Source: Nitrococcus mobilis Nb-231 (lineage in GTDB: Bacteria; Pseudomonadota; Gammaproteobacteria; Nitrococcales; Nitrococcaceae). From it: DNA of 64,000 bases. Position numbers and translations under genes: made by a program. Below are positions 1 to 64,000 of the stretch, piece after piece; within the stretch, counting starts at the first letter, position 1; each line of letters starts with the position of its first letter. The DNA is taken from NCBI RefSeq assembly GCF_000153205.1, contig NZ_CH672427.1, positions 2,968,596 to 3,032,595 on the forward strand. Reading direction: 5' to 3'. Under the pieces are notes generated by a model. That model saw only the letters and a program-made list of their open reading frames with translations. It was not told where the DNA came from and did not search any database.

Positions 1-76
1 TTTACACAGCCTAGCGTTGTACGCCAGTGTGTAGATTCAACTCGGGCAAGTATTAGGCTTGTGCTAAATTGTGTAC

Positions 77-370
77 ATGAGCACACGAGACGAAGATAAC
101 AGCCGGGGCGCTACCACCACCTTGACCGTCCGGCTGCCGCCGGAGATCAAAGACCAGCTGGGCGAGCTCGCCGAGCGCACTCGCCGCACGAAATCTTTTC
201 TTGCCGGGGAAGCCATTGCCCGGTACGTAGCTCGCGAACTGGATATCATCGAAGGCATTCAGCGCGGGCTCGAGGACGTGTGGGCCGGGCGCGTAGTGCC
301 GCATGACGAGGCGATGCGGGAAATCCGGGCGACCATCGCGAAAACCGCCAAAACGCCGCAGCCCCGGTGA
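77..370 (+). CDS. ParD/RHH-type antitoxin
   Basis: A 97-residue protein with an N-terminal ribbon-helix-helix segment (TTLTVRLPPEIKDQL) followed by a helical tail, the plan of ParD/CopG-type antitoxins. The RHH part would bind the operon's own promoter as a dimer and the C-terminal tail would wrap the toxin. I use the ATG at 77; a GTG at 71 is also in frame and neither has a clear Shine-Dalgarno site. Its stop overlaps the toxin's GTG start (GTGA), so the two are translationally coupled. Autoregulation is inferred from the family. Confidence 0.85.
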   Translation: MSTRDEDNSRGATTTLTVRLPPEIKDQLGELAERTRRTKSFLAGEAIARYVARELDIIEGIQRGLEDVWAGRVVPHDEAMREIRATIAKTAKTPQPR

Positions 371-663
371 GGCAGATTGTCTGGTCACAGGATGCGCTCA
401 GCGAATTCAACGACATTGTCGCCTATATCGCCCGCGACAAATTGACCGCCGCCCTGAAGGTGGCCGACCGCATCGAGGAGGCTATTTCCAGCCTCGCCGC
501 TATGCCAACAGGCCGCCGGGGGCGCGTGGCAGGGACTTACGAAAAGGTTGTTTCCGGCCTGCCCTATATCATCGCCTACACCCTCGAGCCGACGCCTGCC
601 GGTGAGGAAATCCTTGCCGTGTTGCGGATAATCCATGGAGCGCGGGACTGGAAGGAAGGATAA
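367..663 (+). CDS. RelE/ParE-family toxin
   Basis: A 98-residue protein that opens with IVWSQDALSEFNDIVAYIA, the helix pair typical of ParE/RelE toxins, and closes with a beta-rich part ending in VLRIIHGARDW, the usual family ending. The start is GTG, overlapping the antitoxin stop by 4 nt. ParE members poison DNA gyrase and RelE members cleave mRNA; pairing with an RHH antitoxin favours ParE, but the target cannot be read from sequence. Length is normal and the ORF is intact. Confidence 0.85.
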   Translation: MRQIVWSQDALSEFNDIVAYIARDKLTAALKVADRIEEAISSLAAMPTGRRGRVAGTYEKVVSGLPYIIAYTLEPTPAGEEILAVLRIIHGARDWKEG

Positions 664-957
664 TGGCCTTAATCTGTCCTTCTGCTTGGGGGTGATGCAC
701 CGCCGCCAAATTCGTTGCAAGCTCCAAAGGGTGCGTCGTGCTGCCGGTGCTGCCGGTGCTGCCGGTGCTGACGATTACCTAAGTTAGCGCCCACGGGAAA
801 TACCGCACTGCGTACCAGTCCCGTTTTTCAAACCCGACTACGAATAGGCTGACTGCATCGCCTTAGTAGTGCGCCTCAATGGGGTATCGCCGGAGAGGTC
901 TAGTGCATGTTCGAACAGCCATGGATGGCAGCTGAAACGAATTGAATCGGAGAGAGC
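664..957. other. non-coding stretch with short tandem repeat
   Basis: About 295 bases between the toxin gene and the helicase pseudogene with no supported gene. It contains three perfect copies of a 9-base unit (CTGCCGGTG) at 741-767. I see no RNA gene or clear terminator here. Confidence 0.5.
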
Positions 958-3605
958 ATGCTTCCCACCGTTGTCGCCGGGGAGCTGCGCGAGGCCGTCA
1001 GCCAATTCCTGCGCAGTGCATTCCCCATTGCAACACCCTATTTCCAGCACTCGGAGCTCGCTGGAAGCGGTCCCCATGCGTTGATCGACGATCTGTTGGC
1101 GCGTCCCGGCGCCCTGTTCAAGGGACCGTACCTCGATATCAGACTGCCGTTTCGGTTGGCGGAAACCGGCGAGCTGCCTTTCCGGCATCTGCAGGTGCCG
1201 TTCCGACCCTATTTTCATCAACTCACGGCGTTCCAACGTCTCTGTGGTGACGCACCGCAGCCTACCATCGTCGCCACTGGCACCGCCACCGCCACCGCCA
1301 CCGCCACCGCCACCGGCCCCGGCCCCGGCACCGGCTCCGGCAAGACGGAGTGCTTCATGCTGCCGGTGCTGGATGATTGCCTGAGTCGGCGGCAGCGGGG
1401 CATCAAGACCATCGTCATCTACCCGATGAATGCACTGGCGAGCGACCAGGCTCGGCGGTTCGCGCAAGAGGCGCACAAGCTGGACACCCGGTTGACCGTA
1501 GGCCTCTTCGTGGGCGGCGAGCAGCAGGATGCGCACACCACCATGGGACCGGAGCATGTCATCACCTGCCAGAAGACGCTGCGCTAGAACCCGCCGGATA
1601 TCCTGCTGACCAACTACAAGATGCTGGATTTCTTGTTGATCCGGCCCAAGGATCAGCTGTTGTGGCGCTGCAACGTGCCGGGCACGCTGCGGTATCTGGT
1701 GGTCGATGAGTTGCACACCTTCGATGGCGCGCAGGGTACCGACCTCGCCTGCCTGATCCGCCGGCTGCGGGATCGGCTGGAGGGCGGGCCGGAGTTGGCC
1801 TGTGTGGGGACCTCCGCTACGCTCGGCTCGGATTCCATGGACGCCCTGGTCGGCTATGCCAGCGAGGTATTCACGACGGTATTCGATGAGGCGTCCGTTA
1901 TCGGCGAGGATCGACTGTCCCCGGAGGAGTACCTGCTGGGTCGGACGCAGACGGAGCGGGCGGTGCGGCGTGAGGCGATTCGGTTTTTCGGTTGGCCGGA
2001 GCGCCACGAGCAGCGGCTGGACCCGAGCCGCTACGAGAGGCCGAGGATTATCTGTTTCACCAGGCCCGGCTCTGGCTGCATGACCTACCTAGCGAAGAGA
2101 TTCCGCCCCTCAATGCCGCCGACCAGCGCAAGCGGGCGGCGGCCGCTGTCCGCCTGGGCGAGTTGCTGCACCAGCACCAGGCCTTCCATGAGTTGGTCCG
2201 AGCCACCGGCGAGCTGACGGATCTGAGCGTGCTGGCAGAAGACTGGCGGCAGCGCCTGAACCTGCCGAGCCCGGAGCAGGCCCAACGGCTGCTGACCAGC
2301 CTGACCTTGCTGGTGGCCGCGGCGCGCCTGTGGCGTGATCGAGAGAGCGAAGACCCGGAGCAAGGGTGCCAGCCCTTCCTCCAAGTGCGTCAGCAGCTAT
2401 GGCTGCGGGAGCTGCGCCGCCTGGGGTGCAGTGGCCAAGAAGGGTGATAGTCATCTTAACGCGGATCTGCAGTCCTTCTATCAGGCGTGGTTTCAATACT
2501 CGTCGCAATCCACCCTGCTGGTGCCGCTGGTGGACGGGCAGGATTCCGACGGTCTGGCGCGGAGCTTGTGTTGCTGTTGTCTGCGTCTGCAGCCGGCGGC
2601 GAGTAACGGCACAGCGTGCGCGGAATGTGGCGGCGAGGCGCTGCGCCGGGTCTGGGTGCCGAACATGGTAAAGCCCAATAGCTCGGGCGAGCACGAGCGC
2701 CTGCAGTGCCACCACGATTGCCCGGAATGCGGCGCGCGGGATTCGCTCGCTATCGTGGGGTATCGCGCGGCCACGCTGACCAGTGTGATGACGGGGCGGT
2801 TGTTCGCCACCCCTTATAATGATGATTTCAAGCTGATCGCCTTCTCGGATTCGGTGCAGGATGCAGCCCATCGGGCCGGCTTCCTCGGTGCCAACACCTG
2901 GCGCCAAGTCGTCCGCCAGGCCATGGCCGGTTGGCTGCGCCAGCAGCCCATGGCGCTGACTTTGAAGGAAATGATCGAGCTGCTGCCGGCGTTCTGGCGC
3001 GATCGAATCGATCATGACGGGCGTTTTTGCGGCCTTTTCCTAGCGCCGACATGGCCTGGTTTACGATTACCGAGCGCTGACGCAAACCGGGCGTCTGCCC
3101 GCCCGTAGCGATTTTCCGGGGCTGGTCAGCCAGCGCCTCCCCTGGGAGTGCGTGGCGGAGTTCGGGCGGCGCGGCACCCTCGGGCGCTCGCAGCGGCCCC
3201 CGGCCGCGGTCACGCTTTCGCACCTGGCGAACAACTTCGAGGCGCTGGTGCTGGGCAGTCGCGATACCTGGGCGGTGCGCTGGCTGAAGAAAACGCTCGC
3301 CCGGGACGCCGTATTCGCGGCGGCGGAGGCGCGGCAGATTTTCCAGCTCTTTCGCAGGCGCTGACCCGCGCGGGTTGGCTGGTCGAGCGTGCGGCGAGTG
3401 GCGAGAGCGTTTATCTGCTGAACCCGGATCGGCTGTCGATTACCGGGCGGAGCCTGAGCGCCGAGTGCAGCCAGTGCCGGCATAGCCTGAGCTTTGCACC
3501 GGACTCGCGTGGTCTGTATGCGGGCCTGCCCTGCTTGCGCCCGCAGTGCCTGGGTGCGCTGGAAGTGCGCACCGAGCCGGAGCGCGCGCCGGCAGTCTAT
3601 CGCAA
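958..3605 (+). pseudogene. large DEAD/DEAH-box helicase (DUF1998-type), broken
   Basis: The reading frames together spell a large superfamily 2 helicase. They give a P-loop ending GSGKTECF (about 1333-1356), a DELH Walker B motif (near 1708), GTSATLG (near 1809), a Cys-rich zinc-binding part (CCCC, CAEC, CPEC, about 2565-2735) and the AFSDSVQDAAHRAGF motif (near 2840). The gene is dead. There is an in-frame TAG at 1585-1587 and frame changes near 2035, 2400-2450, 3040-3060 and 3300-3340. Family members are usually much longer, so segments are also missing, including the C-terminus. A 48-base in-frame repeat expansion interrupts the P-loop. Helicases of this kind occur in several defence islands, but no partner gene is present here. 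Confidence 0.8.
1282..1332 (+). repeat. hexanucleotide expansion inside helicase P-loop
   Basis: GCCACC is repeated about five times and then passes into GGCCCC units, encoding alternating Ala-Thr and then Gly-Pro. Without it the flanks would read VATGT-GSGKT, a standard Walker A. The insert is 48 bases (16 codons) and keeps frame. Slipped-strand replication is the likely origin. Confidence 0.75.
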
Positions 3606-3918
3606 GCTCGAGCTTGCGCAGGGGCTGATGGATGCCACCGTTGGCATCATTTCTAACCGCAAGTTCCGCGACGACGCGGACAGCGATCCCATTCTCCGTC
3701 GTCGCCGCTAACAGATTCCCACGGCCATCGAGGTTATCGCCCAAGCGGTGGGCGATCCCGAGCAGCCGGATCTGGGCGACCTGGCGATCGCCTCCGCTAT
3801 TGGCTACCTTGATCTGCGTCTTTCGGAAATCGGCTGGCAGCAGCGCGAGACCGGACTGGCGCAGTGGTGCAAACAGATCGACGAACGCCCATCATTGGCT
3901 CAGACACGCCCCGCCTAG
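3606..3918 (+). pseudogene. glutathione S-transferase C-terminal remnant
   Basis: From about 3606 the frame reads LAQGLMDATVGIISNRKFR. After a TAA at 3709-3711 the same frame continues and includes IGYLDLRLSEIGW and a tail of the form RPSLAQTRPA, ending at TAG 3916-3918. This matches the all-alpha C-terminal domain of bacterial glutathione S-transferases. The N-terminal thioredoxin-like half is absent; instead the frame continues without a break from the helicase pseudogene, so a deletion or recombination joined the two genes. The internal stop shows it is not functional. Confidence 0.7.
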
Positions 3919-3998
3919 GTGCGGGGTCGTGCCGTTCTGGTCGAGGCATAGGAGGCATAGCCGATAGTGGTTGGGTGCTTGACGGTCGGTGAACACCG

Positions 3999-4208
3999 TT
4001 ATTGCTCCAACCTGAAGCCGGCCTTGAGCACCACTTGGTAATGGGCGACCCGACCGTTTTCGATGTGCCCACGGGTCTCGATGACCTCGAACCATTGTAA
4101 ATGGTTGACGGTTTTAGAGGCCCGATCGATGGCGTTGGTTATGGCCTCCTCGATGCTATTGGGCGACGAGCCGGCCAACTCAATCAGCTTATAGATATGA
4201 TCGCTCAT
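3999..4208 (-). CDS. dodecin family flavin-binding protein
   Basis: A 69-residue protein of dodecin size. Family features are the opening [12 protein letters not shown], the helix [27 protein letters not shown] with the flavin-stacking Trp, and the closing [12 protein letters not shown] strand. Dodecins form hollow dodecamers that store riboflavin or FMN. I chose the ATG at 4208 because a purine-rich GGAGAG lies just upstream; an in-frame ATG at 4256 would add 16 residues unlike the family. It stands alone in the cytosolic core region and nothing is odd about it. Confidence 0.9.
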
Positions 4209-4494
4209 TGGGTCATTCTCTCCGCTTTGTTGGTCCGAATGGGTTGGGATGGTCATGTGTTTCTCAAACTATAATAGTCATGCGTTTCTCGAAGTTATAG
4301 CAGATAGGCGGTTGAGGCCATGAGAATGTGCTGCTATACAGTGCCTGCGTTGCGGGACGAGGACGGGTCCATGAAACGAGCTAATTTGATGGTCCAATTT
4401 ATTCATGCATTAATGCACCCAAGGTTTGTCGTACGTCGCTACGGTGGGTAGCTGCAAGAGCGTGCTTGGGGCTTGAGCTGTCAACGGAGTTCTC

Positions 4495-5256
4495 ATGCGC
4501 CACGGTGAGTGTTTGCATCGCTGTATGTGGGTAATCCTGCTGTTATTGATCATCAGCATGGCCGGTTGTGCAACGTACGGCGAGCGGGTCGCCCCGGTGC
4601 CTTTGCCCTCGGCTCAGGCTGGCGCAGTGGATGTCGATGGCGCCCAGATCTTGGCCCGTGCCTTCGTCGATTCCAAAGCGGCCGAGCAGGCATTCGGATT
4701 CGACATACGTGGTGCGGGGCTGCTGCCGGTGCAGTTCGTGGTGGACAACCAAAGCGGCCAGGCGATGGCCGTGCAGTCGCAGCAGACTTTGTTGATCGAC
4801 CAGCAAGGCAATGCCTGGCCCTTGCTCTCGGCCAAGCGCGCGCAGGAGCGGGTGCAGTCCACGGTCGTGCAGGGCGAGAGCATCAAGGCCGGCGCCAAGA
4901 CCTCGTTACTTACGGGGCTGGCGGGAGCGGTGGCCGGTGCAGCGGTCGGCATCGTCACGGGTGGCAAGGTCGGCTTATCCGCGGGCAAGGGTGCCGCGGC
5001 CGGCGCCGCGCTCGGCGCGATTGGCGGCGGCGCCTCGCGCTACTCCCAGGTGGGCCAGGATGTGCGCCAGGATTTAGAGCAGAACTCGTTGGAAAATCGG
5101 GTCATCGGCAAGGGGGAGCTTGTCCACGGTTATCTGTTCTTCCCAGGGAAGGACGAGGCCGACACGGCGCAGTCTTTGCGTCTCGGGCTACGCATTGGTC
5201 AGACGACGCGCGTCGTTACTGTTCCGATCACGGCATCGACGGCGGTGGGGGGGTAG
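4495..5256 (+). CDS. predicted lipoprotein with glycine-zipper segment
   Basis: A 253-residue protein with a hydrophobic N-terminus ending in a lipobox (ISMAGC, Cys about residue 25), so it is probably exported and lipidated. Residues about 140-180 are very rich in Gly and Ala (AGAVAGAAVGIVTGGKVGL and a second similar run), a glycine-zipper pattern that could insert in a membrane. The flanks are mixed alpha/beta with no motif I recognise. It sits alone between dodecin and the convergent yihY. Function unknown; an envelope role is inferred from the lipobox only. Confidence 0.75.
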   Translation: MRHGECLHRCMWVILLLLIISMAGCATYGERVAPVPLPSAQAGAVDVDGAQILARAFVDSKAAEQAFGFDIRGAGLLPVQFVVDNQSGQAMAVQSQQTLLIDQQGNAWPLLSAKRAQERVQSTVVQGESIKAGAKTSLLTGLAGAVAGAAVGIVTGGKVGLSAGKGAAAGAALGAIGGGASRYSQVGQDVRQDLEQNSLENRVIGKGELVHGYLFFPGKDEADTAQSLRLGLRIGQTTRVVTVPITASTAVGG

Positions 5257-5341
5257 GTCTGGTTTCAGGGTAGTATGGCCGTAGTGGCCGCCATTCGGGT
5301 AAATCCGCCTTTCCACCCGCTGTTGGGACGCTGTGCATCGC

Positions 5342-6742
5342 TTAGGGGGCGTTGCGGCTGCGGTGCGATTTGCGCGCATCGAGAGCGACCGAGCTCGGCT
5401 GTTCGGTGCTTGTCCCTGCCGATAGGGCGAGATCGCGGATGCTCAACTCGTCGAATCGCTCCGCGGGCGCCACTTCGATTTGCGTCATGTATTGCTGCAC
5501 TGCCTCCGGGGCGTGTAATCGCTCGGGAGTCAGGCCGCGGTGCTCGCCGTGCCGGCGCAGCGTCGCGAGCGCCTCGCGAACGTGGATGGCTTCGAGCGGC
5601 ACCGCCGGCAAATAACTCACCGCCTGCGGGCTCTCGATGCGCTCGAGCAGCCTGCAGTCGCTTAACGTGTTCAACACTTCATCGAACGGCTGCTGGGGGA
5701 GACGCAGCCGGGCCGCCAGCTGTTCGGCGCTCCACGGCGGTTCGTGGCGGTAGTAGCGTTCGGCTACCAAGACCAGCACGGTCAGCCCAATCCACTCGAT
5801 CATGCGTAAGGACAGGCGCGGCTCTCGGTGTAGCCAACGCAGATACCGAGGGTGCTGATGATAGTAGGCGATGTTTGACCCGATCAACAGGATCAGCCAG
5901 CTCAGATAGAGCCACATCATAAATAAGATCAGGCCGGCGAAGGCTGAATAGATGGCGGTGTACTTGCTGGACGTGGCGATGACGGCGGCAAAAATCCAGC
6001 CCGTGATCTGCCAAAGGATACCCGCCACCATGCCACCGACCAGCGCCGAGCTTACCTGGACCCGAGTATTCGGGACGAACGCGTAGATGAACGTAAATGC
6101 GCCGATGATGAGCAGAAAAGGCACTATACGGGTGATCAGCTCGATGGCGAGCCCCAGCGGCTGCACCGCGCTCAGCTGTTGCACCGTCTCAGAGCCGAAT
6201 ACCGCTGCAGTAATGCCCAGGGCCGTGAAGATCAGCACAGGCCCGACGAGCAGCACGCTCAGATAATCGCTGAACAATTGTGCCGGTGCGCGCTGGTGGC
6301 GGATATGCCAGAGCTCGTTGAACGCCCGCTCGATCTTCTGCATAAGCCCTACCACTGTGTAGAGCAGCAACGCTAAACCTAAGCTGCCCAATACGCCGAC
6401 CTGGACGTTCTCTACGAATTCGATGATGCGTTGGGTGATCTCGGCCCCTTTGGGACCGAGGGGTGCAAGGAACTGGTTCAGTGCCGGTTCGATCTGATTG
6501 TGGACCCCAAATGCCTTCAGCACCGAGAAGCTCACAGCCAGCAGCGGCACCAGCGAGAGCAAGGTGGTGTATACGAGGCTTGTCGCCTGCAGCATCAGCT
6601 GTCCTCGGGACAAATCCCGCAACACGGCGTAGCCGAGGCGCAGTACGAATACGCCCGCCGACTTCCACCAGGGATAATCGGTTGTTTCGGCATTCAGCAC
6701 CTGCTGGATGAACCAGCGCTTGAGTCTTGTAGTGCTTGTCAC
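5342..6742 (-). CDS. YihY/BrkB family inner-membrane protein
   Basis: A 466-residue protein with about six membrane segments in the first 290 residues. Family landmarks are SLVYTTLLSLVPLLAVSFS near residue 55, the PLGPKGAEI loop, NELWHIRHQR, and GGMVAGILWQITGWIFA. The C-terminal 170 residues are soluble and helical with a winged-helix feel (LRLPQQPFDEVLNTLSDC), as in the longer YihY proteins. The family is sometimes called ribonuclease BN from an old misassignment; its real role is unknown. The start is GTG at 6742 with a weak ribosome site. It is a single gene transcribed away from aidB. Confidence 0.9.
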   Translation of the reverse strand: MTSTTRLKRWFIQQVLNAETTDYPWWKSAGVFVLRLGYAVLRDLSRGQLMLQATSLVYTTLLSLVPLLAVSFSVLKAFGVHNQIEPALNQFLAPLGPKGAEITQRIIEFVENVQVGVLGSLGLALLLYTVVGLMQKIERAFNELWHIRHQRAPAQLFSDYLSVLLVGPVLIFTALGITAAVFGSETVQQLSAVQPLGLAIELITRIVPFLLIIGAFTFIYAFVPNTRVQVSSALVGGMVAGILWQITGWIFAAVIATSSKYTAIYSAFAGLILFMMWLYLSWLILLIGSNIAYYHQHPRYLRWLHREPRLSLRMIEWIGLTVLVLVAERYYRHEPPWSAEQLAARLRLPQQPFDEVLNTLSDCRLLERIESPQAVSYLPAVPLEAIHVREALATLRRHGEHRGLTPERLHAPEAVQQYMTQIEVAPAERFDELSIRDLALSAGTSTEQPSSVALDARKSHRSRNAP

Positions 6743-6951
6743 GGGTTTTCGATCTTTTGTTACGCATCATTATGAGCTTGGGATAAGGGTATCCTTGGTC
6801 GCTTGCAACCGATTTTCAATGGCAACTTTTTTCAGTCATACCACCAAGGGATCGGCGAAATGCCCCTCTTGATGAAGACGGATCGAGCGGCTCGCCGGCT
6901 TTTTGGGAGCGTATACTGCTTGGAAGGGGTGCGCTGCTCGGGAGATTGTCC

Positions 6952-8607
6952 ATGTCTTCGCGCCATCCGCTTACTGATTTGCCGACTCATCAAGTCACCA
7001 ATCAGCCGCCGCCGCTCGGCGACTATCAAGCCTTCTCTACGGATCGGGTGCTGTGTGAGGCCGTCAGCCGCGAAGGGGCGCCGTGGGTCAGCGAGTATCT
7101 GCGCGCGTTGGGGGCGCTGACCGGCAGCGAGCAGCTCATGGAGCAAGGCTTTTTGGCGAACCGCCAGCCGCCGGAGCTCGTCACCTTCGATCCCTATGGT
7201 CGGCGTATCGATGAGGTGCGTTATCACCCGGCCTACCATGAGTTGATGGGTTTGGCGATTCGCCATGGTGTGCATAGCATCGCCTGGGATCGTCAAGGCG
7301 AAGGGGGGCACGTCGCCCATGCGGCGGCCTTGTATTTGTTGACCCAGCCGGAGCAGGGTGTGTGTTGCCCCATCACGATGACCCACGCGGCGGTGCCGGC
7401 GCTGCGCCTGGAGTCGGCGGTGGCGCAGGACTGGGAGCCGAGGATTCGGGTGCGTGAATACGATCCGCGCTGCTTGCCCAGTTCCGAGAAGGCGGGTGTC
7501 ACCTTCGGCATGGCCATGACCGAGAAGCAGGGCGGCTCCGATGTCCGGGCCAATACCACGCGTGCTCAAACATTGAGAGGGGACCAATACACGCTGACCG
7601 GACACAAGTGGTTTTGTTCTGCGCCGATGTCGGATGCCTTCCTCAGCTTGGCGCAAACGCCGGCGGGATTGACTTGTTTCCTGGTGCCGAGATGGCGTCC
7701 GGATGGCCGGCGCAATCCGTTTTTTATCCAACGGCTGAAGGATAAGCTGGGTAATCGCTCCAATGCCTCGGCCGAGATCGAATATTCCGACACCTGGGCA
7801 CGGCGGGTGGGCGAGGAGGGGCGTGGCGTGCGCACCATCATCGAAATGGTGCAGCAGACGCGCTTGGATGCCGCAACCGCCCCTGTGGGTATGATGCGGC
7901 AAGCTTTCGTACAAGCTCTGCACCACGTTCGCCACCGTAGCGCCTTCGGTAAGCCGCTAATCCATCAGCCGTTGATGCGCAATCTGCTTGCCGATCTGGC
8001 GCTTGAGCTGGAGGCGGGTGTGGCCTTGCTGCTGCGCATCGCGCGCACCTTCGATCGAGGCGCGCAAGACCCCCATGAGCGCCTGCTCGGGCGAGTGGGC
8101 ACGGCATTAGCCAAGTACTGGACCAACAAGCGTGCCCCTGAGTTCATCTACGAAGCGATGGAATGCCTCGGTGGTAACGGTTATGTGGAGGAGTCCATTC
8201 TACCGCGGCTCTATCGAGAAGCCCCGGTAAACAGTATCTGGGAGGGCTCCGGCAACGTCATCTGCCTGGATGTGTTGCGGGCCATCGAGCGCGATCCGCA
8301 GATCGTCCCCGCTTTCCTGACGGAAGTGGACTCGGCGCGCGGTGGGCACCGTAGGCTCGATGCGGCTATTGAGCGGTTCAAACAGGAGCTCGGCTACCGC
8401 GAGGCGGCTGAACTGCGGGCTCGGCGGATAGCGGAGCTCATGGCGCTTACCCTGCAGGCGAGCCTGCTGGTGCGCCATGCCCCGGCCGCGGTGGCCGATG
8501 CCTTCTGCGAGAGCCGGCTCGGCGGCACCGGAGGAATGCTTTATGGCACGCTTGCCGCGGGGGTTGGAGTCGATGCCATCCTGGAGCGCGCCTGGAGTGC
8601 CGAGTAA
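6952..8607 (+). CDS. aidB: AidB-like acyl-CoA dehydrogenase family protein
   Basis: A 551-residue flavoprotein of AidB length. It has the AidB-type N-terminus (THQVTNQPPPLGDYQAFSTD), the FAD-binding segment TEKQGGSDVRANTT, TGHKWFCSAPMSDAFL, and the C-terminal AMECLGGNGYVEES followed by a helical DNA-contacting tail seen in AidB. E. coli AidB belongs to the adaptive response to alkylation and binds DNA; its dehydrogenase activity is weak. I chose ATG 6952 with GGAG at 6941-6944; TTG at 6946 is also in frame. Other acyl-CoA dehydrogenases lack this N-terminal extension, so the assignment is fairly firm. Confidence 0.85.
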   Translation: MSSRHPLTDLPTHQVTNQPPPLGDYQAFSTDRVLCEAVSREGAPWVSEYLRALGALTGSEQLMEQGFLANRQPPELVTFDPYGRRIDEVRYHPAYHELMGLAIRHGVHSIAWDRQGEGGHVAHAAALYLLTQPEQGVCCPITMTHAAVPALRLESAVAQDWEPRIRVREYDPRCLPSSEKAGVTFGMAMTEKQGGSDVRANTTRAQTLRGDQYTLTGHKWFCSAPMSDAFLSLAQTPAGLTCFLVPRWRPDGRRNPFFIQRLKDKLGNRSNASAEIEYSDTWARRVGEEGRGVRTIIEMVQQTRLDAATAPVGMMRQAFVQALHHVRHRSAFGKPLIHQPLMRNLLADLALELEAGVALLLRIARTFDRGAQDPHERLLGRVGTALAKYWTNKRAPEFIYEAMECLGGNGYVEESILPRLYREAPVNSIWEGSGNVICLDVLRAIERDPQIVPAFLTEVDSARGGHRRLDAAIERFKQELGYREAAELRARRIAELMALTLQASLLVRHAPAAVADAFCESRLGGTGGMLYGTLAAGVGVDAILERAWSAE

Positions 8608-8648
8608 GAGCGGCGAGCGGTGCCGCCCGGCGCTCCGGATTCGCCCGC

Positions 8649-9089
8649 CTACCACGTGCCGGTGTTCTCCATGGAAACCCAGGGTTCTTGCGGTGCCAAA
8701 GGCTCGTTTTTCTGCAGCAGTTCGATGGATATGCCATCGGGTGAGCGAACGAACGCCATATGGCCGTCACGCGGCGGCCGGTTAATCGGGACGCCATTGT
8801 CCATGAGGCGCTGACAGGTGGCGTAAATATCATCGACCCGAAACGCCAAGTGGCCGAAGTTGCGTCCACCCTCGTAGCGCTCCGGATCCCAATTGTAGGT
8901 CAGTTCGAGCATCGGCGCACCTTCGCGCAAAGCCCGCCCCTCGTCCTCGGGTGCGGCCAGGAAGATCAATGTGAATCGGCCCCGTTCGCTCTCGCGCCGC
9001 CTGATTTCCTTTAGCCCAAGCGTGTTGCAGTAAAAATCCAGCGACTCCTCGAGGTTGCTGATGCGGACCATGGTGTGTAGGTATTGCAC
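8649..9089 (-). CDS. VOC/glyoxalase I family protein
   Basis: A 146-residue vicinal-oxygen-chelate protein with two beta-alpha-beta-beta-beta modules. Candidate metal ligands are His5 (YLHTMVR), the Glu of MLELTYNW, the His of NFGHLAFRV and the Glu of GISIELLQ, the four-ligand set of glyoxalase I. The pattern YNWDPERYEGGRNFGHLAF is close to lactoylglutathione lyase, which turns the methylglyoxal-glutathione adduct into S-lactoylglutathione. The start is GTG at 9089 preceded by GGGGA. It lies convergent with aidB and upstream of no obvious partner. It is probably gloA, but related VOC enzymes cannot be excluded. Confidence 0.8.
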   Translation of the reverse strand: MQYLHTMVRISNLEESLDFYCNTLGLKEIRRRESERGRFTLIFLAAPEDEGRALREGAPMLELTYNWDPERYEGGRNFGHLAFRVDDIYATCQRLMDNGVPINRPPRDGHMAFVRSPDGISIELLQKNEPLAPQEPWVSMENTGTW

Positions 9090-9173
9090 GGCGAATCCCC
9101 CTGCGCTGTGAGTGATCGTTGAGCGTGAGCACCGGGATAGGAGATGGGAGCCAGTGGCGGCGAAATCTAGGCC

Positions 9174-10328
9174 TCAAAGAGCGCATAGACGGGCACTGGC
9201 CTGCTCCAAGGTCGGCGCTGTCTTGGCGAAACAAAACCGCAGCAGCCGCTGTTGGGGCGGCGGATGCTGGTAGAAAACGGAGATCGGGATCGAGGCCACT
9301 CCGGCGTTCGCTAGCAGCTGATCGGCGTACTCTACATCATTGCACGTGGAAAGCTCGCTGTAGTCCAGGAGCTGGAAATAAGTCCCGCGGGTCGGGGTGA
9401 AACGAAAGCGGGAGCGCCGCAACATAGCGCAGAAATGGTCCCGTTTCGCCTGGTAGAAGGCAGGGAGCTGCCTATAGTGTTCCGGCTCCTCGGTCATGAA
9501 GTGCGCGAAGGCGTGTTGGGCCGGGGTCATGGTGCTGAAGGTCAGGTACTGATGGACTTTGCGCAGCTCCGCCGTCAACCGAGGTGGAGCGATGCAATAC
9601 CCCACCTTCCAACCGGTGCAATGGTACGTTTTACCAAAAGAGGAGACCACGAACGATCGTGCCGCGAGCTCGGCGTGGCGCAGCAGACTTTGATGTTGGC
9701 AGCGGTCGAATACGATGTGTTCGTAGACTTCATCGGCGAGCAGCAAGACATCGGTACTCTGCGTTATTTGCGCTAACGCTTCCAGATCCGTGGGCTTGAA
9801 TACTGCCCCGGTGGGGTTGTGCGGTGAGTTGAGGATGATCAGCCGGGTGTGTGCCGTCAGCGCATCGCGCACCCGATCCCAATCCACGCGGAAATTCGGT
9901 GGACAAAGCGGCAGGTGCCGAACGTGTCCGCCGGCCAGAGTGACTGCGGGCTCATAGGCGTCGTAAGCCGGATCGAAGACAATCACTTCGTCGCCGGCGC
10001 GCACGACGGCGCAGATTGCCGCAAACAGGGCCTCCGTCGCGCCGGAGGTGACCGTAATCGCTGCCTGGGCATCCAGCGCGCACCCATAGAGCGCGCATAC
10101 CTTCGCAGCAATGGCCTCGCGCAGCATCGGCTCCCCCGCTAACGGTGCGTACTGGTTATGACCGGCATGAACCGCCTCGGCGAGCAACGCGCGCAGCCGC
10201 TCAGGGACAGGGAAATCCGGAAAGCCTTGCGAGAGATTGATGGCGCCGTGCTCGAGTGCTTTTTGCGACATCACCGAGAAGATGGTCATGCCGAGGTGCG
10301 GTAATTTGCTACGAATGGGGCTCGGCAT
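9174..10328 (-). CDS. class I/II PLP aminotransferase, methionine aminotransferase-like
   Basis: A 384-residue fold-type I PLP enzyme. Seen are the N-terminal INLSQGFPDFPVP, NQYAPLAGEPMLREAI, the glycine-rich TSGATEALFAA, NSPHNPTGAVF, the DEVYEHIVFD aspartate segment, and the lysine that forms the Schiff base in SSFGKTYHCTGWKVGY. This combination matches the YbdL/methionine aminotransferase group, which transaminates methionine and aromatic amino acids with 2-oxo acids, including in methionine salvage. The ATG start at 10328 gives the usual length. It is followed on the minus strand by the glyoxalase-family gene 85 bases away; co-transcription is possible but unproven. Confidence 0.85.
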   Translation of the reverse strand: MPSPIRSKLPHLGMTIFSVMSQKALEHGAINLSQGFPDFPVPERLRALLAEAVHAGHNQYAPLAGEPMLREAIAAKVCALYGCALDAQAAITVTSGATEALFAAICAVVRAGDEVIVFDPAYDAYEPAVTLAGGHVRHLPLCPPNFRVDWDRVRDALTAHTRLIILNSPHNPTGAVFKPTDLEALAQITQSTDVLLLADEVYEHIVFDRCQHQSLLRHAELAARSFVVSSFGKTYHCTGWKVGYCIAPPRLTAELRKVHQYLTFSTMTPAQHAFAHFMTEEPEHYRQLPAFYQAKRDHFCAMLRRSRFRFTPTRGTYFQLLDYSELSTCNDVEYADQLLANAGVASIPISVFYQHPPPQQRLLRFCFAKTAPTLEQASARLCAL

Positions 10329-10925
10329 CGCGGCATCGTCCTCGGCAAGGGGTCATGCCGCCGAGGTTGGCAGAGGAGGTGAGCCAATTCAATGCAGCTA
10401 ATGGCTGTAAGTGGAGCAAGTCCTGCTCGAACGATTTTCCATGTGCCGGTCAGCTCCTTACGGGCAGCCTTGCTGCGCTTGCCGGTATCGGGGGCATCCC
10501 CGCAGTCCATTGTTACCGGAGCAAGCGCCCGCCAGCGATTTGCCTATATGGCTCTATCCCTGTTTGCTTGGCGGTGCATCCCTGCGGCAATCGTTCGAGC
10601 AGGCTCGCCCCGCTCCCAGCCGCGACCTTTGTTCATGAAGGTCGTATATTGATAGGCATTAGTCGTGCCAACGAGTAAACCCCTTTTAAACCCGTGCTTC
10701 TCGACGCGCCGTGCGACTCGCGCTGTCGCCGTCTGGCGTCGCTGTTTCAGGGGCATTGAGCTGCGCGCTACTCGCCTGCTGCTGACCGCCGTCGTCAGAA
10801 TGTGACGGCCTGGGTCGTCCGGTTCCAGCCGTACGGCCGCGGCCTCGACGGAGACTTGCCCGGCGGGAAAACTCACAGGGCGGACGGACGGGCGGCCAGC
10901 CGTGGTCGCGGTGAGCTACGCTGTG
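10329..10925. other. gene-free stretch with 15-base inverted repeat
   Basis: About 600 bases with no ORF I can support on either strand. A perfect 15-base inverted repeat (CCTGCTCGAACGATT at 10422-10436, its complement at 10589-10603) brackets about 150 bases. It may be the ends of a small decayed mobile unit. The remaining sequence is GC-rich and low in recognisable signal. Confidence 0.5.
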
Positions 10926-11555
10926 TCAGGATGCGCGGGCCTGGTCTGCCAACGCCTTTCGGCAGAATGTCACCACCTCGGCCGCCAATTGCTGCAAAGC
11001 GGTGTTTGCCGCCACCACACCGCCGTACGCATCTTCGCTGGGGGCGGTTGTGTTGAGTTCCAGCACCTGGCTCGCAAGCAGCGTGTCGTGCGCCAAATTC
11101 ACGAGTTGGACGCGCACCACGAGCCGTTCCCGGCTCGGCGGCGCGTTGCTGAAGTCCTGCTCCAAGCGCAACAGCTCGGTGCGTAGACTGTAGTCCACGG
11201 CGATGCCGGCGGGGGAGGCGAATGCCGAGCGGAATGGGCCGAGTTGATTCAATGCGCTAGTGAGCGCTTCCCGCAGCATACGGGCCGGGTCGTCCACCCA
11301 GCGGCTCAGCGAATAGTAGCGGATCTCCCAAGGCGTGCGCCGGTAGGCCATGGCCGTTGTGTCGTAGCCCGCGGCGACCTGCGGGGGTTCAACCACGATT
11401 GCGCCTTGGCGGTCCTCTGGTGGGGTCGAGGCAACGTTGCCAAGCGGTGCTTTGAGTTGCAGTTGATACAGATGGGTTGCTTCTTGGGGGGGCGACGGTA
11501 GTACGGAACAGCCGCTTAGTAGCGTAACGGTGGCAAGCAAGACCGGTCTGAGCAC
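10926..11555 (-). CDS. ABC-transport auxiliary lipoprotein (PqiC-like)
   Basis: A 209-residue protein with a short signal and lipobox (TLLSGC, Cys near residue 16), followed by HLYQLQL and a long alpha/beta domain containing the YRRTPWEIRYYSLSRWVDDP stretch. That stretch is diagnostic of the ABC_trans_aux/PqiC family. These lipoproteins sit at the outer membrane and work with MCE proteins in lipid movement. The start is GTG at 11555 with a good GAGGAG site. It is the last gene of the permease-ATPase-MCE-lipoprotein operon, 25 bases behind the MCE gene, which supports the call. Confidence 0.85.
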   Translation of the reverse strand: MLRPVLLATVTLLSGCSVLPSPPQEATHLYQLQLKAPLGNVASTPPEDRQGAIVVEPPQVAAGYDTTAMAYRRTPWEIRYYSLSRWVDDPARMLREALTSALNQLGPFRSAFASPAGIAVDYSLRTELLRLEQDFSNAPPSRERLVVRVQLVNLAHDTLLASQVLELNTTAPSEDAYGGVVAANTALQQLAAEVVTFCRKALADQARAS

Positions 11556-11579
11556 GCCACTCTCCTCGTGGTCGGTTTA

Positions 11580-12494
11580 TTATTCGCCGGGTCCGGATGG
11601 GCGCCGCCCCGTGCCCCGCAGCAGAGCGGCGGGTTCGCGTTCGAGCTTCTGGATTAGGCGGTCGAGATGGCTCGTCGTGCGACGAATCTGAGCGAAAAGC
11701 GCCTTAAGCTCCGGCATGGTGGTGCGAAGGCCCGTCTCGCCGGAGCGACCGAGCCCTGTCAGGGTGGTCGCCGTTTGATTCAGGCTCCGACTCAACTGAT
11801 CCAACCCCTGCAGACTGCGATCCAGTCGCCCAAGGGTTTTCGGTATGTGGCGCGTAATTTGGGCGCTGTTTTGCGTAATTTGATCCAGGTGCACCAGGGT
11901 CTGCTCGATGCGTTCGCTGTTGGTGGCCAGAGTACTGGATAAGCGGGCGAAATCGGCAAGAATGCTCGCTATGGCTTGGCGGTTGTGCTCCGAGAGCAGC
12001 TCTTCGAACTGCTTGCCGATTCGGTTCAATGTGCCGATGCCTTCGGAGAGTGCCTGGTCGAGCTGCGTCAACGCGGAGTTCTTTGATCGAATCACAGGAT
12101 AGGGCTCACCCGGCGGAGCCGATAGGGGCGCTGCGTTCGCGGCGTAGCCAGAGAGCTCGACCAAGGTCGCGCCCGTTAACCCGCGCGGTTTAAAAGCGGC
12201 CCTGGTGGCGGTGTTAATGGGCGTGGATCGTGCCGCGGCAAGCACTACATGCACCCGACTGGGGTCGCGGTGGTCGATTGCGATACGCACGACCTTGCCC
12301 ACGCCGATCCCTTTGTAGGTTACCTGGGCACCCGGAGTGAGCCCAGCCACCGACCCCGCCGTGTACACTGAGTACTGTCGAAATTGTCCTGTGTGCTTCA
12401 GCCCACCGGCGAACCACAGTCCGGTTGCAACTAAACCGATGGTGAGCAGGACGACGAACAGCCCTACCAACGTGTAGCTTACTTTTGATCCCAT
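11580..12494 (-). CDS. MlaD/MCE-family periplasmic lipid-binding protein
   Basis: A 304-residue protein with a single N-terminal membrane anchor (YTLVGLFVVLLTIGLVATGL), then one MCE domain (about residues 38-120: VYTAGSVAGLTPGAQVTYKGIGVGKV is spread over its first strands) and a long helical C-terminal tail. MCE proteins form hexameric rings that pass phospholipids between membranes. The tail is longer than E. coli MlaD and resembles the single-MCE proteins with C-terminal coiled coil that build needle-like tunnels. Its start overlaps the end of the ATPase gene by 16 bases, so coupling is likely. Confidence 0.9.
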   Translation of the reverse strand: MGSKVSYTLVGLFVVLLTIGLVATGLWFAGGLKHTGQFRQYSVYTAGSVAGLTPGAQVTYKGIGVGKVVRIAIDHRDPSRVHVVLAAARSTPINTATRAAFKPRGLTGATLVELSGYAANAAPLSAPPGEPYPVIRSKNSALTQLDQALSEGIGTLNRIGKQFEELLSEHNRQAIASILADFARLSSTLATNSERIEQTLVHLDQITQNSAQITRHIPKTLGRLDRSLQGLDQLSRSLNQTATTLTGLGRSGETGLRTTMPELKALFAQIRRTTSHLDRLIQKLEREPAALLRGTGRRPSGPGE

Positions 12495-13252
12495 GAGGCT
12501 CCTGCCCGCTGCATCCGAGCGCCTCCGAAATAGCAGCGTACGGCTGGCTCAAGTGACTGCGTGAGCGCCTGCGCGGGACCTGAGGCAAGGACCCGGCCTG
12601 CGCCGATGAAAGCGATCTCATCGGCAATTTCCCACAGCGAGACGGGATCATGGGTGACCAGAATCACGGTCAGCCCCAGTAAATTACGTAAATGCACGAT
12701 CAACTTGTCGAACGCCGTAGCGCCCACCGGGTCGAGCCCGGCCGTGGGTTCGTCCAGGAACAGCAGATCCGGGTCCAGCGCAAGTGAACGGGCGAGCGCC
12801 GCGCGCTTGGTCATGCCGCCGGAGAGCTCGCTTGGATAAAGCGTGGCGGCCTCCGGAGCCAACCCGGCCAGGCGAAGTTTAAGCCGTGCAATCTCGTAGA
12901 CGGCCGAGCGTGGCAGCGCGGTGTGTTCCCGCAGCGGAAAGGCGACGTTATCCAACACCGTCATTCCAGTGAACAGGGCGCCACGCTGGAACATCACGCC
13001 CATCCGGCCGCGCAGCCCCCGCTCGGCGGAACGAGACAAGGTGGTCGTGGCCTGGCCGAAGAGCTCGATCGTGCCCGCTACAGGTTGCAACAGCAGCGCC
13101 ATGGCTCTCAATAAAACGGTTTTGCCCGATCCGCTGCTGCCGGCGATAGCGGTGAGGCAGCCGGCTTGGATATCTAGGTTCAATTCATTATGTACAGTTC
13201 GATCGCCAAGGCGGGTCACCAGGTTGCGGATCCGTATTGCCGGGTCAGCCAT
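12479..13252 (-). CDS. lipid ABC transporter ATP-binding protein (MlaF-like)
   Basis: A 257-residue ATPase with Walker A AGSSGSGKTVLL, signature LSGGMTKRAALARSLAL and Walker B LLFLDEPTAGLDP. The LSGGMTKRAALARA-type signature is characteristic of MlaF/Mkl ATPases of MCE systems. I use the ATG at 13252; an in-frame TTG at 13270 would overlap the permease stop. It powers the neighbouring permease in the inner membrane. The order permease, ATPase, MCE, lipoprotein resembles mlaEFD plus a PqiC-type protein and lacks a separate mlaC. Confidence 0.92.
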   Translation of the reverse strand: MADPAIRIRNLVTRLGDRTVHNELNLDIQAGCLTAIAGSSGSGKTVLLRAMALLLQPVAGTIELFGQATTTLSRSAERGLRGRMGVMFQRGALFTGMTVLDNVAFPLREHTALPRSAVYEIARLKLRLAGLAPEAATLYPSELSGGMTKRAALARSLALDPDLLFLDEPTAGLDPVGATAFDKLIVHLRNLLGLTVILVTHDPVSLWEIADEIAFIGAGRVLASGPAQALTQSLEPAVRCYFGGARMQRAGASWDQK

Positions 13253-13254
13253 GC

Positions 13255-14349
13255 TCAAAGACCTAACCAACTGAAAAGGACGATCGAGAACACGGCGTCA
13301 GCCACGATGACCCAGAATATGCCCTGGACCACGCTGATCGTGGTATACCGTCCGACTTCATCGGCGCTGTAACGAATTCGGAAGCCCTGGTAACAACCGA
13401 TGCTGGCGATCAGGGCGGCAAACACCGGAGCCTTGGCGATGCCGACCCAGAACATGTTCGGGGGCACTGCGGTGGGTAGGCGTCGCAAAAAGACGTCGAA
13501 GTCCACGCCGTACAAGAGGCTCGAAACCAACATCCCGCCCAGCAGACCGATGGCGTCTGCCCAGACCGTGAGCAGCGGTAACGCAATGAGCAGCGCTAAA
13601 AATTTGGGCAACACCAGCATTTCGAAGGGGGTAACCCCCATGGTGCGCAGCGCATCGACCTCTTCGGTGAGGTGCATGGTCCCAATCTGCGCCGTGTAGG
13701 AGGCGCCCGTGCGCCCGGCGACGATGACCGCGGTCATCAATGGCCCCATCTCGCGCAGGATGATAACGCCCAGCAGATCAACCAGGAAAATGTTGGCACC
13801 ATAAGTTTGCAGGATATCGCCGCTTTGATAGGCCATGACGATGCCGATCAGAAAGGCAAGTAGGCCGATGATTGGTATCGCCATTACCCCTGCGCGTTCG
13901 AGCTCTACGGCGATCTCATGCCAGCGTAAGCGATGTGGGCGCAGCATCCGGGGGAGGCTGTCGGCGGTAAGGCGACCGATGAAGGCCAGATACTCGGTTA
14001 TACCAAAACAGCCGTCGGTGACCCTGCGACCCAGCCGTTCCAATGGATTGCTGTATGGGCGCCGCGGTGTCACCTCCATTTCGCTGGCGACGAGCTTGAG
14101 CACGGCGTGTCGCTCGGCGCTGACGTCCTCCAGCTGCACACTGGCACCAGCGGTGCGTAGCCGGCGGCAGAGCCGTTGCACCATGACCGCGCCGGCGGTA
14201 TCCAGGGTGGAGATTTCGCCCAAGTTGATTCGCCATTCACCGCTTGTCATCGGCGCGTTACGCCGGATTTGCCGCTCTACGGCGGCAAGCCGCTCTACAG
14301 ACCAATCCCCCGAGCAGATGACACGCCGCTGTGCGACCCGCCAGTTCAA
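13255..14349 (-). CDS. STAS-MlaE fusion permease of lipid ABC transporter
   Basis: A 364-residue protein. Residues about 1-95 form a STAS-like domain (WRINLGEISTLDTAGAVMVQ), the fold of MlaB, which in E. coli is a separate protein. The rest is an MlaE permease with about five membrane segments and family motifs GLLAFLIGIVMAYQSGDIL, LREMGPLMTAVIVAGRTGA and GTMHLTEEVDALRTMGV. The apparent start is TTG at 14349 without a clear ribosome site; the next Met (residue 34) would cut the STAS domain, so I keep the TTG. It lies 34 bases behind glpK and may share its transcript. Confidence 0.88.
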   Translation of the reverse strand: MNWRVAQRRVICSGDWSVERLAAVERQIRRNAPMTSGEWRINLGEISTLDTAGAVMVQRLCRRLRTAGASVQLEDVSAERHAVLKLVASEMEVTPRRPYSNPLERLGRRVTDGCFGITEYLAFIGRLTADSLPRMLRPHRLRWHEIAVELERAGVMAIPIIGLLAFLIGIVMAYQSGDILQTYGANIFLVDLLGVIILREMGPLMTAVIVAGRTGASYTAQIGTMHLTEEVDALRTMGVTPFEMLVLPKFLALLIALPLLTVWADAIGLLGGMLVSSLLYGVDFDVFLRRLPTAVPPNMFWVGIAKAPVFAALIASIGCYQGFRIRYSADEVGRYTTISVVQGIFWVIVADAVFSIVLFSWLGL

Positions 14350-14383
14350 TCGGGGCTCGGGTTCTGTGGTTGCAAATGCTTCT

Positions 14384-15913
14384 CTAATGACGTGTATCCT
14401 GGCTGCGACTGGGGTCGTTGTGTCCAGCGGTCAAAACTTGGCGCAGCGCCTGGGCCCAGCCGAGCAGGCATCGTTCGCGTTCGCTCACGCTGATGCTCGG
14501 CTGGTAAAGGGCCGCGGGCCGCCAGTGATGCCGAATATCCTCCAACGAGGGCCAGATGCCGGCCTGCAACCCGGCCAGATAGGCGGCGCCGAGCGCGGTG
14601 GTTTCGATCACGTGCGGACGCTCCACGGTCAGGTCGACCAGGTCCGCCAGACGCTGCAGTAGCCACGCATTGGCCGCCATGCCACCGTCGACCCGCAGCC
14701 TTTGCGGAGGCTCACCGGCGTCGCTCGCCATGGCGACCATGAGATCGTGGGTCTGGTAGCAGACCGCTTCCAGCGCCGCGCGGGCGATTTCCGCCGGCCC
14801 GGTATCATGAGTGATCCCGGACAGCGCGCCGCGCGCATGGGGATCCCAATGCGGGGCGCCCAGCCCGGAGAAGGCCGGCACCAGGTAAACGCCTTTGTTC
14901 GATTCCAGCCGCCGTGCGTACTCCTCGCTTTCGGCCGCGTTGCGCAGTAGCCCGAGTGAGTCACGCAGCCACTTGATCGCGGCGCCGGCAATAAAGATCG
15001 AGCCCTCCAGGGCGTAGGTCGGCTCACCGCCGAGGCGATAGGCGAGCGTGGTGAGCAGCCGATTACGTGAAGCTACCGGCCGCGCACCGGTGTTGAGCAG
15101 CGCAAAGCAGCCCGTGCCATAGGTGCTTTTGACCATGCCGGGGCTGAAGCAACCCTGACCCACCATGGCGGCGTGCTGATCGCCGGCGACACCTTGGACG
15201 GGTAGGGCGCGGCCGAAATGGGTTGGCTCTGTCCGGCCGAACTCGGCTGCACAGTCGCGTACTTCAGGCAGCATTTTCGGCGGCACCTGGAATAGTGTGA
15301 GCAACTCCTCATCCCATTGCTGGGTGTGGATGTTGAACAGCAGAGTGCGGGCGGCATTGGTGGCGTCGGTCGCATGTATGCGCCCGTTGCTGAGCCGCCA
15401 CAATAGATAGCTATCGACGGTGCCGAAGGCCAGGCGACCCATTTCGGCCTGGCGGCGCGCACCCTCGACATGGTCGAGGATCCAGGCGAGTTTTGTTGCC
15501 GAGAAGTAGGGGTCCAGCAGCAGCCCCGTGCGGGCGGTGATGTCTGCCTCGTGCCCTTGGGCGCGTAGCTGGGCACAATGCTCGGCCGTGCGTCGATCTT
15601 GCCAGACGATGGCGTTGTAGACAGGCTGTCCGGTCTGTCGGTCCCAGACCAGCGTGGTCTCACGCTGGTTGGTGATGCCCATGCTGAGCACTTCGGCGCC
15701 GGCCTTCTCGGCCCGTGCGAGCGCTTCGCGGCAGACGGCCACCGTGGAGCGGTAAATATCGTCCGGGCGCTGCTCCACCCAGCCTGCCTGGGGGTAGAGC
15801 TGGGGGAATTCCTGCGCCGCCGCGGCCGCGATGCCTCCTGCAGTGTCAAAGACGATTGCTCGGGAGCTGGTTGTGCCTTGGTCTACGGCGAGAATGGCCG
15901 GTCGGTTTGCCAT
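14384..15913 (-). CDS. glpK: glycerol kinase
   Basis: A 509-residue FGGY-family kinase that phosphorylates glycerol with ATP to sn-glycerol 3-phosphate in the cytosol. Seen are the phosphate-binding AVDQGTTSSRAIVFD near residue 10, SMGITNQRETTLVWD, YNAIVWQDRRT, GVAGDQHAAMVGQ, STYGTGCF and the C-terminal LRVDGGMAANAWLLQ. I chose ATG 15913 (MANRPAILAVDQG) because the in-frame extension to 16075 looks unlike the family. No glpF or glpD lies nearby. Its placement directly before the lipid ABC genes is unusual and may mean a shared lipid-precursor transcript, though that is inference. Confidence 0.95.
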   Translation of the reverse strand: MANRPAILAVDQGTTSSRAIVFDTAGGIAAAAAQEFPQLYPQAGWVEQRPDDIYRSTVAVCREALARAEKAGAEVLSMGITNQRETTLVWDRQTGQPVYNAIVWQDRRTAEHCAQLRAQGHEADITARTGLLLDPYFSATKLAWILDHVEGARRQAEMGRLAFGTVDSYLLWRLSNGRIHATDATNAARTLLFNIHTQQWDEELLTLFQVPPKMLPEVRDCAAEFGRTEPTHFGRALPVQGVAGDQHAAMVGQGCFSPGMVKSTYGTGCFALLNTGARPVASRNRLLTTLAYRLGGEPTYALEGSIFIAGAAIKWLRDSLGLLRNAAESEEYARRLESNKGVYLVPAFSGLGAPHWDPHARGALSGITHDTGPAEIARAALEAVCYQTHDLMVAMASDAGEPPQRLRVDGGMAANAWLLQRLADLVDLTVERPHVIETTALGAAYLAGLQAGIWPSLEDIRHHWRPAALYQPSISVSERERCLLGWAQALRQVLTAGHNDPSRSQDTRH

Positions 15914-16473
15914 GTCTTTATTTTCGCTAGCCTCTTGCCGACGACAGTGCCGCCGGGGGATGAAATTACTGAGCCCCATCGAGGTAAGTTCGGCTCTGCT
16001 TGGAATGTTTCGTTGCCGGCGGCAAATGTCAAGTCGCGGCATGGCGGCTGTTGGGTTTGCCCGTTTATGTTGCACCGGGCAAATTCACTGGGTTCGATAT
16101 CAGCGTTTTGCGAAATGAGTCACGGTCAGCAAGGCTCGGCGTGCAGCGCTGGGGTTGTTTGCAAAAATTGTAGATAAGTTCGCAGTTTCCCCGGTCGGAC
16201 GTGGCTAATCTACCCAACAGTCACGATCGGTGCTAATAGCGCCGGTGTGGCGGGATAGGAGTGATGCAACCGTTGCTGCGAGTAGTAGCTGAGCTTGGCC
16301 CGAGCCCTGTGGCTCGGGCTTTTTTATGCGCGCCCGGCTCGGTCCGGCCCGGTGCGGGTTAGTGAATCACGCCGTGCCTCCGTCGCTCGAGGTAATGCCA
16401 GGCACTTGCCACTGCGGATCGAAACAAGAATACTTATCTAGTCAAATATCAAATTAAATCAATAGTTTATCAC
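15914..16473. other. intergenic region between glpK and bacterioferritin gene
   Basis: About 560 bases divergent between glpK (leftward) and the bacterioferritin gene (rightward). It must hold the glpK promoter, which I could not assign. It contains one strong hairpin terminator on the plus strand (16298-16325) with no plus-strand gene before it, and an AT-rich run from about 16425. No protein-coding gene is supported. Confidence 0.5.
16298..16325 (+). terminator. orphan intrinsic terminator
   Basis: GCCCGAGCC (16298-16306), loop CTGT, GGCTCGGGC (16311-16319), then six T. This is a textbook rho-independent terminator with a perfect 9-bp stem. No plus-strand gene precedes it for more than 2 kb, so it may end a small RNA. 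Confidence 0.85.
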
Positions 16474-16502
16474 TTGAAATAAGAGCTTGCAGCGCCTATG
16501 GT
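16474..16502 (+). promoter_or_regulatory. sigma70-type promoter for bacterioferritin
   Basis: TTGAAA at 16474-16479 and TATGGT at 16497-16502 with a 17-base spacer, 31 bases before the ATG. AT-rich sequence lies just upstream. A Fur or IscR site could overlap this region but I cannot identify one with confidence. Confidence 0.6.
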
Positions 16503-16533
16503 ACAGATGAACATCTAGCTGGAGGAGCTAGCC

Positions 16534-16998
16534 ATGAAAGGCGACAAGAAAGTCATCGATTATCTGAACAAAGCGCTGACCAATGAGCTGACGGCCATCA
16601 ATCAGTATTTCCTGCATGCCCGCATGTATAAGAACTGGGGGCTGCACGAGTTGAACGAGCATGAGTATCACGAATCCATCGATGAGATGAAGCACGCTGA
16701 CAAGCTCATCGAACGGATTCTGTTCCTCGAAGGGCTGCCGAACCTGCAGGACCTCGGCAAGCTGCTGGTCGGTGAGAATCCGAAGGAAATGCTGGAGCTC
16801 GACCTCAAGCTCGAACGGGATGCGGTGCCGTTGCTGCGCGAAGCCATCGCGCATTGCGAGACGACTCAGGACTACATCAGCCGCGAACTGTTCGAGGACA
16901 TCCTCGAGAGCGAGGAAGATCATATCGACTGGCTTGAGACTCAGCTCGACCTGATTAAGCGCGTCGGGCTTGAAAACTACTTACAGTCAAAGATGTAA
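16534..16998 (+). CDS. bfr: bacterioferritin
   Basis: A 154-residue four-helix ferritin of normal Bfr length. Ferroxidase ligands are visible at Glu18 (NELTAINQ), Glu51 and His54 (DEMKHADKL) and the EEDH segment near residues 127-130. Met52 is the expected heme-bridging ligand at the dimer interface. Bfr stores iron as ferric mineral in a 24-subunit shell. The start follows a strong GGAGGAG site, a promoter lies 31 bases upstream and a terminator directly behind, so it is a single-gene unit. No bfd ferredoxin is adjacent. Confidence 0.95.
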
Positions 16999-17024
16999 GA
17001 TGTTCAGCGCAGGCTGGATAAAAA

Positions 17025-17050
17025 GCCCAACTGCGGTTGGGCTTTTTTTT
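17025..17050 (+). terminator. intrinsic terminator after bacterioferritin gene
   Basis: GCCCAAC (17025-17031), loop TGCG, GTTGGGC (17036-17042), then eight T. It lies 27 bases behind the bfr stop. Confidence 0.9.
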
Positions 17051-17152
17051 GTGGTGGACGCCGGGCAAAGTGCATACCCACGGCGGAGCCGCAATCAATG
17101 CTAGTATGAGCCGAATCGGTAATTGTCTTGGGAGCGAGGTTCGGGAGCGGCA

Positions 17153-18460
17153 ATGCAATCACCGCAGGAACGCGAGCCGGCGCGGCGTTTGCTGGAATTC
17201 ATCGATGAGAGCCCTTCGCCGTGGCATGCGGCTGCACGGCTGACCGCCGCTTTGAGCGCGGCCGGATTCGTCGCGCTGGATGAGGCACAACCCTGGGATC
17301 TGGTCCCTGGCCGAGGGTACTACGTCATTCGCGGTGGCTCCTCGGTCATCGCCTTTCGCCTCGGCGAGCGCCCGCTGCAGGGCGCGGGGCTGCGGATTAT
17401 CGGGGCGCATACGGATTCGCCCGGTTTGCGGGTCAAACCAGCCGGCGCGAGCATCCGCGGCGACATGGCGATGTTGGGCGTGGAAGTCTATGGTGGACCG
17501 ATCCTCGCGAGCTTTGCCGACCGCGATCTGACGTTGGCCGGGCGGGTATTGGTGCAGACCGGAACGGGCCAGGAAGAGCGGCTCTACCGGTATCCGGGGG
17601 CACTGGTGCGGCTGCCCAATCTGGCGATCCACATGAATCGCAACGTCAACGAGGAAGGATTGCGTTTTGACCCACAGGAGCAGCTGCCGCTGATCTTCGA
17701 GTGCAGCGAAACCGAGCCGGAGCCGACGGAAGACCGATTTCGGCAGCGCCTCGCCGGTTGGCTGGATATTTCGCCGCAGAGCCTGCGGTCTTGGGAATTG
17801 GCCGTGGTGGATACGCAGCCCGGTGCCTTCTTCGGTCCGGCCGAGGAGTTTGTTGCCACGGCCCGACTCGATAATCTGGCTTCCTGTCATGCAGCCCTGG
17901 AAGCCATATTAACGGTGGAGCCTACTGCCGGAGTGTCACTGATCGCCTGTTTCGATCACGAGGAGGTGGGCTCGGAGAGCTACCAGGGGGCCGCCGGCTG
18001 CTTCCTGCCCGATACGCTAGAGGCTATTCGTGTGGCGCTCGGTGTCGAGCGTGCCGTATTACAGCGCGAGCTCGCCGGCGGTTGGCTGCTCAGCGCGGAT
18101 ATGGCGCATGCCTATCACCCCAATTTCCCAGCTTATTATGACGAGCCCCACGCCCCGCGAGTGAACGCCGGCCCGGTGATCAAGCTCAATGCCAAACAGC
18201 GCTATGCCACCGATGCGGTGGGCGATGCTTATTTTCAAGCGCTCTGCGAGCGGGCCGGCGTGCCCTGGCAGCGCTACGTTCACCGCGCAAACCTCCCCTG
18301 CGGCAGCACCATAGGCCCGATCTGTGCCGCCCGCCTCGGTCTGCGCACCGTGGACATCGGTGCGCCGATGTGGTCCATGCACAGTATTCGCGAGAGCGCC
18401 GGCGCATTCGATCACGGCTACATGATCCGTGCGCTCAGCGCATTTTTTGCCGAGGTGTAA
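17153..18460 (+). CDS. M18 family aminopeptidase
   Basis: A 435-residue zinc exopeptidase of the M18 (aspartyl aminopeptidase/ApeB) family. Metal and catalytic segments are GAHTDSPGLRVKP (His-x-Asp), ARLDNLASC (bridging Asp), CFDHEEVGSES (catalytic Glu-Glu), DMAHAYHPNFP and the C-terminal APMWSMHSIRESAG with the last His ligand. It removes N-terminal residues, usually acidic, from peptides in the cytosol as a large tetrahedral oligomer. ATG 17153 is preceded by GGGAG; an in-frame ATG at 17123 lacks such a site. It is followed 10 bases later by birA. Confidence 0.92.
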   Translation: MQSPQEREPARRLLEFIDESPSPWHAAARLTAALSAAGFVALDEAQPWDLVPGRGYYVIRGGSSVIAFRLGERPLQGAGLRIIGAHTDSPGLRVKPAGASIRGDMAMLGVEVYGGPILASFADRDLTLAGRVLVQTGTGQEERLYRYPGALVRLPNLAIHMNRNVNEEGLRFDPQEQLPLIFECSETEPEPTEDRFRQRLAGWLDISPQSLRSWELAVVDTQPGAFFGPAEEFVATARLDNLASCHAALEAILTVEPTAGVSLIACFDHEEVGSESYQGAAGCFLPDTLEAIRVALGVERAVLQRELAGGWLLSADMAHAYHPNFPAYYDEPHAPRVNAGPVIKLNAKQRYATDAVGDAYFQALCERAGVPWQRYVHRANLPCGSTIGPICAARLGLRTVDIGAPMWSMHSIRESAGAFDHGYMIRALSAFFAEV

Positions 18461-18470
18461 GGAACTCGCC

Positions 18471-19469
18471 GTGCAGGTATCGACGCGCCGGGCCGCGGGA
18501 CGAGAGGCGCGGCTTTTCGAGTTGCTGGCCGATGGGCGGTTTCATTCTGGTGAGGCCATTGCCCGGACTTTGGGCGTGAGTCGAGCGGCGGTTTGGAAGA
18601 ATATGCAACGCCTGCGGGCACTGGGCGGCGCGATCGATGCCGTCCGTGGGCGTGGTTATCGCAGCCGCTATCCCATCGAGGCGCTCTCGGCGGAGAGTAT
18701 CGCCGCCCATCTGGACCCGCTCGTGCAAGCGCGGCTGGATCGGCTCGATGTCGTGACAAGCATCGATTCCACTAATGCGGCGCTGCTTGGCGAGGCGCTT
18801 AGCGATCGGCGGGTGCTTTTTGCCGAGCATCAACGCTGTGGCCGCGGCCGGCGCGGCCGGCGCTGGGAATCACCTTGGTGCGGCGGGCTGTATCTGTCAC
18901 TGCGCTGGGTTTATACCGATCTGCCTTCAGGCCCTGGTGCGCTGGCCCTGCTAGTCGGGGTGGCACTTGCCGATACGCTGGAGGCGCTCGGCTACGGGGC
19001 CATCGGTGTCAAATGGCCGAACGATTTGATCCGGGATGGGCGCAAGCTCGGCGGGGTGCTCATCGAACTCGCCGGCGATCCGACTGGAACGTGCCGGTTG
19101 GTCATCGGGGTTGGCATTAATTGGCAATTGCCGCCGGCGCTCGAAGCAGAACTCGATCAGCCCGCCACCGGTCTCATGGATACCGTTCACACTGCTCGGC
19201 TGCCGGGCCGCAATCAGGTGGCAGCGGCGCTAATCGATGCCTTGGTGCGCGCTTGTCATGCCTTCCCCGCTGATCTCGACGCCGCGTTGGCCGAGCGCTG
19301 GCCGCGGCGCGACGTGCTCTACGGCCGTGAAATCACCATCCGCCAGCCCTCCGGGTTCGTCACCGGGCGCATGGCCGGCATCGACCGGGAAGGCGCTCTG
19401 CTGCTCGACACGCCAGTCGGTCAGCAGCGGTTTTACAGCGGCGATATCCGGGTGAGACTCACCGAATGA
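18471..19469 (+). CDS. birA: biotin-protein ligase / biotin operon repressor
   Basis: A 333-residue protein with an N-terminal winged helix (EARLFELLADGRFHSGEAIARTLGVSR spans it) and the ligase domain. The biotinyl-adenylate loop GRGRRGRRW lies near residue 125 and KWPNDL near 181, with a small SH3-like C-terminal domain. It activates biotin with ATP, loads it on acetyl-CoA carboxylase, and can repress biotin synthesis genes. The start is GTG at 18471 with GGA upstream, 10 bases after the aminopeptidase. Its stop overlaps coaX by 4 nt, a common pairing in gammaproteobacteria. Confidence 0.93.
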   Translation: MQVSTRRAAGREARLFELLADGRFHSGEAIARTLGVSRAAVWKNMQRLRALGGAIDAVRGRGYRSRYPIEALSAESIAAHLDPLVQARLDRLDVVTSIDSTNAALLGEALSDRRVLFAEHQRCGRGRRGRRWESPWCGGLYLSLRWVYTDLPSGPGALALLVGVALADTLEALGYGAIGVKWPNDLIRDGRKLGGVLIELAGDPTGTCRLVIGVGINWQLPPALEAELDQPATGLMDTVHTARLPGRNQVAAALIDALVRACHAFPADLDAALAERWPRRDVLYGREITIRQPSGFVTGRMAGIDREGALLLDTPVGQQRFYSGDIRVRLTE

Positions 19470-20218
19470 AGCTGCTGCTCGATATCGGCAATAGCCGGAT
19501 CAAGTGGGCCTGCGCCGAGGGTGGGCGGCTCGTCGGCGCCGCCGCTGCTGCTGTGCTCCCTCATGGGGGCGCTGTGCTGGAAGAGCTGCTTGCGAGCTGG
19601 GCTGTGCTCCAAGCCCCGAGCGGCGGTGTGCTTGGCGTTTCGGTCGCCGCGCCGCGCATCGCCCGCGAGATCGATGATTGGGTCGAACGACACTGGGCCT
19701 GTCATCTGCAGTGGCTTACTACCCCGCGCGCCGGGGGCGGCATTCAGATCGCCTACCCGCAGCCGGCGGCATTGGGTGCCGATCGTTGGGCGGCCATGGT
19801 AGCTGCTCGGCACCGGGGCTGCTTGCCGGCTTGTGTAGTCGATTGTGGCACCGCCGTGACGCTGGATGCCGTAGACGGCGCGGGGCGCCACCTGGGCGGG
19901 GTCATCGTGCCCGGGCTTGGGGCGATGCGGCGCTCGCTCACCGAGCGCGCCCATCAGCTCCCTGCGGTCGGCGACGGTTGCATAGAGGCACTGGCGACGG
20001 ACACCCCCACCGGCATCCGCAGCGGTACTCTGCTGGGCCTCGCGGCACTGATTGACGGTCTGGTCGATCGATTGGCGGAACGCAGCGGTTTGCCGCTGCA
20101 GCCGCTGTTGACCGGGGGAGACGCCGCGCTGCTTCTCCCCTGGCTTACCCGACGGTATGAGCACGCGCCCAACCTGACCCTGGAAGGGCTCGCCGTGCTT
20201 GCGGAGGAAGGGATCTGA
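19466..20218 (+). CDS. coaX: type III pantothenate kinase
   Basis: A 250-residue acetate/sugar-kinase-fold enzyme that starts coenzyme A synthesis by phosphorylating pantothenate. Seen are the N-terminal phosphate loop LLLDIGNSRIKW, PAALGADRWAAM with the pantothenate-binding GADR, VVDCGTAVTLD with the catalytic-region Asp, and LTGGDAALL near the end. Length is normal. The start codon overlaps the birA stop (ATGA), so translation is coupled. No biotin or CoA genes follow. The next feature is tRNA-Thr. Confidence 0.93.
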   Translation: MKLLLDIGNSRIKWACAEGGRLVGAAAAAVLPHGGAVLEELLASWAVLQAPSGGVLGVSVAAPRIAREIDDWVERHWACHLQWLTTPRAGGGIQIAYPQPAALGADRWAAMVAARHRGCLPACVVDCGTAVTLDAVDGAGRHLGGVIVPGLGAMRRSLTERAHQLPAVGDGCIEALATDTPTGIRSGTLLGLAALIDGLVDRLAERSGLPLQPLLTGGDAALLLPWLTRRYEHAPNLTLEGLAVLAEEGI

Positions 20219-20347
20219 GGCCAATCGTTATTTTTAAGCTGGCGCCGGATTGACAACCGAATGGCGCGCCGCGCTATGCTAAGCTTCCTAGGTGTGCGGA
20301 CTGACGATTGCCCGGTGCGCAGCGGGGGTAGCCTGCAAGACAAGCAA

Positions 20348-20423
20348 GCTGGCGTAGCTCAGTTGGTAGAGCAGCTGATTTGTAATCAGCCGGTCGGGGG
20401 TTCGAATCCTCTCGCCAGCTCCA
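20348..20423 (+). tRNA. tRNA-Thr (anticodon TGT)
   Basis: A full cloverleaf with encoded CCA. The acceptor pairs GCTGGCG with CGCCAGC, the D-loop contains AGCTCAGTTGGTAGAGC, the anticodon stem-loop is CTGATTTGTAATCAG and the T-loop is GGTTCGAATCC. Its 3' end borders a zone of integrase and other gene fragments, so it may have served as an integration site, but I found no second copy of the 3' end in this window. Confidence 0.97.
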
Positions 20424-21034
20424 TTAAAAACAATTAGTTATAATTGCTGTTCCCCGTGTGTGACTTTCTGTGTAGACGATATGTAGACGCTGACCGCTTC
20501 CAGATTACGCTTGCCGACACCTATGAATCCTTCCGGCCATCATCATCTGATGTGGGTGGCTAATTGAGCGGCCGGCCATACGCGTCGCGATCGCTCAATG
20601 ACCGCGCATTCAGCAGAAGCGGGCATTCAGTTCTAACCGCCTTACGTTCGATATCGACCCGGGGCGAACGGACAAGGGACTGCACGGAACTGGCAGCGAC
20701 AGTGGGGTTCCATGTGCTCAAGATGAAAGCACGATATTGCGGATAGGGGAGATGCGGCCACTGAAGAGGCCTGTCCATTCAGTGGCTTATGGATGTCTAC
20801 TCTCTGCTGGACGCTCAGGAGCATCTGATTTATTCATCACACCGGCGGAGGCCGGTGTCCAGGCTCTTGATTTGACTGGATTCCGGCTTTCGCCGGAATG
20901 ACGAAAAGGCAATTGATCGGGGTTTTCCTCAATATCGTGCCGGCACAGTTATTCAGTATACGTGCCGACTAGATAATCACTGTTGGACGAAGCCGCTTCG
21001 CGGAGGAGAACGGCGGCGTTCGATTTACTGAATA
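20424..21034. other. gene-free stretch behind tRNA-Thr
   Basis: About 610 bases without a supported gene. It holds the palindromic repeat at 20840-20905. Sequence just behind the tRNA (GTGTAGACGATATGTAGAC, near 20469-20487) carries a short direct repetition often seen close to tRNA-borne integration sites. That reading is suggestive only. Confidence 0.4.
20840..20905 (-). repeat. dispersed palindromic repeat, copy 1
   Basis: Two hairpins in tandem: CACCGG/CCGGTG (20840-20857) and ATTCCGGC-TTTC-GCCGGAAT (20880-20899). Read on the minus strand it aligns base for base over long stretches with the degenerate copy at 47036-47096, and its second hairpin resembles the one at 29600-29627. This is a REP/MITE-like intergenic family. 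Confidence 0.75.
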
Positions 21035-21613
21035 ATGGCGACTAAACCCCAAGCTAAAGCCATGGCAGCGATCCATCGCGCTCAGGTGCGTGATGAACTA
21101 CGCCAAGCAGATGAACAGAGCCTTGACGCTCGGGTCGACCGCTACCTTGAGGTCAACCATGCGGGCATCATTGGCAACCACTATTTCGCCGCTGCGTCCT
21201 CGGAATGCATCAATTTGTACCGTGACGGGCACTTCATTGCGGCGGTAATGGCTACCCAGGCCGTTAATGAGGGCATGCTCAAGTTCCTGGAGGAGAGGAA
21301 CGGCCTTTGCTGTGCCAACCACGATGATCTCATGAAGACCTTACGGCAAAGGGACATCATGACGCAGAAATGTGTCGGGGCAGCAGAGAAAATTTGGAAA
21401 AGTTTCCGGAACGACGTGCATCACATGAACCCGAAGGTGTCCACCATTTCGTTTCCGGAATTGGCGAGGACGAACCTTCAGTCTTTGGCCGTCGTTGAGG
21501 GAGAGATATTTGGAGTTGATATCGTTGATGGGAAACTGTGCCCGAAACAGCCCAAGTACTGGGACATACAGAGCGACGACACCGTCCCAGTCTTCCTGAG
21601 GCTCGGCATATGA
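21035..21613 (+). CDS. hypothetical protein with HEPN-like RNxxxH motif
   Basis: A 192-residue, mainly helical protein I cannot name. It carries SFRNDVHHM, with Arg125-Asn126 and His130 fitting the R-x4-H motif of HEPN RNases, and an earlier segment VMATQAVNEGMLKFLEER like HEPN helix 2. HEPN proteins often act as toxins or defence RNases. No nucleotidyltransferase partner lies beside it. The start ATG 21035 is fixed by an in-frame stop just upstream. A GGAGGAG lies about 25 bases before it, farther than usual. It sits among integrase debris behind tRNA-Thr, which suggests acquired DNA. Confidence 0.6.
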   Translation: MATKPQAKAMAAIHRAQVRDELRQADEQSLDARVDRYLEVNHAGIIGNHYFAAASSECINLYRDGHFIAAVMATQAVNEGMLKFLEERNGLCCANHDDLMKTLRQRDIMTQKCVGAAEKIWKSFRNDVHHMNPKVSTISFPELARTNLQSLAVVEGEIFGVDIVDGKLCPKQPKYWDIQSDDTVPVFLRLGI

Positions 21614-21930
21614 AAACCGAACAAAGCGTATATGGACTCGGATATCGAAAAGCGATGCTGGTTCCTTGCTCTGATTTTTGCTGCCGGTGATGTGAGGCTT
21701 TATGCGGCAACGGGCGAACGCGATGGCGGTGTCACCATGAGCGTATGGAAGCAAGACGATGGGACATGGAGCAACGCGCACGGCGATCGTGGCGCGTGTA
21801 GCCCTGATCAGGTCTTGCGATCACGGCTTGTGCCCTGCGGGCGGCTTTGTTCAGCATTCCAAGATTGCCTCCCACCGCCTGGTGCTTGATGCGGCTTGGA
21901 CTCCACGCGTACTTGACGGCGTGCGGCGGC
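21614..21930. other. no supported gene
   Basis: About 320 bases behind the HEPN-like gene. Short frames exist but none shows a motif or a good start site. I see no repeat or RNA gene. Confidence 0.4.
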
Positions 21931-22182
21931 TTACGAGCCGTGGATTCTGGAGTTGAACCGTGTGTACATCTTCGCCAACCTGTCCCGTGTCTTTCGTTGA
22001 GCCCGGGTGGCGCCGCGAGCCCAGTATTCGACGTCGCGCTTCGTGATGCCGTGCTTGAGAAGCTCGGCGGAGTGCTTGCCGGCTTGAACCTGCTTGGCCC
22101 AACTGGTGGTGTGGCTCAACTCGTGATTTAGGCGTGCCAGTTCGCCGGCGAGCGCATCCAGGAATTGTTGGTCTGGGTTCAT
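21931..22182 (-). CDS. small hypothetical protein
   Basis: An 83-residue charged, helical protein (LDALAGELARLNHELSHTTSW near the N-terminus). I do not recognise it. The main support is the start: ATG at 22182 follows an AGGGGGA site at ideal distance. It lies in the mobile-debris zone behind tRNA-Thr with no partner gene, so it may be a leftover accessory protein. No signal peptide or membrane segment is visible. Confidence 0.45.
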   Translation of the reverse strand: MNPDQQFLDALAGELARLNHELSHTTSWAKQVQAGKHSAELLKHGITKRDVEYWARGATRAQRKTRDRLAKMYTRFNSRIHGS

Positions 22183-22437
22183 AGCGTTCCCCCTGCCTAT
22201 ATGGTTTTCGAGGACTTCTCGCCGCTGGCCGTGGTTCCGAACGGACGCGGCGTTTGGGGTTATGGAAGCAAAGCCGACGCATATTGAGCATTGGCAATAT
22301 TTAAGCCGCGATTGTCAATCAATTGACTAATCAAATAGATAAAAGAGAGCAGCGCAACAAATCGCTCAAATACAGTACGTTAGTGTAAAGAAGTTCGACA
22401 GTATCATCCGCCGCGCAACAATCAGAAGAATTCGGCA

Positions 22438-22710
22438 TCAGTGTGCTTCTGCGATCCAGGCGCTGGCCGCCTCGCGCGTCTGATCACTCAGGTCGAACTG
22501 CACTGGCTGTTGCGTCTTCGACTGCATCACAATTGCCCGCCGAGCGACCTGCGTGCCGGGCTGCACATCGCGGATGCGGAGTCGCACCAGATCACAGCCT
22601 CGGAGTTTGCCGTCGATGGTCAGCTTGAACAGCGCAAGCTCGCGAGTCCTATGGGCCAGTTGCAGCTGTAACTTTTTTTTAGAACGCGGTGACACGGCAG
22701 TGGTGGTCAA
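22438..22710 (-). pseudogene. tyrosine recombinase/integrase fragment
   Basis: Ninety residues resembling the start of the catalytic domain of a tyrosine recombinase: RTRELALFKLTIDGKLRGCD, then LVRLRIRDVQPG and IVMQSKTQQPVQFDLSDQTR. The first Arg of the catalytic set lies in KLRGCDL. The usual HxxR and Tyr parts are missing because a stop follows at 22438. It abuts the YgiT fragment on the opposite strand, so both were cut at about 22680. Not functional. Confidence 0.7.
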
Positions 22711-22846
22711 GAGCGTCCCGGCGCAAGTATGCGAGAATTGCGGCGAATATTATCTCGACGGGGCCGTAGCTGCGCGTGTCTCCTCACAAGGAGAAGCCGC
22801 TGTTGCCCGCCATGCTGGGGTGGCAGTTCTACGCTATGCGGCTTAG
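22680..22846 (+). pseudogene. YgiT-type zinc-finger protein fragment
   Basis: The frame ending at 22846 reads GDTAVVVKSVPAQVCENCGE and then YYLDGAVAARV, the second half of a YgiT/MqsA-like N-terminal zinc domain with one CxxC pair. The first CxxC pair and the start are lost; the frame upstream is antisense to the integrase fragment. YgiT proteins are often the antitoxin or accessory half of small toxin pairs. No toxin gene is seen nearby. It is a remnant. Confidence 0.65.
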
Positions 22847-22956
22847 TTTCAGCCTTCAGCGTGCTCCGTATATGTTCGGGTATCAGTCGCGGAACTATGA
22901 TTTGAGCATTTGAACCATGGAGATTGGCAGTCGGAAGGCGGCCCGTGGCGGCTAGT

Positions 22957-24300
22957 TCAGCGGACTGATCGATGCCGCAAAGATAGGGGCCGACTCACCC
23001 CGGCGCCATAATACACAAAGGCCCCAACAAATCTCTTGTGCCGCAGCGTATTGTAAAAATCCCGATCGGCCGCTGGATCATCGCGCAATGTGCTGGCTAG
23101 CCGCTGGCCGCGGAGCTGTTCGGGACGCGGCGACAGGTCAAGGCGCCCTAATGGCGCTTGGGGGGCGCGAAGATAGTCCGAGGCTTTGCCGAGTGGTGCC
23201 GTGATATTTGCCCGGCGCTGCATGCGGCCGGTGGTGGGAGTGGACGCAAAGATCGCGTTCGCCTCTGCCACCTGCTGGAACCGACGGTTGGCATTCCAAA
23301 CGGCGATCCCGATATCGCTGGCCAGCACAGTATTGTGGAAGATATCTATGGACTTCGGCGCCACCCCTTTGTGCGGCATGATCATGATCGCCCGTCCCAC
23401 ACCTGCCGTGTTGACAAAGGCGTTATTGTAGATAGCGGCTCGGCCAGTGGCCTGGAAAAGCGCTTCGGTTGGATTCTGATAAAAAAAATTGCCGTATACA
23501 AGATAGCGGTCGAAACGGCCGGCCCCCTTCTGCGGCTGGTATCCAAGCAGCACATTCGGGCGCGCCAGGCCCCCTGTGGCGCCCCCAGCGGCCTTGCTGA
23601 ACGCGTTGTGGCGCAGGATCGTCACCTGCGGCTGCCGAGGCATGCCGGCAAGCTCCTTCCTGGGCTTCTGCTGCTTGATCTCAATGTTGTAGCCGATGGT
23701 GTTGCGGACCACATTTCCCTCGATTACGCCGCCGATAAACGGCGCAGAGCCGTCCGAGTCACCGAAATACATCCCGGTACCCGCGCCGTCGATCACATTA
23801 CCCCGCACTACCCAGCTCCAAGCAGGACACTTAGTGGAAATGCCGACGATCTGCTGATTGGCATCGTGGTTGGAGATCTTCAGATTCTCGATCGTAATGT
23901 GGTGGGCGTAGCGTGAGGTTCCCTCGGCTTTGACGCCGTCGGCGCCGAGTTTTTGCCCATCGAGAACCAGATTCCGGATCGTAATATAGCTCGCGTTCTT
24001 GATGCTGATCGTATTGCGGCCGCGATGTGCCAGGAACAGCGCCGAATCGCCACGAGCGGGTCCCTCGATCGTGATCCGCCTCCCAGCCAGCCCATTAAGG
24101 TTGTGCGCTGCAAGACCGTAACGATACACGCCGGCTTGCAATCGGAGAATGTCGCCGGGCTGTAGAGTCTGCACCAATTGCCTATAGTCGGTGGGTTCGC
24201 CCCTGAGCACCGCGGCCGGCGCAGCACTTGCGAAACTCAGGGCCGTCAAGACGACCAACGGCACTCTATAGGCCACTGATCTCAAAGAGGATACCGCCAT
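22957..24300 (-). CDS. secreted right-handed parallel beta-helix protein
   Basis: A 447-residue protein with an N-terminal signal (VPLVVLTALSFASAAPA, cleavage after about residue 30), then repeated short strands in the pattern ITIRNLVLDG, HITIENLKIS, VIEGNVVRN and IYNNAFVNT, typical of right-handed parallel beta-helices found in polysaccharide lyases and carbohydrate-binding surface proteins. Catalytic residues cannot be assigned. I use ATG 24300; the longer in-frame start at 24336 would disturb the signal peptide. It is divergent from the GGDEF-EAL gene about 590 bases away. A role on extracellular polysaccharide is inferred from fold only. Confidence 0.75.
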   Translation of the reverse strand: MAVSSLRSVAYRVPLVVLTALSFASAAPAAVLRGEPTDYRQLVQTLQPGDILRLQAGVYRYGLAAHNLNGLAGRRITIEGPARGDSALFLAHRGRNTISIKNASYITIRNLVLDGQKLGADGVKAEGTSRYAHHITIENLKISNHDANQQIVGISTKCPAWSWVVRGNVIDGAGTGMYFGDSDGSAPFIGGVIEGNVVRNTIGYNIEIKQQKPRKELAGMPRQPQVTILRHNAFSKAAGGATGGLARPNVLLGYQPQKGAGRFDRYLVYGNFFYQNPTEALFQATGRAAIYNNAFVNTAGVGRAIMIMPHKGVAPKSIDIFHNTVLASDIGIAVWNANRRFQQVAEANAIFASTPTTGRMQRRANITAPLGKASDYLRAPQAPLGRLDLSPRPEQLRGQRLASTLRDDPAADRDFYNTLRHKRFVGAFVYYGAGVSRPLSLRHRSVR

Positions 24301-24889
24301 AGCGTTCTTTTCCACACCCACCCCCTCGGCGACCACCGGGGTATCAGAAGCTTCGAGGCTGGATCACCCCGTGTGCTTTTGACGCCGCCACTGGTGCTAC
24401 TTCTCTTTCCTCTCTTTCGAAACCCTTGGCGGCCGCAGCCGCCCGGACCCACATCATTATCCACAACTCGACTCTTGCATGGCACGTGTAGCTTCGAGCG
24501 CGAGCACAAAATCGCGACCACGTTACAGCCCGATTTCAGGATGCGAAAATAAATCTCCACTTGCCAGCGACAAAGCTAGCATTGCAGCAGTTCGCGGCGG
24601 CTGTGTTCAATCCAACGGATGAGTTGTGGGTAATGATGTGGGTCATGGTGGCGCGTGATGCAGTTGTGCGATCACCGATCAACATCGGTGGTATTATCGC
24701 GTTCAGTGTCGTGCAGGTGTTCACCGGGCACAGCATGCGGTTGCTTTTACTGAGGACGATGGCCAGTCCGTGCACCAGTTGTTCGTGGCCGTGAAAAAGT
24801 TGTTCAACACCGGCTGATATGTCATGCCGGTACCGTAAGTACAGGGAAGACTTAACCAGGTCGTTTTCGACAGAACGTGGCCTACGCTA
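24301..24889. other. intergenic region with transposase scrap
   Basis: About 590 bases between two divergent genes. It contains the transposase fragment at about 24505-24572 and otherwise shows no gene I can support. The promoters of the beta-helix gene and the GGDEF-EAL gene must lie here but I could not assign them. Confidence 0.4.
24505..24572 (-). pseudogene. IS4/Tn5-type transposase scrap
   Basis: The minus strand reads LCRWQVEIYFRILKSGC, the conserved block around the third catalytic acidic residue (Glu) of IS4-family transposases (the Y-(2)-R-(3)-E-(6)-K signature region). An in-frame TAG stands just before it where family members have Tyr. Neither flank continues the gene, so only about 70 bases remain. 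No terminal inverted repeats were found. Confidence 0.5.
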
Positions 24890-27727
24890 ATGGATAGCGC
24901 CGAGAGCTTGGACACGGGCACGCAGCGTGCCTTTGCAACGGTAAACTTAATCTTGGTTGGGCTGGGCACGGCTGTAATGCTCGGCTGGTCCCTTGAGTTG
25001 CCGACCGTCGTACGGGTGAACCCGTCGTTCGTGCCGATGCAATTCAATACCGCAGTCGGGGTTGCCCTCGCTGGGGTGGGTTTGCTTGCTGGGATTTCCC
25101 GCCAACGCTGGCTCGGTCTCGTTACGGCCACGCTGGTTTTCCTACTTGGCCTTACCAGCCTCATGCAGGATGTGACCGGGGTTCGGCTCGGGATAGACAC
25201 CCTGTTCCTCCACCCGTTCATCACGCAGATGAGCACTTTCCCTGGGCGTCCTTCGCCCAACTCGTCCCTTGCGTTCATCTCCCTGGGTGTGGGTATTTTT
25301 TTGTTTGCCTGGGGTTTGCGCCAACGTTGGATTTGCTGGGCAATCGGACTTTTGGGCAGTGCAACAGCCACCATAGGGGCTGTATCTCTATTGGGCTATC
25401 TCACAGGGGTCGAGGCGGCCTTTCGGTTGGTAAACCATGCGGGAATGGCCCTTCCCGCGGCGGTGGCGTTCGTGGTGGCCGGTGGCAGTCTGTCTGGATT
25501 TGTCGCTCAGACGGCGCGACTCGGGATGCCAGATCGGCAGATTGATTGGGCACCGTGGGCCGCTGCATTGTCCGTATTGGTCGCCGCAGCTTTCCTCTGG
25601 TGTGGATTGCGAGCGAATGAGGCAGCTTATTCGCAACGACGGTTAACCGCCGAGGCGTATTTCTTGCGCCAGGGTATTGCCGCTCCGATTCGGGAAGACC
25701 TTGAGGCATTGCAACGCCTGGCGTGGCGATTGGAGCGCGCCGGGGTGCCGCCGGGCGCCGAATGGTGGGCGGATGCACGGCGGTATCTTGAGACCGAACC
25801 CTACTACGTTTTGCTGTGGGCCGACAAAGACTTTGGCATTAGGTCGGCAATCTCTCTCGTACGGCCGGATCAGCGCTACGCGTTGCACCTGCCCACTATA
25901 AACGACACATCGAACGGGCCGCTCGTGGAGCTGGGCAGCCGAAAAATTTTCCGCTCCGCGGTGATTGAGTTACCCGAAGGAGGGGCTGGCTTCTACGCGT
26001 TTATGCCCATACGCCAGGGCCGGAGTGTGGCGGGTTACCTCGTCGCCCTCGTCGACCTTAATGCCATGCTCTTTCCGCTGTTGGACGAGTATCTACAGCG
26101 CGGGTATCGGTTCGTGCTCTTCGAGGACGGCAATAGGCTGGCTTTGAACGGCGGGGCACAACCCTTCGTCGCTGCGCGTTCCGCCGATTACGAGGTTGCG
26201 ATTCCTATTGCCGGCAAGGCATGGCGGTTGGCCCTATACCGAATGCCGAAGGGGGTGGCTGCTACCCGGACGGCTTTGCCGGAGACGGTCCTCGTCCTCG
26301 GGTTGGTGCTTGCGGTGCTGCTCGGTATAGCGCTGCGCAGCCGGCAACTGCTGGCGGTGCGAGCCAGTCATCTGACTCGCTCGAAACAGGGGCTCGAGAA
26401 AGAGGTCGCGCAGCGTGGCGAAGAGCTGGCTTACCTTGCTACCCACGACGCGCTGACCGGGTTGCCGAACCGGATGCTGTTCAGTGAACATCTGCGCCAG
26501 GCGCTGGTTGAAGCGGATCGCCACAACCGCCGCCTGACGGTTATCTGCCTCGCGATCGACCACTTTCAGGAAGTCAATAATAGTTTGGGGCATGCTGCTG
26601 GCGACGATTTGCTGTGTGCGTTCTCGCAGCGCGTGGGTCAGTGCCTGCGCCGCAGCGATGTGCTCGCGCGTCTGGGAGGGGATGAGTTCATCATCCTATG
26701 TCCGGAAATAGTCGCCCCAGACTTCACGATTGGCATCACGGAAAAGATTCTTAGCATTATGGAGGAGGGCTTTCATGCGGGCTCGAATGAGGTTGTCGTG
26801 ACCACCAGCATAGGTGTGGCGCTGTATCCGGAATCCGGCAAGACCGTCGAAGCGCTGATAAAAAACGCCGACGCGGCGATGCGCCAAGCCAAGGCGGCGG
26901 GGCGGAATACCTATGTTTTGTACGGGCCGGAGTTGGGGAAAACGGCGCATGCCAGAGTGGACCTGAGACGGGCATTGCGGTACGCCGTTCGCAACGGTGA
27001 GTTGCGGGTGCACTATCAACCGCAGGTTGAATTGGCGGACGGTCGTATCGTGGCGGCCGAAGCGCTGGTGCGCTGGGAGCGGCCGGGGCACGGTTTGGTG
27101 CCGCCGAACAGCTTCATTCCGCTGGCCGAGGAGAGCGATCTGATCGTACAGATCGACAGTGAAGTCCTGCGTCACGTGGCCGCCGACCTCCAGTGCTGGA
27201 GTGAAAACGGTTTCCCGCTGCCAAAAATCAGTGTTAACGTTTCGGCCCGGCAGTTGTATAGAGGCCGGCTGCTGGATGACTTTCGTCAAGTGCTCGACCA
27301 CTACCCTGCGGCGCGCGGGCGGCTGGAGGTGGAGTTGACCGAGCGCCTGCTGGTCGACGCCGTGCCGCAGAATCGCCGCGTATTGGATGCGTTGGTCGAT
27401 CTAGGCGTAACCTTTGCCATCGACGATTTCGGTACCGGCTATTCCAGCTTTGGCTATTTCCGCGATTTTCTCATCCACACTCTCAAAATCGACCGCAGCT
27501 TCATACAACAGTTAGCGGAGGAAGCCGCTGATGCACGGATCACTCTGGCGATAATCGGGCTGGCGAAAACCTTCGATATAGAGGTCGTGGCCGAAGGCGT
27601 GGAGCTTCCGGCGCAACAGGCGTTTCTCTGTCAGCACGGGTGTGCCCGGGCACAAGGTTGGTTGTTCGGCAAACCCATGCCGACCGACGAATTCATCGCG
27701 CATTGGAAACAAGCACGAGCTGTTTGA
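24890..27727 (+). CDS. membrane GGDEF-EAL cyclic-di-GMP enzyme
   Basis: A 945-residue protein. Six to seven hydrophobic segments occupy residues 1-240, followed by a probable periplasmic sensor region (about 240-460), another membrane helix (LVLGLVLAVLLGIALRS), a GGDEF domain (about 515-675) and an EAL domain (about 690-940). The cyclase site is intact (RLGGDEFIIL) and the inhibitory RxxD (RRSD) lies five residues before it. The phosphodiesterase site is also intact (EALVRW, DDFGTGYSS). It could make or break c-di-GMP depending on the signal. It is divergent from the secreted beta-helix gene. Confidence 0.93.
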   Translation: MDSAESLDTGTQRAFATVNLILVGLGTAVMLGWSLELPTVVRVNPSFVPMQFNTAVGVALAGVGLLAGISRQRWLGLVTATLVFLLGLTSLMQDVTGVRLGIDTLFLHPFITQMSTFPGRPSPNSSLAFISLGVGIFLFAWGLRQRWICWAIGLLGSATATIGAVSLLGYLTGVEAAFRLVNHAGMALPAAVAFVVAGGSLSGFVAQTARLGMPDRQIDWAPWAAALSVLVAAAFLWCGLRANEAAYSQRRLTAEAYFLRQGIAAPIREDLEALQRLAWRLERAGVPPGAEWWADARRYLETEPYYVLLWADKDFGIRSAISLVRPDQRYALHLPTINDTSNGPLVELGSRKIFRSAVIELPEGGAGFYAFMPIRQGRSVAGYLVALVDLNAMLFPLLDEYLQRGYRFVLFEDGNRLALNGGAQPFVAARSADYEVAIPIAGKAWRLALYRMPKGVAATRTALPETVLVLGLVLAVLLGIALRSRQLLAVRASHLTRSKQGLEKEVAQRGEELAYLATHDALTGLPNRMLFSEHLRQALVEADRHNRRLTVICLAIDHFQEVNNSLGHAAGDDLLCAFSQRVGQCLRRSDVLARLGGDEFIILCPEIVAPDFTIGITEKILSIMEEGFHAGSNEVVVTTSIGVALYPESGKTVEALIKNADAAMRQAKAAGRNTYVLYGPELGKTAHARVDLRRALRYAVRNGELRVHYQPQVELADGRIVAAEALVRWERPGHGLVPPNSFIPLAEESDLIVQIDSEVLRHVAADLQCWSENGFPLPKISVNVSARQLYRGRLLDDFRQVLDHYPAARGRLEVELTERLLVDAVPQNRRVLDALVDLGVTFAIDDFGTGYSSFGYFRDFLIHTLKIDRSFIQQLAEEAADARITLAIIGLAKTFDIEVVAEGVELPAQQAFLCQHGCARAQGWLFGKPMPTDEFIAHWKQARAV

Positions 27728-27821
27728 TCCCCTACCGCGCCGCCCTCTTATATGGCAGAGGGCCAATTCTCTGCATTGTTGCATCGAGCATCGGCCGACC
27801 GTATAGCTCACTGCCGCAACC

Positions 27822-27928
27822 GTCTTAATCCCTTTTCTGTCAGGGCATGGTTCGAACACTACAGAACAAGGCAAAACACGGGCCGACAAGCTGTCTTAAT
27901 CCCTTTTCTGTCAGGGCATGGTTCGAAC
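27822..27928 (-). CRISPR. minimal CRISPR array: 2 repeats, 1 spacer
   Basis: Two identical 36-base repeats at 27822-27857 and 27893-27928 with a 35-base spacer at 27858-27892. On the minus strand the repeat begins GTTCGAACCATG and ends GGGATTAAGAC, so the last eight bases (ATTAAGAC) resemble the usual crRNA 5' tag. That orientation matches the cas operon. The repeat has a short CCCT/AGGG internal pairing for Cas6. The 94 bases between the array and cas2 would contain the leader. No further repeat copies occur to the left of 27822. Confidence 0.93.
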
Positions 27929-28022
27929 TGTTGGGCCGAAAAAACCTCCTTCGATCAGTAGGCTGAGCGGAGCTGTATCGGGTAGGCGCATTTGCCGAAA
28001 GTTAGCTCCTGCAAGCCGGTGG

Positions 28023-28352
28023 TCAGGCGGCTGAGCTCTGGTCGTCGCCGTCTTGCCAGGGACCGGACAAGCCCAGCAGTTGCACGCCCTCGGGCAATGG
28101 CCGGCGTCCCAGCCAGCGGGCCGGTCGGCTTTCTTGCACGGCATAGATGCGCACATCATCGGCTTTGCGGTCGATCAGCTCAGCGAGCTCTTGGGCCAAA
28201 CGATTGTGCTCCGGCGGCGTCAGCCAGCAGTAGAAGACGCTGTACTGCAGCGGCAAGCCCCAGCGCTTCATGCGCCGGTGCACCCGCGCAAGCCGGCGCG
28301 GCTCACAGATATCGTAACAGACCAGATGCGGTGTGCGACGTGCTTGCGCCAT
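28023..28352 (-). CDS. cas2: CRISPR adaptation protein Cas2
   Basis: A 109-residue protein with the Cas2 ferredoxin-like core: LVCYDICEPRRLARVHRRM with the conserved first-strand Asp, LQYSVFYCWL, then IDRKADDVRIYAV. Cas2 is the dimeric scaffold between Cas1 dimers in the spacer-integration complex. It follows the Cas1-like gene without a gap and is the last gene before the array. The length of about 95-110 residues is normal. With the Cas1 genes rearranged upstream it may have no functional partner in this locus. Confidence 0.9.
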   Translation of the reverse strand: MAQARRTPHLVCYDICEPRRLARVHRRMKRWGLPLQYSVFYCWLTPPEHNRLAQELAELIDRKADDVRIYAVQESRPARWLGRRPLPEGVQLLGLSGPWQDGDDQSSAA

Positions 28353-29177
28353 CTATGGTATCCGTAGCTTGCGGCGCGCCTCAGCGGCCTGTTCGCTGGT
28401 GCGGGATGGTCCATGGGCGCGCGTCATATATTCCCAGCGCAGCGCATCGAGGTGGCGCTGCAACTGCTCCGGCAAGGTGACGGCGGCGGCCAGTTCGAAG
28501 AACCGGACCAGCGCCGGGCGCTCGAGCTCGTGGGCTTGCTGGCGACGCCAACGTACGTACCGCCACAGCAGACGAACCTCCAGGCAGCGCTCCAACACCT
28601 CGACGAGCTCGCAACCCTTGGAGGACAGCGCCTCAACCACCGGCTGTAGGCCGTGCTGGTCGATTTCGGCTTGCAACCAGGCGTGGAGTAGCTCGCGGAG
28701 CAAGGCGCTCTCCCGCTCGGCGGGCACGTCCGGGCGGAATTGGCGCAGATAGCGCAGCAGCCGCTTGCGGTTGGCGGCGAAATCGCCGCGAAACCGGCGC
28801 CGGAATGCCAGACTCCAGGCGTGCAAGAGCTGCACCTCGCGCCACCAGCGGAAGGCTCCGGCACCGCTGCTGCAGTCGATGGCCGCGGCCAACTCGCGCA
28901 CCGCGGCGTTGGCTGTGGGCCGCGCTTGATGGAGCACCGCTTCCATGGCGCCGCCGGCGGTTTGGAAATGAACGGTGCCGCCGCGCCGGACGATCTCAAG
29001 GCAAACCGCCAGTAACCCCTCGCCGCTCGCCGTGATCACCGCGCGCCGCACCCGCCGTAGCGGAATTCGGGTGTCGGCCCGCTGCGGGCGGCTTACCCGA
29101 ATGCTGTCCGACTCCAACTCCAGGCGGACCTCGCGGCGGGCATTCACGTACAGGGCGCGGCTACTTGAAGTGCTCAT
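28353..29177 (-). CDS. Cas1-like protein lacking catalytic motifs
   Basis: A 274-residue protein. Residues about 8-90 look like the Cas1 N-terminal beta domain (ALYVNARREVRLELESDS, IPLRRVRRAVIT, GGTVHFQTAGG). The remaining 180 residues are helical and rich in Arg, Leu and Trp. I do not find the Cas1 metal-site motifs (Glu of the x-x-E-G-x-A block, GxLH, or DxxE). It may be a Cas1-derived structural subunit or a separate family. Its start overlaps the stop of the upstream ORF (ATGA), which carries the motifs missing here, and its stop abuts cas2. The coding frame is intact over its whole length. Confidence 0.6.
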   Translation of the reverse strand: MSTSSSRALYVNARREVRLELESDSIRVSRPQRADTRIPLRRVRRAVITASGEGLLAVCLEIVRRGGTVHFQTAGGAMEAVLHQARPTANAAVRELAAAIDCSSGAGAFRWWREVQLLHAWSLAFRRRFRGDFAANRKRLLRYLRQFRPDVPAERESALLRELLHAWLQAEIDQHGLQPVVEALSSKGCELVEVLERCLEVRLLWRYVRWRRQQAHELERPALVRFFELAAAVTLPEQLQRHLDALRWEYMTRAHGPSRTSEQAAEARRKLRIP

Positions 29178-29560
29178 ATCTCGCCCGCCTCTTGCTGCAG
29201 ACTGATGCAGTGCTCTACCAGCGCGGCACACAGCCGCCGCAGCCAACGCCGGTGCAATATGGCCTGGGTCTCGTAGGCCGCATAGAAGGTGGCGCGGGCG
29301 GCTTTGCTCATGCGTACGCCGCCGCCCTCTTGGCTGAACGACTCCGCGCGCAGTTGCCGGTCGGCGAACAAGCGCCAGACCAGACGTTCCACGCGTGGGC
29401 GCGCCACCTCGGTGAAATCGCAGGCAAGCGAGTCGCGGTTGTAGCTGCAGTCGTGCAACATGCCGAGCATGGGGTCGAGCCCGGCCTGGGCGATCGCGCG
29501 CAGGGCGAGCCGGCGTGGCTCCCGAACATCGTAGGCAGCGAGGTAGAGTTTGCGGGGCAT
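29174..29560 (-). CDS. Cas2-like start joined to Cas1 catalytic C-terminal half
   Basis: A 128-residue protein. Residues 1-20 read KLYLAAYDVREPRRLA, the first strand and helix of Cas2. From residue 21 the sequence becomes AQAGLDPMLGMLHDC and DSLACDFTEVARPRVERL, the Cas1 catalytic half, with His36 and Asp48 (plus Glu51) at metal-ligand positions. EGGGVRMSKAARATFYAAYE is spread over the usual Cas1 C-terminal helices. The first two thirds of a normal Cas1, including the first catalytic Glu block, are absent. ATG 29560 has an excellent GGGAGG site, so it is probably expressed. It may be a deletion product or a genuine split-Cas1 part. Confidence 0.65.
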   Translation of the reverse strand: MPRKLYLAAYDVREPRRLALRAIAQAGLDPMLGMLHDCSYNRDSLACDFTEVARPRVERLVWRLFADRQLRAESFSQEGGGVRMSKAARATFYAAYETQAILHRRWLRRLCAALVEHCISLQQEAGEI

Positions 29561-29599
29561 GGAGCCTCCCTTGAAAAACCTCGAACAACTCCCGAATTC

Positions 29600-29627
29600 C
29601 GTCATCCCGGCCTACGCCGGGATGACG
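29600..29627. repeat. palindromic hairpin repeat, copy 2
   Basis: A perfect 12-bp stem CGTCATCCCGGC / GCCGGGATGACG with loop CTAC. It resembles the second hairpin of the repeat at 20880-20899. It lies 40 bases upstream of the rearranged Cas1 ORF, inside the only sizeable gap (29561-29769) of the cas operon. Confidence 0.8.
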
Positions 29628-29769
29628 ATGCGAAATGCGGTTTTTCGAAGTCTCCCTTGGCCTGTGATGGCGCCACCTTAGGCGCAAGAGCGCCGCGATG
29701 CAGAAACGGCAAGCTTGCCGCGCCGTCGGCGGGGAATGGCGAATTGTTAAAGAGCCTCGTGAGAACCGA

Positions 29770-30075
29770 TCAGCGGCGCACCGCGGCAATGCGCTCGGCG
29801 TAGTAGGGCTCGAGCCGTGCGCCGTGGCGCTCCAGCGTGTCCGCGGAGAGCTCGCGGCCGCGCAGCTCGGCCGGTAGCATGACGCTGAGGTGCTCATAGC
29901 GGGCGCCCCGGGCGCAGACCGCGGCCACGAGCTGGACCGGCAGCGTGCCCACCACCCGGTCGCCGGCTTGGATCCAGGCGGGATCGAGGTGCGGCACGAT
30001 GCGCCCGCCTTGCAGGCCGCGGCGCGCCAGCCACTCCAGCGCGCCGGCATGGCGGGTGACGAGCCACAGTGTCAC
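29770..30075 (-). CDS. csx16: Csx16 (VVA1548 family)
   Basis: A 101-residue protein that matches the Csx16 pattern: LWLVTRHAGALEWLARRGL, VPHLDPAWIQAGDRVVGTLP, ARYEHLSVMLPAELRGRELS. The start is GTG at 30075, overlapping the cas6 stop (GTGA). Csx16 proteins accompany type III systems that signal with cyclic oligoadenylates. They are regarded as probable ring nucleases that degrade the messenger and switch the response off. That role fits the two CARF proteins in this operon. A frame extending to 30150 overlaps cas6 and is not used. Confidence 0.88.
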   Translation of the reverse strand: MTLWLVTRHAGALEWLARRGLQGGRIVPHLDPAWIQAGDRVVGTLPVQLVAAVCARGARYEHLSVMLPAELRGRELSADTLERHGARLEPYYAERIAAVRR

Positions 30076-30947
30076 GGCCGCGCCTCCAGTCGATAGCGCC
30101 CCAGTCCCATGACCGCGCCCTTGCCCACGTGTAGCCACTGACCCAGCCAAAGCCAGGGCCAGAGCGGCGCGAACTCACCGCTCAAAGCGAGCTCGCCGAT
30201 AAGCCCGCCCATGGGTATGCGGCGGCGCTGACGGGCGGAGTAGCGTGCCCAGTCGAACCACTCCAGATGCACGGCGTTGACACGCACGGCGCGGGCCGCC
30301 GCGGCGAGCCCGCGGTAGTCCGCGCGCAGCGGTGCCGCGGCTTCGAGATCGTGCAGCATAGACACGCGCCGGGTCAGCGCGGTGAACAGTGTGGCGAAGT
30401 CGAACTCCGCCGCGGTCAAATAACGATTCTCCCGGCGCAGCCGCAGCGGGTGCTCTAAAATCATGCGCACCCGGGGCGGCGCGGCCGGTGGCTGGGGTAT
30501 CTCGGCGGCAAAAGACGTCTTTGCTGCGGCATTGATCGCCAGCGGCCGCGCCTCGCGCAGTGTGAGCGGCACGCCGTTGAGGCGCAGTTTGGCGGCGGCG
30601 TCGAGCACTTCGCGGTGGCGGCGGGCCGCCGCGCCGATCAGGGTGAGCTCCAGCGTCACCGATGTGTCTCCGGCATCGGTTCGGGGCGAGACCACGTAAG
30701 GGTGGGGCAGCTCGGCATAGTGCCCGGCGAGCCCGCCGGCCTGAGCATGGCCGCGGGTCTCGAACAGCAGCCCATAGCCGCAGCGGCGAATGACCGGACA
30801 GTCCGCGCAGGCTTGCGCGCCGGTGATGCAGGCGAGCTCCCGCAATGCTTTGCCGAGCGCCCCGCGCCAGAGCGCGCCGGGATAAGGCGGCAAGCGCAGC
30901 GGGGTGGCAGGCGCGAAGGTGAGCCGCATGGGCAGCAGGGGAATCAT
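30072..30947 (-). CDS. cas6: Cas6 pre-crRNA endoribonuclease
   Basis: A 291-residue RAMP protein of the Cas6 type found with Cmr systems. The N-terminus MRLTFAPATPLRLPPYPGALWRGALG leads into a Cys-rich insert (CADCPVIRRCGYGLLFE). The C-terminus has the glycine-rich RAMP loop GQWLHVGKGAVMGLGRYRLE. It would cut the repeat RNA 8 bases before the spacer. I use ATG 30947, which overlaps the CARF-HEPN stop (ATGA); a longer frame to 30980 runs inside that gene. The catalytic residue cannot be fixed by eye. Confidence 0.88.
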   Translation of the reverse strand: MIPLLPMRLTFAPATPLRLPPYPGALWRGALGKALRELACITGAQACADCPVIRRCGYGLLFETRGHAQAGGLAGHYAELPHPYVVSPRTDAGDTSVTLELTLIGAAARRHREVLDAAAKLRLNGVPLTLREARPLAINAAAKTSFAAEIPQPPAAPPRVRMILEHPLRLRRENRYLTAAEFDFATLFTALTRRVSMLHDLEAAAPLRADYRGLAAAARAVRVNAVHLEWFDWARYSARQRRRIPMGGLIGELALSGEFAPLWPWLWLGQWLHVGKGAVMGLGRYRLEARP

Positions 30948-32143
30948 GGAGTTTGCTCGGGGAGCAGGACGGTGAAGCATTCTTCCAGCAGCGCGCGCAG
31001 CCGCTGCGGCGAGGCGAGCGCCTGTTGAACCCTGTCACTCTTAGCTTTGTCGCCATGGGCCAGTGCGTTGCGCGTCTTACGCAGTAATTGGTACTGAGTG
31101 TAGCTCGCCGGTTTCTCTGTCTCGAACCACTCTTTCGCTGTCTCACGCTCCGCCTGTTCATTCTGGCGCCCGACGAAGCCGCGCTCTTGGGCCAGCTTGG
31201 TAATGAAAGCCTCAAAGCCATAGAGGGAGGCACGCAAGTAGTCATCTTGGCGCAAAGCATTCAGGGCTTGGGTACGCTGACGTTCATAGAGGTAGTTGCC
31301 GTCCACCCATTTCATGCGCTCTTCCAGCAGCGGCTGGAAGAGCGCGCCGGGACCGCTAAGCGGATGCTCGTGCAGGTTGTTGCGGGCTTTTTTCAGCAGG
31401 CCCCGGGCCCGCTGCCCCTGATGGATGCTCTCGCAAAAGGCGGCTTGGCGCAGGTTTTCAGCAACGGTGGCATGATCGGCTTTGATCAGCTCGGCTACGG
31501 CGCCGTAGTCGCCCAGCCAGTCGTGGCGCTGCAGCGCTTCGATCCAGGCGGTGATGTTGAGCAGGCCGGAGAGGTCGCAAACCTCGGCGGTGGCCGTCTC
31601 CGGGCGGTAGGCGCCGTACCAGAGCCCCTCGATAGCAAGCTCCGGCCGCGCGGCACGTAGGTAGAGCGCTGCGGTCAGGGCGATCATCGGCAGGTGGCGG
31701 TAGGCGTGGGTGACGTCGATCGAGAGGTGCGTGGCGCCTTCGGTGGCCTGATCGAGAATCTGCAGCAGCGCCACCTGCTCGTTTTCTTTCAGAGCTTCGG
31801 GGATGATCCGAAGCTCGATCTCGCAGCCCAAAGACGCGGCAAGCAGCGGCGTCAGAGCATCCAAATGTTCCTGGGTTACGGCTTGCCGGTCCACCCAGTC
31901 CCCCAGTTCGAGCCGCTTCTCCTCCTCTTGCCCGGCCAAGTCCACGTCCCGTTCGAACAGATGGTCCCACATGCTGCCGGCGGTGCCGAGGATCACCAAC
32001 CGATCCGGGCGTTGCCAGCGTTGCAGACAGTAGCCGAGGTAGGCAGCTTGCTCCCTGGTGCCGTCGGGCAGGCGGTAGGTTGTCTGCCGGTAGCCGTCTT
32101 CGTTCCGGGGAGTACGGCCGAGAAAGGAAACCAATACATACAT
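30944..32143 (-). CDS. CARF-HEPN ribonuclease (TM1812/DxTHG family, Csx1/Csx2-like)
   Basis: A 399-residue protein. The N-terminal half is a CARF domain, with LVSFLGRTPR, ILGTAGSMWDHLF, and SIDVTHAYRHLPM, a DxTHG-type motif with Ala replacing Gly (about residue 141). The C-terminal half is helical and ends with a HEPN site LRKTRNALAHGD (R-x4-H near residue 358). Cyclic oligoadenylate made by Cas10 would bind the CARF part and switch on RNA cleavage. It lies 5 bases after cmr6 and is coupled to cas6. The catalytic Arg and His are present, so it should be active. Confidence 0.88.
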   Translation of the reverse strand: MYVLVSFLGRTPRNEDGYRQTTYRLPDGTREQAAYLGYCLQRWQRPDRLVILGTAGSMWDHLFERDVDLAGQEEEKRLELGDWVDRQAVTQEHLDALTPLLAASLGCEIELRIIPEALKENEQVALLQILDQATEGATHLSIDVTHAYRHLPMIALTAALYLRAARPELAIEGLWYGAYRPETATAEVCDLSGLLNITAWIEALQRHDWLGDYGAVAELIKADHATVAENLRQAAFCESIHQGQRARGLLKKARNNLHEHPLSGPGALFQPLLEERMKWVDGNYLYERQRTQALNALRQDDYLRASLYGFEAFITKLAQERGFVGRQNEQAERETAKEWFETEKPASYTQYQLLRKTRNALAHGDKAKSDRVQQALASPQRLRALLEECFTVLLPEQTP

Positions 32144-32148
32144 GGCGC

Positions 32149-33324
32149 TTATTCTCCGAGGTAGCCACGTACCGTCAAAGTGTGTTTGTGCGCTTTTCTC
32201 TGCGCCGGTTTGCTGCCCTTGCCGTCAGGGTTCCATTTGCCCTGCTTTTCCATGCGGGCGCGGATGTCTTTGGCGGCGCGCCGCTTGTCCTCACCCTCGA
32301 AGGCGCCCGCTTCGAGCTGCTGGATGAGGTGGACGTAGTCCGGCTGGCTTTTGTCATCACGCTGATCCAGCAATTCCTCGAGGCGCCGGGGAAAAGGATC
32401 CATGGCTTCGAGCTCAGCCTTGCGAGTCGCGGCTTGCTGCTTCTCGGCGGCTTCTTGTTCGGCCTGGCCGAGTGCCCACTCATCGACGGCCATGGCGCCG
32501 TAGCCCACGGCGGTTTTGGCGCCGAAGCCGAGCCAGTCGAAAGCGTGCCGAAAGGCCGCATCCAGCAGCGCTTGCCAGCGCTGCGCTGCCGCTAGGGAGG
32601 CATCCAGGTGCTCGAGCAGCGGCCGGTTGCACTCCACGTAAAAGCTAAAGCGAATGCCTGGGGGCATGGCGAGAAACCGAATCGGGTTGGGCGAGCCCGA
32701 GTCGTGGGGGCTTTGCCCACCGGTGTAGTAGTGGGTCTGATGCGGCGTCATGATCTCCACCTGCAACGCTTGCTTATCCTTATCCGGCACCGGATAAGCA
32801 TCCCAGAAGGCGAGCGCGCCGCGCCGGGTGTCCTCGTCGTCAGCAGCGGGTTTGCCGAACAGCGTGTCGATGGCCGGTTCGCTCCAGCCGTCCGCGTTTG
32901 GTTCACCGAATTCGCCCTCGGTCAGCTCACGGGCGGCTTGGCGGACCACGCCCTTGATGCCGCTGCCCGGCAAATAGGGCAGGCCGTAAGGCGAGAGAAA
33001 GGCAAAGCCGTTTTCGAGTGGATGTTCCATACCGAGCCCGGTGGCGAACGGCGCCGTGCTGCGTGCGGGCAGTTGCCAGAGCCCTCGACGCGGCTGGTCG
33101 AGCAGGGATTGCGCGAGCGCCGCCTGGCGCTCGGCGAGCGCATGCATGCGCCGGCGGTCGTCGTCGGAGAGTGTGCCGGCCTGCCGCGCGGCGTCGGCCT
33201 CGGCGCTATCCGGCACGGACCAGGTTGCTCGGTCCCACACGCGAAAATACAGATAAAATTTGTGCCCTGGAGCGGCGTCGGAAAAATCCTGCCCGAGGTA
33301 GGCGGGTACGGCGGCGACGGCCAT
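32149..33324 (-). CDS. cmr6: Cmr6 RAMP subunit
   Basis: A 391-residue RAMP protein. Family signs are LENGFAFLSPYGLPYLPGSG followed by IKGVVRQAAREL, GALAFWDAYP, EIMTPHQTHYYTG, and the glycine loop WLGFGAKTAVGYGAM. Cmr6 caps the backbone of the type III-B effector near the crRNA 3' part. Beyond the glycine loop it has an unusual C-terminal tail of about 110 residues, charged and helical, ending in a basic stretch (about residues 285-391). Many Cmr6 proteins stop soon after the loop. It sits 10 bases behind cmr5. Confidence 0.9.
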   Translation of the reverse strand: MAVAAVPAYLGQDFSDAAPGHKFYLYFRVWDRATWSVPDSAEADAARQAGTLSDDDRRRMHALAERQAALAQSLLDQPRRGLWQLPARSTAPFATGLGMEHPLENGFAFLSPYGLPYLPGSGIKGVVRQAARELTEGEFGEPNADGWSEPAIDTLFGKPAADDEDTRRGALAFWDAYPVPDKDKQALQVEIMTPHQTHYYTGGQSPHDSGSPNPIRFLAMPPGIRFSFYVECNRPLLEHLDASLAAAQRWQALLDAAFRHAFDWLGFGAKTAVGYGAMAVDEWALGQAEQEAAEKQQAATRKAELEAMDPFPRRLEELLDQRDDKSQPDYVHLIQQLEAGAFEGEDKRRAAKDIRARMEKQGKWNPDGKGSKPAQRKAHKHTLTVRGYLGE

Positions 33325-33333
33325 CTAGACCTC

Positions 33334-33711
33334 CTAATGCTGTTGGCGCTTCTCGACCGCCGGAGCGATCTGGCGCACCCAGCGCAACCAGGCCAGCGCC
33401 TCGGCCGTGATTTGCTGGAACGCCCGCGGCTCGGCCACTAGCAGTGCCTGCATGAACGGTGCGAACTCGGAGCGGCCGATTGCTTGCGGAAAACGCCTGG
33501 TGAGCCAGCATCGCAGGTGCTCGCCCAGCTTGGAGTGGTGCCCGTTGCGCTCTTTACGCCCTTTCTCCTCGAGAAAAGCCAGTGTCTGCATGAGCCCGCT
33601 GTTCATGATCAGCGCCGGCAGACCCTTGGCGAGCTTGGTATAGGGTTCGGTGCAGCCCTCGGCGCACTGCCAGGCATCGGCGGCGCGCTGCTGCTCCAGG
33701 GTTTGGGTCAT
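33334..33711 (-). CDS. cmr5: Cmr5 small subunit
   Basis: A 125-residue, all-helical protein with the Cmr5 start TLEQQRAADAWQCAEG, the middle LPALIMNSGLMQTLAFLEEKG, and the C-terminal LLVAEPRAFQQITAEALAWLRW. Cmr5 lines the effector backbone opposite the crRNA and helps hold target RNA. I use ATG 33711, two bases after the cmr4 stop; a longer frame to 34095 overlaps cmr4. Length is typical for the family. Confidence 0.92.
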   Translation of the reverse strand: MTQTLEQQRAADAWQCAEGCTEPYTKLAKGLPALIMNSGLMQTLAFLEEKGRKERNGHHSKLGEHLRCWLTRRFPQAIGRSEFAPFMQALLVAEPRAFQQITAEALAWLRWVRQIAPAVEKRQQH

Positions 33712-33713
33712 AC

Positions 33714-34631
<918 letters not shown>

Positions 34632-34636
34632 CTATC

Positions 34637-35787
34637 TCAGGCGTTGGCGATGGTGCAGCGGTTGAAGCCCTCGGCCCGCCGCTGCGGATCGTTATTCTGA
34701 TCTTCCAGCTTCCATAGTCCTCTTTCGGCAAGCTTGCCGAGCACTTGCGGGTCGCCTTGCAGCCCTTCGAACCAGTACACGGCCCCGGTGGGGGCGCAGC
34801 GCTGGGCGGGCTTGGGCGCGTGGCGGGCCAGGTCCCAGCCGCTCACGGTCACGGCACGCGGTATCGCCGCGCTGACCAGATGGGCCGAAGCGCCGGAGAG
34901 ATGCCAGCGGCCGCTCGCGTTCAGGCCGGGCAGGCGCCAACCACCGGGGAAGAGCCCCGGAGCGGTGAGCACGACCCGAAAACGCCCGCTCGCGGCGATG
35001 CCCTCAAAATCGGTGGCGGGCTCCTTGATGGTTTCGGGGCAGCGCAAGACGGCTCCGCGGCCGTCGCCGCCGAGGCGCAGCAGGCCTTGTACCGGCAGGA
35101 TGGACGCCGCGACGCCCTCGATACCAACCAAAAACCCGACCTCGGGGCACAGGGCGATCACCTCGGAAGTGTAGAGCTTACCCTCGGCGGCGCTGCGTCG
35201 GCTCGGATCCAGCGCGATGCCGAGCCGGCGCTCCGGCTGCCAGAGCGAGTCGGTTTTTATCAGGTGAGCGGCGTCGAGCTCGGTGCCGGTGAGATAGCGG
35301 CGCCAGCCCTCGGCGCTGAGCCAGTAACCGGCCGCGGGTTTAGCCGGTGCATCGATGCGCAGCAGCGCCAGCTCCCGCGTGGCCCGGCTGCAGGCGATGC
35401 CCTCGGGCAAAAGTCGGGGCTCCAGGCGATGGACCGTAGTCTTGTCGAGATCCTCGGCCAAAGTCACCTGTAGGTCCGCCGGCAGTGGGTACACGGGCTC
35501 GATGCCGGCGGCGCTTGCGCGGGCGAGCCGTACCGGCCCCAAAGTAAAGCCTCCGGGTTGCGCCGGCGTGCCCAGGGCCTCGGCGTAGCCTGCGGGCAGG
35601 CGCGCGCGGCCTGCGGCGAAGGCATTTGGGTCGACTCCCGCGTCGATCAGCATACGGGTGCGCAGCGCACCGGCGAATACGGACGGCCAGGGCGGCATGA
35701 GCGCCTCGCTGTCGGCCCCGGCGCCACCGAAGAGCCGATTGCCGCGCAGATAGAGCACATCGAGCGGCTCGATGAAGCGATACTCGG

Positions 35788-35791
<4 letters not shown>
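34637..35791 (-). CDS. cmr3: Cmr3, 5'-tag-binding RAMP subunit
   Basis: A 384-residue Cas5-like RAMP with the Cmr3 opening YRFIEPLDVLYLRGNRLFGG, then PPWPSVFAGALRTRML, and the C-terminal part LSGASAHLVSAAIPRAVTVS. With Cas10 it forms the foot of the complex and holds the crRNA 5' tag. The start ATG 35791 overlaps the cas10 stop (ATGA). An upstream extension to 35887 lies inside cas10 and is not used. I see no damage. Confidence 0.9.
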
Positions 35792-38661
<2,870 letters not shown>

Positions 38662-38676
38662 TGGGTCTTCCTCGGC

Positions 38677-39654
38677 TCAGGCGTTGACGCGCTCGAGCGC
38701 GTTTTCTTCATCCAGATATTTGTGGGCGTCGGTCCAGACATCGATTAGGCGGCGTTTCTTGTCGGCTGCGTCAGACTCGGGCATTTTGTTCCAGAGCGCG
38801 TCCGAGGGTCGGCAAGGGAAATGGATGAGCTCGCCGTGTAGGCGCCCGTGCGTATCCTCTACGACTTTGAGGCGCAGACTGTTAGGAAGACGATCCCGCG
38901 CGCTCCATCCCGGCAAGGCGTGCTTGGTAACGGGATAGGAGAGCAAACAGCGATCCGCACTTTCTTTTGCAATCGTTGCTCGCACTCTTGCTAGCTGTTG
39001 CAGCACCTTGTCCCAAGATGGCCAAGAGTCTCGGGTGCGCCAGATCAGAGGGCCGCGCTCGTCACGGCCGATTCCGCGCACCCAGTCCGAGCACAGCGCG
39101 TCGCGCCAGTAGATCAGGTAGTCGTTCCACACGGCATCACGGGCGCCGTCGAGCACATACGAGCCCCAGCCGTTGCGGCTGCGCCCGCCGACCGTGCCGA
39201 ACCGGCTCATCAACGCCAGGGCCTCCTCGATGCGGTTTGAACCGTTCGCCGCTGCGGCCGGCCAGGCGATGCGCAGCTGCGCCGTCTCGCCGGCGTCGAT
39301 GGCCGGCTTGGCTTGCGGGTTTCTATCGAAGCGGCCGTAACCAAGATAAATGAGCGCATCCACGTTGCCGCTTATCGAGCGGTTAACTTGTTTGTCACTT
39401 ACCCGCCACTCGCCAAGCCGCAGCCGAATTTGGCTTTTCATGGCCTTTTGGTCCGGCCACGCATTGCCGAACAGCTCTGCCTCCTCGCCACGAATCCGCC
39501 CCCAGTCGCGCCCCCGGACGGCGAGCACCAGGCGCCACCATTGACGTAGCTGAGCTTTGAACGGCGGCGTGCGCCAGGCGCCGCGCTGCTCGGCGTCGCC
39601 GAGGAAGGCGGGGCTTAAAAAGCGCACGGTCAACGTTTTGGTGTGCATCGACAT
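38677..39654 (-). CDS. cmr1: Cmr1 RAMP subunit
   Basis: A 325-residue RAMP that begins with TLTVRFLSPAFLGDAEQRG and has WRTPPFKAQLRQWWRLVLA, the Cmr1 signature. ALALMSRFGTVGGRSRNGWGS is spread over its glycine-rich loop. Cmr1 binds near the 3' end of crRNA and target. ATG 39654 and ATG 39648 are both possible starts; an upstream extension to 39777 has no family resemblance. It is the first cmr gene, 73 bases behind the CARF-winged-helix gene. Confidence 0.92.
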   Translation of the reverse strand: MSMHTKTLTVRFLSPAFLGDAEQRGAWRTPPFKAQLRQWWRLVLAVRGRDWGRIRGEEAELFGNAWPDQKAMKSQIRLRLGEWRVSDKQVNRSISGNVDALIYLGYGRFDRNPQAKPAIDAGETAQLRIAWPAAAANGSNRIEEALALMSRFGTVGGRSRNGWGSYVLDGARDAVWNDYLIYWRDALCSDWVRGIGRDERGPLIWRTRDSWPSWDKVLQQLARVRATIAKESADRCLLSYPVTKHALPGWSARDRLPNSLRLKVVEDTHGRLHGELIHFPCRPSDALWNKMPESDAADKKRRLIDVWTDAHKYLDEENALERVNA

Positions 39655-39727
39655 GGCGTAGTCTCTTGCTTCGCTCGGCCAGGCTAACGCGCGGCGGCGG
39701 ATAGTCGCGCAGTGGCAAGCTTTCCGG

Positions 39728-40888
39728 TTACGGCTCGCCCTCGATGTGGATCGACTGCGGCGGGAGGTCCAGTGCATAGCCGGTGTGCGGACGCCGCCCC
39801 GAGGCTTTTATGTGGTAGCGCTCAGCCGCCCGCGGTGTGAGCCCGCTGCGCTCGCTGAGTGCGCGGTTGAGTCGGCTGCGGGTGCGCTCGAAATAATTGC
39901 TGCGCTGGCCTTGCTGCAGCTCCAGGGCGGCGCTCGCAACGGCTTCATGAATCGGGGTGATGCCGTGGCCTTCCAGGTATTCGATCAGGCGCAGTAGATC
40001 CTTGGCTGCGTTCTCATCGAACGGTATCGGCGGGAGATCGTGGTGAGCGCGCTCGGCGAACCAAACGAGCCAGATGAAATGGGTGCTGGATAGACGTACT
40101 TCGTGGCCTTGCAGGTATACTCGGCGCCGGGTCAAGTCGATGCGCAGCTCCGGGCGGTCGAGACTTTGCTGGGCGCGTTCGACGGCGGTGCTGAACGGAA
40201 TTTCGCCGTCGAGCAATGCCGGGTCCAGCCCATCGCGCAGACGCACGAACGGCAGCCGCGCCAGGCGCACTTCGGCGTGCGCCGTGCTGACGGTTTCCCC
40301 GGTGTGCGCCACCTTCAGCCGGCGCGGCTGCGGTGGCGGGTAGAAAAACTCCGGGTGCGATTCGAATGGCGTATTGACCAGCACGTGAGAGAGTTCGTCT
40401 TGCGGGCGGGCGTAGAGGGAGAGCGCGTAGCCGGCATAAAAGCCCATAGTCTTGCGCCCCCCGGCGAGCGAAACGTGCAACCGGAGCTGCGGATCGTGAG
40501 TTAGCTGCCGCAGTAGTGCATTGATGCAGTCGGCCACGGCCGCGTTGCCGTCGGGGTCCGTGATGTCATCGAGCTCGCGGCCCTGCCGATCGCGGATGAC
40601 ATGCAGGGTCTCGGGGCCGAACCGGATCGCGCCGCGATCGAGACCGTAGTCCGCGCACAAGCGCTGGAATTGTCCCGGCACGCCGCCCGGACGGTCCAGC
40701 AGCGTGTGCTCGATGCGACGCCGGCCCTCGCCGGTGGTTACCACATGGATTTCCGTCGGCAGTCGGCGCTGCTCGACCGGTCCACCCACCGCCAGCGCAT
40801 ACAGGGTCTCGGTGACGATCTGAGGCGTCAGCCCGGTGACGCAGACTAAGATATCGCGCGCGTGGCTTAGCCCTTTGTTGCCTTCCAT
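39728..40888 (-). CDS. NE0113-family CARF protein with winged-helix C-terminus
   Basis: A 386-residue protein. The N-terminal CARF domain has ILVCVTGLTPQIVTETLYAL at the ligand loop and HVSLAGGRKTMGFYAGYAL near residue 143, both typical of the NE0113 (TIGR02584/PF09623) family. The C-terminus is helical and ends in a winged-helix-like YHIKASGRRPHTGYALDLP. I see no HEPN R-x4-H site, so it is more likely a ring nuclease and/or cyclic-oligoadenylate-controlled DNA-binding regulator than an RNase. It is the first gene of the operon and divergent from the small membrane protein, well placed to control the locus. Confidence 0.85.
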   Translation of the reverse strand: MEGNKGLSHARDILVCVTGLTPQIVTETLYALAVGGPVEQRRLPTEIHVVTTGEGRRRIEHTLLDRPGGVPGQFQRLCADYGLDRGAIRFGPETLHVIRDRQGRELDDITDPDGNAAVADCINALLRQLTHDPQLRLHVSLAGGRKTMGFYAGYALSLYARPQDELSHVLVNTPFESHPEFFYPPPQPRRLKVAHTGETVSTAHAEVRLARLPFVRLRDGLDPALLDGEIPFSTAVERAQQSLDRPELRIDLTRRRVYLQGHEVRLSSTHFIWLVWFAERAHHDLPPIPFDENAAKDLLRLIEYLEGHGITPIHEAVASAALELQQGQRSNYFERTRSRLNRALSERSGLTPRAAERYHIKASGRRPHTGYALDLPPQSIHIEGEP

Positions 40889-41068
40889 AGCCGATGTTTA
40901 TTCTATTTCTGCCGGATCCGCATGATTTGACGAGACATCTTATGCGTATGCCGCGTGTGAAGCTGTGAATCAGTGAGCACCTTATGAGCGCGTTGCGCAC
41001 GGATTGCAGGGCTGGCCGGGGTTAAGGAAGGGTGGACCGCCGCGGGCCCCTTTGCTCTAATAACAGCC

Positions 41069-41383
41069 ATGACACAATCCGACGCTCGAGTCGAGGGCGG
41101 ACGTTCCGGAGCCCTCGACCTCATTCTGCGTATCTGGACGATGCTCGGGTTCGCCTGTGCGGCCGCCATTATCGCTATGGTGGTGCTTGGCGCTCTGGGT
41201 ACTTGGGGCCTTTACCTAGGGTCTGTGGCTCTGCTCGGAGGGCCGACTGGATTCTTCTGGTTGGCGCGGCGCGGTGCTCCCGTGCGGGTGCTGCCATTAT
41301 TGCTGCCGTTTGCCAGCATGATGGCCGGTGCCGTTGGGTTGCTGGTGTCGGGCTGGACGTTCATGATGCTGGTCCGGCATTGA
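41069..41383 (+). CDS. small membrane protein, hypothetical
   Basis: A 104-residue protein with three hydrophobic segments: MLGFACAAAIIAMVVLGALG, a short one around residue 55, and VLPLLLPFASMMAGAVGLLV. I do not recognise a family. It begins 180 bases from the divergent CRISPR operon. Whether it belongs to the CRISPR system (some type III loci carry small membrane partners) or is unrelated cannot be decided. No strong ribosome site is visible, which lowers confidence. Confidence 0.45.
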   Translation: MTQSDARVEGGRSGALDLILRIWTMLGFACAAAIIAMVVLGALGTWGLYLGSVALLGGPTGFFWLARRGAPVRVLPLLLPFASMMAGAVGLLVSGWTFMMLVRH

Positions 41384-41510
41384 TATAGCTGCGGATTCCT
41401 TGGGCTCACCCCACGCTCAGGGCAGATCTCCGGGCTCGGCGCGGGTCCGATTATCGCACGCGCTGCTTGGGCGCTGACCCGGCATCAGACTTTCCAGAAG
41501 CATGCCCAAC

Positions 41511-43220
41511 TTAGCCGCGCAGCGCCGCCGAGAGCACGGCCGACAGGCGCAGGAGACCCGGTTTGGCTTCGAAGCGCGTCAGCGCCTCACCCAGCCGGTG
41601 GGCGGTGCGATGGTCCGCGAACCACGCCGGAGTCGGGCGGACCCGAAAGGGTGCGTATACTACCGAGCGCTCAGGGTGGTCGAACATGAACGTGTTGTGG
41701 ACCACGCCGCGGCCGGAGCGGATGTCCTCCAGCGGATGGCCGGGGAAGGCGCCCCACGTGGGGCTCGTCATGCCGTAGCTCACGCCAGTCCAGACGTTTA
41801 TGCCAATGTTGCCGTAGCGCAATCGTTCGATGGCCGAGTCCAGCTTCTTGGCATAGGCACGCTGGGTTTTCGGGTGGATGAGGATTACGCAGGAGAGCGT
41901 TCCCCAACAGGCTTCGTTGGCAAATTCCACCATCGCTTCCAGAAAGGAGGCGGGGGTCGAGGCTGGCAGGCGAGTTTGGGCGAGGATGCCGCAGAAGGCT
42001 TCGTTGGCGAGGGCGAATTCCCCCGGCTCGGCCGGCACGCCCGGGATGAGGGTCCAGGGTGTGGCGCTGCTCGAGCGTGGGTCAAGTGCTACGGCTTGGG
42101 GATAGTGTTCTAGAAACCGTGCGTACCGCGCTTGCGCTCCAGGGTAATACGCCTCGCGCGGTGGGATCGCGGCCAGTGCTTGCGCCACCTTCTTGAAAAA
42201 AACCTCACTCTGGGGCCAGCGCTCGGCGACGGCGAGCACCTGCGCCGCGTTGCAGTTGAAGCTCGCGTTGTTTGCCACCATGGCGGCGACGTGGCGAGCC
42301 TGGTAGGCGAGGTCTGTGTCGCTCCACGGTCCCGGTACTGCCAGGACCGGCGTTACGGCCCCAAGTTCGCTGCTGATCGGTTTGTCGACCAGGGGTTCGC
42401 CCGCTGCTTTGCGCCGGGCTTGCTCCTTGGGATCGGCGCCCCAGAGGATGGCGTCGTGCGTTTGGTTCGAGCCGGTTATGTGGATCGTATCCACTTTCTC
42501 ATGCTGAACCAAGTGACGGCCGACGTTCGCCCCGCCACGGATCACGTAAAACACACCTTCGTCGATCAGTGGTCGGAACGACGCCTCCCAATAGGGCTGT
42601 AAATAGGCATTGACCGGGCTCGTCTTGAGGATGACGACCTTGTTTTCCACGAAGAGCTTATAGAGCGCGTCCATGGGGCCGATGGAGGAGACGTTGCCGG
42701 CGCCGAGAACGAGGGCCACATGGCCGGTCGGGAATTCGTCCGCAGCTTTCATCCGGTAGCTGCGGCCCTGGGTAGGCGCTCGGTCGGGTGCGATCCACAC
42801 CTCCCCGTAAAAGCCGCGGAACAAGAGACGGTCCCACCGGCTGGTCGGAAAGACCCGAGCGACCCATTGGCCGTTGCGGCGCTGGCTCATCTCCGAGAGC
42901 TGGGGGCGGCCTCCCTGGGCCAATGCCTCGGCGAGCAGGCGTAGGTTACGGGTGGTGGTCAGGGGGCCACTCAGCCACTCCTCGCCGGCCCGCGGTTCGT
43001 TCGGGTCGAGCCCCTTGGCGCGGCACGCCGCCCGTACCCAATCCTTTGCCACGGCCTGCGTGCACGCGATACAGCGATCGAGCAGACGGATGCGCCGCTC
43101 AATGGGTGTGCGCACCCAGTCGTCCTTGCGCGCGGCAAGGCGTTCCAGCAACGTGTCCACCCGCTCGCTCGGCGTCGGGCTGACTTCCGGGGCATCGGCG
43201 GAGAAATTCGGTGAGTTCAT
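41511..43220 (-). CDS. aldehyde dehydrogenase family protein
   Basis: A 569-residue protein with the ALDH fold. The nucleotide-binding part has VALVLGAGNVSSIGPMDALY and HITGSNQTHDAI, the glutamate region is SSELGAVTPVLAV, and the putative catalytic Cys is in NASFNCNAAQVL. It is longer than common ALDHs (about 500 residues) and has an N-terminal helical extension of about 100 residues. The substrate is unknown. ATG 43220 is chosen over 43247. It stands between the CRISPR operon and the lower-GC block and has no obvious partner. Confidence 0.85.
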   Translation of the reverse strand: MNSPNFSADAPEVSPTPSERVDTLLERLAARKDDWVRTPIERRIRLLDRCIACTQAVAKDWVRAACRAKGLDPNEPRAGEEWLSGPLTTTRNLRLLAEALAQGGRPQLSEMSQRRNGQWVARVFPTSRWDRLLFRGFYGEVWIAPDRAPTQGRSYRMKAADEFPTGHVALVLGAGNVSSIGPMDALYKLFVENKVVILKTSPVNAYLQPYWEASFRPLIDEGVFYVIRGGANVGRHLVQHEKVDTIHITGSNQTHDAILWGADPKEQARRKAAGEPLVDKPISSELGAVTPVLAVPGPWSDTDLAYQARHVAAMVANNASFNCNAAQVLAVAERWPQSEVFFKKVAQALAAIPPREAYYPGAQARYARFLEHYPQAVALDPRSSSATPWTLIPGVPAEPGEFALANEAFCGILAQTRLPASTPASFLEAMVEFANEACWGTLSCVILIHPKTQRAYAKKLDSAIERLRYGNIGINVWTGVSYGMTSPTWGAFPGHPLEDIRSGRGVVHNTFMFDHPERSVVYAPFRVRPTPAWFADHRTAHRLGEALTRFEAKPGLLRLSAVLSAALRG

Positions 43221-43433
43221 GTTTTTGCGTAAGTGATCCGAGCGCATTACTCCGCACGAATGGAATTGATCGATTTTCAGAGAAGCTTATACTTTTCGGC
43301 TACAGCGCGCCTCACGGATTGCTGGCTACTAAGGCGGTTGTTGAAATAGCCACATATCGATCTGCCATAATTTTACGTAGCAACAATACGTTATGAGGCA
43401 TCCTGGCGTGGCTCTTTCAACGCATTCCTTAGT

Positions 43434-43877
43434 ATGAGTCGAAAAAACAAGCGTACCATGGCTATTGTTGCGCGCTTTATGATCATGGGGTTCCTGCTTT
43501 CCCTGCTTGGCGGGTGTGCAACCGCACCTCCGGAGCGATTTTCGCAAGTCACCCGGGCTTCGGTAGGTGAGCAACGCATACAACGTGTCAGTCTCGTTGC
43601 CAGCAATTACTGGTTTAGACCGGAGCGGATTATCGTCAAAGCGGGCGTTCCAGTCGAGCTATCCGTTCGGAAGGAACCTGGAATCATCCCGCACAGCTTT
43701 GTAATCCATGCGCCCGAAGCCGGTATCAACGTCAATGTTGAGTTGAATATAAAGCCTAAGGTGATTGATTTCGTGCCGCAAAAGGCAGGAATTTTCGAGT
43801 TTTATTGCGATAAGTCGGGCTTATTAGAGAGCCATAGAAAAATGGGAATGACCGGGATTATCGAGGTTACTCAATGA
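43434..43877 (+). CDS. cupredoxin-like lipoprotein
   Basis: A 147-residue protein with a hydrophobic signal and lipobox (SLLGGC), followed by a cupredoxin beta barrel. Candidate type-1 copper ligands are His in IPHSFVIHA, Cys in FEFYCDKSG, His in LLESHRKM and Met in KMGMTG. The loop between Cys and the second His has eight residues rather than the usual four of C-x4-H proteins. A periplasmic electron-transfer or copper-binding role is inferred. It starts the lower-GC block and is convergent with the DUF3943 gene. The start may be 24 bases later (ATG 43458). Confidence 0.7.
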   Translation: MSRKNKRTMAIVARFMIMGFLLSLLGGCATAPPERFSQVTRASVGEQRIQRVSLVASNYWFRPERIIVKAGVPVELSVRKEPGIIPHSFVIHAPEAGINVNVELNIKPKVIDFVPQKAGIFEFYCDKSGLLESHRKMGMTGIIEVTQ

Positions 43878-43956
43878 GCAAGATACGGCTGTATTTTTCA
43901 CTAAATTCGCTCTAAGATCAGCCAAGTGGTACTTATCGAATAAATTTAGAGTTTCC

Positions 43957-44856
43957 TTAAAAATCCCAGCTTAGCCGCAGAGTCGTTCGAATGTTCCCTG
44001 TGCGATCTTGGCTTACACCGATATTGAAGTATTCCAGTGTAGTATTAATGGGGTCAATCCACCAATAATTTTTTGGATCGAGCCTCTTTTTCAGGTAATA
44101 ACGTGCTTCCCCAATTATCCAGCCAACGCCGGTTGTTACTATAAGATCCTGCGTACTGGGCTGCTGAGCCCAGGATTCATAAAAGTATTCCCAGGTAAAT
44201 GAGGCGCCGAAGCTGAACGCGATACTTCCAGGAACTCCAAAGTGGGCCTCGCGGGCACGCAAGTACGTTTCGGAGCCCCAAAGCGGATGAAGCACGAAGT
44301 TGAATAACAGTGGGTCATCATCGAATTTCGGTGGAGATGTGAAAGCTTTGACGAAATTATCGGCGCTTGGACTGTTTTCGAGGATGCCAGCAGCAACAAA
44401 ACCACCGAAGCCTATTGCCATAAAGCTCAAACTATACAAAACTGGTTTTTTAAAATCGATTTTAGGTGTGGACTGTTGTTCGGCCATGTTCCCGAATGGG
44501 TTTCGGGTAGCGGGAGTCGTACCGGTCGCTTTACGCGGCTCGCTCTCGATCCTGTCGTGCTTTTCTTGAGTCGCGCCGTGAGTCTCCTCCTCAAAGATCG
44601 CGTCTGGAGAGCCGCTCAGTACTGTCGATACCGCATTCCGGCGGACCATAAAACGCCTGATGGTCATATCGCCGTGGTCGAAAATGAGCGGACAAGTCGC
44701 CGATGTTTTCGATACCGAAGTGATCACCGGTTCCGGTACGCTGCGGTGTTCTGCGGAGTTTTGGAACGGTAGGGCGGCGTGTGCTGAACTACTGATGCCC
44801 AACACGGCGTTCAGCAACTGAGCGCGCCACCACGTGTGCTTTCCCTTTCGACCCAT
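43957..44856 (-). CDS. DUF3943-type outer-membrane-like protein
   Basis: A 299-residue protein with a possible signal (VLGISSSAHA), a variable low-complexity stretch to about residue 130, then the DUF3943 pattern: LLFNFVLHPLWGSETYLRAR, FSFGASFTWEYFYESW, and STQDLIVTTGVGWIIGEARY. The last residue is Phe, as in outer-membrane proteins. Function unknown. It overlaps the end of the formyltransferase gene by 68 bases yet has its own GAGGAG-type ribosome site. It is the last gene of the putative biosynthetic operon. Confidence 0.7.
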   Translation of the reverse strand: MGRKGKHTWWRAQLLNAVLGISSSAHAALPFQNSAEHRSVPEPVITSVSKTSATCPLIFDHGDMTIRRFMVRRNAVSTVLSGSPDAIFEEETHGATQEKHDRIESEPRKATGTTPATRNPFGNMAEQQSTPKIDFKKPVLYSLSFMAIGFGGFVAAGILENSPSADNFVKAFTSPPKFDDDPLLFNFVLHPLWGSETYLRAREAHFGVPGSIAFSFGASFTWEYFYESWAQQPSTQDLIVTTGVGWIIGEARYYLKKRLDPKNYWWIDPINTTLEYFNIGVSQDRTGNIRTTLRLSWDF

Positions 44857-45775
44857 GTTTTCTGGCCTTCTTGCTCCTCGTTATGGAGGTCTTAGTGGAC
44901 AAAGGCGTGCAGGCTCCAGCGGAAAGATGCGAGATTGGCGCCGCTGAGAACGAAAAATATCGGCGAATAAATCTAATTAAATTAGCCATGCTGTAGCCTT
45001 GTCGATACAAGCTCACAATATCCTCGCGCGATGGGTTTGAAAAATAAGAACCGCCTTCTTGAAGGCGTTTAGTGCTTTTCGCAGCTTCTAGATTTTCGAT
45101 AATTGATGTAAAGAGCTTGCATCCCAGCAGGTTTATCTGTTCATCCAAGGAGAAAATATCATGTTTTTTTGTTGTCACAATCGGAGTTTGGCCGAGAATT
45201 GCACCAGCATCGATCCGACAATCGGTGATCTCGTGGGCCGTCACCGCAAATCGGCAATTATTATTGAGGGCACAATAGAGAATTGGATGAAGCCCTCGAC
45301 AAAAAGGTAATGGAGCAGGGTGGAAATTAACAACTCCGTGCTTGGGGAGTCTAATAAGAGGCTCCTGTAAAATCTGATCGAAATAATAAATAGCAATTAG
45401 ATCGATTGCTAATGCATTCAGCTTTTGCTTAATCTCCGGATTATTGATGTCGATTACTCGGAGATAATGAATCCCAAGATCTTCGCATAGGTTTTGAATG
45501 GATTGGTAATGTGGCTTTCGACCAAGACGTTTTGCCATCCAGGTCGAGCATTTGGCAAGATGGCGATGAAGAATGAAATTGTAGAATAAATAAGCGGTAA
45601 ACGATAAGCCCGACCGCCGTAGATGTTTAAATGTCTGAGTGAGGAAAAACCGCCAAGAACCACGGATAGGATCTGTGGTGATGACGATTTTTATTTCATC
45701 TTTGTGCCGTTCCAAGATCGACTGAATCGCCTTGGCGCTGGAAAAGCTTTCGATGTTAAACAGCGCTATTTTCAT
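44789..45775 (-). CDS. formyltransferase family protein
   Basis: A 328-residue protein with the formyl-tetrahydrofolate transferase fold. The catalytic Asn-His-Asp set can be placed in VVNFHPAPLPFCRG (Asn and His) and DCRIDAGAILGQT (Asp). Relatives formylate methionyl-tRNA or amino sugars; this one lacks the tRNA-binding C-terminal domain, so a small-molecule amine is more likely. The last 55 residues are basic, unlike the family, and overlap the next gene, which could reflect a frameshifted end. Its start overlaps the upstream flavoprotein stop (ATGA). The base composition is AT-richer than the surroundings. Confidence 0.8.
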   Translation of the reverse strand: MKIALFNIESFSSAKAIQSILERHKDEIKIVITTDPIRGSWRFFLTQTFKHLRRSGLSFTAYLFYNFILHRHLAKCSTWMAKRLGRKPHYQSIQNLCEDLGIHYLRVIDINNPEIKQKLNALAIDLIAIYYFDQILQEPLIRLPKHGVVNFHPAPLPFCRGLHPILYCALNNNCRFAVTAHEITDCRIDAGAILGQTPIVTTKKHDIFSLDEQINLLGCKLFTSIIENLEAAKSTKRLQEGGSYFSNPSREDIVSLYRQGYSMANLIRFIRRYFSFSAAPISHLSAGACTPLSTKTSITRSKKARKHGSKGKAHVVARSVAERRVGHQ

Positions 45776-46989
45776 AAGTCACCGCTGCTTATTTCTTGCT
45801 GAGTTGGATCCAGGGCGAAATCGAAATCGAGAGTGCCATTCATGGCGGCTTGGCCTAAAATTCGGTCAACCCAAAGCGGAGTGGGTGGGTGGTACTGGAT
45901 AGCGAGGATGTCCCTTAGGCTTTGGTTTAAGGGATTGGCGGTTAAATAGGAAACCCCGCCGCAGAGCTCGGCCAGCGCGGTCACAATACCGGGGAGCTCG
46001 CGGCAACAGTTCTGCTTTAGAGCGAGGGCCTGGGGTAAGGCGCTTACATCGAGAATGTCGTCTTTGGCGAGCAGTTGCGCGAAAAGAGACACCGTTGCTT
46101 CAAGGTTCAGGTACTTGGCATATACCTCGCCAAACCGTGTTTGCAGGTGAGGAAGCTCCGAGCGGTAGCGAGTGCCGCCGTCGTTCGTCGGTATCGTCGA
46201 CTGCTGTACGTGTTGACTCGCGTACTCGAGTGCGCGCCGAGCCACACCGAGATAGACGGCGCTGGCCGACAGACAGAACCACATCAGGCTGGCTTTGAAG
46301 ATGCCCGAGTCATCGCTGCCTGCGCTGGTTTTGTGCATGACCAATCGAGTGGGCAACAAGCACCCGTCCAAGACGAGCGCATCCGATTCTGAAGCGCGCA
46401 TGCCCATGAACTCCGGGCCTTTTTGAACTGAAAGACCGGCGGAGGCAGTGGGAAGCAAACCGACGATCAAAGTCTGCGGATCGATTTGAGCATGCAGGCA
46501 TGCGAACTGCGCTCGGCCGATTAGGCTGCAAGGCACTTTGCGGCCAGTCAGTAAATACCCATCGTCGACTTGAGCCGCTTTCGTATTGGAACGCACGAGA
46601 CAGCCGCCGAGGTTGGGCTCGGCGAAGGCTGAGGCCACGATGCTGTTTTGCTGAGTGATTGCCTGTAGAAGCATCCAGGATAGATCGCGTGTTCTTTTCC
46701 AATGTTCGACGATCATTCCTAAAGTAAAAATATGCATCGTCGTTGCAATGGCGATGCTAGGGAAAACATAACCCAGTTCATGCTGAACGGCACAAACATC
46801 GGCAATGCTCGCCCCTTGACCACCGAATTGCTTGGGAATCGCTAAAGTGAAATAACCGCAGTCGGTTAGAGCAGCCATGCACTCCTCAGGAATACTGGTA
46901 TGCTCTTCCTCCAAGGAGCTTTTCCTAAGTCGCTCCACGACGGTATGAGGGAGGTAGGCTTCAATGGCGTTCCACATGCTTTTTGCCAC
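45772..46989 (-). CDS. acyl-CoA dehydrogenase-fold flavoprotein
   Basis: A 405-residue protein with the acyl-CoA dehydrogenase plan: AIPKQFGGQGASIADVCAV, SAFAEPNLGG, GYLLTGRKVPCSLIG and a helical C-terminal domain. The end reads LRDILAIQYHPPTPLWVDRI. The segment carrying the usual catalytic Glu is not recognisable, a feature shared with flavin monooxygenases of this fold. So it may oxidise an acyl chain or act as an oxygenase. The start is GTG at 46989 with a strong GGAGG site. It is coupled to the formyltransferase gene and sits 115 bases behind the reductase gene. Confidence 0.8.
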   Translation of the reverse strand: MAKSMWNAIEAYLPHTVVERLRKSSLEEEHTSIPEECMAALTDCGYFTLAIPKQFGGQGASIADVCAVQHELGYVFPSIAIATTMHIFTLGMIVEHWKRTRDLSWMLLQAITQQNSIVASAFAEPNLGGCLVRSNTKAAQVDDGYLLTGRKVPCSLIGRAQFACLHAQIDPQTLIVGLLPTASAGLSVQKGPEFMGMRASESDALVLDGCLLPTRLVMHKTSAGSDDSGIFKASLMWFCLSASAVYLGVARRALEYASQHVQQSTIPTNDGGTRYRSELPHLQTRFGEVYAKYLNLEATVSLFAQLLAKDDILDVSALPQALALKQNCCRELPGIVTALAELCGGVSYLTANPLNQSLRDILAIQYHPPTPLWVDRILGQAAMNGTLDFDFALDPTQQEISSGDL

Positions 46990-47035
46990 GATGACCTCCG
47001 CTTCCTCTGAAAGTTAGCTAATTAAATTCCTTTGT

Positions 47036-47096
47036 AATTTCGGCGAAAGCTGGGGTCCAGTAAAATCAAGCTGAATACTGACCTTCGCCGGATTAA
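47036..47096 (+). repeat. dispersed palindromic repeat, degenerate copy 3
   Basis: TTTCGGCGAAAGCTGGG followed by GTCCAGTAAAATCAAG aligns with the minus strand of the repeat at 20840-20905 (there TTCCGGCGAAAGCCGGA, ATCCAGTCAAATCAAG). The second half, ending near CTTCGCCGG, matches more loosely. It lies between the reductase and flavoprotein genes. Confidence 0.65.
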
Positions 47097-47104
47097 TCAG
47101 CTCC

Positions 47105-48160
47105 CTATAAAGCCTTGCTTGCATATTCTCGAGCGCTTTTGTTAATGCGCTGCTCACACCAAAACGTGAAACTGCGTAGGAGTAAAGGCGTTGTGTGCTT
47201 GCTGATAAAAGCGAACTCGGGTTTTCTGCAGGTATGGATATTGAGATAAGGCCGGAAACACTCGAGCGCTTGCCGCACCATCTCGTAGTTCCGTGGCAAG
47301 CTTTTTCTCATAATGGGCAAAAAGAAACGCTCGAATACTTGGGGGTCGATGATCGTGACTTCTCCTCGAGGAGTGAGTCCCGCCTGTTGCCTCGCCCTAT
47401 TTACCGTGCGCTTGCCTAAAGAGATGACCGTTTCCAAGGTGGGTGCGTGGATGCCCGAGCAGGCATAAACGGTCTTGCCTAAACTGTGTGATGGGTTTTT
47501 CAAGCTCCAAATAATGGCTTCGGTGACTGTATCTAGAGAGACGATATCAAGACGAGCGTCGCCGTTGCCAACAAGAAAGGGAAGTAAATTATGATTGTAT
47601 AAGTAAACTAGCTGATAAATGCTGAGGAAGCGGCTGACTGCGCCATCCGACTGTCGCCCCATCACAATACTCGGGCGGATGACGGTAAATGGGAGTCCCG
47701 AATTCTTTACCTCTTCTTCGGCGAGGTACTTGGAATACTCATAAGCGTTATTGAAGTCGGACAAACTCGGAATTTTATCCGGTTTTTTTTGTAAGGTGTC
47801 GACAAAAGCTGTCGATATATAAACGAAATTCTGCAGACGAGGTGCATATCGTTTGGCGAAGTCAATCAGCTCTGCAGTAGCTTCTGTATTGCTCCGAAGT
47901 GCATTTTGCTCGCTTTGGTTCCAGCGCACATCGGCAGCGCAGTGGATTATAAAATGGGCGTTTTTGAAAACCTCCTTCGGATCCGCAAGCCCAAGATTTT
48001 TTTGCTTGAGATCAATAGGAATGAACGGGAGGTTTGAACCCGCAATAGGCTGATTGCTACGCCCGAGTGAAAGGATAGGCCGAAGCTTTGCCACTTCGGG
48101 AACGATGGCGGAGCCTACCAGTCCGCTGGCACCTGTAATAATGGCATTCCCGTAGCTCAT
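47105..48160 (-). CDS. NAD(P)-dependent extended SDR / acyl-thioester reductase-like
   Basis: A 351-residue protein with a Rossmann start AIITGASGLVGSAIVPEV, HFIIHCAADVRWN, FVYISTAFVDT and the active-site pair in YEYSKYLAEE (Tyr-x3-Lys). TVIRPSIVMGR follows. This pattern is shared by fatty acyl-CoA reductases and the terminal thioester reductase domains of biosynthetic enzymes. A standalone aldehyde-forming reductase would give the aldehyde that the class III aminotransferase could aminate. Start ATG 48160 overlaps the SRPBCC stop (ATGA). Substrate unknown. Confidence 0.8.
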   Translation of the reverse strand: MSYGNAIITGASGLVGSAIVPEVAKLRPILSLGRSNQPIAGSNLPFIPIDLKQKNLGLADPKEVFKNAHFIIHCAADVRWNQSEQNALRSNTEATAELIDFAKRYAPRLQNFVYISTAFVDTLQKKPDKIPSLSDFNNAYEYSKYLAEEEVKNSGLPFTVIRPSIVMGRQSDGAVSRFLSIYQLVYLYNHNLLPFLVGNGDARLDIVSLDTVTEAIIWSLKNPSHSLGKTVYACSGIHAPTLETVISLGKRTVNRARQQAGLTPRGEVTIIDPQVFERFFLPIMRKSLPRNYEMVRQALECFRPYLNIHTCRKPEFAFISKHTTPLLLRSFTFWCEQRINKSAREYASKAL

Positions 48161-48597
48161 GACACCCTCAACTGTTTTTCGATGTCTTCTAACATGCCGT
48201 GACAGTTTTCCTCCAAAGCCTGGATGGCGATGGGGGTTAGGATATCCTCGATCGAGGGAATGCCAATGCGGAAATTCATAAGCAAGCAAACTCTTGTTTG
48301 TCCTGCTTCATTATAAAGCTGCCACGATCCATCCAGACTCTCAAGATCACCTTCCAACTGGCGGAAATCGATTCGTGCACGACTGGCGTCGTAGTGATCT
48401 ATCTCGGTCCACTCCATAACGGAATCACGCAAGGTGGCCGACCATCGGGAAACGGTCCATTTCGGCCGTTTATCTTCGAGTATTGTGACCTCGTTGACCG
48501 ACGGCATGAAATTCGGATAGCATGAAATATCTGAGACGATCTCCCAGACATCTTTAATGTGGCGAGTGATGCTTCGATTGACTTCAACGAGTGCCAT
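48157..48597 (-). CDS. SRPBCC (COQ10/aromatase-cyclase-like) protein
   Basis: A 146-residue START-like helix-grip protein: VEVNRSITRHIKDVWEIVSD, SCYPNFMPSVNEVTIL, RIDFRQLEGDLESLDGSW and a long C-terminal helix. Similar proteins bind hydrophobic ligands such as polyketide chains or quinones; aromatase/cyclases and COQ10 belong here. In this operon it may hold a hydrophobic intermediate. ATG 48597 follows GAGGT and lies 14 bases after the aminotransferase stop. Confidence 0.8.
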   Translation of the reverse strand: MALVEVNRSITRHIKDVWEIVSDISCYPNFMPSVNEVTILEDKRPKWTVSRWSATLRDSVMEWTEIDHYDASRARIDFRQLEGDLESLDGSWQLYNEAGQTRVCLLMNFRIGIPSIEDILTPIAIQALEENCHGMLEDIEKQLRVS

Positions 48598-48611
48598 AAT
48601 AAGCACCTCTT

Positions 48612-49856
48612 TTATGAGGATTCCTGCAATGTCCTGCAATGATGCAAGGCTTGCTGTAAAACACCGTGCATGTAATCCACGTCTGAGCGCTCAAGACAGT
48701 AAGGAGGCACAAGTCTTAGCACAGTCGGGTTTGACAGGCAGGGGCTGAGAAGTAAACCCGTTTTCAAACAGTATTCCAAGGTTGTCGCTGCATAAATATT
48801 GGAAGAAAAGTGCAGCCCTCTCATGAGACCAAAACCAGTACAGGCCGATAGCACATCGGAGAACTGGTTGTGCAAGTGCTCGAGCGCGCTTTCAATCCAG
48901 GCGCCTTTCTGCTCCACGTCCGGTAAAAAATTCTTTGCTTGGGCGATCTCGGTCACGGCGATCACAGTTCTGCACGCCAAAGGATTCCCACCATAGGTCG
49001 AGCTGTGTAGGTAGGGGTTGTGATCGAAAGGAGAGAAGGCCGATTCGCTTGCTATGAGCGCCGAGACGGGAACGATTCCGCCGCCGAGTGACTTGCCGGC
49101 TAGTACAATGTCTGGCTCGATGTTGCTGCGTTCAAAAGCCCAGAGCCTACCGGTTCGACCGAGCCCCGACTGGATTTCGTCAGCGACCAACAAGGTGCCG
49201 TACTGCCGGCACAGCTTATAGGCCGTTTGTAAAAAGGCCGGTTCGACGGGGTGGATTCCGCCTTCTCCTTGAACAGCCTCCACGAACAAGCCTGCGATAT
49301 CCCCGGTGGCCAGAGCGGTTTCGAGTTCGATCGCGTTCTCGCGCTCAATTCTCACCACATCTTGCAACAGCGGATGGGCGTCTGCTTTAAACCCTGCATG
49401 GTCGGTCAGAGACAGCGCACCGGCGGTTTTCCCGTGATAAGAGCCGCTAAGGTGCGCTAGTTTTTTTCTTTTTGTCTTGAGACGGCAAAGTTTGATGGCC
49501 GCCTCCACGGCTTCGCTACCCGAGTTGAGGAACATGGCTTTCTGTAAATGCGAAGGGGCCAAAGCCACTAGGCTTTCTAAGGCCACAGCCAGTTCGGCGT
49601 GGCAGAGGACTCGGCTTGTGCCCGATAAGCCGTCGCTCAGCAGGTCCTGGAGGGCGGTCAGGATTTTCGAATTGCCGTGACCGAACATGAAAAGAGCAAA
49701 CGATCCGCAATCGAGGAAGCGCTTTCCTTTATGGCCCGTAATCCACGCTCCCCCGGCCGCCCGTTCGTATTCTCCTGCGCCGGAAACCCCGTAGACGATT
49801 GCCCAGCCCTTGGAACCGTAGGTTCTGATCTCTTGCAAGAGTGACTGATAGTCCAT
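48612..49856 (-). CDS. class III PLP aminotransferase
   Basis: A 414-residue fold-type I aminotransferase. Seen are NSGSEAVEAAIKL (phosphate binding), GSYHGKTAGALSLT, FVEAVQGEGGIHP, LLVADEIQSGLGRTG and the Schiff-base Lys in DIVLAGKSLGGGIVP. Class III enzymes move amino groups from omega-amino compounds or to aldehydes. It begins the lower-GC operon and would act with the reductase downstream. ATG 49856 is chosen; an in-frame alternative lies at 49874. The exact substrate is unknown. Confidence 0.88.
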   Translation of the reverse strand: MDYQSLLQEIRTYGSKGWAIVYGVSGAGEYERAAGGAWITGHKGKRFLDCGSFALFMFGHGNSKILTALQDLLSDGLSGTSRVLCHAELAVALESLVALAPSHLQKAMFLNSGSEAVEAAIKLCRLKTKRKKLAHLSGSYHGKTAGALSLTDHAGFKADAHPLLQDVVRIERENAIELETALATGDIAGLFVEAVQGEGGIHPVEPAFLQTAYKLCRQYGTLLVADEIQSGLGRTGRLWAFERSNIEPDIVLAGKSLGGGIVPVSALIASESAFSPFDHNPYLHSSTYGGNPLACRTVIAVTEIAQAKNFLPDVEQKGAWIESALEHLHNQFSDVLSACTGFGLMRGLHFSSNIYAATTLEYCLKTGLLLSPCLSNPTVLRLVPPYCLERSDVDYMHGVLQQALHHCRTLQESS

Positions 49857-49874
49857 GTCCGGGCCGGATCGCAA

Positions 49875-50256
49875 ATGCGAATGATTGAGAGAAGACTGAT
49901 TATAACAAGAGTGTAGCTAATATTCTCTGGTAGATGCGAGATGCCTCGAGCGCCCACGGGATAGCTGTGTCAAACCCTCCAGTTCCAGCTCCTGAGCTAT
50001 GCTGGACCGGCTTATCGCCGAACAGGACCGTGCTCAGCACGGGCGCGCTCCCGGTGCAGGGCCGGTCGAGGCAATGGGAGCGGCTGGGAGCCAGAGCTGT
50101 TCCAGGCGATGCGCCGTAGGCGGACTTGAGGCCGGCATGGCTTGAGCACGAGCCGCCTTGCACACAGGTTTGCCGACAGCGGCGCAAATCCCTATGCAAA
50201 CCGGGGCCTGATGGCTGCGCGTACGCGAAGCGCTTTACCCGCTCGCGCAAGCGCAC
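49875..50256. other. intergenic region before the aminotransferase operon
   Basis: About 380 bases between selO's end and the aminotransferase gene. No gene is supported. It should include the promoter of the minus-strand biosynthetic operon. The sequence changes from GC-rich near 50000-50250 to more AT-rich next to the aminotransferase start. Confidence 0.4.
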
Positions 50257-51879
50257 TCAAGAGCTGCAGGACAGCATTGAACACCCGGCGCGCTGACGCG
50301 CCCACTCGGGGCGTTTGGCGGCAAACTGCTCTTTGTCCGGTTGCTCGTCGTACGGATGGCGCAAGAGTTCCAGCAGCTCATGGAGCAGCGCATAGTCGCC
50401 CTGCTCGCACTGGTCGATGGCGAGTTGGGCGAGGTAGTTGCGCAATACGTACTTGGGGTTGACCCGGTTCATGCGCCGCCGCCGTGCCTTGGCATCGTCG
50501 GCGCTCTCGGCGCCTAGGCGTTCGAGGTAGCGGCGCAGCCAGGCCGTGGTACGCGCCCTGTGCTCGCCGGTCAGCGCCTCGGGCGCGTAATAAGCGGGCA
50601 GCAGCGGCTCGAGCAGCGCCGCGTCGCTCACCTCGTGTGCCCCTGCGCCAGCGGGGCTGAGCCGGGCGAGATTGCGGTAAAAGAGTGTCAGATCGGTTTC
50701 GAGGAGCTGCAGCACCTCCAGTAGTTCGTCGATCAGCGGCTTGTCCCGAGCGGGATCGACCTGGCTGAGCCCGAGTTTGCTCGCCATCATGGCCAGCCAA
50801 GCGGGTCCGTATTCCTTGGCGTAATTGGCGATGGCCTGCTGCAATGGCTCGACTTGACCGACCACCGGCAAGATGGCGTTGGCGAGCTGAGTGAGGTTCC
50901 ACAAGGCCACCTGCGGCTGCTGCTCAAAGCGGTAGCGCCGGCCGACGGCGTCGGTGGTGTTGGGCGTCCAATCCGGATCGTAGCCTTCCAGCCAGCCATA
51001 TGGGCCGTAATCGATGGTTTGGCCGAGAACGGACATGTTGTCGGTGTTCATCACCCCGTGCACGAAGCCGACTCGCATCCAATGCACGACCATGGTCAGG
51101 GTTCGCCGGCAGACCTCCTCGAACCAGGCAATGTAGGTCTGTTGGCTCGCCTCTCCGAGGTGGGGGAAGTCCGTGCGGATGGTGTAGTCCAAAAGCTGGC
51201 GCAACAGCCGCGTATTTTGATGCGCAGCGAGAATTTCGAAGTGGCCGAAGCGCGTGAAGCTCGGTGCCACCCGGCAGACGATGGCGCCCGGTTCGAGGGC
51301 GGGACGGCCGTCGTAGAACATGTCGCGCATCACTTGTTTGCCGCTCAGCACCAGGCTCAGCGCGCGGGTGGTGGGCACTCTCAGATGATGCATGGCCTCG
51401 CTGCAGAGAAACTCCCGCAGCGACGAGCGCAGCACGGCAAAGCCGTCGGCCTCGCGTGAATAGGGCGTGGGTCCGGCGCCTTTGAGCTGGAGTATCCAGC
51501 GTTCACCATGCGCGTTTACGACCTCGCCGAGATTGATGGCGCGCCCATCGCCGAGCTGGCCGGCCCAGACACCAAACTGGTGCCCGCCGTAGCAGGTGGC
51601 GTGCGGGTCCATGCCCGGCAGCAGACGGTTGCCGGCGAATACCTGAGTGAACACCTCGCTGCGGCAGTCGGCCTCGGACAGATCGAGCAGCGCGGCGACT
51701 TCCCGCGAAAAGGCGATTAGACGCGGGGCGGTCGCGGGCTGTGGCGACACCCGCGAGAAGCAGGCACCGGTTACCAGGCGCCGCTGGTTATGGCTGTGTG
51801 GGTCCGCCGGCAGCTCGCGGGTGAAGCGGTTGTCGAAAACGAGCCGCTCCAGGGACGGGGTTTGCAACTGAGTATTCAT
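50257..51879 (-). CDS. selO: protein adenylyltransferase SelO
   Basis: A 540-residue pseudokinase-fold protein. Family marks are RLVTGACFSRVSPQP, ATCYGGHQFGVWAGQLGDGR, LQLKGAGPTPYSR, FVHGVMNTDNMS and DYGPYGWLEGYDP. The C-terminal cysteine tail (GCSMLSCSS) takes the place of the selenocysteine region of animal SelO. SelO transfers AMP from ATP to Ser, Thr or Tyr of target proteins and is linked to redox stress. ATG 51879 is used. It is slightly longer than E. coli YdiU and appears intact. It is a single gene between the biosynthetic operon and a cyclase gene. Confidence 0.95.
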   Translation of the reverse strand: MNTQLQTPSLERLVFDNRFTRELPADPHSHNQRRLVTGACFSRVSPQPATAPRLIAFSREVAALLDLSEADCRSEVFTQVFAGNRLLPGMDPHATCYGGHQFGVWAGQLGDGRAINLGEVVNAHGERWILQLKGAGPTPYSREADGFAVLRSSLREFLCSEAMHHLRVPTTRALSLVLSGKQVMRDMFYDGRPALEPGAIVCRVAPSFTRFGHFEILAAHQNTRLLRQLLDYTIRTDFPHLGEASQQTYIAWFEEVCRRTLTMVVHWMRVGFVHGVMNTDNMSVLGQTIDYGPYGWLEGYDPDWTPNTTDAVGRRYRFEQQPQVALWNLTQLANAILPVVGQVEPLQQAIANYAKEYGPAWLAMMASKLGLSQVDPARDKPLIDELLEVLQLLETDLTLFYRNLARLSPAGAGAHEVSDAALLEPLLPAYYAPEALTGEHRARTTAWLRRYLERLGAESADDAKARRRRMNRVNPKYVLRNYLAQLAIDQCEQGDYALLHELLELLRHPYDEQPDKEQFAAKRPEWARQRAGCSMLSCSS

Positions 51880-51981
51880 GAAAGACCGCATTGGTTGTAA
51901 ATGCCTACTGTAACAGTAGGCCAGCCCATAAAGGGAAGAGCCTTTAGACTGCGCTGCGCGCGGGACGGGATAAAATGGCCA

Positions 51982-54021
51982 TCATTTGAGCTTGTGGGAC
52001 TTGCGCGTCTGCGGTGAGGCAACCTGGGGGGGCTTGAGGGTTGCAAATTCCACGCGATTTCGCCCTCGGCTTTTGGCGCGGTAAAGAGCTTTGTCCGCCG
52101 CCTCGAGGAGGCGACTGGCGGACAAGGCGGCATCCGGCTTGGCGCAGACAAGGCCGATGCTTACGGTTACATAGCTTGCGGTTTTTGAATCCTGGTGCGG
52201 AATGGCCAGATTCTCGACCGCGCGGCGCAGCGTTTCCGCCGTGTCTTGCGCATAAGGGCGCTCCACCTGGGCGAGGACGACGACGAACTCTTCTCCGCCG
52301 TAGCGGGCCGCCAGATCCCCGGCGCGCCGAGCTGCCCCGGCAATCACTGCGGCAATTTTCTTCAAGCAGGCATCTCCGGCTTGATGCCCGTATCGGTCGT
52401 TGTAACCCTTGAAGTGATCGATATCGATGAATAGCAAAGCGATTCGAGCGTTGCTCCGCATGAGTTGGCGCCATTGCTGATCAAGAAACTCGTCGAAATG
52501 ACGGCGGTTGGCCAATCCGGTCAGACTGTCACGAATGGACAGCTCCCTAAGGTAACCTTCCGCCCACTTTTGCTGGGTTACGTCTTGCCCATACGCGTAG
52601 ATGATGCCGCTCTCGGGGATCGGTGTGAGGACGAAGGAGTAGATCGCCCCATCTTGCTCGATCTCCAGCGACCGATGGCGACCGTCTTTGAAAATGCGAG
52701 TCACCACGGCACGCCATTCCGGTGGCGCCAGGATCCCGTCGGCGTCTTGGATGAGGCCGAGGAATCGTCGTGCCGGGCCGTTGGCGTAGCCGACGGTCAA
52801 GGGGTTGTCGATCCGCAGCACCGGCATCGGGTTTTTATCCGGAAACATGGCCAGCGTGCGGATACGTTGCTCGGTCTTCCAGCGTAAGGTCAGCAACCCA
52901 AAGAGCGTAGTGCCGGCAATGATGACGGTGAGGGCAAGCGCCCCCATAAATAGATCGCGCGTCGTGTGGTAGGCGGCAAGCGCCTCGTTTTCATCGATTT
53001 CAGTCGCGAGCCCAATCCCGAGCGGCTTGTCCCACAGCCATGCGCCGAGCACCCATACTCCTCGGTAATCCCGGTAACCAATAGCAGAGTGGCCAGCGGC
53101 TTGCTGGACGATAGCCGAGCGGGCCATCAGTGTTGGCGGACGCTGCTCGATCGGTACGGTGGGCACCTCGCCCCGCGTCAGATCGACGCCTGGATTACGG
53201 ATCGAGACAGTGAGTATGCTCGATGCATCCTTGGGGATGAGGCCGATTCTGCGCAGTTGGTCGGTGAAGCGGCTTGCGGTGAGCATCCGCGTCTCCCGAT
53301 CGAAAAAATAGGTTTCCCCGGATGCGCCGATGCGGCCGACGTGGGCCACCTCGCTGAAGCTCAGCAAGGGGTCGATTCGGATCATCAGCGCCGCAAGAAT
53401 AGAACCGTTGGCTGAGGTGATGGGTGTCGCGGCAAACATGGCGGGTCGCAAAACGGTCGAGTGGGTTCCAGGCTTCGATTCGGCTTTAATCGGAGGGATG
53501 AGCACAGCCTCGCCAGCGAAGAGACGGTTCATGAGATCCGGGCGTTGGCGAGCGATCAGGCGCGCCGTGGTCGCATCTTTCTCTTTCGAGGTGAGGCCCC
53601 TCAAGGTGGTGTCGATGATGAAATAGTGCCAAGCGCCGTTGCCGCTTAGGAGTTTGTCTAGATGAGCCGATATAGCGAGGCTTGTGGGGGCTGCGCGATG
53701 GAGGGGGCGCTTGGAGGCATCCGGAGCAGAGCCTACGAGCGCTCTTAACTCACGGTTGCCGGCGATGTGCCGGAGTTGCTGCTGGCGCTCGTTGGCCCAG
53801 ATTCGCAGGGCTTCGTGGCTGGCCCGCAGCGTGGTTTCAAGGCTTTGAATCACCTGCTGGCGCAGCGTGGATTCCACCCGTGTCACGATGACGATGCCAA
53901 GCACCGCCACGGCCACGAGGGGGAAGGCGACGAGTGCGCCGGCCATCGCGTCGCGCCACCAGGTGCGGCCTGCCTTGAGCAGGCTAGGTTGATTCGCCTG
54001 CGGGCCTATTGCGGCATTCAC
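51982..54021 (-). CDS. Cache-PAS-GGDEF diguanylate cyclase
   Basis: A 679-residue membrane sensor. A first helix (LVAFPLVAVAVLGIVIVTRV) and a second near residue 360 (LFMGALALTVIIAGTTLFGL) bracket a periplasmic dCache-type region with GASGETYFFDRETRML. A PAS-like segment follows, then GGDEF. The cyclase site is GGEEF in RYGGEEFVVVL, an active variant, and RxxD (RAGD) lies five residues before it. It would make c-di-GMP in response to an external ligand. The start is GTG 54021. No partner gene is adjacent. Confidence 0.92.
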   Translation of the reverse strand: MNAAIGPQANQPSLLKAGRTWWRDAMAGALVAFPLVAVAVLGIVIVTRVESTLRQQVIQSLETTLRASHEALRIWANERQQQLRHIAGNRELRALVGSAPDASKRPLHRAAPTSLAISAHLDKLLSGNGAWHYFIIDTTLRGLTSKEKDATTARLIARQRPDLMNRLFAGEAVLIPPIKAESKPGTHSTVLRPAMFAATPITSANGSILAALMIRIDPLLSFSEVAHVGRIGASGETYFFDRETRMLTASRFTDQLRRIGLIPKDASSILTVSIRNPGVDLTRGEVPTVPIEQRPPTLMARSAIVQQAAGHSAIGYRDYRGVWVLGAWLWDKPLGIGLATEIDENEALAAYHTTRDLFMGALALTVIIAGTTLFGLLTLRWKTEQRIRTLAMFPDKNPMPVLRIDNPLTVGYANGPARRFLGLIQDADGILAPPEWRAVVTRIFKDGRHRSLEIEQDGAIYSFVLTPIPESGIIYAYGQDVTQQKWAEGYLRELSIRDSLTGLANRRHFDEFLDQQWRQLMRSNARIALLFIDIDHFKGYNDRYGHQAGDACLKKIAAVIAGAARRAGDLAARYGGEEFVVVLAQVERPYAQDTAETLRRAVENLAIPHQDSKTASYVTVSIGLVCAKPDAALSASRLLEAADKALYRAKSRGRNRVEFATLKPPQVASPQTRKSHKLK

Positions 54022-54325
54022 AACAACCCAAAATCAGCGCTTGAGGGCGCATCGAAACGGCACGCAACCGACTTCACGCTGAAGGGCGTGCCCTTGTCGG
54101 TCAGCGTGGGCTTGAGCCGTTCCGCGGTGATCGCCTCGTCACCGCGGGAAAGACTCTGCTGCATTTCGAGAACTATAGCACAATCCGCGATTGCGCCTGC
54201 TCAGCCAAGCGGAACCAAGGCCACACCCGGAAACGACTCTGGTACACGCTGGCTGGGGGCGGGGGAGGCCGGTGCTGATTCCTCGGCGGTGGTCACGTCG
54301 GTGCAGAATCAGTACAACTCCCGGG
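54022..54325. other. gene-free stretch
   Basis: About 300 bases between the cyclase start and arfB's end. No ORF shows family resemblance and no hairpin with T-run was found. I see nothing assignable. Confidence 0.4.
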
Positions 54326-54739
54326 TTAAGTGTCAGGCTTGCCCCGCAGGGCCTTGACTCGGGCGCGCTTGGCTTTGCCCGCTAGGCGCCTTTCCCGGGC
54401 GCCACGAGTGGGTTTGGTCGGTAGGCGGGGCTTGTGCGGCACCATCACGCTTTGGATCAGATCCCGCAGGCGGTTCAGCGCGTCTTCCCGATTGCCTTCC
54501 TGACTGCGCCGGCGCTGGGCCTTTATAACCACCACGCCCTCCTTGGTGATCCGCTGATCATTTAACGCCAAAAGTCGCGTTTGGTAGCGCTCGGGCAGCG
54601 ATGAGGCGCGGATGTCAAAGCGCAGGTGAATGCCGGTGGCGACTTTGTTGACATTCTGACCGCCCGGTCCCTGGGCCCGGATCGCGGTGATGTCGATTTC
54701 ATGGTCAGGAATCTGTATGCGTTTGGAGATCTGGAGCAT
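54326..54739 (-). CDS. arfB: alternative ribosome-rescue factor ArfB
   Basis: A 137-residue peptidyl-tRNA hydrolase. The catalytic GGQ motif is at residues 25-27 ([14 protein letters not shown]), followed by the class-1 release-factor-like domain and a basic tail ending in many Lys and Arg ([14 protein letters not shown]). The tail enters the empty mRNA channel of stalled ribosomes and the GGQ releases the peptide. Length and layout are normal. ATG 54739 is used. Confidence 0.95.
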
Positions 54740-54939
54740 TTCGAAATCGGAACTAGGCCCTGATTCACTAGATTGAAACGTGGTTGGAGAGTTGCGTGGT
54801 GCTTGGTATTCAAGCGGATGCGCTCGGTTTCGGGGCGAAATTCGGTCGCCGAGCCCATCGATTGCGGGGCGAAGTCGGCTCGGTTATCGTTTAAATTGTT
54901 GAGGTCGAGAGCCGGTTGGTATCCCTGAGAGGGCGATTT

Positions 54940-55518
54940 ATGTCCATGTTCCGGTTTCTTGTGGGAATCATTATCGTTCAAGGCGCGACCGCCGTGCTTG
55001 TCTTGGCCGCTGTGCAAACCCCGGCGGTCAACTGGCTGCTTTTCGCGCTGCTTGCTTTGATTGCGAGCGTTTTGAGCGCGTTCTGGTTTGCCTCTATTGC
55101 CAATCACATCAAAAAAGACGCTCTCGCTCGCATGAAGGAAACATCGGTGCGGGAGCGGGAGCGACTGCTCGTGTCCACGGAAAAGGAAAAAAACCGCATA
55201 TTTCAGCAAACCTACCAGCGATTCAATAAGGAAACCAGCCGCGCCCACGCCAAGGCCAATTTCAAGGTGGGAGCGGCCGTCGTTGGTGCCGTGGGCGTGG
55301 GCGTGGGACTGCTCTCATTGCAGTTTGTGACTTTGGGCTTGTTGCCTTTGTTCGCGGCCGCCGGCGGATTGGCGGGCTATGGGGTGCGCGCCCGTCAGGA
55401 GGCCCTGGCACGCAAAGGGAAACCGGCCAAAGGCTTCTTTGCTCGCCGCCAATCGATAAAGTCACTCGAGGCGGAGCCCTCGCTGCCGATCGTCTCGCCT
55501 AAAAAAGCTTCCCGATAG
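54940..55518 (+). CDS. membrane protein with coiled-coil middle, hypothetical
   Basis: A 192-residue protein with two N-terminal membrane helices (LVGIIIVQGATAVLVLAAV, WLLFALLALIASVLSAFWF), a charged helical middle (about residues 60-108) and two more hydrophobic, Gly-rich segments (VGAAVVGAVGVGVGLLSL and LLPLFAAAGGLAGYG). It ends in a basic tail. I do not recognise the family. ATG 54940 follows a GAGAGGG site. It is divergent from arfB. Confidence 0.65.
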   Translation: MSMFRFLVGIIIVQGATAVLVLAAVQTPAVNWLLFALLALIASVLSAFWFASIANHIKKDALARMKETSVRERERLLVSTEKEKNRIFQQTYQRFNKETSRAHAKANFKVGAAVVGAVGVGVGLLSLQFVTLGLLPLFAAAGGLAGYGVRARQEALARKGKPAKGFFARRQSIKSLEAEPSLPIVSPKKASR

Positions 55519-55672
55519 ACTGGATACCCTCTCTATAGATGGGCCGAGTGGTTCCAGCCATGACAGCTTATCCATGATCGACCCAACATTGGCGGGGGGA
55601 TTAATTTCTTCGGCTTTTTTGCGCCGGCTAAGTTCGTTGTTGCATTGGACGGTGAGTCAGCGTCCATCGTAT

Positions 55673-56872
55673 TCAGCGCCAGGTTCTGCTCCCATTTCGC
55701 GTTGTTTGGCGGGGGGGGGTGGTCATCTTAGTAAGGGGTCCGTGCACTTCAGGCGCGGACTGGGGTGGCGCTTCGCCTTGCGCGCGGCGCTCTTTGGCGA
55801 TTTCCGTTACGGCGGCCGGCGCTATCAGGCCTAGCGTTGCGGCATGCTCGGCCATGCTGAAACTATCCGAGGCCAGTACCAGTGTGCTGCCTGCTGCGGC
55901 AACTTGCTGGGCGAGCGCTTCGATCTCATGGGTGCGGCGCGTGGCGCGACTGATGGCGCGAATGTAGATGGCGTGTACTTTGTCGGGATACTCCTGGAGG
56001 ACGCGGGCGTACGTTTCAGGGTCGTGTTGCCCGCTGTCGCCGATCAGCACGCAAGGCAAGTCTTTGTATAGCGCCAGTATGCCGCGGATCAGCTCGAGCT
56101 TGTGCTCTTTGGCCCGGCGCGGCAGCGGCCGCAGTAGGGACACTCCCCACTCCCGTAGGAACAGTAAAGGGCCGGCGGGGATGTTGTGGATGTTGAAAAA
56201 AGTATCCAGCATTTCATAGAGGCTCCAGGGCCCACGCGAGACGAATAGCACGGGGTTTGTCTCATTGCCCGAGACGCCTTGATACAATGCGCGGTAGAAG
56301 GCGGCGACGCCGGGGAAGGCCACGCGGCTCGCTGCATCCTGAACGAACATTCGCCACAGCATCATGAATCGGTTGGCAACGCCGGTGTACATCACCGTGT
56401 CGTCGATGTCACTGATCACCACGAAACGGGCCGAATCCGACGGAATGAATACCTCGGCTTGGCATTTGAGATCTATTTTCGGCTCCAAGACTTCGAGTTC
56501 GAGCATATGCCAGAGTTGGTCGGGCGCCAGCGCCGAGCCCGGCGCCATCTGCACCCGGAAATAGCCGTCCCGGTCCGTGCTCGTATGCGTTTCGTTGCCA
56601 TAAAAACGCGCGGCAAGGCGCACCCCGGCGGCGCCGCGGCGCGTGAAATGCCGCACGGCGGCGAGGAGATCGTAGCCGAAGCCACCCTTCGTCCGCCGAG
56701 TGTGTCTCATGTTGGACTGACGCAGCACGCGCCCGATAGCGAAAATCTGTTCAGACGAGCCGTAGCCCCGATAGGGATGGAGGGCGAAGCCGTGCTGCTG
56801 CGCATCGGTTCTTACCGATTTGCCGAGGACGCGTACCGCGCGCCGCAGCGCCCGCCGTATGTCGTGGCCCAT
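55673..56872 (-). CDS. DUF2183/App1-type phosphatase
   Basis: A 399-residue protein with a HAD-like phosphatase motif VISDIDDTVMYTG (DxDxT, about residue 155), LFVSRGPWSLYEMLDTFF and VLIGDSGQHDPETYA. These match the DUF2183 family that includes yeast App1, a phosphatidate phosphatase. The N-terminal 130 residues form a beta-rich domain also seen in family members. The C-terminal tail is low-complexity and overlaps a G-run at 55710-55719. It is a cytosolic or peripheral membrane enzyme; lipid phosphate as substrate is inferred. Confidence 0.85.
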   Translation of the reverse strand: MGHDIRRALRRAVRVLGKSVRTDAQQHGFALHPYRGYGSSEQIFAIGRVLRQSNMRHTRRTKGGFGYDLLAAVRHFTRRGAAGVRLAARFYGNETHTSTDRDGYFRVQMAPGSALAPDQLWHMLELEVLEPKIDLKCQAEVFIPSDSARFVVISDIDDTVMYTGVANRFMMLWRMFVQDAASRVAFPGVAAFYRALYQGVSGNETNPVLFVSRGPWSLYEMLDTFFNIHNIPAGPLLFLREWGVSLLRPLPRRAKEHKLELIRGILALYKDLPCVLIGDSGQHDPETYARVLQEYPDKVHAIYIRAISRATRRTHEIEALAQQVAAAGSTLVLASDSFSMAEHAATLGLIAPAAVTEIAKERRAQGEAPPQSAPEVHGPLTKMTTPPRQTTRNGSRTWR

Positions 56873-57110
56873 GATCGCTGCCCGATTTCGTAAGATTGAA
56901 CTTATTGTATTAAGTATATCAACTATATAGGGACTGCAGCTCCGGCGCTAGGCCAACCGGGGGATGAAATGCGGTAGTGGGAAGCCGCAGCAGTGCGCTC
57001 AGGGCTGGCGATTCGCTTGATCGATCATGAGGCGCTACGGATGTGCCCGCTTAGATACGCGGCAATGGGGGCGAGAGGCTTGGACACATGATTTTGCGTA
57101 CGGCTTTGGT

Positions 57111-58076
57111 TTACAGCCATTCGGCCCGCCGGAACCGATAGTAGAGGTAACCGCAGACCGCTAGGATAACAAGGAGCGCAGCGGGATAGCCGTATTTCCA
57201 GTCCAGCTCGGGCATGCCTTTGAAGTTCATGCCCCAGATTCCGGCGAACACCGTCGCTACCGCGAAAATGGCGGCCCAGGCGGCCAACCGCTTGTTCACC
57301 TCGGTTTCGTCGAGGGCAATCATCGACAGGTTGACCTGGATGGCCGTCGTGATGGTCTCGCGAATGGTGTCGATGGTCGTGTTGATGCGCTGGAGATGAT
57401 CGTAGACGTCCCGAAAATATTCGTGGGTATTGATGCACATGGCGGGTACCCGGCCACCGAATAGGCGCCCCGTCGCCTCCATCAACGGCACCACGGCGTG
57501 TCTGAGCACCATGGCCTTGCGCTTGAGCTGGTAGAGGCGCTGAATGCTGCTGCGCTCCGAGCCTTTGGTGAACATCTGCTCCTCGAGGATCTCCAGCTCC
57601 GTTTCCAGTCCCTCGACCACTGGGAAGTAGCGGTCTACTACCGCGTCCATCAGCGCATAGAGCACGAACGCCGCGCCCTGGCGTAGCAGTTGCGGCTCGC
57701 GCTCGCAACGGGCGCGTACGCCGAGCAAGCTCTGCTGGCTGCGGTTGCGCACCGAGAGCACATAATTCGTGCCGACGAAAATGTCCACCTCCCCCTGATG
57801 CAACTTGCCATCGACTAGCTCGATGGTGTGCAAGACGACGAACAAGGAGTCCTCGTATTCCTCGATCTTGGGGCGTTGGTGTCCGTGATAGGCGTCTTCC
57901 ACGGCCAGTTCGTGAAGCTGGAAGGCTCGCTGCAATTGCTCCAGCTCGGCAGGCTCGGCGTCCCGCAGCGCGACCCATACGAAACAGTCCTGGCGCTCGA
58001 GGTAGGTGCCGATTTCCGAGACTTGGATGTCACGCAGCTTCTTGCCTTCCTGATAAGCGACGCAGTTGATGAGCAT
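57111..58076 (-). CDS. corA: CorA-type magnesium/cobalt transporter
   Basis: A 321-residue protein with a long cytosolic helical domain and two C-terminal membrane helices. The pore signature is GMNFKGMPELDWKYGYPAA, with the invariant GMN after the first helix and the MPEL loop. It imports Mg2+ down the membrane potential as a pentamer. The ATG start is 58076. Length is normal. Upstream is a 330-base gap toward the divergent HDOD gene. Confidence 0.95.
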   Translation of the reverse strand: MLINCVAYQEGKKLRDIQVSEIGTYLERQDCFVWVALRDAEPAELEQLQRAFQLHELAVEDAYHGHQRPKIEEYEDSLFVVLHTIELVDGKLHQGEVDIFVGTNYVLSVRNRSQQSLLGVRARCEREPQLLRQGAAFVLYALMDAVVDRYFPVVEGLETELEILEEQMFTKGSERSSIQRLYQLKRKAMVLRHAVVPLMEATGRLFGGRVPAMCINTHEYFRDVYDHLQRINTTIDTIRETITTAIQVNLSMIALDETEVNKRLAAWAAIFAVATVFAGIWGMNFKGMPELDWKYGYPAALLVILAVCGYLYYRFRRAEWL

Positions 58077-58406
58077 GGTTAGACTCCGGGCGATTCGGAC
58101 ACCAAGCAGCGCTACTCAGTGTACCAGAGCCACTAGCGGCCAGACCGGCCAACCGAACTAAGTGCGTAAATCAACCGAGCGTCGGGCGCGTCACGGCTGG
58201 ACGGGTTATCGCTCGGTAAAAGATGCGTTGATGGTGTTGACGTGCGGATGTGGTAGGGTCGGTGTGGCTTATGTCTGTAGGGGCTTGAGAAGAAATTTTG
58301 AGAATCGAGTGCGAAGACAACAAAATCCGCTTTCTTGGAACTCACCGTGCACAAATGGCTCAATTGTAATATTTTCTAATAATTAAAAAAGAACGAAAGG
58401 AAGCAT
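58077..58406. other. divergent intergenic region corA / HDOD gene
   Basis: About 330 bases. The last 70 bases before the HDOD gene are AT-rich (TAATATTTTCTAATAATT) and lead to a GAAAGGAAG ribosome site, so that gene's promoter is probably here. No small gene or RNA is supported. Confidence 0.5.
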
Positions 58407-60029
58407 ATGAACTCGGAAATGCATGGCCGCCTGCGCTCGTGCGCCAATCTTCCGACGCTTTCGGCCGTTGTTCGACGCATCATCAAAATCGGTCGTAATT
58501 CAGACATGGATCTGGGCGAAGTAGCGAAGCTGCTTTCGAGCGATCCGGTGCTTGCAAAGCAAATGTTGCGTGTCGCCAACTCGCCGCTGTATCGGCAGCG
58601 CCGCAGGTCCGATAATCTCCGCCAAGCCTTAGTTCTTCTCGGCTTGAACGACGCGGTCATCTTGGCCCTGGGTTTCTCTCTGGCCAGGTGTCTTCGTAAT
58701 GCTGGCGGGCAAGAGATCGACCTTGATGGCTTCTGGCGGCGCGCCCTCCTTTCCGGGCTGGCTTGCCGGCTGCTCGGTAAGGAGCTGGGCATGCGCTCGC
58801 TGGAGGATCTCTTCCTCGCCGGATTCCTGCAAGACATTGGGATGGTGGCTCTGGGTAGCGTTTTCCCCGACTGCTATGCGTCGGCGCTGGAGGGGGCTCT
58901 CGATCATGACGCCGTGGCTATGAAAGAGAGAGAGTGGTTTGACGCGGACCACCTGGAGGTGGGCGCGTGGCTTATGCGTGAATGGGGGCTGCCAGAATAT
59001 CTGCCGTTGGCAGCACTGGCCAGTCACGATTTTGATCAGGCGCATGTTCCGGTGAAGCTGACCTCTTTCATCGGGTGCGTTGCGCTTTCAGGGCACCTCG
59101 CGGACATTTTTTTAGCACCGGAGATGGAGACAACCATCGCTGTTGCGGCACAAGCTGGAGACGTATGGTTGGGCATAGATAGTCAAGCTCAGGGTAGGGT
59201 TCTGGCGCAGATGGCGAACTCGGTGCCAGAGATTGAAGCTCTGTTTGAAAAACCGGTTTTGCCGGCGGCGCAGGCCATGAGCGTCGTCAATCAAGCCCGG
59301 GATTTGCTTGCCGCATATAAGCCCCAGCCGCCCCAGTTAACGACTAAGGTAAAATACAAGGGAGTGGATGAGTTTCCGCAGGTCGATAGCGATTATGGCG
59401 AGCCTCGCGACCAACCAATACATCGTGTTGCGGTGTCCGATGCCTTCAGCCGTAGTCACTTCGATGAGTCGCTGTCGAAGGAGTTTGCTTTGGCGAGTGA
59501 GCTGCGCTGGCCGCTAAGCCTGGCCTTTTTGGAGCTAGATCCTCTCAATGCGCTTAATGATTGCTATGGCAGTCAGCTTGACGATGCAGCGCTTATGGCC
59601 ATTGCCCAGAAGATACAGATACAGGCAGGGCTGCGTGCAGGTGATGTGCTGGCGCACTACGAGGACGAGAAATTCATCCTTCTATTGCCCGGTATAGAAC
59701 TTGCTGCTGCGCATAAGGTCATCGATCGGATTCGGGGTTCTGTGAGGGCGTTGGAATACCCGGGGGCCTCGGCGGAGGTGTTGCGCATGACATTATCCGC
59801 GGGCGCTGCAGCTCATATGGATGGTGGGCGCTGTTTCGAGAAACCCGAGGATTTGGTGCGCGCGGCTGAACGCGCGCTTTATTTAGCCAAGCGCGAGAGT
59901 CGAAATCACTCGGAATCAATACTGGGCAAGAAGGAGCATTCGGGCAGGTCTGAGCATTCGGTAGACCGGGCCAATACTCGCCGCGATTTTAGCCGTTTGT
60001 TTCGCTGGCGCCGTTTGTTTCGCCGGTAA
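58407..60029 (+). CDS. HDOD protein with degenerate GGDEF domain
   Basis: A 540-residue protein. Residues about 10-200 are an HDOD domain (LPTLSAVVRRII, LSSDPVLAKQMLRVANSPLY, FLAGFLQDIGMVAL), used for signalling without hydrolysis. The C-terminal 170 residues follow the GGDEF fold (LALNDC-type helices, HYEDEKFILLLPG, SAGAAAHMDGG) but the active motif GGDEF is replaced by EDEKF. The RxxD site (RAGD) five residues before it is kept. So it probably binds c-di-GMP rather than making it. The tail is basic. ATG 58407 has a good GGAAG site. Confidence 0.88.
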   Translation: MNSEMHGRLRSCANLPTLSAVVRRIIKIGRNSDMDLGEVAKLLSSDPVLAKQMLRVANSPLYRQRRRSDNLRQALVLLGLNDAVILALGFSLARCLRNAGGQEIDLDGFWRRALLSGLACRLLGKELGMRSLEDLFLAGFLQDIGMVALGSVFPDCYASALEGALDHDAVAMKEREWFDADHLEVGAWLMREWGLPEYLPLAALASHDFDQAHVPVKLTSFIGCVALSGHLADIFLAPEMETTIAVAAQAGDVWLGIDSQAQGRVLAQMANSVPEIEALFEKPVLPAAQAMSVVNQARDLLAAYKPQPPQLTTKVKYKGVDEFPQVDSDYGEPRDQPIHRVAVSDAFSRSHFDESLSKEFALASELRWPLSLAFLELDPLNALNDCYGSQLDDAALMAIAQKIQIQAGLRAGDVLAHYEDEKFILLLPGIELAAAHKVIDRIRGSVRALEYPGASAEVLRMTLSAGAAAHMDGGRCFEKPEDLVRAAERALYLAKRESRNHSESILGKKEHSGRSEHSVDRANTRRDFSRLFRWRRLFRR

Positions 60030-60185
60030 GATAAAGAGTCTATGGCAAACAGCAGGTCGCGGCTAACGGATCGACAACCTATCGAGGCGCTCGACGTCGA
60101 TCGCGCCTGTCGAGCGGGCGTGCGAAACTGATATGGAAGTCTATTGGCGCTCTGGCCGTTTCACGGCGCTGAGAATAACGGTTGA

Positions 60186-60566
60186 CTAGCGGTTAGGGTT
60201 TTTCTCCCATTGTCCCTTGAGATCGGCGAACGGTTTGTAGGTGCTCGGCGCCGCTCGCGGGTCGGCATGGGCGCCCGCTCGACTCGTATCCAAGTGGCGG
60301 GCATGTTCGTTCTCATGGCAGTAGAGACAGAGCAGCTCCCAGTTGCTGCCATCGGGCGGATTGTTGTCGTGGTCGTGGTCTTTGTGATGCACGGTGAGCA
60401 TGGAGAGATTGGTGCGGTCGAACTCGCGGGTGCAGCGCGCGCAGATCCAAGGATAGAGCTTGAGCGCTTGCGCGCGGTAGCCACGCTCCCGTTGCGCGCG
60501 GCTGTGCTGCGCCGCGGCAACGAGTCGATCCAGCTTGTCGGCATCGGGTGGTGGTTTCTTCGGCAT
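60186..60566 (-). CDS. yajD: YajD-like HNH nuclease
   Basis: A 126-residue protein with a zinc-stabilised HNH fold: YPWICARCTREF, MLTVHHKDHDHDNN with the first His pair, and NWELLCLYCHENEH. This spacing and the N-terminal DKLDRLVAAAQ match YajD. HNH enzymes nick DNA; the role of YajD is unknown. ATG 60566 is preferred to 60596 by family length. It sits 74 bases downstream of the large fusion enzyme gene on the same strand. Confidence 0.88.
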   Translation of the reverse strand: MPKKPPPDADKLDRLVAAAQHSRAQRERGYRAQALKLYPWICARCTREFDRTNLSMLTVHHKDHDHDNNPPDGSNWELLCLYCHENEHARHLDTSRAGAHADPRAAPSTYKPFADLKGQWEKNPNR

Positions 60567-60640
60567 GGGGTGTCCTCGGAGCAGTAGGACAGACAAGCCA
60601 AGCGTCCATAGGGCGTCATTTTAATCAATTAGACTGAATT

Positions 60641-63556
60641 TCAGCGGCCGCGTTGCACTTTTTGGTCGCCCCAGCGTATCGCGAGCTCGTCCGCGTTTTT
60701 CAGACCCGTGCCCGGCAGGGCGTGATTCAACATGGCCTTGCCGGTGCCACCGGTGGCTGAGCTTAGTCGATCCTCCCAGACCGCTTGATGGGCCGTGGGG
60801 CATTCGTGCCAGTCGAACAGATGAACCGTAGGAACCTCGATGATCCCTGCTTCGACCAGACGGCGCACCGCATCGGCCTCGGCGGCGTTGCACAGATGGG
60901 TGCCAACAATGCGAGCGCCCGGCATGAGAATGCGCCGCTGGCCCTTGCCTACCGCTGGAGCATAGAAGCTGTAACGCCGCTGCGCCATATCCTCGCAGTA
61001 GACGATCCGGCCGGTATGGGGGGGCACGAGTAGGGTGGAGAGCGCGAGGGTATCTTGGCGGGCGCGTTCGATGATGAGGTCGGGTACGCCGGAAGGGACG
61101 TTGCACTGCCGTAGCAGCTGGCCAAGCGCTCCCGCCAAGGGTTTGACGGTTCGCTCGGTGAATGCTCGCAGCGCGGCCTTGCAACCCGCGCTGTCCGTGC
61201 GGCTATCCGGTAGCTCCAGCGGGGCCTCGCCCCAGAGGAATTTGGGCGCGCGTTGTTCCAGCGCCTCGATGGAAAGAACGCCCACAAGCGCATCGCCGAG
61301 TTCCAGCGCCCGCACATGATCCTGCTGGGCCTGCGTGCGCGTTATCACGGCGAGCCGGGCCCGGGCGGCCTGGGCGGCCGCCAGCAGATTTTGTCCGGTG
61401 GTATCGTCGTCTTCTTCGCCCGTCATGCCGTAGTAGACCACCACGGTTTCGCCGGGGCGCAGCCCGGCTCGCTGCAGCATGTCCGCCGGCTCGGCCGTGC
61501 CGGGCTTACCCAGAAACGTCATAAGCTCGTCCGCAGCGGCGCCCTGCAAGGCCAGAGTGCCGCCTTCGGCGAGGGCCTGGAAGCCGCGGGCGAAACCCGG
61601 TGCGCCGGCATGGCAGACGGCACAGTCGACTAACACTTGATCGTTTGCGCTCCGTACGGCGGCAAGCCATGTCTCGCCCTGCGTCTGCCATTCGGTCCAG
61701 CGGCTCGGATCGACGGGAACCTGGGTGAAGCAGCCCGCGAGATCCTCTGTCTCGCGGTTGATGGCGCCCGCTCCGAGCTCGCGCACGGCCGCGGCGTGCG
61801 CTTCGCTCGAGACCAGGCTGGTGGTTTTGACGCCGCGGGCGAGGCCCAGCTTGACCGCCCAGCGACCGGCATCGCAGCCGGTGTCCTCTACCAGCATCCG
61901 CTGGCCGGGTTGAATTTTGAGGGCGTTGATGAGGCCGCGGTAGGCCGTGCCTGCCGCGATCAGGAAGCTGCCCGCCGCCTCGAGCGGCACTCCGGCGGGT
62001 AGGGGGAGGCATTGCGGGCCCTGCACGAGCATGAATTGCTGATGGGCGCCATCAGGTGTTTCGTAGCCCTGGTGGATGAACCGGCTCATCATTGGCTCCG
62101 CGCCGGCCTGCGGATCGAGCAGCTCGCGGCGGCCGGGGTAGATGGCTACCAACTCACCCACCTGCAGGCGGCCCTCGGCCTGAACCGCCTCGCCCAGCTC
62201 GGCCACCAATCCCAGACCGCCCGAGCCGGTGACATGCTCATCCTCATCGTGCAGGTCGAAGACGCTGAAGGGCAGACCGGTGATGGCCGAGACGTCGGTG
62301 CGGTCGAGCTCCGAGGCGAGGACATAGAGCAGCGCTTCGTTGGGCTTGGGTTGCGGGACCTCCAGCACGATCTCTGTTTCCTTCTCCTTGGGGGCGCCAT
62401 GCTCGGGCTCCCCGGTGGCGGGATCCTTCACTACGGCCCAGGCGTATTGCATCTGCGGCAACGGCGTCACCCCCGGTACGAAGGGGCTGCCGATGGGTAA
62501 GAGCCAGTATTCGTCCTCCAGGCGCTCGAGCTCTGCGGCGCTGAACTGCGGCCGGCGCCGCAGGGGCAGGGCCGGTGAGCACTTGTCCAGGAACAGCCGA
62601 ATGCCTTTTTTGCCGCCATGCTCGGGGTCCAAGACGAACCGAGTGAAAGCATCCACCTCGGCGGCGAGTCCCACTTCGATTCCCTCTTCGAGCCCCGTTT
62701 TGACCAGCTCGGCAATGGCCTCGGCCACCTGGCCGCGGCCCGCGTAACGGGCTTGCGCCAGGCACTGCTGCAGATATGGATCCTGTTCGATCTCCGGCCA
62801 GTCCACGACTTCGGGAGCGTCCCACTGCGCCCGCTGTTGGCGGCGAAAGCCCATCGTCTCGGCGACCGGGTTTTGAGTGCCGCGAGCGCATTGGGCGGCG
62901 AGCAACCGGGCACGGCTGAGCACATCGGTCGATCCGGTGACCACTTCGTCGAGCAGCCCTCCGTCCTTGGCAATGTCGGCTCGGATTGGGCGCCCGCAGA
63001 GCAGCCAGCCAAGCGCGATCGGCAGGCTGGTAAGGGGCTCTGCGAGCGCGGCCTCCACCAAGCGCGGTAGGCGTTGGGTGCCACCAAATGCGGGCGGTAG
63101 AAAGAGGTTGATCTCGGGTTGGCCCATGCGGGTGCGCGCATTGCCGATCCGGAAGTGGCAAGCCATGACCAGCTCGCAGCCCCCGCCCAGAGCGGGACCG
63201 TCGATGGCGGCGATCACGGGTTTATCCATGGCCTCGATACCGGCGAGCAGCGCATGGGCCTTGGCGGCCAGTGCCCGCGCCGCGGCCGGCTCATTGATCC
63301 CCCCCAGCAGCTCGCGGATATCGGCGCCGGCGCTGAAGGAACCGGCCGCGCGGGCGCTGAGTACCACGGCTCTGACCTCCTCGTGATGCTCGAGGTGCTC
63401 GAAGACCCTGGCAAGCGCCTCCAAGACCCGGCTCGAGAGAGCGTTGACCGGCGGGTGGTGCAGCAGCACGGTGGCGATCAAGGCGCCCTGACTCGCGGGC
63501 ACGCGATCGTAGCGCACGCGTAAATATTGCTCATCCTCGAAGACCGGCTGTGGCAT
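60641..63556 (-). CDS. enoyl-CoA hydratase / medium-chain CoA reductase fusion
   Basis: A 971-residue protein. Residues about 1-260 are an enoyl-CoA hydratase/isomerase domain, with the oxyanion-hole segments SFSAGADIREL and DGPALGGGCELVMACHF and the Glu of MGQPEINLFL. A helical linker follows. Residues about 430-960 resemble medium-chain reductases of the crotonyl-CoA/acryloyl-CoA reductase type, with GSGGLGLVAELGEAVQ, AAGSFLIAAGTAYRGL and LFDWHECPTAHQAVWE near the end. The order hydratase-reductase recalls the last two domains of propionyl-CoA synthase, here without the ligase part. ATG 63556 follows CAGGAG. The substrate is unknown. Confidence 0.8.
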   Translation of the reverse strand: MPQPVFEDEQYLRVRYDRVPASQGALIATVLLHHPPVNALSSRVLEALARVFEHLEHHEEVRAVVLSARAAGSFSAGADIRELLGGINEPAAARALAAKAHALLAGIEAMDKPVIAAIDGPALGGGCELVMACHFRIGNARTRMGQPEINLFLPPAFGGTQRLPRLVEAALAEPLTSLPIALGWLLCGRPIRADIAKDGGLLDEVVTGSTDVLSRARLLAAQCARGTQNPVAETMGFRRQQRAQWDAPEVVDWPEIEQDPYLQQCLAQARYAGRGQVAEAIAELVKTGLEEGIEVGLAAEVDAFTRFVLDPEHGGKKGIRLFLDKCSPALPLRRRPQFSAAELERLEDEYWLLPIGSPFVPGVTPLPQMQYAWAVVKDPATGEPEHGAPKEKETEIVLEVPQPKPNEALLYVLASELDRTDVSAITGLPFSVFDLHDEDEHVTGSGGLGLVAELGEAVQAEGRLQVGELVAIYPGRRELLDPQAGAEPMMSRFIHQGYETPDGAHQQFMLVQGPQCLPLPAGVPLEAAGSFLIAAGTAYRGLINALKIQPGQRMLVEDTGCDAGRWAVKLGLARGVKTTSLVSSEAHAAAVRELGAGAINRETEDLAGCFTQVPVDPSRWTEWQTQGETWLAAVRSANDQVLVDCAVCHAGAPGFARGFQALAEGGTLALQGAAADELMTFLGKPGTAEPADMLQRAGLRPGETVVVYYGMTGEEDDDTTGQNLLAAAQAARARLAVITRTQAQQDHVRALELGDALVGVLSIEALEQRAPKFLWGEAPLELPDSRTDSAGCKAALRAFTERTVKPLAGALGQLLRQCNVPSGVPDLIIERARQDTLALSTLLVPPHTGRIVYCEDMAQRRYSFYAPAVGKGQRRILMPGARIVGTHLCNAAEADAVRRLVEAGIIEVPTVHLFDWHECPTAHQAVWEDRLSSATGGTGKAMLNHALPGTGLKNADELAIRWGDQKVQRGR

Positions 63557-63788
63557 GGGGCGTCTCCTGTGTTCGGTTGCGTGCGGCGCGGGGCCGGTCT
63601 GTCCGGCGATTCGTTGCAAAGCCCAGAATGTGCGCCGCTCGGCGCCATGGTGCTGAATTGATCCTAACCCTTTAGCGACTGGCTCAGAAGAGCGGGGCGG
63701 CGAAGTCCGCTCTGCAGGTGGCGGCCGCTAGTAATACAATGCCCGGGCAGCCGCGTCACCGTGGCCACGATGCATGACGGATTCATCA

Positions 63789-63993
63789 ATGACCGTGCCC
63801 ATATGGATGCTGCTTGGTTTCGCAGTCTGGACGATCGTGCTGTTGGCGGCCACGGTGGGTGTGTATCGGGGCATGACATACTGAAACGCACTTGAGCAGG
63901 TGGGCTCATAGCATATGAACGATTTCCTAACGACGAGGCGGTCCTGATCCGTGGGGGCGCTCGCCAGCGAAGCGCACGGCTCGAGCCGGTATC
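63789..63993 (+). pseudogene. MAPEG-family protein, broken, at window edge
   Basis: The frame from ATG 63789 reads TVPIWMLLGFAVWTIVLL and stops at 63882 after 31 residues. This is the first helix of MAPEG-type membrane proteins (glutathione-linked enzymes). Another frame downstream gives AYERFPNDEA and RSARLEPVSA, which loosely continue the family pattern (ENLPV region) after a frameshift and a stop. So the gene looks decayed, but it runs to within a few bases of the window end and may continue beyond it. Confidence 0.4.
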
Positions 63994-64000
63994 CGCCTCA

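Follow-up and report, generated by a model that had tools for sequence, protein, structure and literature searches.

The adaptation genes of a CRISPR-Cas locus in Nitrococcus mobilis Nb-231 raise the question of whether two adjacent open reading frames that each resemble part of Cas1, here called ORF1 and ORF2, are what a deletion has left behind or the two halves of a Cas1 that has been split and permuted. An earlier note, made from the DNA alone, had allowed for both readings. The locus lies in a stretch of 64,000 nucleotides, the whole of which is called the window below, and all coordinates are positions in the window. It is a type III-B locus, in which cas10/cmr2 and cmr3 to cmr6 are present, and the two ORFs are found at the 3′ end of an operon on the minus strand. 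In the order of transcription, this operon comprises the gene of an NE0113-family CRISPR protein labelled “ring nuclease Csm6” (39728–40888; TIGR02584, E = 7.6e-67, and PF09623), a RAMP protein gene at the place of cmr1, a name inferred from position (38677–39777; PF03787, E = 9.1e-6, no NCBIfam match), cas10/cmr2 (35788–38661; TIGR02577, E = 7.4e-54, with a GGDD motif in the translation), cmr3 (34637–35797; PF09700, E = 7.2e-66, and TIGR01888 under its cut-off), cmr4 (33714–34619; TIGR02580), cmr5 (33334–33720; PF09701), cmr6 (32149–33324; TIGR01898), the gene of a csx1-type CARF-HEPN protein (30944–32143; TIGR02221, and PDLC01825, E = 2.5e-134), cas6 (30072–30980; PF10040 and PDLC01477), and csx16 (29770–30087; PF09652, E = 4.6e-33, and TIGR02620). 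These are followed by ORF1, ORF2, a cas2 gene, and the array, all likewise on the minus strand. The array (27822–27928) consists of two identical 36-nt repeats and one 35-nt spacer. The effector genes, i.e., cas10, cmr3–6, the RAMP gene, cas6, csx1, and csx16, appear intact and are presumably still able to use the single remaining spacer.

ORF1 (29174–29560) encodes 128 residues, and its N-terminus, MPRKLYLAAYDVREPRRLA, also opens the first Cas2 (cas2a) of an intact locus in the same genus (L072). The Cas2-like start described in the earlier note was thus borne out: the 19 residues of the head are identical to the start of L072 cas2a, with one silent difference in the DNA, and a chance resemblance to Cas2 is ruled out by this identity. 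The 20-residue head alone matched no Pfam family at E 0.1. Residues 20–97 match positions 204–282 of the 283 positions of the Pfam Cas1 model (PF01867, E = 1.7e-20), and the two catalytic-half motifs that had been noticed, with the ligands H36 and D48, are present. Neither the Glu ligand nor any of the N-domain remains. By the established chemistry of Cas1, losing this Glu alone is enough to kill activity. ORF1 falls short of the families that it resembles: it has 128 residues only, compared with the approximately 300 of the two-domain Cas1 architecture (an N-terminal beta domain and a catalytic helical domain), its set of Glu, His, and Asp ligands lacks the Glu, and its head holds only the first 18–19 residues of cas2a, compared with the approximately 90 residues of a full ferredoxin-like Cas2 domain. 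An AlphaFold2 model of ORF1, built on an alignment of only 20 rows, had a pLDDT of 73.8 and a pTM of 0.39; the last helices were confident, and residues 1–50, which bear H36 and D48, had a pLDDT of 40–62.

The intact locus L072, which was retrieved by searching the order with the Pfam Cas1 model, belongs to the genome G401 and carries cas2a, cas1a (318 aa), cas1b (274 aa), and cas2b at the same place. Collinearity between the window and L072 runs from the array to the C-terminal portion of cas10, at which the L072 stretch is cut, with 77–97% amino acid identity per gene. The C-terminal end of L072 cas1a is like that of ORF1, ORF2 is 91% identical to L072 cas1b, and the cas2 gene of the window (cas2b, 28023–28352) encodes an intact Cas2 (PF09827, E = 9.6e-16) with 97% identity to L072 cas2b. 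In the DNA alignment, the window differs from L072 by a single gap of 871 nt. The base-by-base comparison indicated that bases 1–58 of ORF1 match cas2a with one mismatch and that bases from 54 onward match cas1a; since these matches overlap, the five bases CGCCC (ORF1 bases 54–58; window positions 29507–29503 on the minus strand) are common to both parents and mark the junction as a 5-nt microhomology. At the protein level, residues 1–18 derive from cas2a, Ala19 is common to both parents, and residues 19–128 correspond to cas1a codons 209–318, so the switch is at residue 19 rather than at residue 21, where it had been placed before. The stop codon of ORF1 overlaps the start codon of ORF2 (ATGA), which is the native cas1a/cas1b overlap; this junction, and the cas2 gene that comes next, had been read correctly.

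With full-length cas2a and cas1a at the same position in G401, a single deletion very probably fused the start of cas2a to the end of cas1a and gave rise to the ORF1 product, as the earlier note had thought possible. The ancestral adaptation module would have comprised cas2a-cas1a-cas1b-cas2b, a set of four genes that the note had missed. One deletion of 871 nt, as measured against G401, would have removed everything between codon 18/19 of cas2a and codon 208/209 of cas1a, probably by illegitimate recombination at the CGCCC microhomology, and by luck it would have been in frame, leaving a fusion ORF of 128 codons. Cas2a would thereby be gone and the catalytic Cas1a left without its N-domain and Glu; Cas1b and Cas2b would remain, and the retained ATGA overlap may keep both translated. 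No decay after the deletion was seen: ORF1, cas1b, and cas2b all keep an intact frame, and the dN/dS values between the window and G401 were 0.21 for the ORF1 remnant, 0.11 for cas1b, and 0.05 for cas2b. The intact frames and low dN/dS values may point either to a recent deletion or to a continuing use of the remaining proteins.

Among the four other genomes of the same genus, the module was found in G401 alone. In a second of these genomes (G403, L070), a Cas1 N-domain lies at a contig end, and the best of four models for it was cas1b, with 17 bits. This Cas1 start stands behind another domain in one frame and shares 54–67% identity with the Cas1 encoded in the long fused ORFs of L071, L074, and L076, so it was not considered to be this module. 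A lone C-terminal Cas1 fragment in a 129-aa ORF of a genome of the same order (G396, L080) matched PF01867 positions 220–282 with 41 bits. This fragment was not counted as a second truncation of this module, because the models found no cas1b or cas2 on its contig of 6960 bases and it is only about 31–37% identical to Cas1a over some 56–63 residues.

The nature of ORF2 (28353–29174) bears directly on the choice between the readings. Its placement straight after the cas1 gene, here the remnant, and before cas2 is conserved with L072. Against Pfam, ORF2 matched the Cas1 N-domain only (E = 0.008, under the Pfam cut-off), and no Cas1 metal motif was found in it; to this extent the earlier description of a motif-free protein with a Cas1 N-terminal beta domain was sound. 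Its match to the PADLOC profile PDLC01185, “Cas1, diverged variant, second in the loci,” was marginal (E = 1e-3). This profile was matched by 65 of the 73 members of the Cas1b family, the best at 3.6e-121, so the second Cas1 has already been recognized by curators. The Cas1b alignment contains 73 of the 81 available sequences; it leaves out near-identical or duplicate entries (L027, L104, L107, and L130), entries that are cut, short, or badly started (L078, L084, L093, and L143), and the fused L132. The AlphaFold2 model of Cas1b, built on these 73 sequences, had a pLDDT of 91.4 and a pTM of 0.87, with an N-terminal beta domain at residues 7–82 and a helical domain at residues 91–271. All 50 Foldseek matches shown for this model were Cas1, Cas1–Cas2 complex, or casposase entries. 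VIA-align superposed model residues 6–254 on 2yzs, an entry titled uncharacterized that we take to be an Aquifex Cas1, with a Z of 17.6 (243 residues aligned, 3.6 Å), and the Cas1-titled entries 4wj0 and 4xtk gave Z values of 17.5 and 17.3. Mostly helical models can score a Z of about 13 by chance with VIA-align, so a Cas1 fold is called here because both domains are covered and the rows agree with one another. On the predicted structure, ORF2 is a complete two-domain Cas1 fold and not just a beta domain or an N-half. The order of a C-half before an N-half that had been proposed was therefore a misreading, because ORF1 and ORF2 derive from different cas1 genes, cas1a and cas1b.

A conserved metal site was not found in Cas1b: in the 73 sequences, no well-filled column held D, E, or H in ≥ 90%, and the best was E228, in 59 of 73. 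In a profile comparison of Cas1b with Cas1a, the N-domain alone still aligns (probability 97.9, 90 columns). In 75 loci, the mean pairwise identity of Cas1b was 0.29 in the N-domain versus 0.17 in the C-domain, which is the reverse of Cas1a in 75 loci (0.39 versus 0.45). This pattern of conservation would fit a protein that has been retained for pairing through its N-domain once its catalytic lobe had lost its role.

We surveyed relatives in several ways for other loci with the truncation. Full cas1a adjoins cas1b in all 21 of the other classified loci found through Cas1b, and the window is the only one of these 22 loci without full cas1a; the two-ORF arrangement, the recurrence of which had been proposed as a check, was thus found in none of the other 21. 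A search of 369 genomes of the class with PDLC01185 at E 1e-8, a threshold at which ORF2 of the window was itself missed, detected Cas1b in 15 genomes, all 15 with full cas1a alongside. The search with the Cas1b alignment at E 1e-5 matched 53 of 398 genomes of the phylum, and the best 30 loci comprised the window, six Cas1b loci (L167–L172), all of which carry cas1a, and 23 loci best matched by the Cas1a model, which are ordinary Cas1. With ORF2 as the query, 8 of the 369 genomes of the class were matched: the genome itself, G296, and G249 were accounted for, the models found no module in G022 (L040), and the matches in G170, G208, G031, and G161 were weak and had stops in frame. Searches of genome contigs with ORF2-derived patterns, of plasmids with tblastn, and of PDB sequences with phmmer gave no match. 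Each of the 99 full Cas1a rows, among which are three identical pairs, carries all three ligands, E161, H226, and D238 in the numbering of L072, and the fusion in the window is the sole Cas1a row without E161.

We also examined whether another Cas1 in the genome could rescue acquisition. The assembly has 9 contigs and is rated 100% complete by estimate. PF01867 had one match in the whole genome at E 1e-3 or better, namely the ORF1 remnant, so the complete catalytic Cas1 that a working adaptation module needs was not found with this model. The searches with ORF2 and with the Cas1b alignment each had one match, ORF2 itself. A second Cas1 elsewhere was therefore not found with any of the three queries, of which PF01867 would let a Cas1 as diverged as Cas1b escape, as it did ORF2. 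A search of the genome with the array repeat, the only repeat searched for, detected no further copy when up to 3 mismatches were allowed, and the single spacer matched no phage. In G401, which has the intact module, the array has 7 repeats and the sequence before it (the leader) is similar to that of the window. In the fetched stretches, two repeats are also found in the L142 locus of Microbulbifer thermotolerans, which has an intact module, and perhaps in the L087 locus of Plasticicumulans acidivorans; the short array is thus a weak sign of lost acquisition. Given that Cas1a has lost its N-domain and Glu, that Cas2a is gone, that Cas1b lacks a conserved metal site, and that no other Cas1 was found, new spacers are very probably not integrated. 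Most likely, the genome's only catalytic Cas1 among those found no longer works, and spacer acquisition has been lost.

The alternative that survives best is that the remnant is still useful, i.e., that the fusion peptide and/or Cas1b–Cas2b are selected for a role other than integration, such as regulating or inhibiting DNA capture, or work with a Cas1 supplied in trans. The intact frames, the in-frame junction, and the low dN/dS of cas1b and cas2b speak for such a role; however, a junction in frame would be expected by chance in one case in three, and most of the divergence from G401 may be older than the deletion, in which case dN/dS may mostly record constraint on the parent. Furthermore, the genome searches revealed no further Cas1 as a helper, and no second locus in this state was met among those found through Cas1b. 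We consider this alternative unlikely. It is less probable still that the strain truly has cas2a and cas1a and that a misassembly collapsed them: although the comparison rests on one genome per species, the break is deep inside a contig of 3,613,155 bases in an assembly of few contigs and high estimated completeness, and a microhomology of 5 nt seems too short for a collapse and would be typical of real deletions. The least probable reading, and one that we reject, is the undescribed split and permuted Cas1 of the earlier note, in which the catalytic half in ORF1 and the N-domain in ORF2 assemble in trans and restore the metal site: both ORFs are in frame and coupled by ATGA and together hold two of the three ligands and a Cas1-type beta domain, but the supposed N-half is predicted to be a second, whole Cas1 with a helical C-domain of its own, its orthologues coexist with full Cas1a in every other classified locus found through Cas1b, the Glu is absent from ORF1, no conserved D/E/H column was found in Cas1b, and the ORF1 segment with both ligands was not confidently folded in the model from 20 rows. 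The note itself had named the finding that would tell against a split Cas1, and this is what was observed: a relative has a full cas1 at the position and no other classified locus shares the truncation.

With a single deletion as the preferred explanation of the window, the parent module becomes the main subject. In relatives, it consists of cas2a (92–94 aa), cas1a (313–332 aa), cas1b (248–286 aa), and cas2b; Pfam recognizes both cas2a and cas2b as Cas2, and the product of the parent cas1a is a full-length Cas1 in which no ligand is missing. In a scan of named genomes with Cas1a, among the best 80 of 564 relatives, cas1b was detected by HMM in 60 and is also present in L132, in which Cas1b and Cas2b are fused in one frame. 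In 19 of the 80, cas1b was undetected, meaning that none was found by HMM at E 1e-3, and 16 of these have the order cas2a-cas1a-cas2b. Because these loci were found through Cas1a, they are silent on cas1b without cas1a. Loci with cas1b, many of them from MAGs, occur in Gamma-, Beta-, and Alphaproteobacteria, Nitrospirota, Myxococcota, Acidobacteriota, Aminicenantes, and Planctomycetota. In a quick Cas1a tree, in which 31 of the 98 inner branches are open, the presence or absence of cas1b required six changes and was clearly clustered (means after shuffling, 17.7 and 21.8). Among 104 fetched loci, a set with some repeated genomes, some loci without a module, and many loci truncated at contig ends, homologues of csx16 were found in 37, of cas6 in 30, of cmr6 in 25, and of csx1 in 23.

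In two genomes of the same order (G389 and G390), the gene order is cas2a-cas1b-cas2b-cas1a, which suggests that cas1b and cas2b travel as a pair. This paired movement and the natural Cas1b–Cas2b fusion in L132 speak for a contact between Cas1b and Cas2b. We tentatively propose, with a little less than even confidence, that the parent is a widespread, essentially undescribed asymmetric integrase, in which a catalytic Cas1 pairs with a dead Cas1 that fills the non-catalytic position of the Cas1 dimer and two specialized Cas2 proteins bridge them. Cas1a would do the chemistry, the dead Cas1b would serve as a structural partner, and Cas2a and Cas2b would form the bridge; a complex with such a built-in left and right could fix the orientation of the prespacer or the leader. 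The Cas1-2/3 integrase of Pseudomonas aeruginosa is described as a heterohexamer with C2 symmetry, which nevertheless has to settle on a single orientation at the leader (PMC12259127). A module in which each subunit exists as two genetically separate forms lends itself to testing how asymmetry and the non-catalytic Cas1 of each dimer work, and the window offers a natural knock-out, in which Cas1a and Cas2a are lost and Cas1b and Cas2b are kept, together with an intact control in the same genus. The parent double module, with its dead Cas1 and two different Cas2s, is more interesting than the deletion in the window itself. The deletion is a local event in a known kind of locus, and its value lies mainly in leading to a widespread and apparently unstudied double module.

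Parts of this module have been touched on before. Methylobacter sp. KS41 is described as having “two copies of cas1/cas2” in its type III locus, as part of a III-A system, and two cas1/cas2 copies are said to occur also in Acidithiobacillus ferrivorans YL15 (PMC6119699). In another study, one Antarctic contig has the order cas2-cas1-cas1-RT (PMC11742911). The main text of the 2025 classification paper, as far as consulted, does not contain “two cas1” or “second cas1” (PMC12669027), and the excerpts consulted of two further papers hold nothing on the four-gene module (PMC3150331 and PMC6452270). Beyond passing remarks, no description of the module as such was found in the open-licence PMC full texts, which is no proof of novelty.

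Among the known systems that come close, the KS41 locus is one of our loci (L092) and has the same four-gene module; the published text, in the part consulted, gives KS41 one sentence, without the dead paralogue, a partnership, or the distribution (PMC6119699). Cas1b belongs to the PDLC01185 family and lies directly behind a cas1 gene. The protein of the window itself is a marginal match that a strict threshold misses, and here the first cas1 is truncated; the profile label is silent on the presence of two distinct cas2 genes, on the inactive catalytic site, and on the mechanism. The window resembles type III-B (Cmr) loci in having cas10/cmr2, cmr3–cmr6, a RAMP gene at the cmr1 place, cas6, csx1, csx16, and an array, but differs from them in that its adaptation module is partly deleted and its array is reduced to one spacer. 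An ordinary integrase is built of one Cas1 and one Cas2. The parent module is like the Cas1–Cas2 integrase (PF01867 and PF09827) in that its Cas1a is full length with all ligands and both of its Cas2s are recognized by Pfam, whereas it has two of each subunit, and the window lacks a complete catalytic Cas1.

Immediately 5' of ORF1, the in-frame fusion of a cas2a head to the C-terminal part of cas1a, lies a stretch of about 90 nt (approximately window 29563-29659) that is missing in L072, the locus of a same-genus relative with the intact cas2a-cas1a-cas1b-cas2b module. The inverted-repeat core of this stretch occupies window 29600-29627, with arms CGTCATCCCGG and CCGGGATGACG; two exact copies and one with two mismatches occur in the window's own genome. 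The stretch resembles a mobile element of the small, palindromic type. The sequence surrounding the ribosome site of ORF1 now comes from this stretch.

Three signalling-type accessory proteins were observed in one III-B locus (window 29770-32143 and 39728-40888): a CARF-HEPN csx1, csx16, and a member of the NE0113 family that carries the label ring nuclease Csm6. A 945-aa protein (window 24890-27727), which by eye resembles a GGDEF-EAL protein, is encoded convergently with the CRISPR locus; L072 has a 980-aa ORF at the matching position.

The order cas2a-cas1a-cas2b, with no cas1b detected by the Cas1b HMM at E 1e-3, was found in L120, L128, L141, L121, and others, i.e., one Cas1 is flanked by two different Cas2 genes; the hosts of this three-gene module include Aggregatibacter segnis, Vandammella, and Nitrosomonas halophila. 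In an Endozoicomonas MAG (L161:279-2977), cas2a-cas1a-cas2b is followed by a second cas1a-like gene, which scored 228 bits against the Cas1a model. Two genomes of the window's order (loci L077 and L079) have the gene order cas2a-cas1b-cas2b-cas1a, in which cas1b and cas2b have shifted as a unit. An in-frame fusion of Cas1b and Cas2b, 343 aa long (L132:5436-6467), occurs in the genome of an uncultured member of the Pseudomonadales; in this fusion, Pfam places PF01867 at residues 12-100 and PF09827 at residues 258-322.
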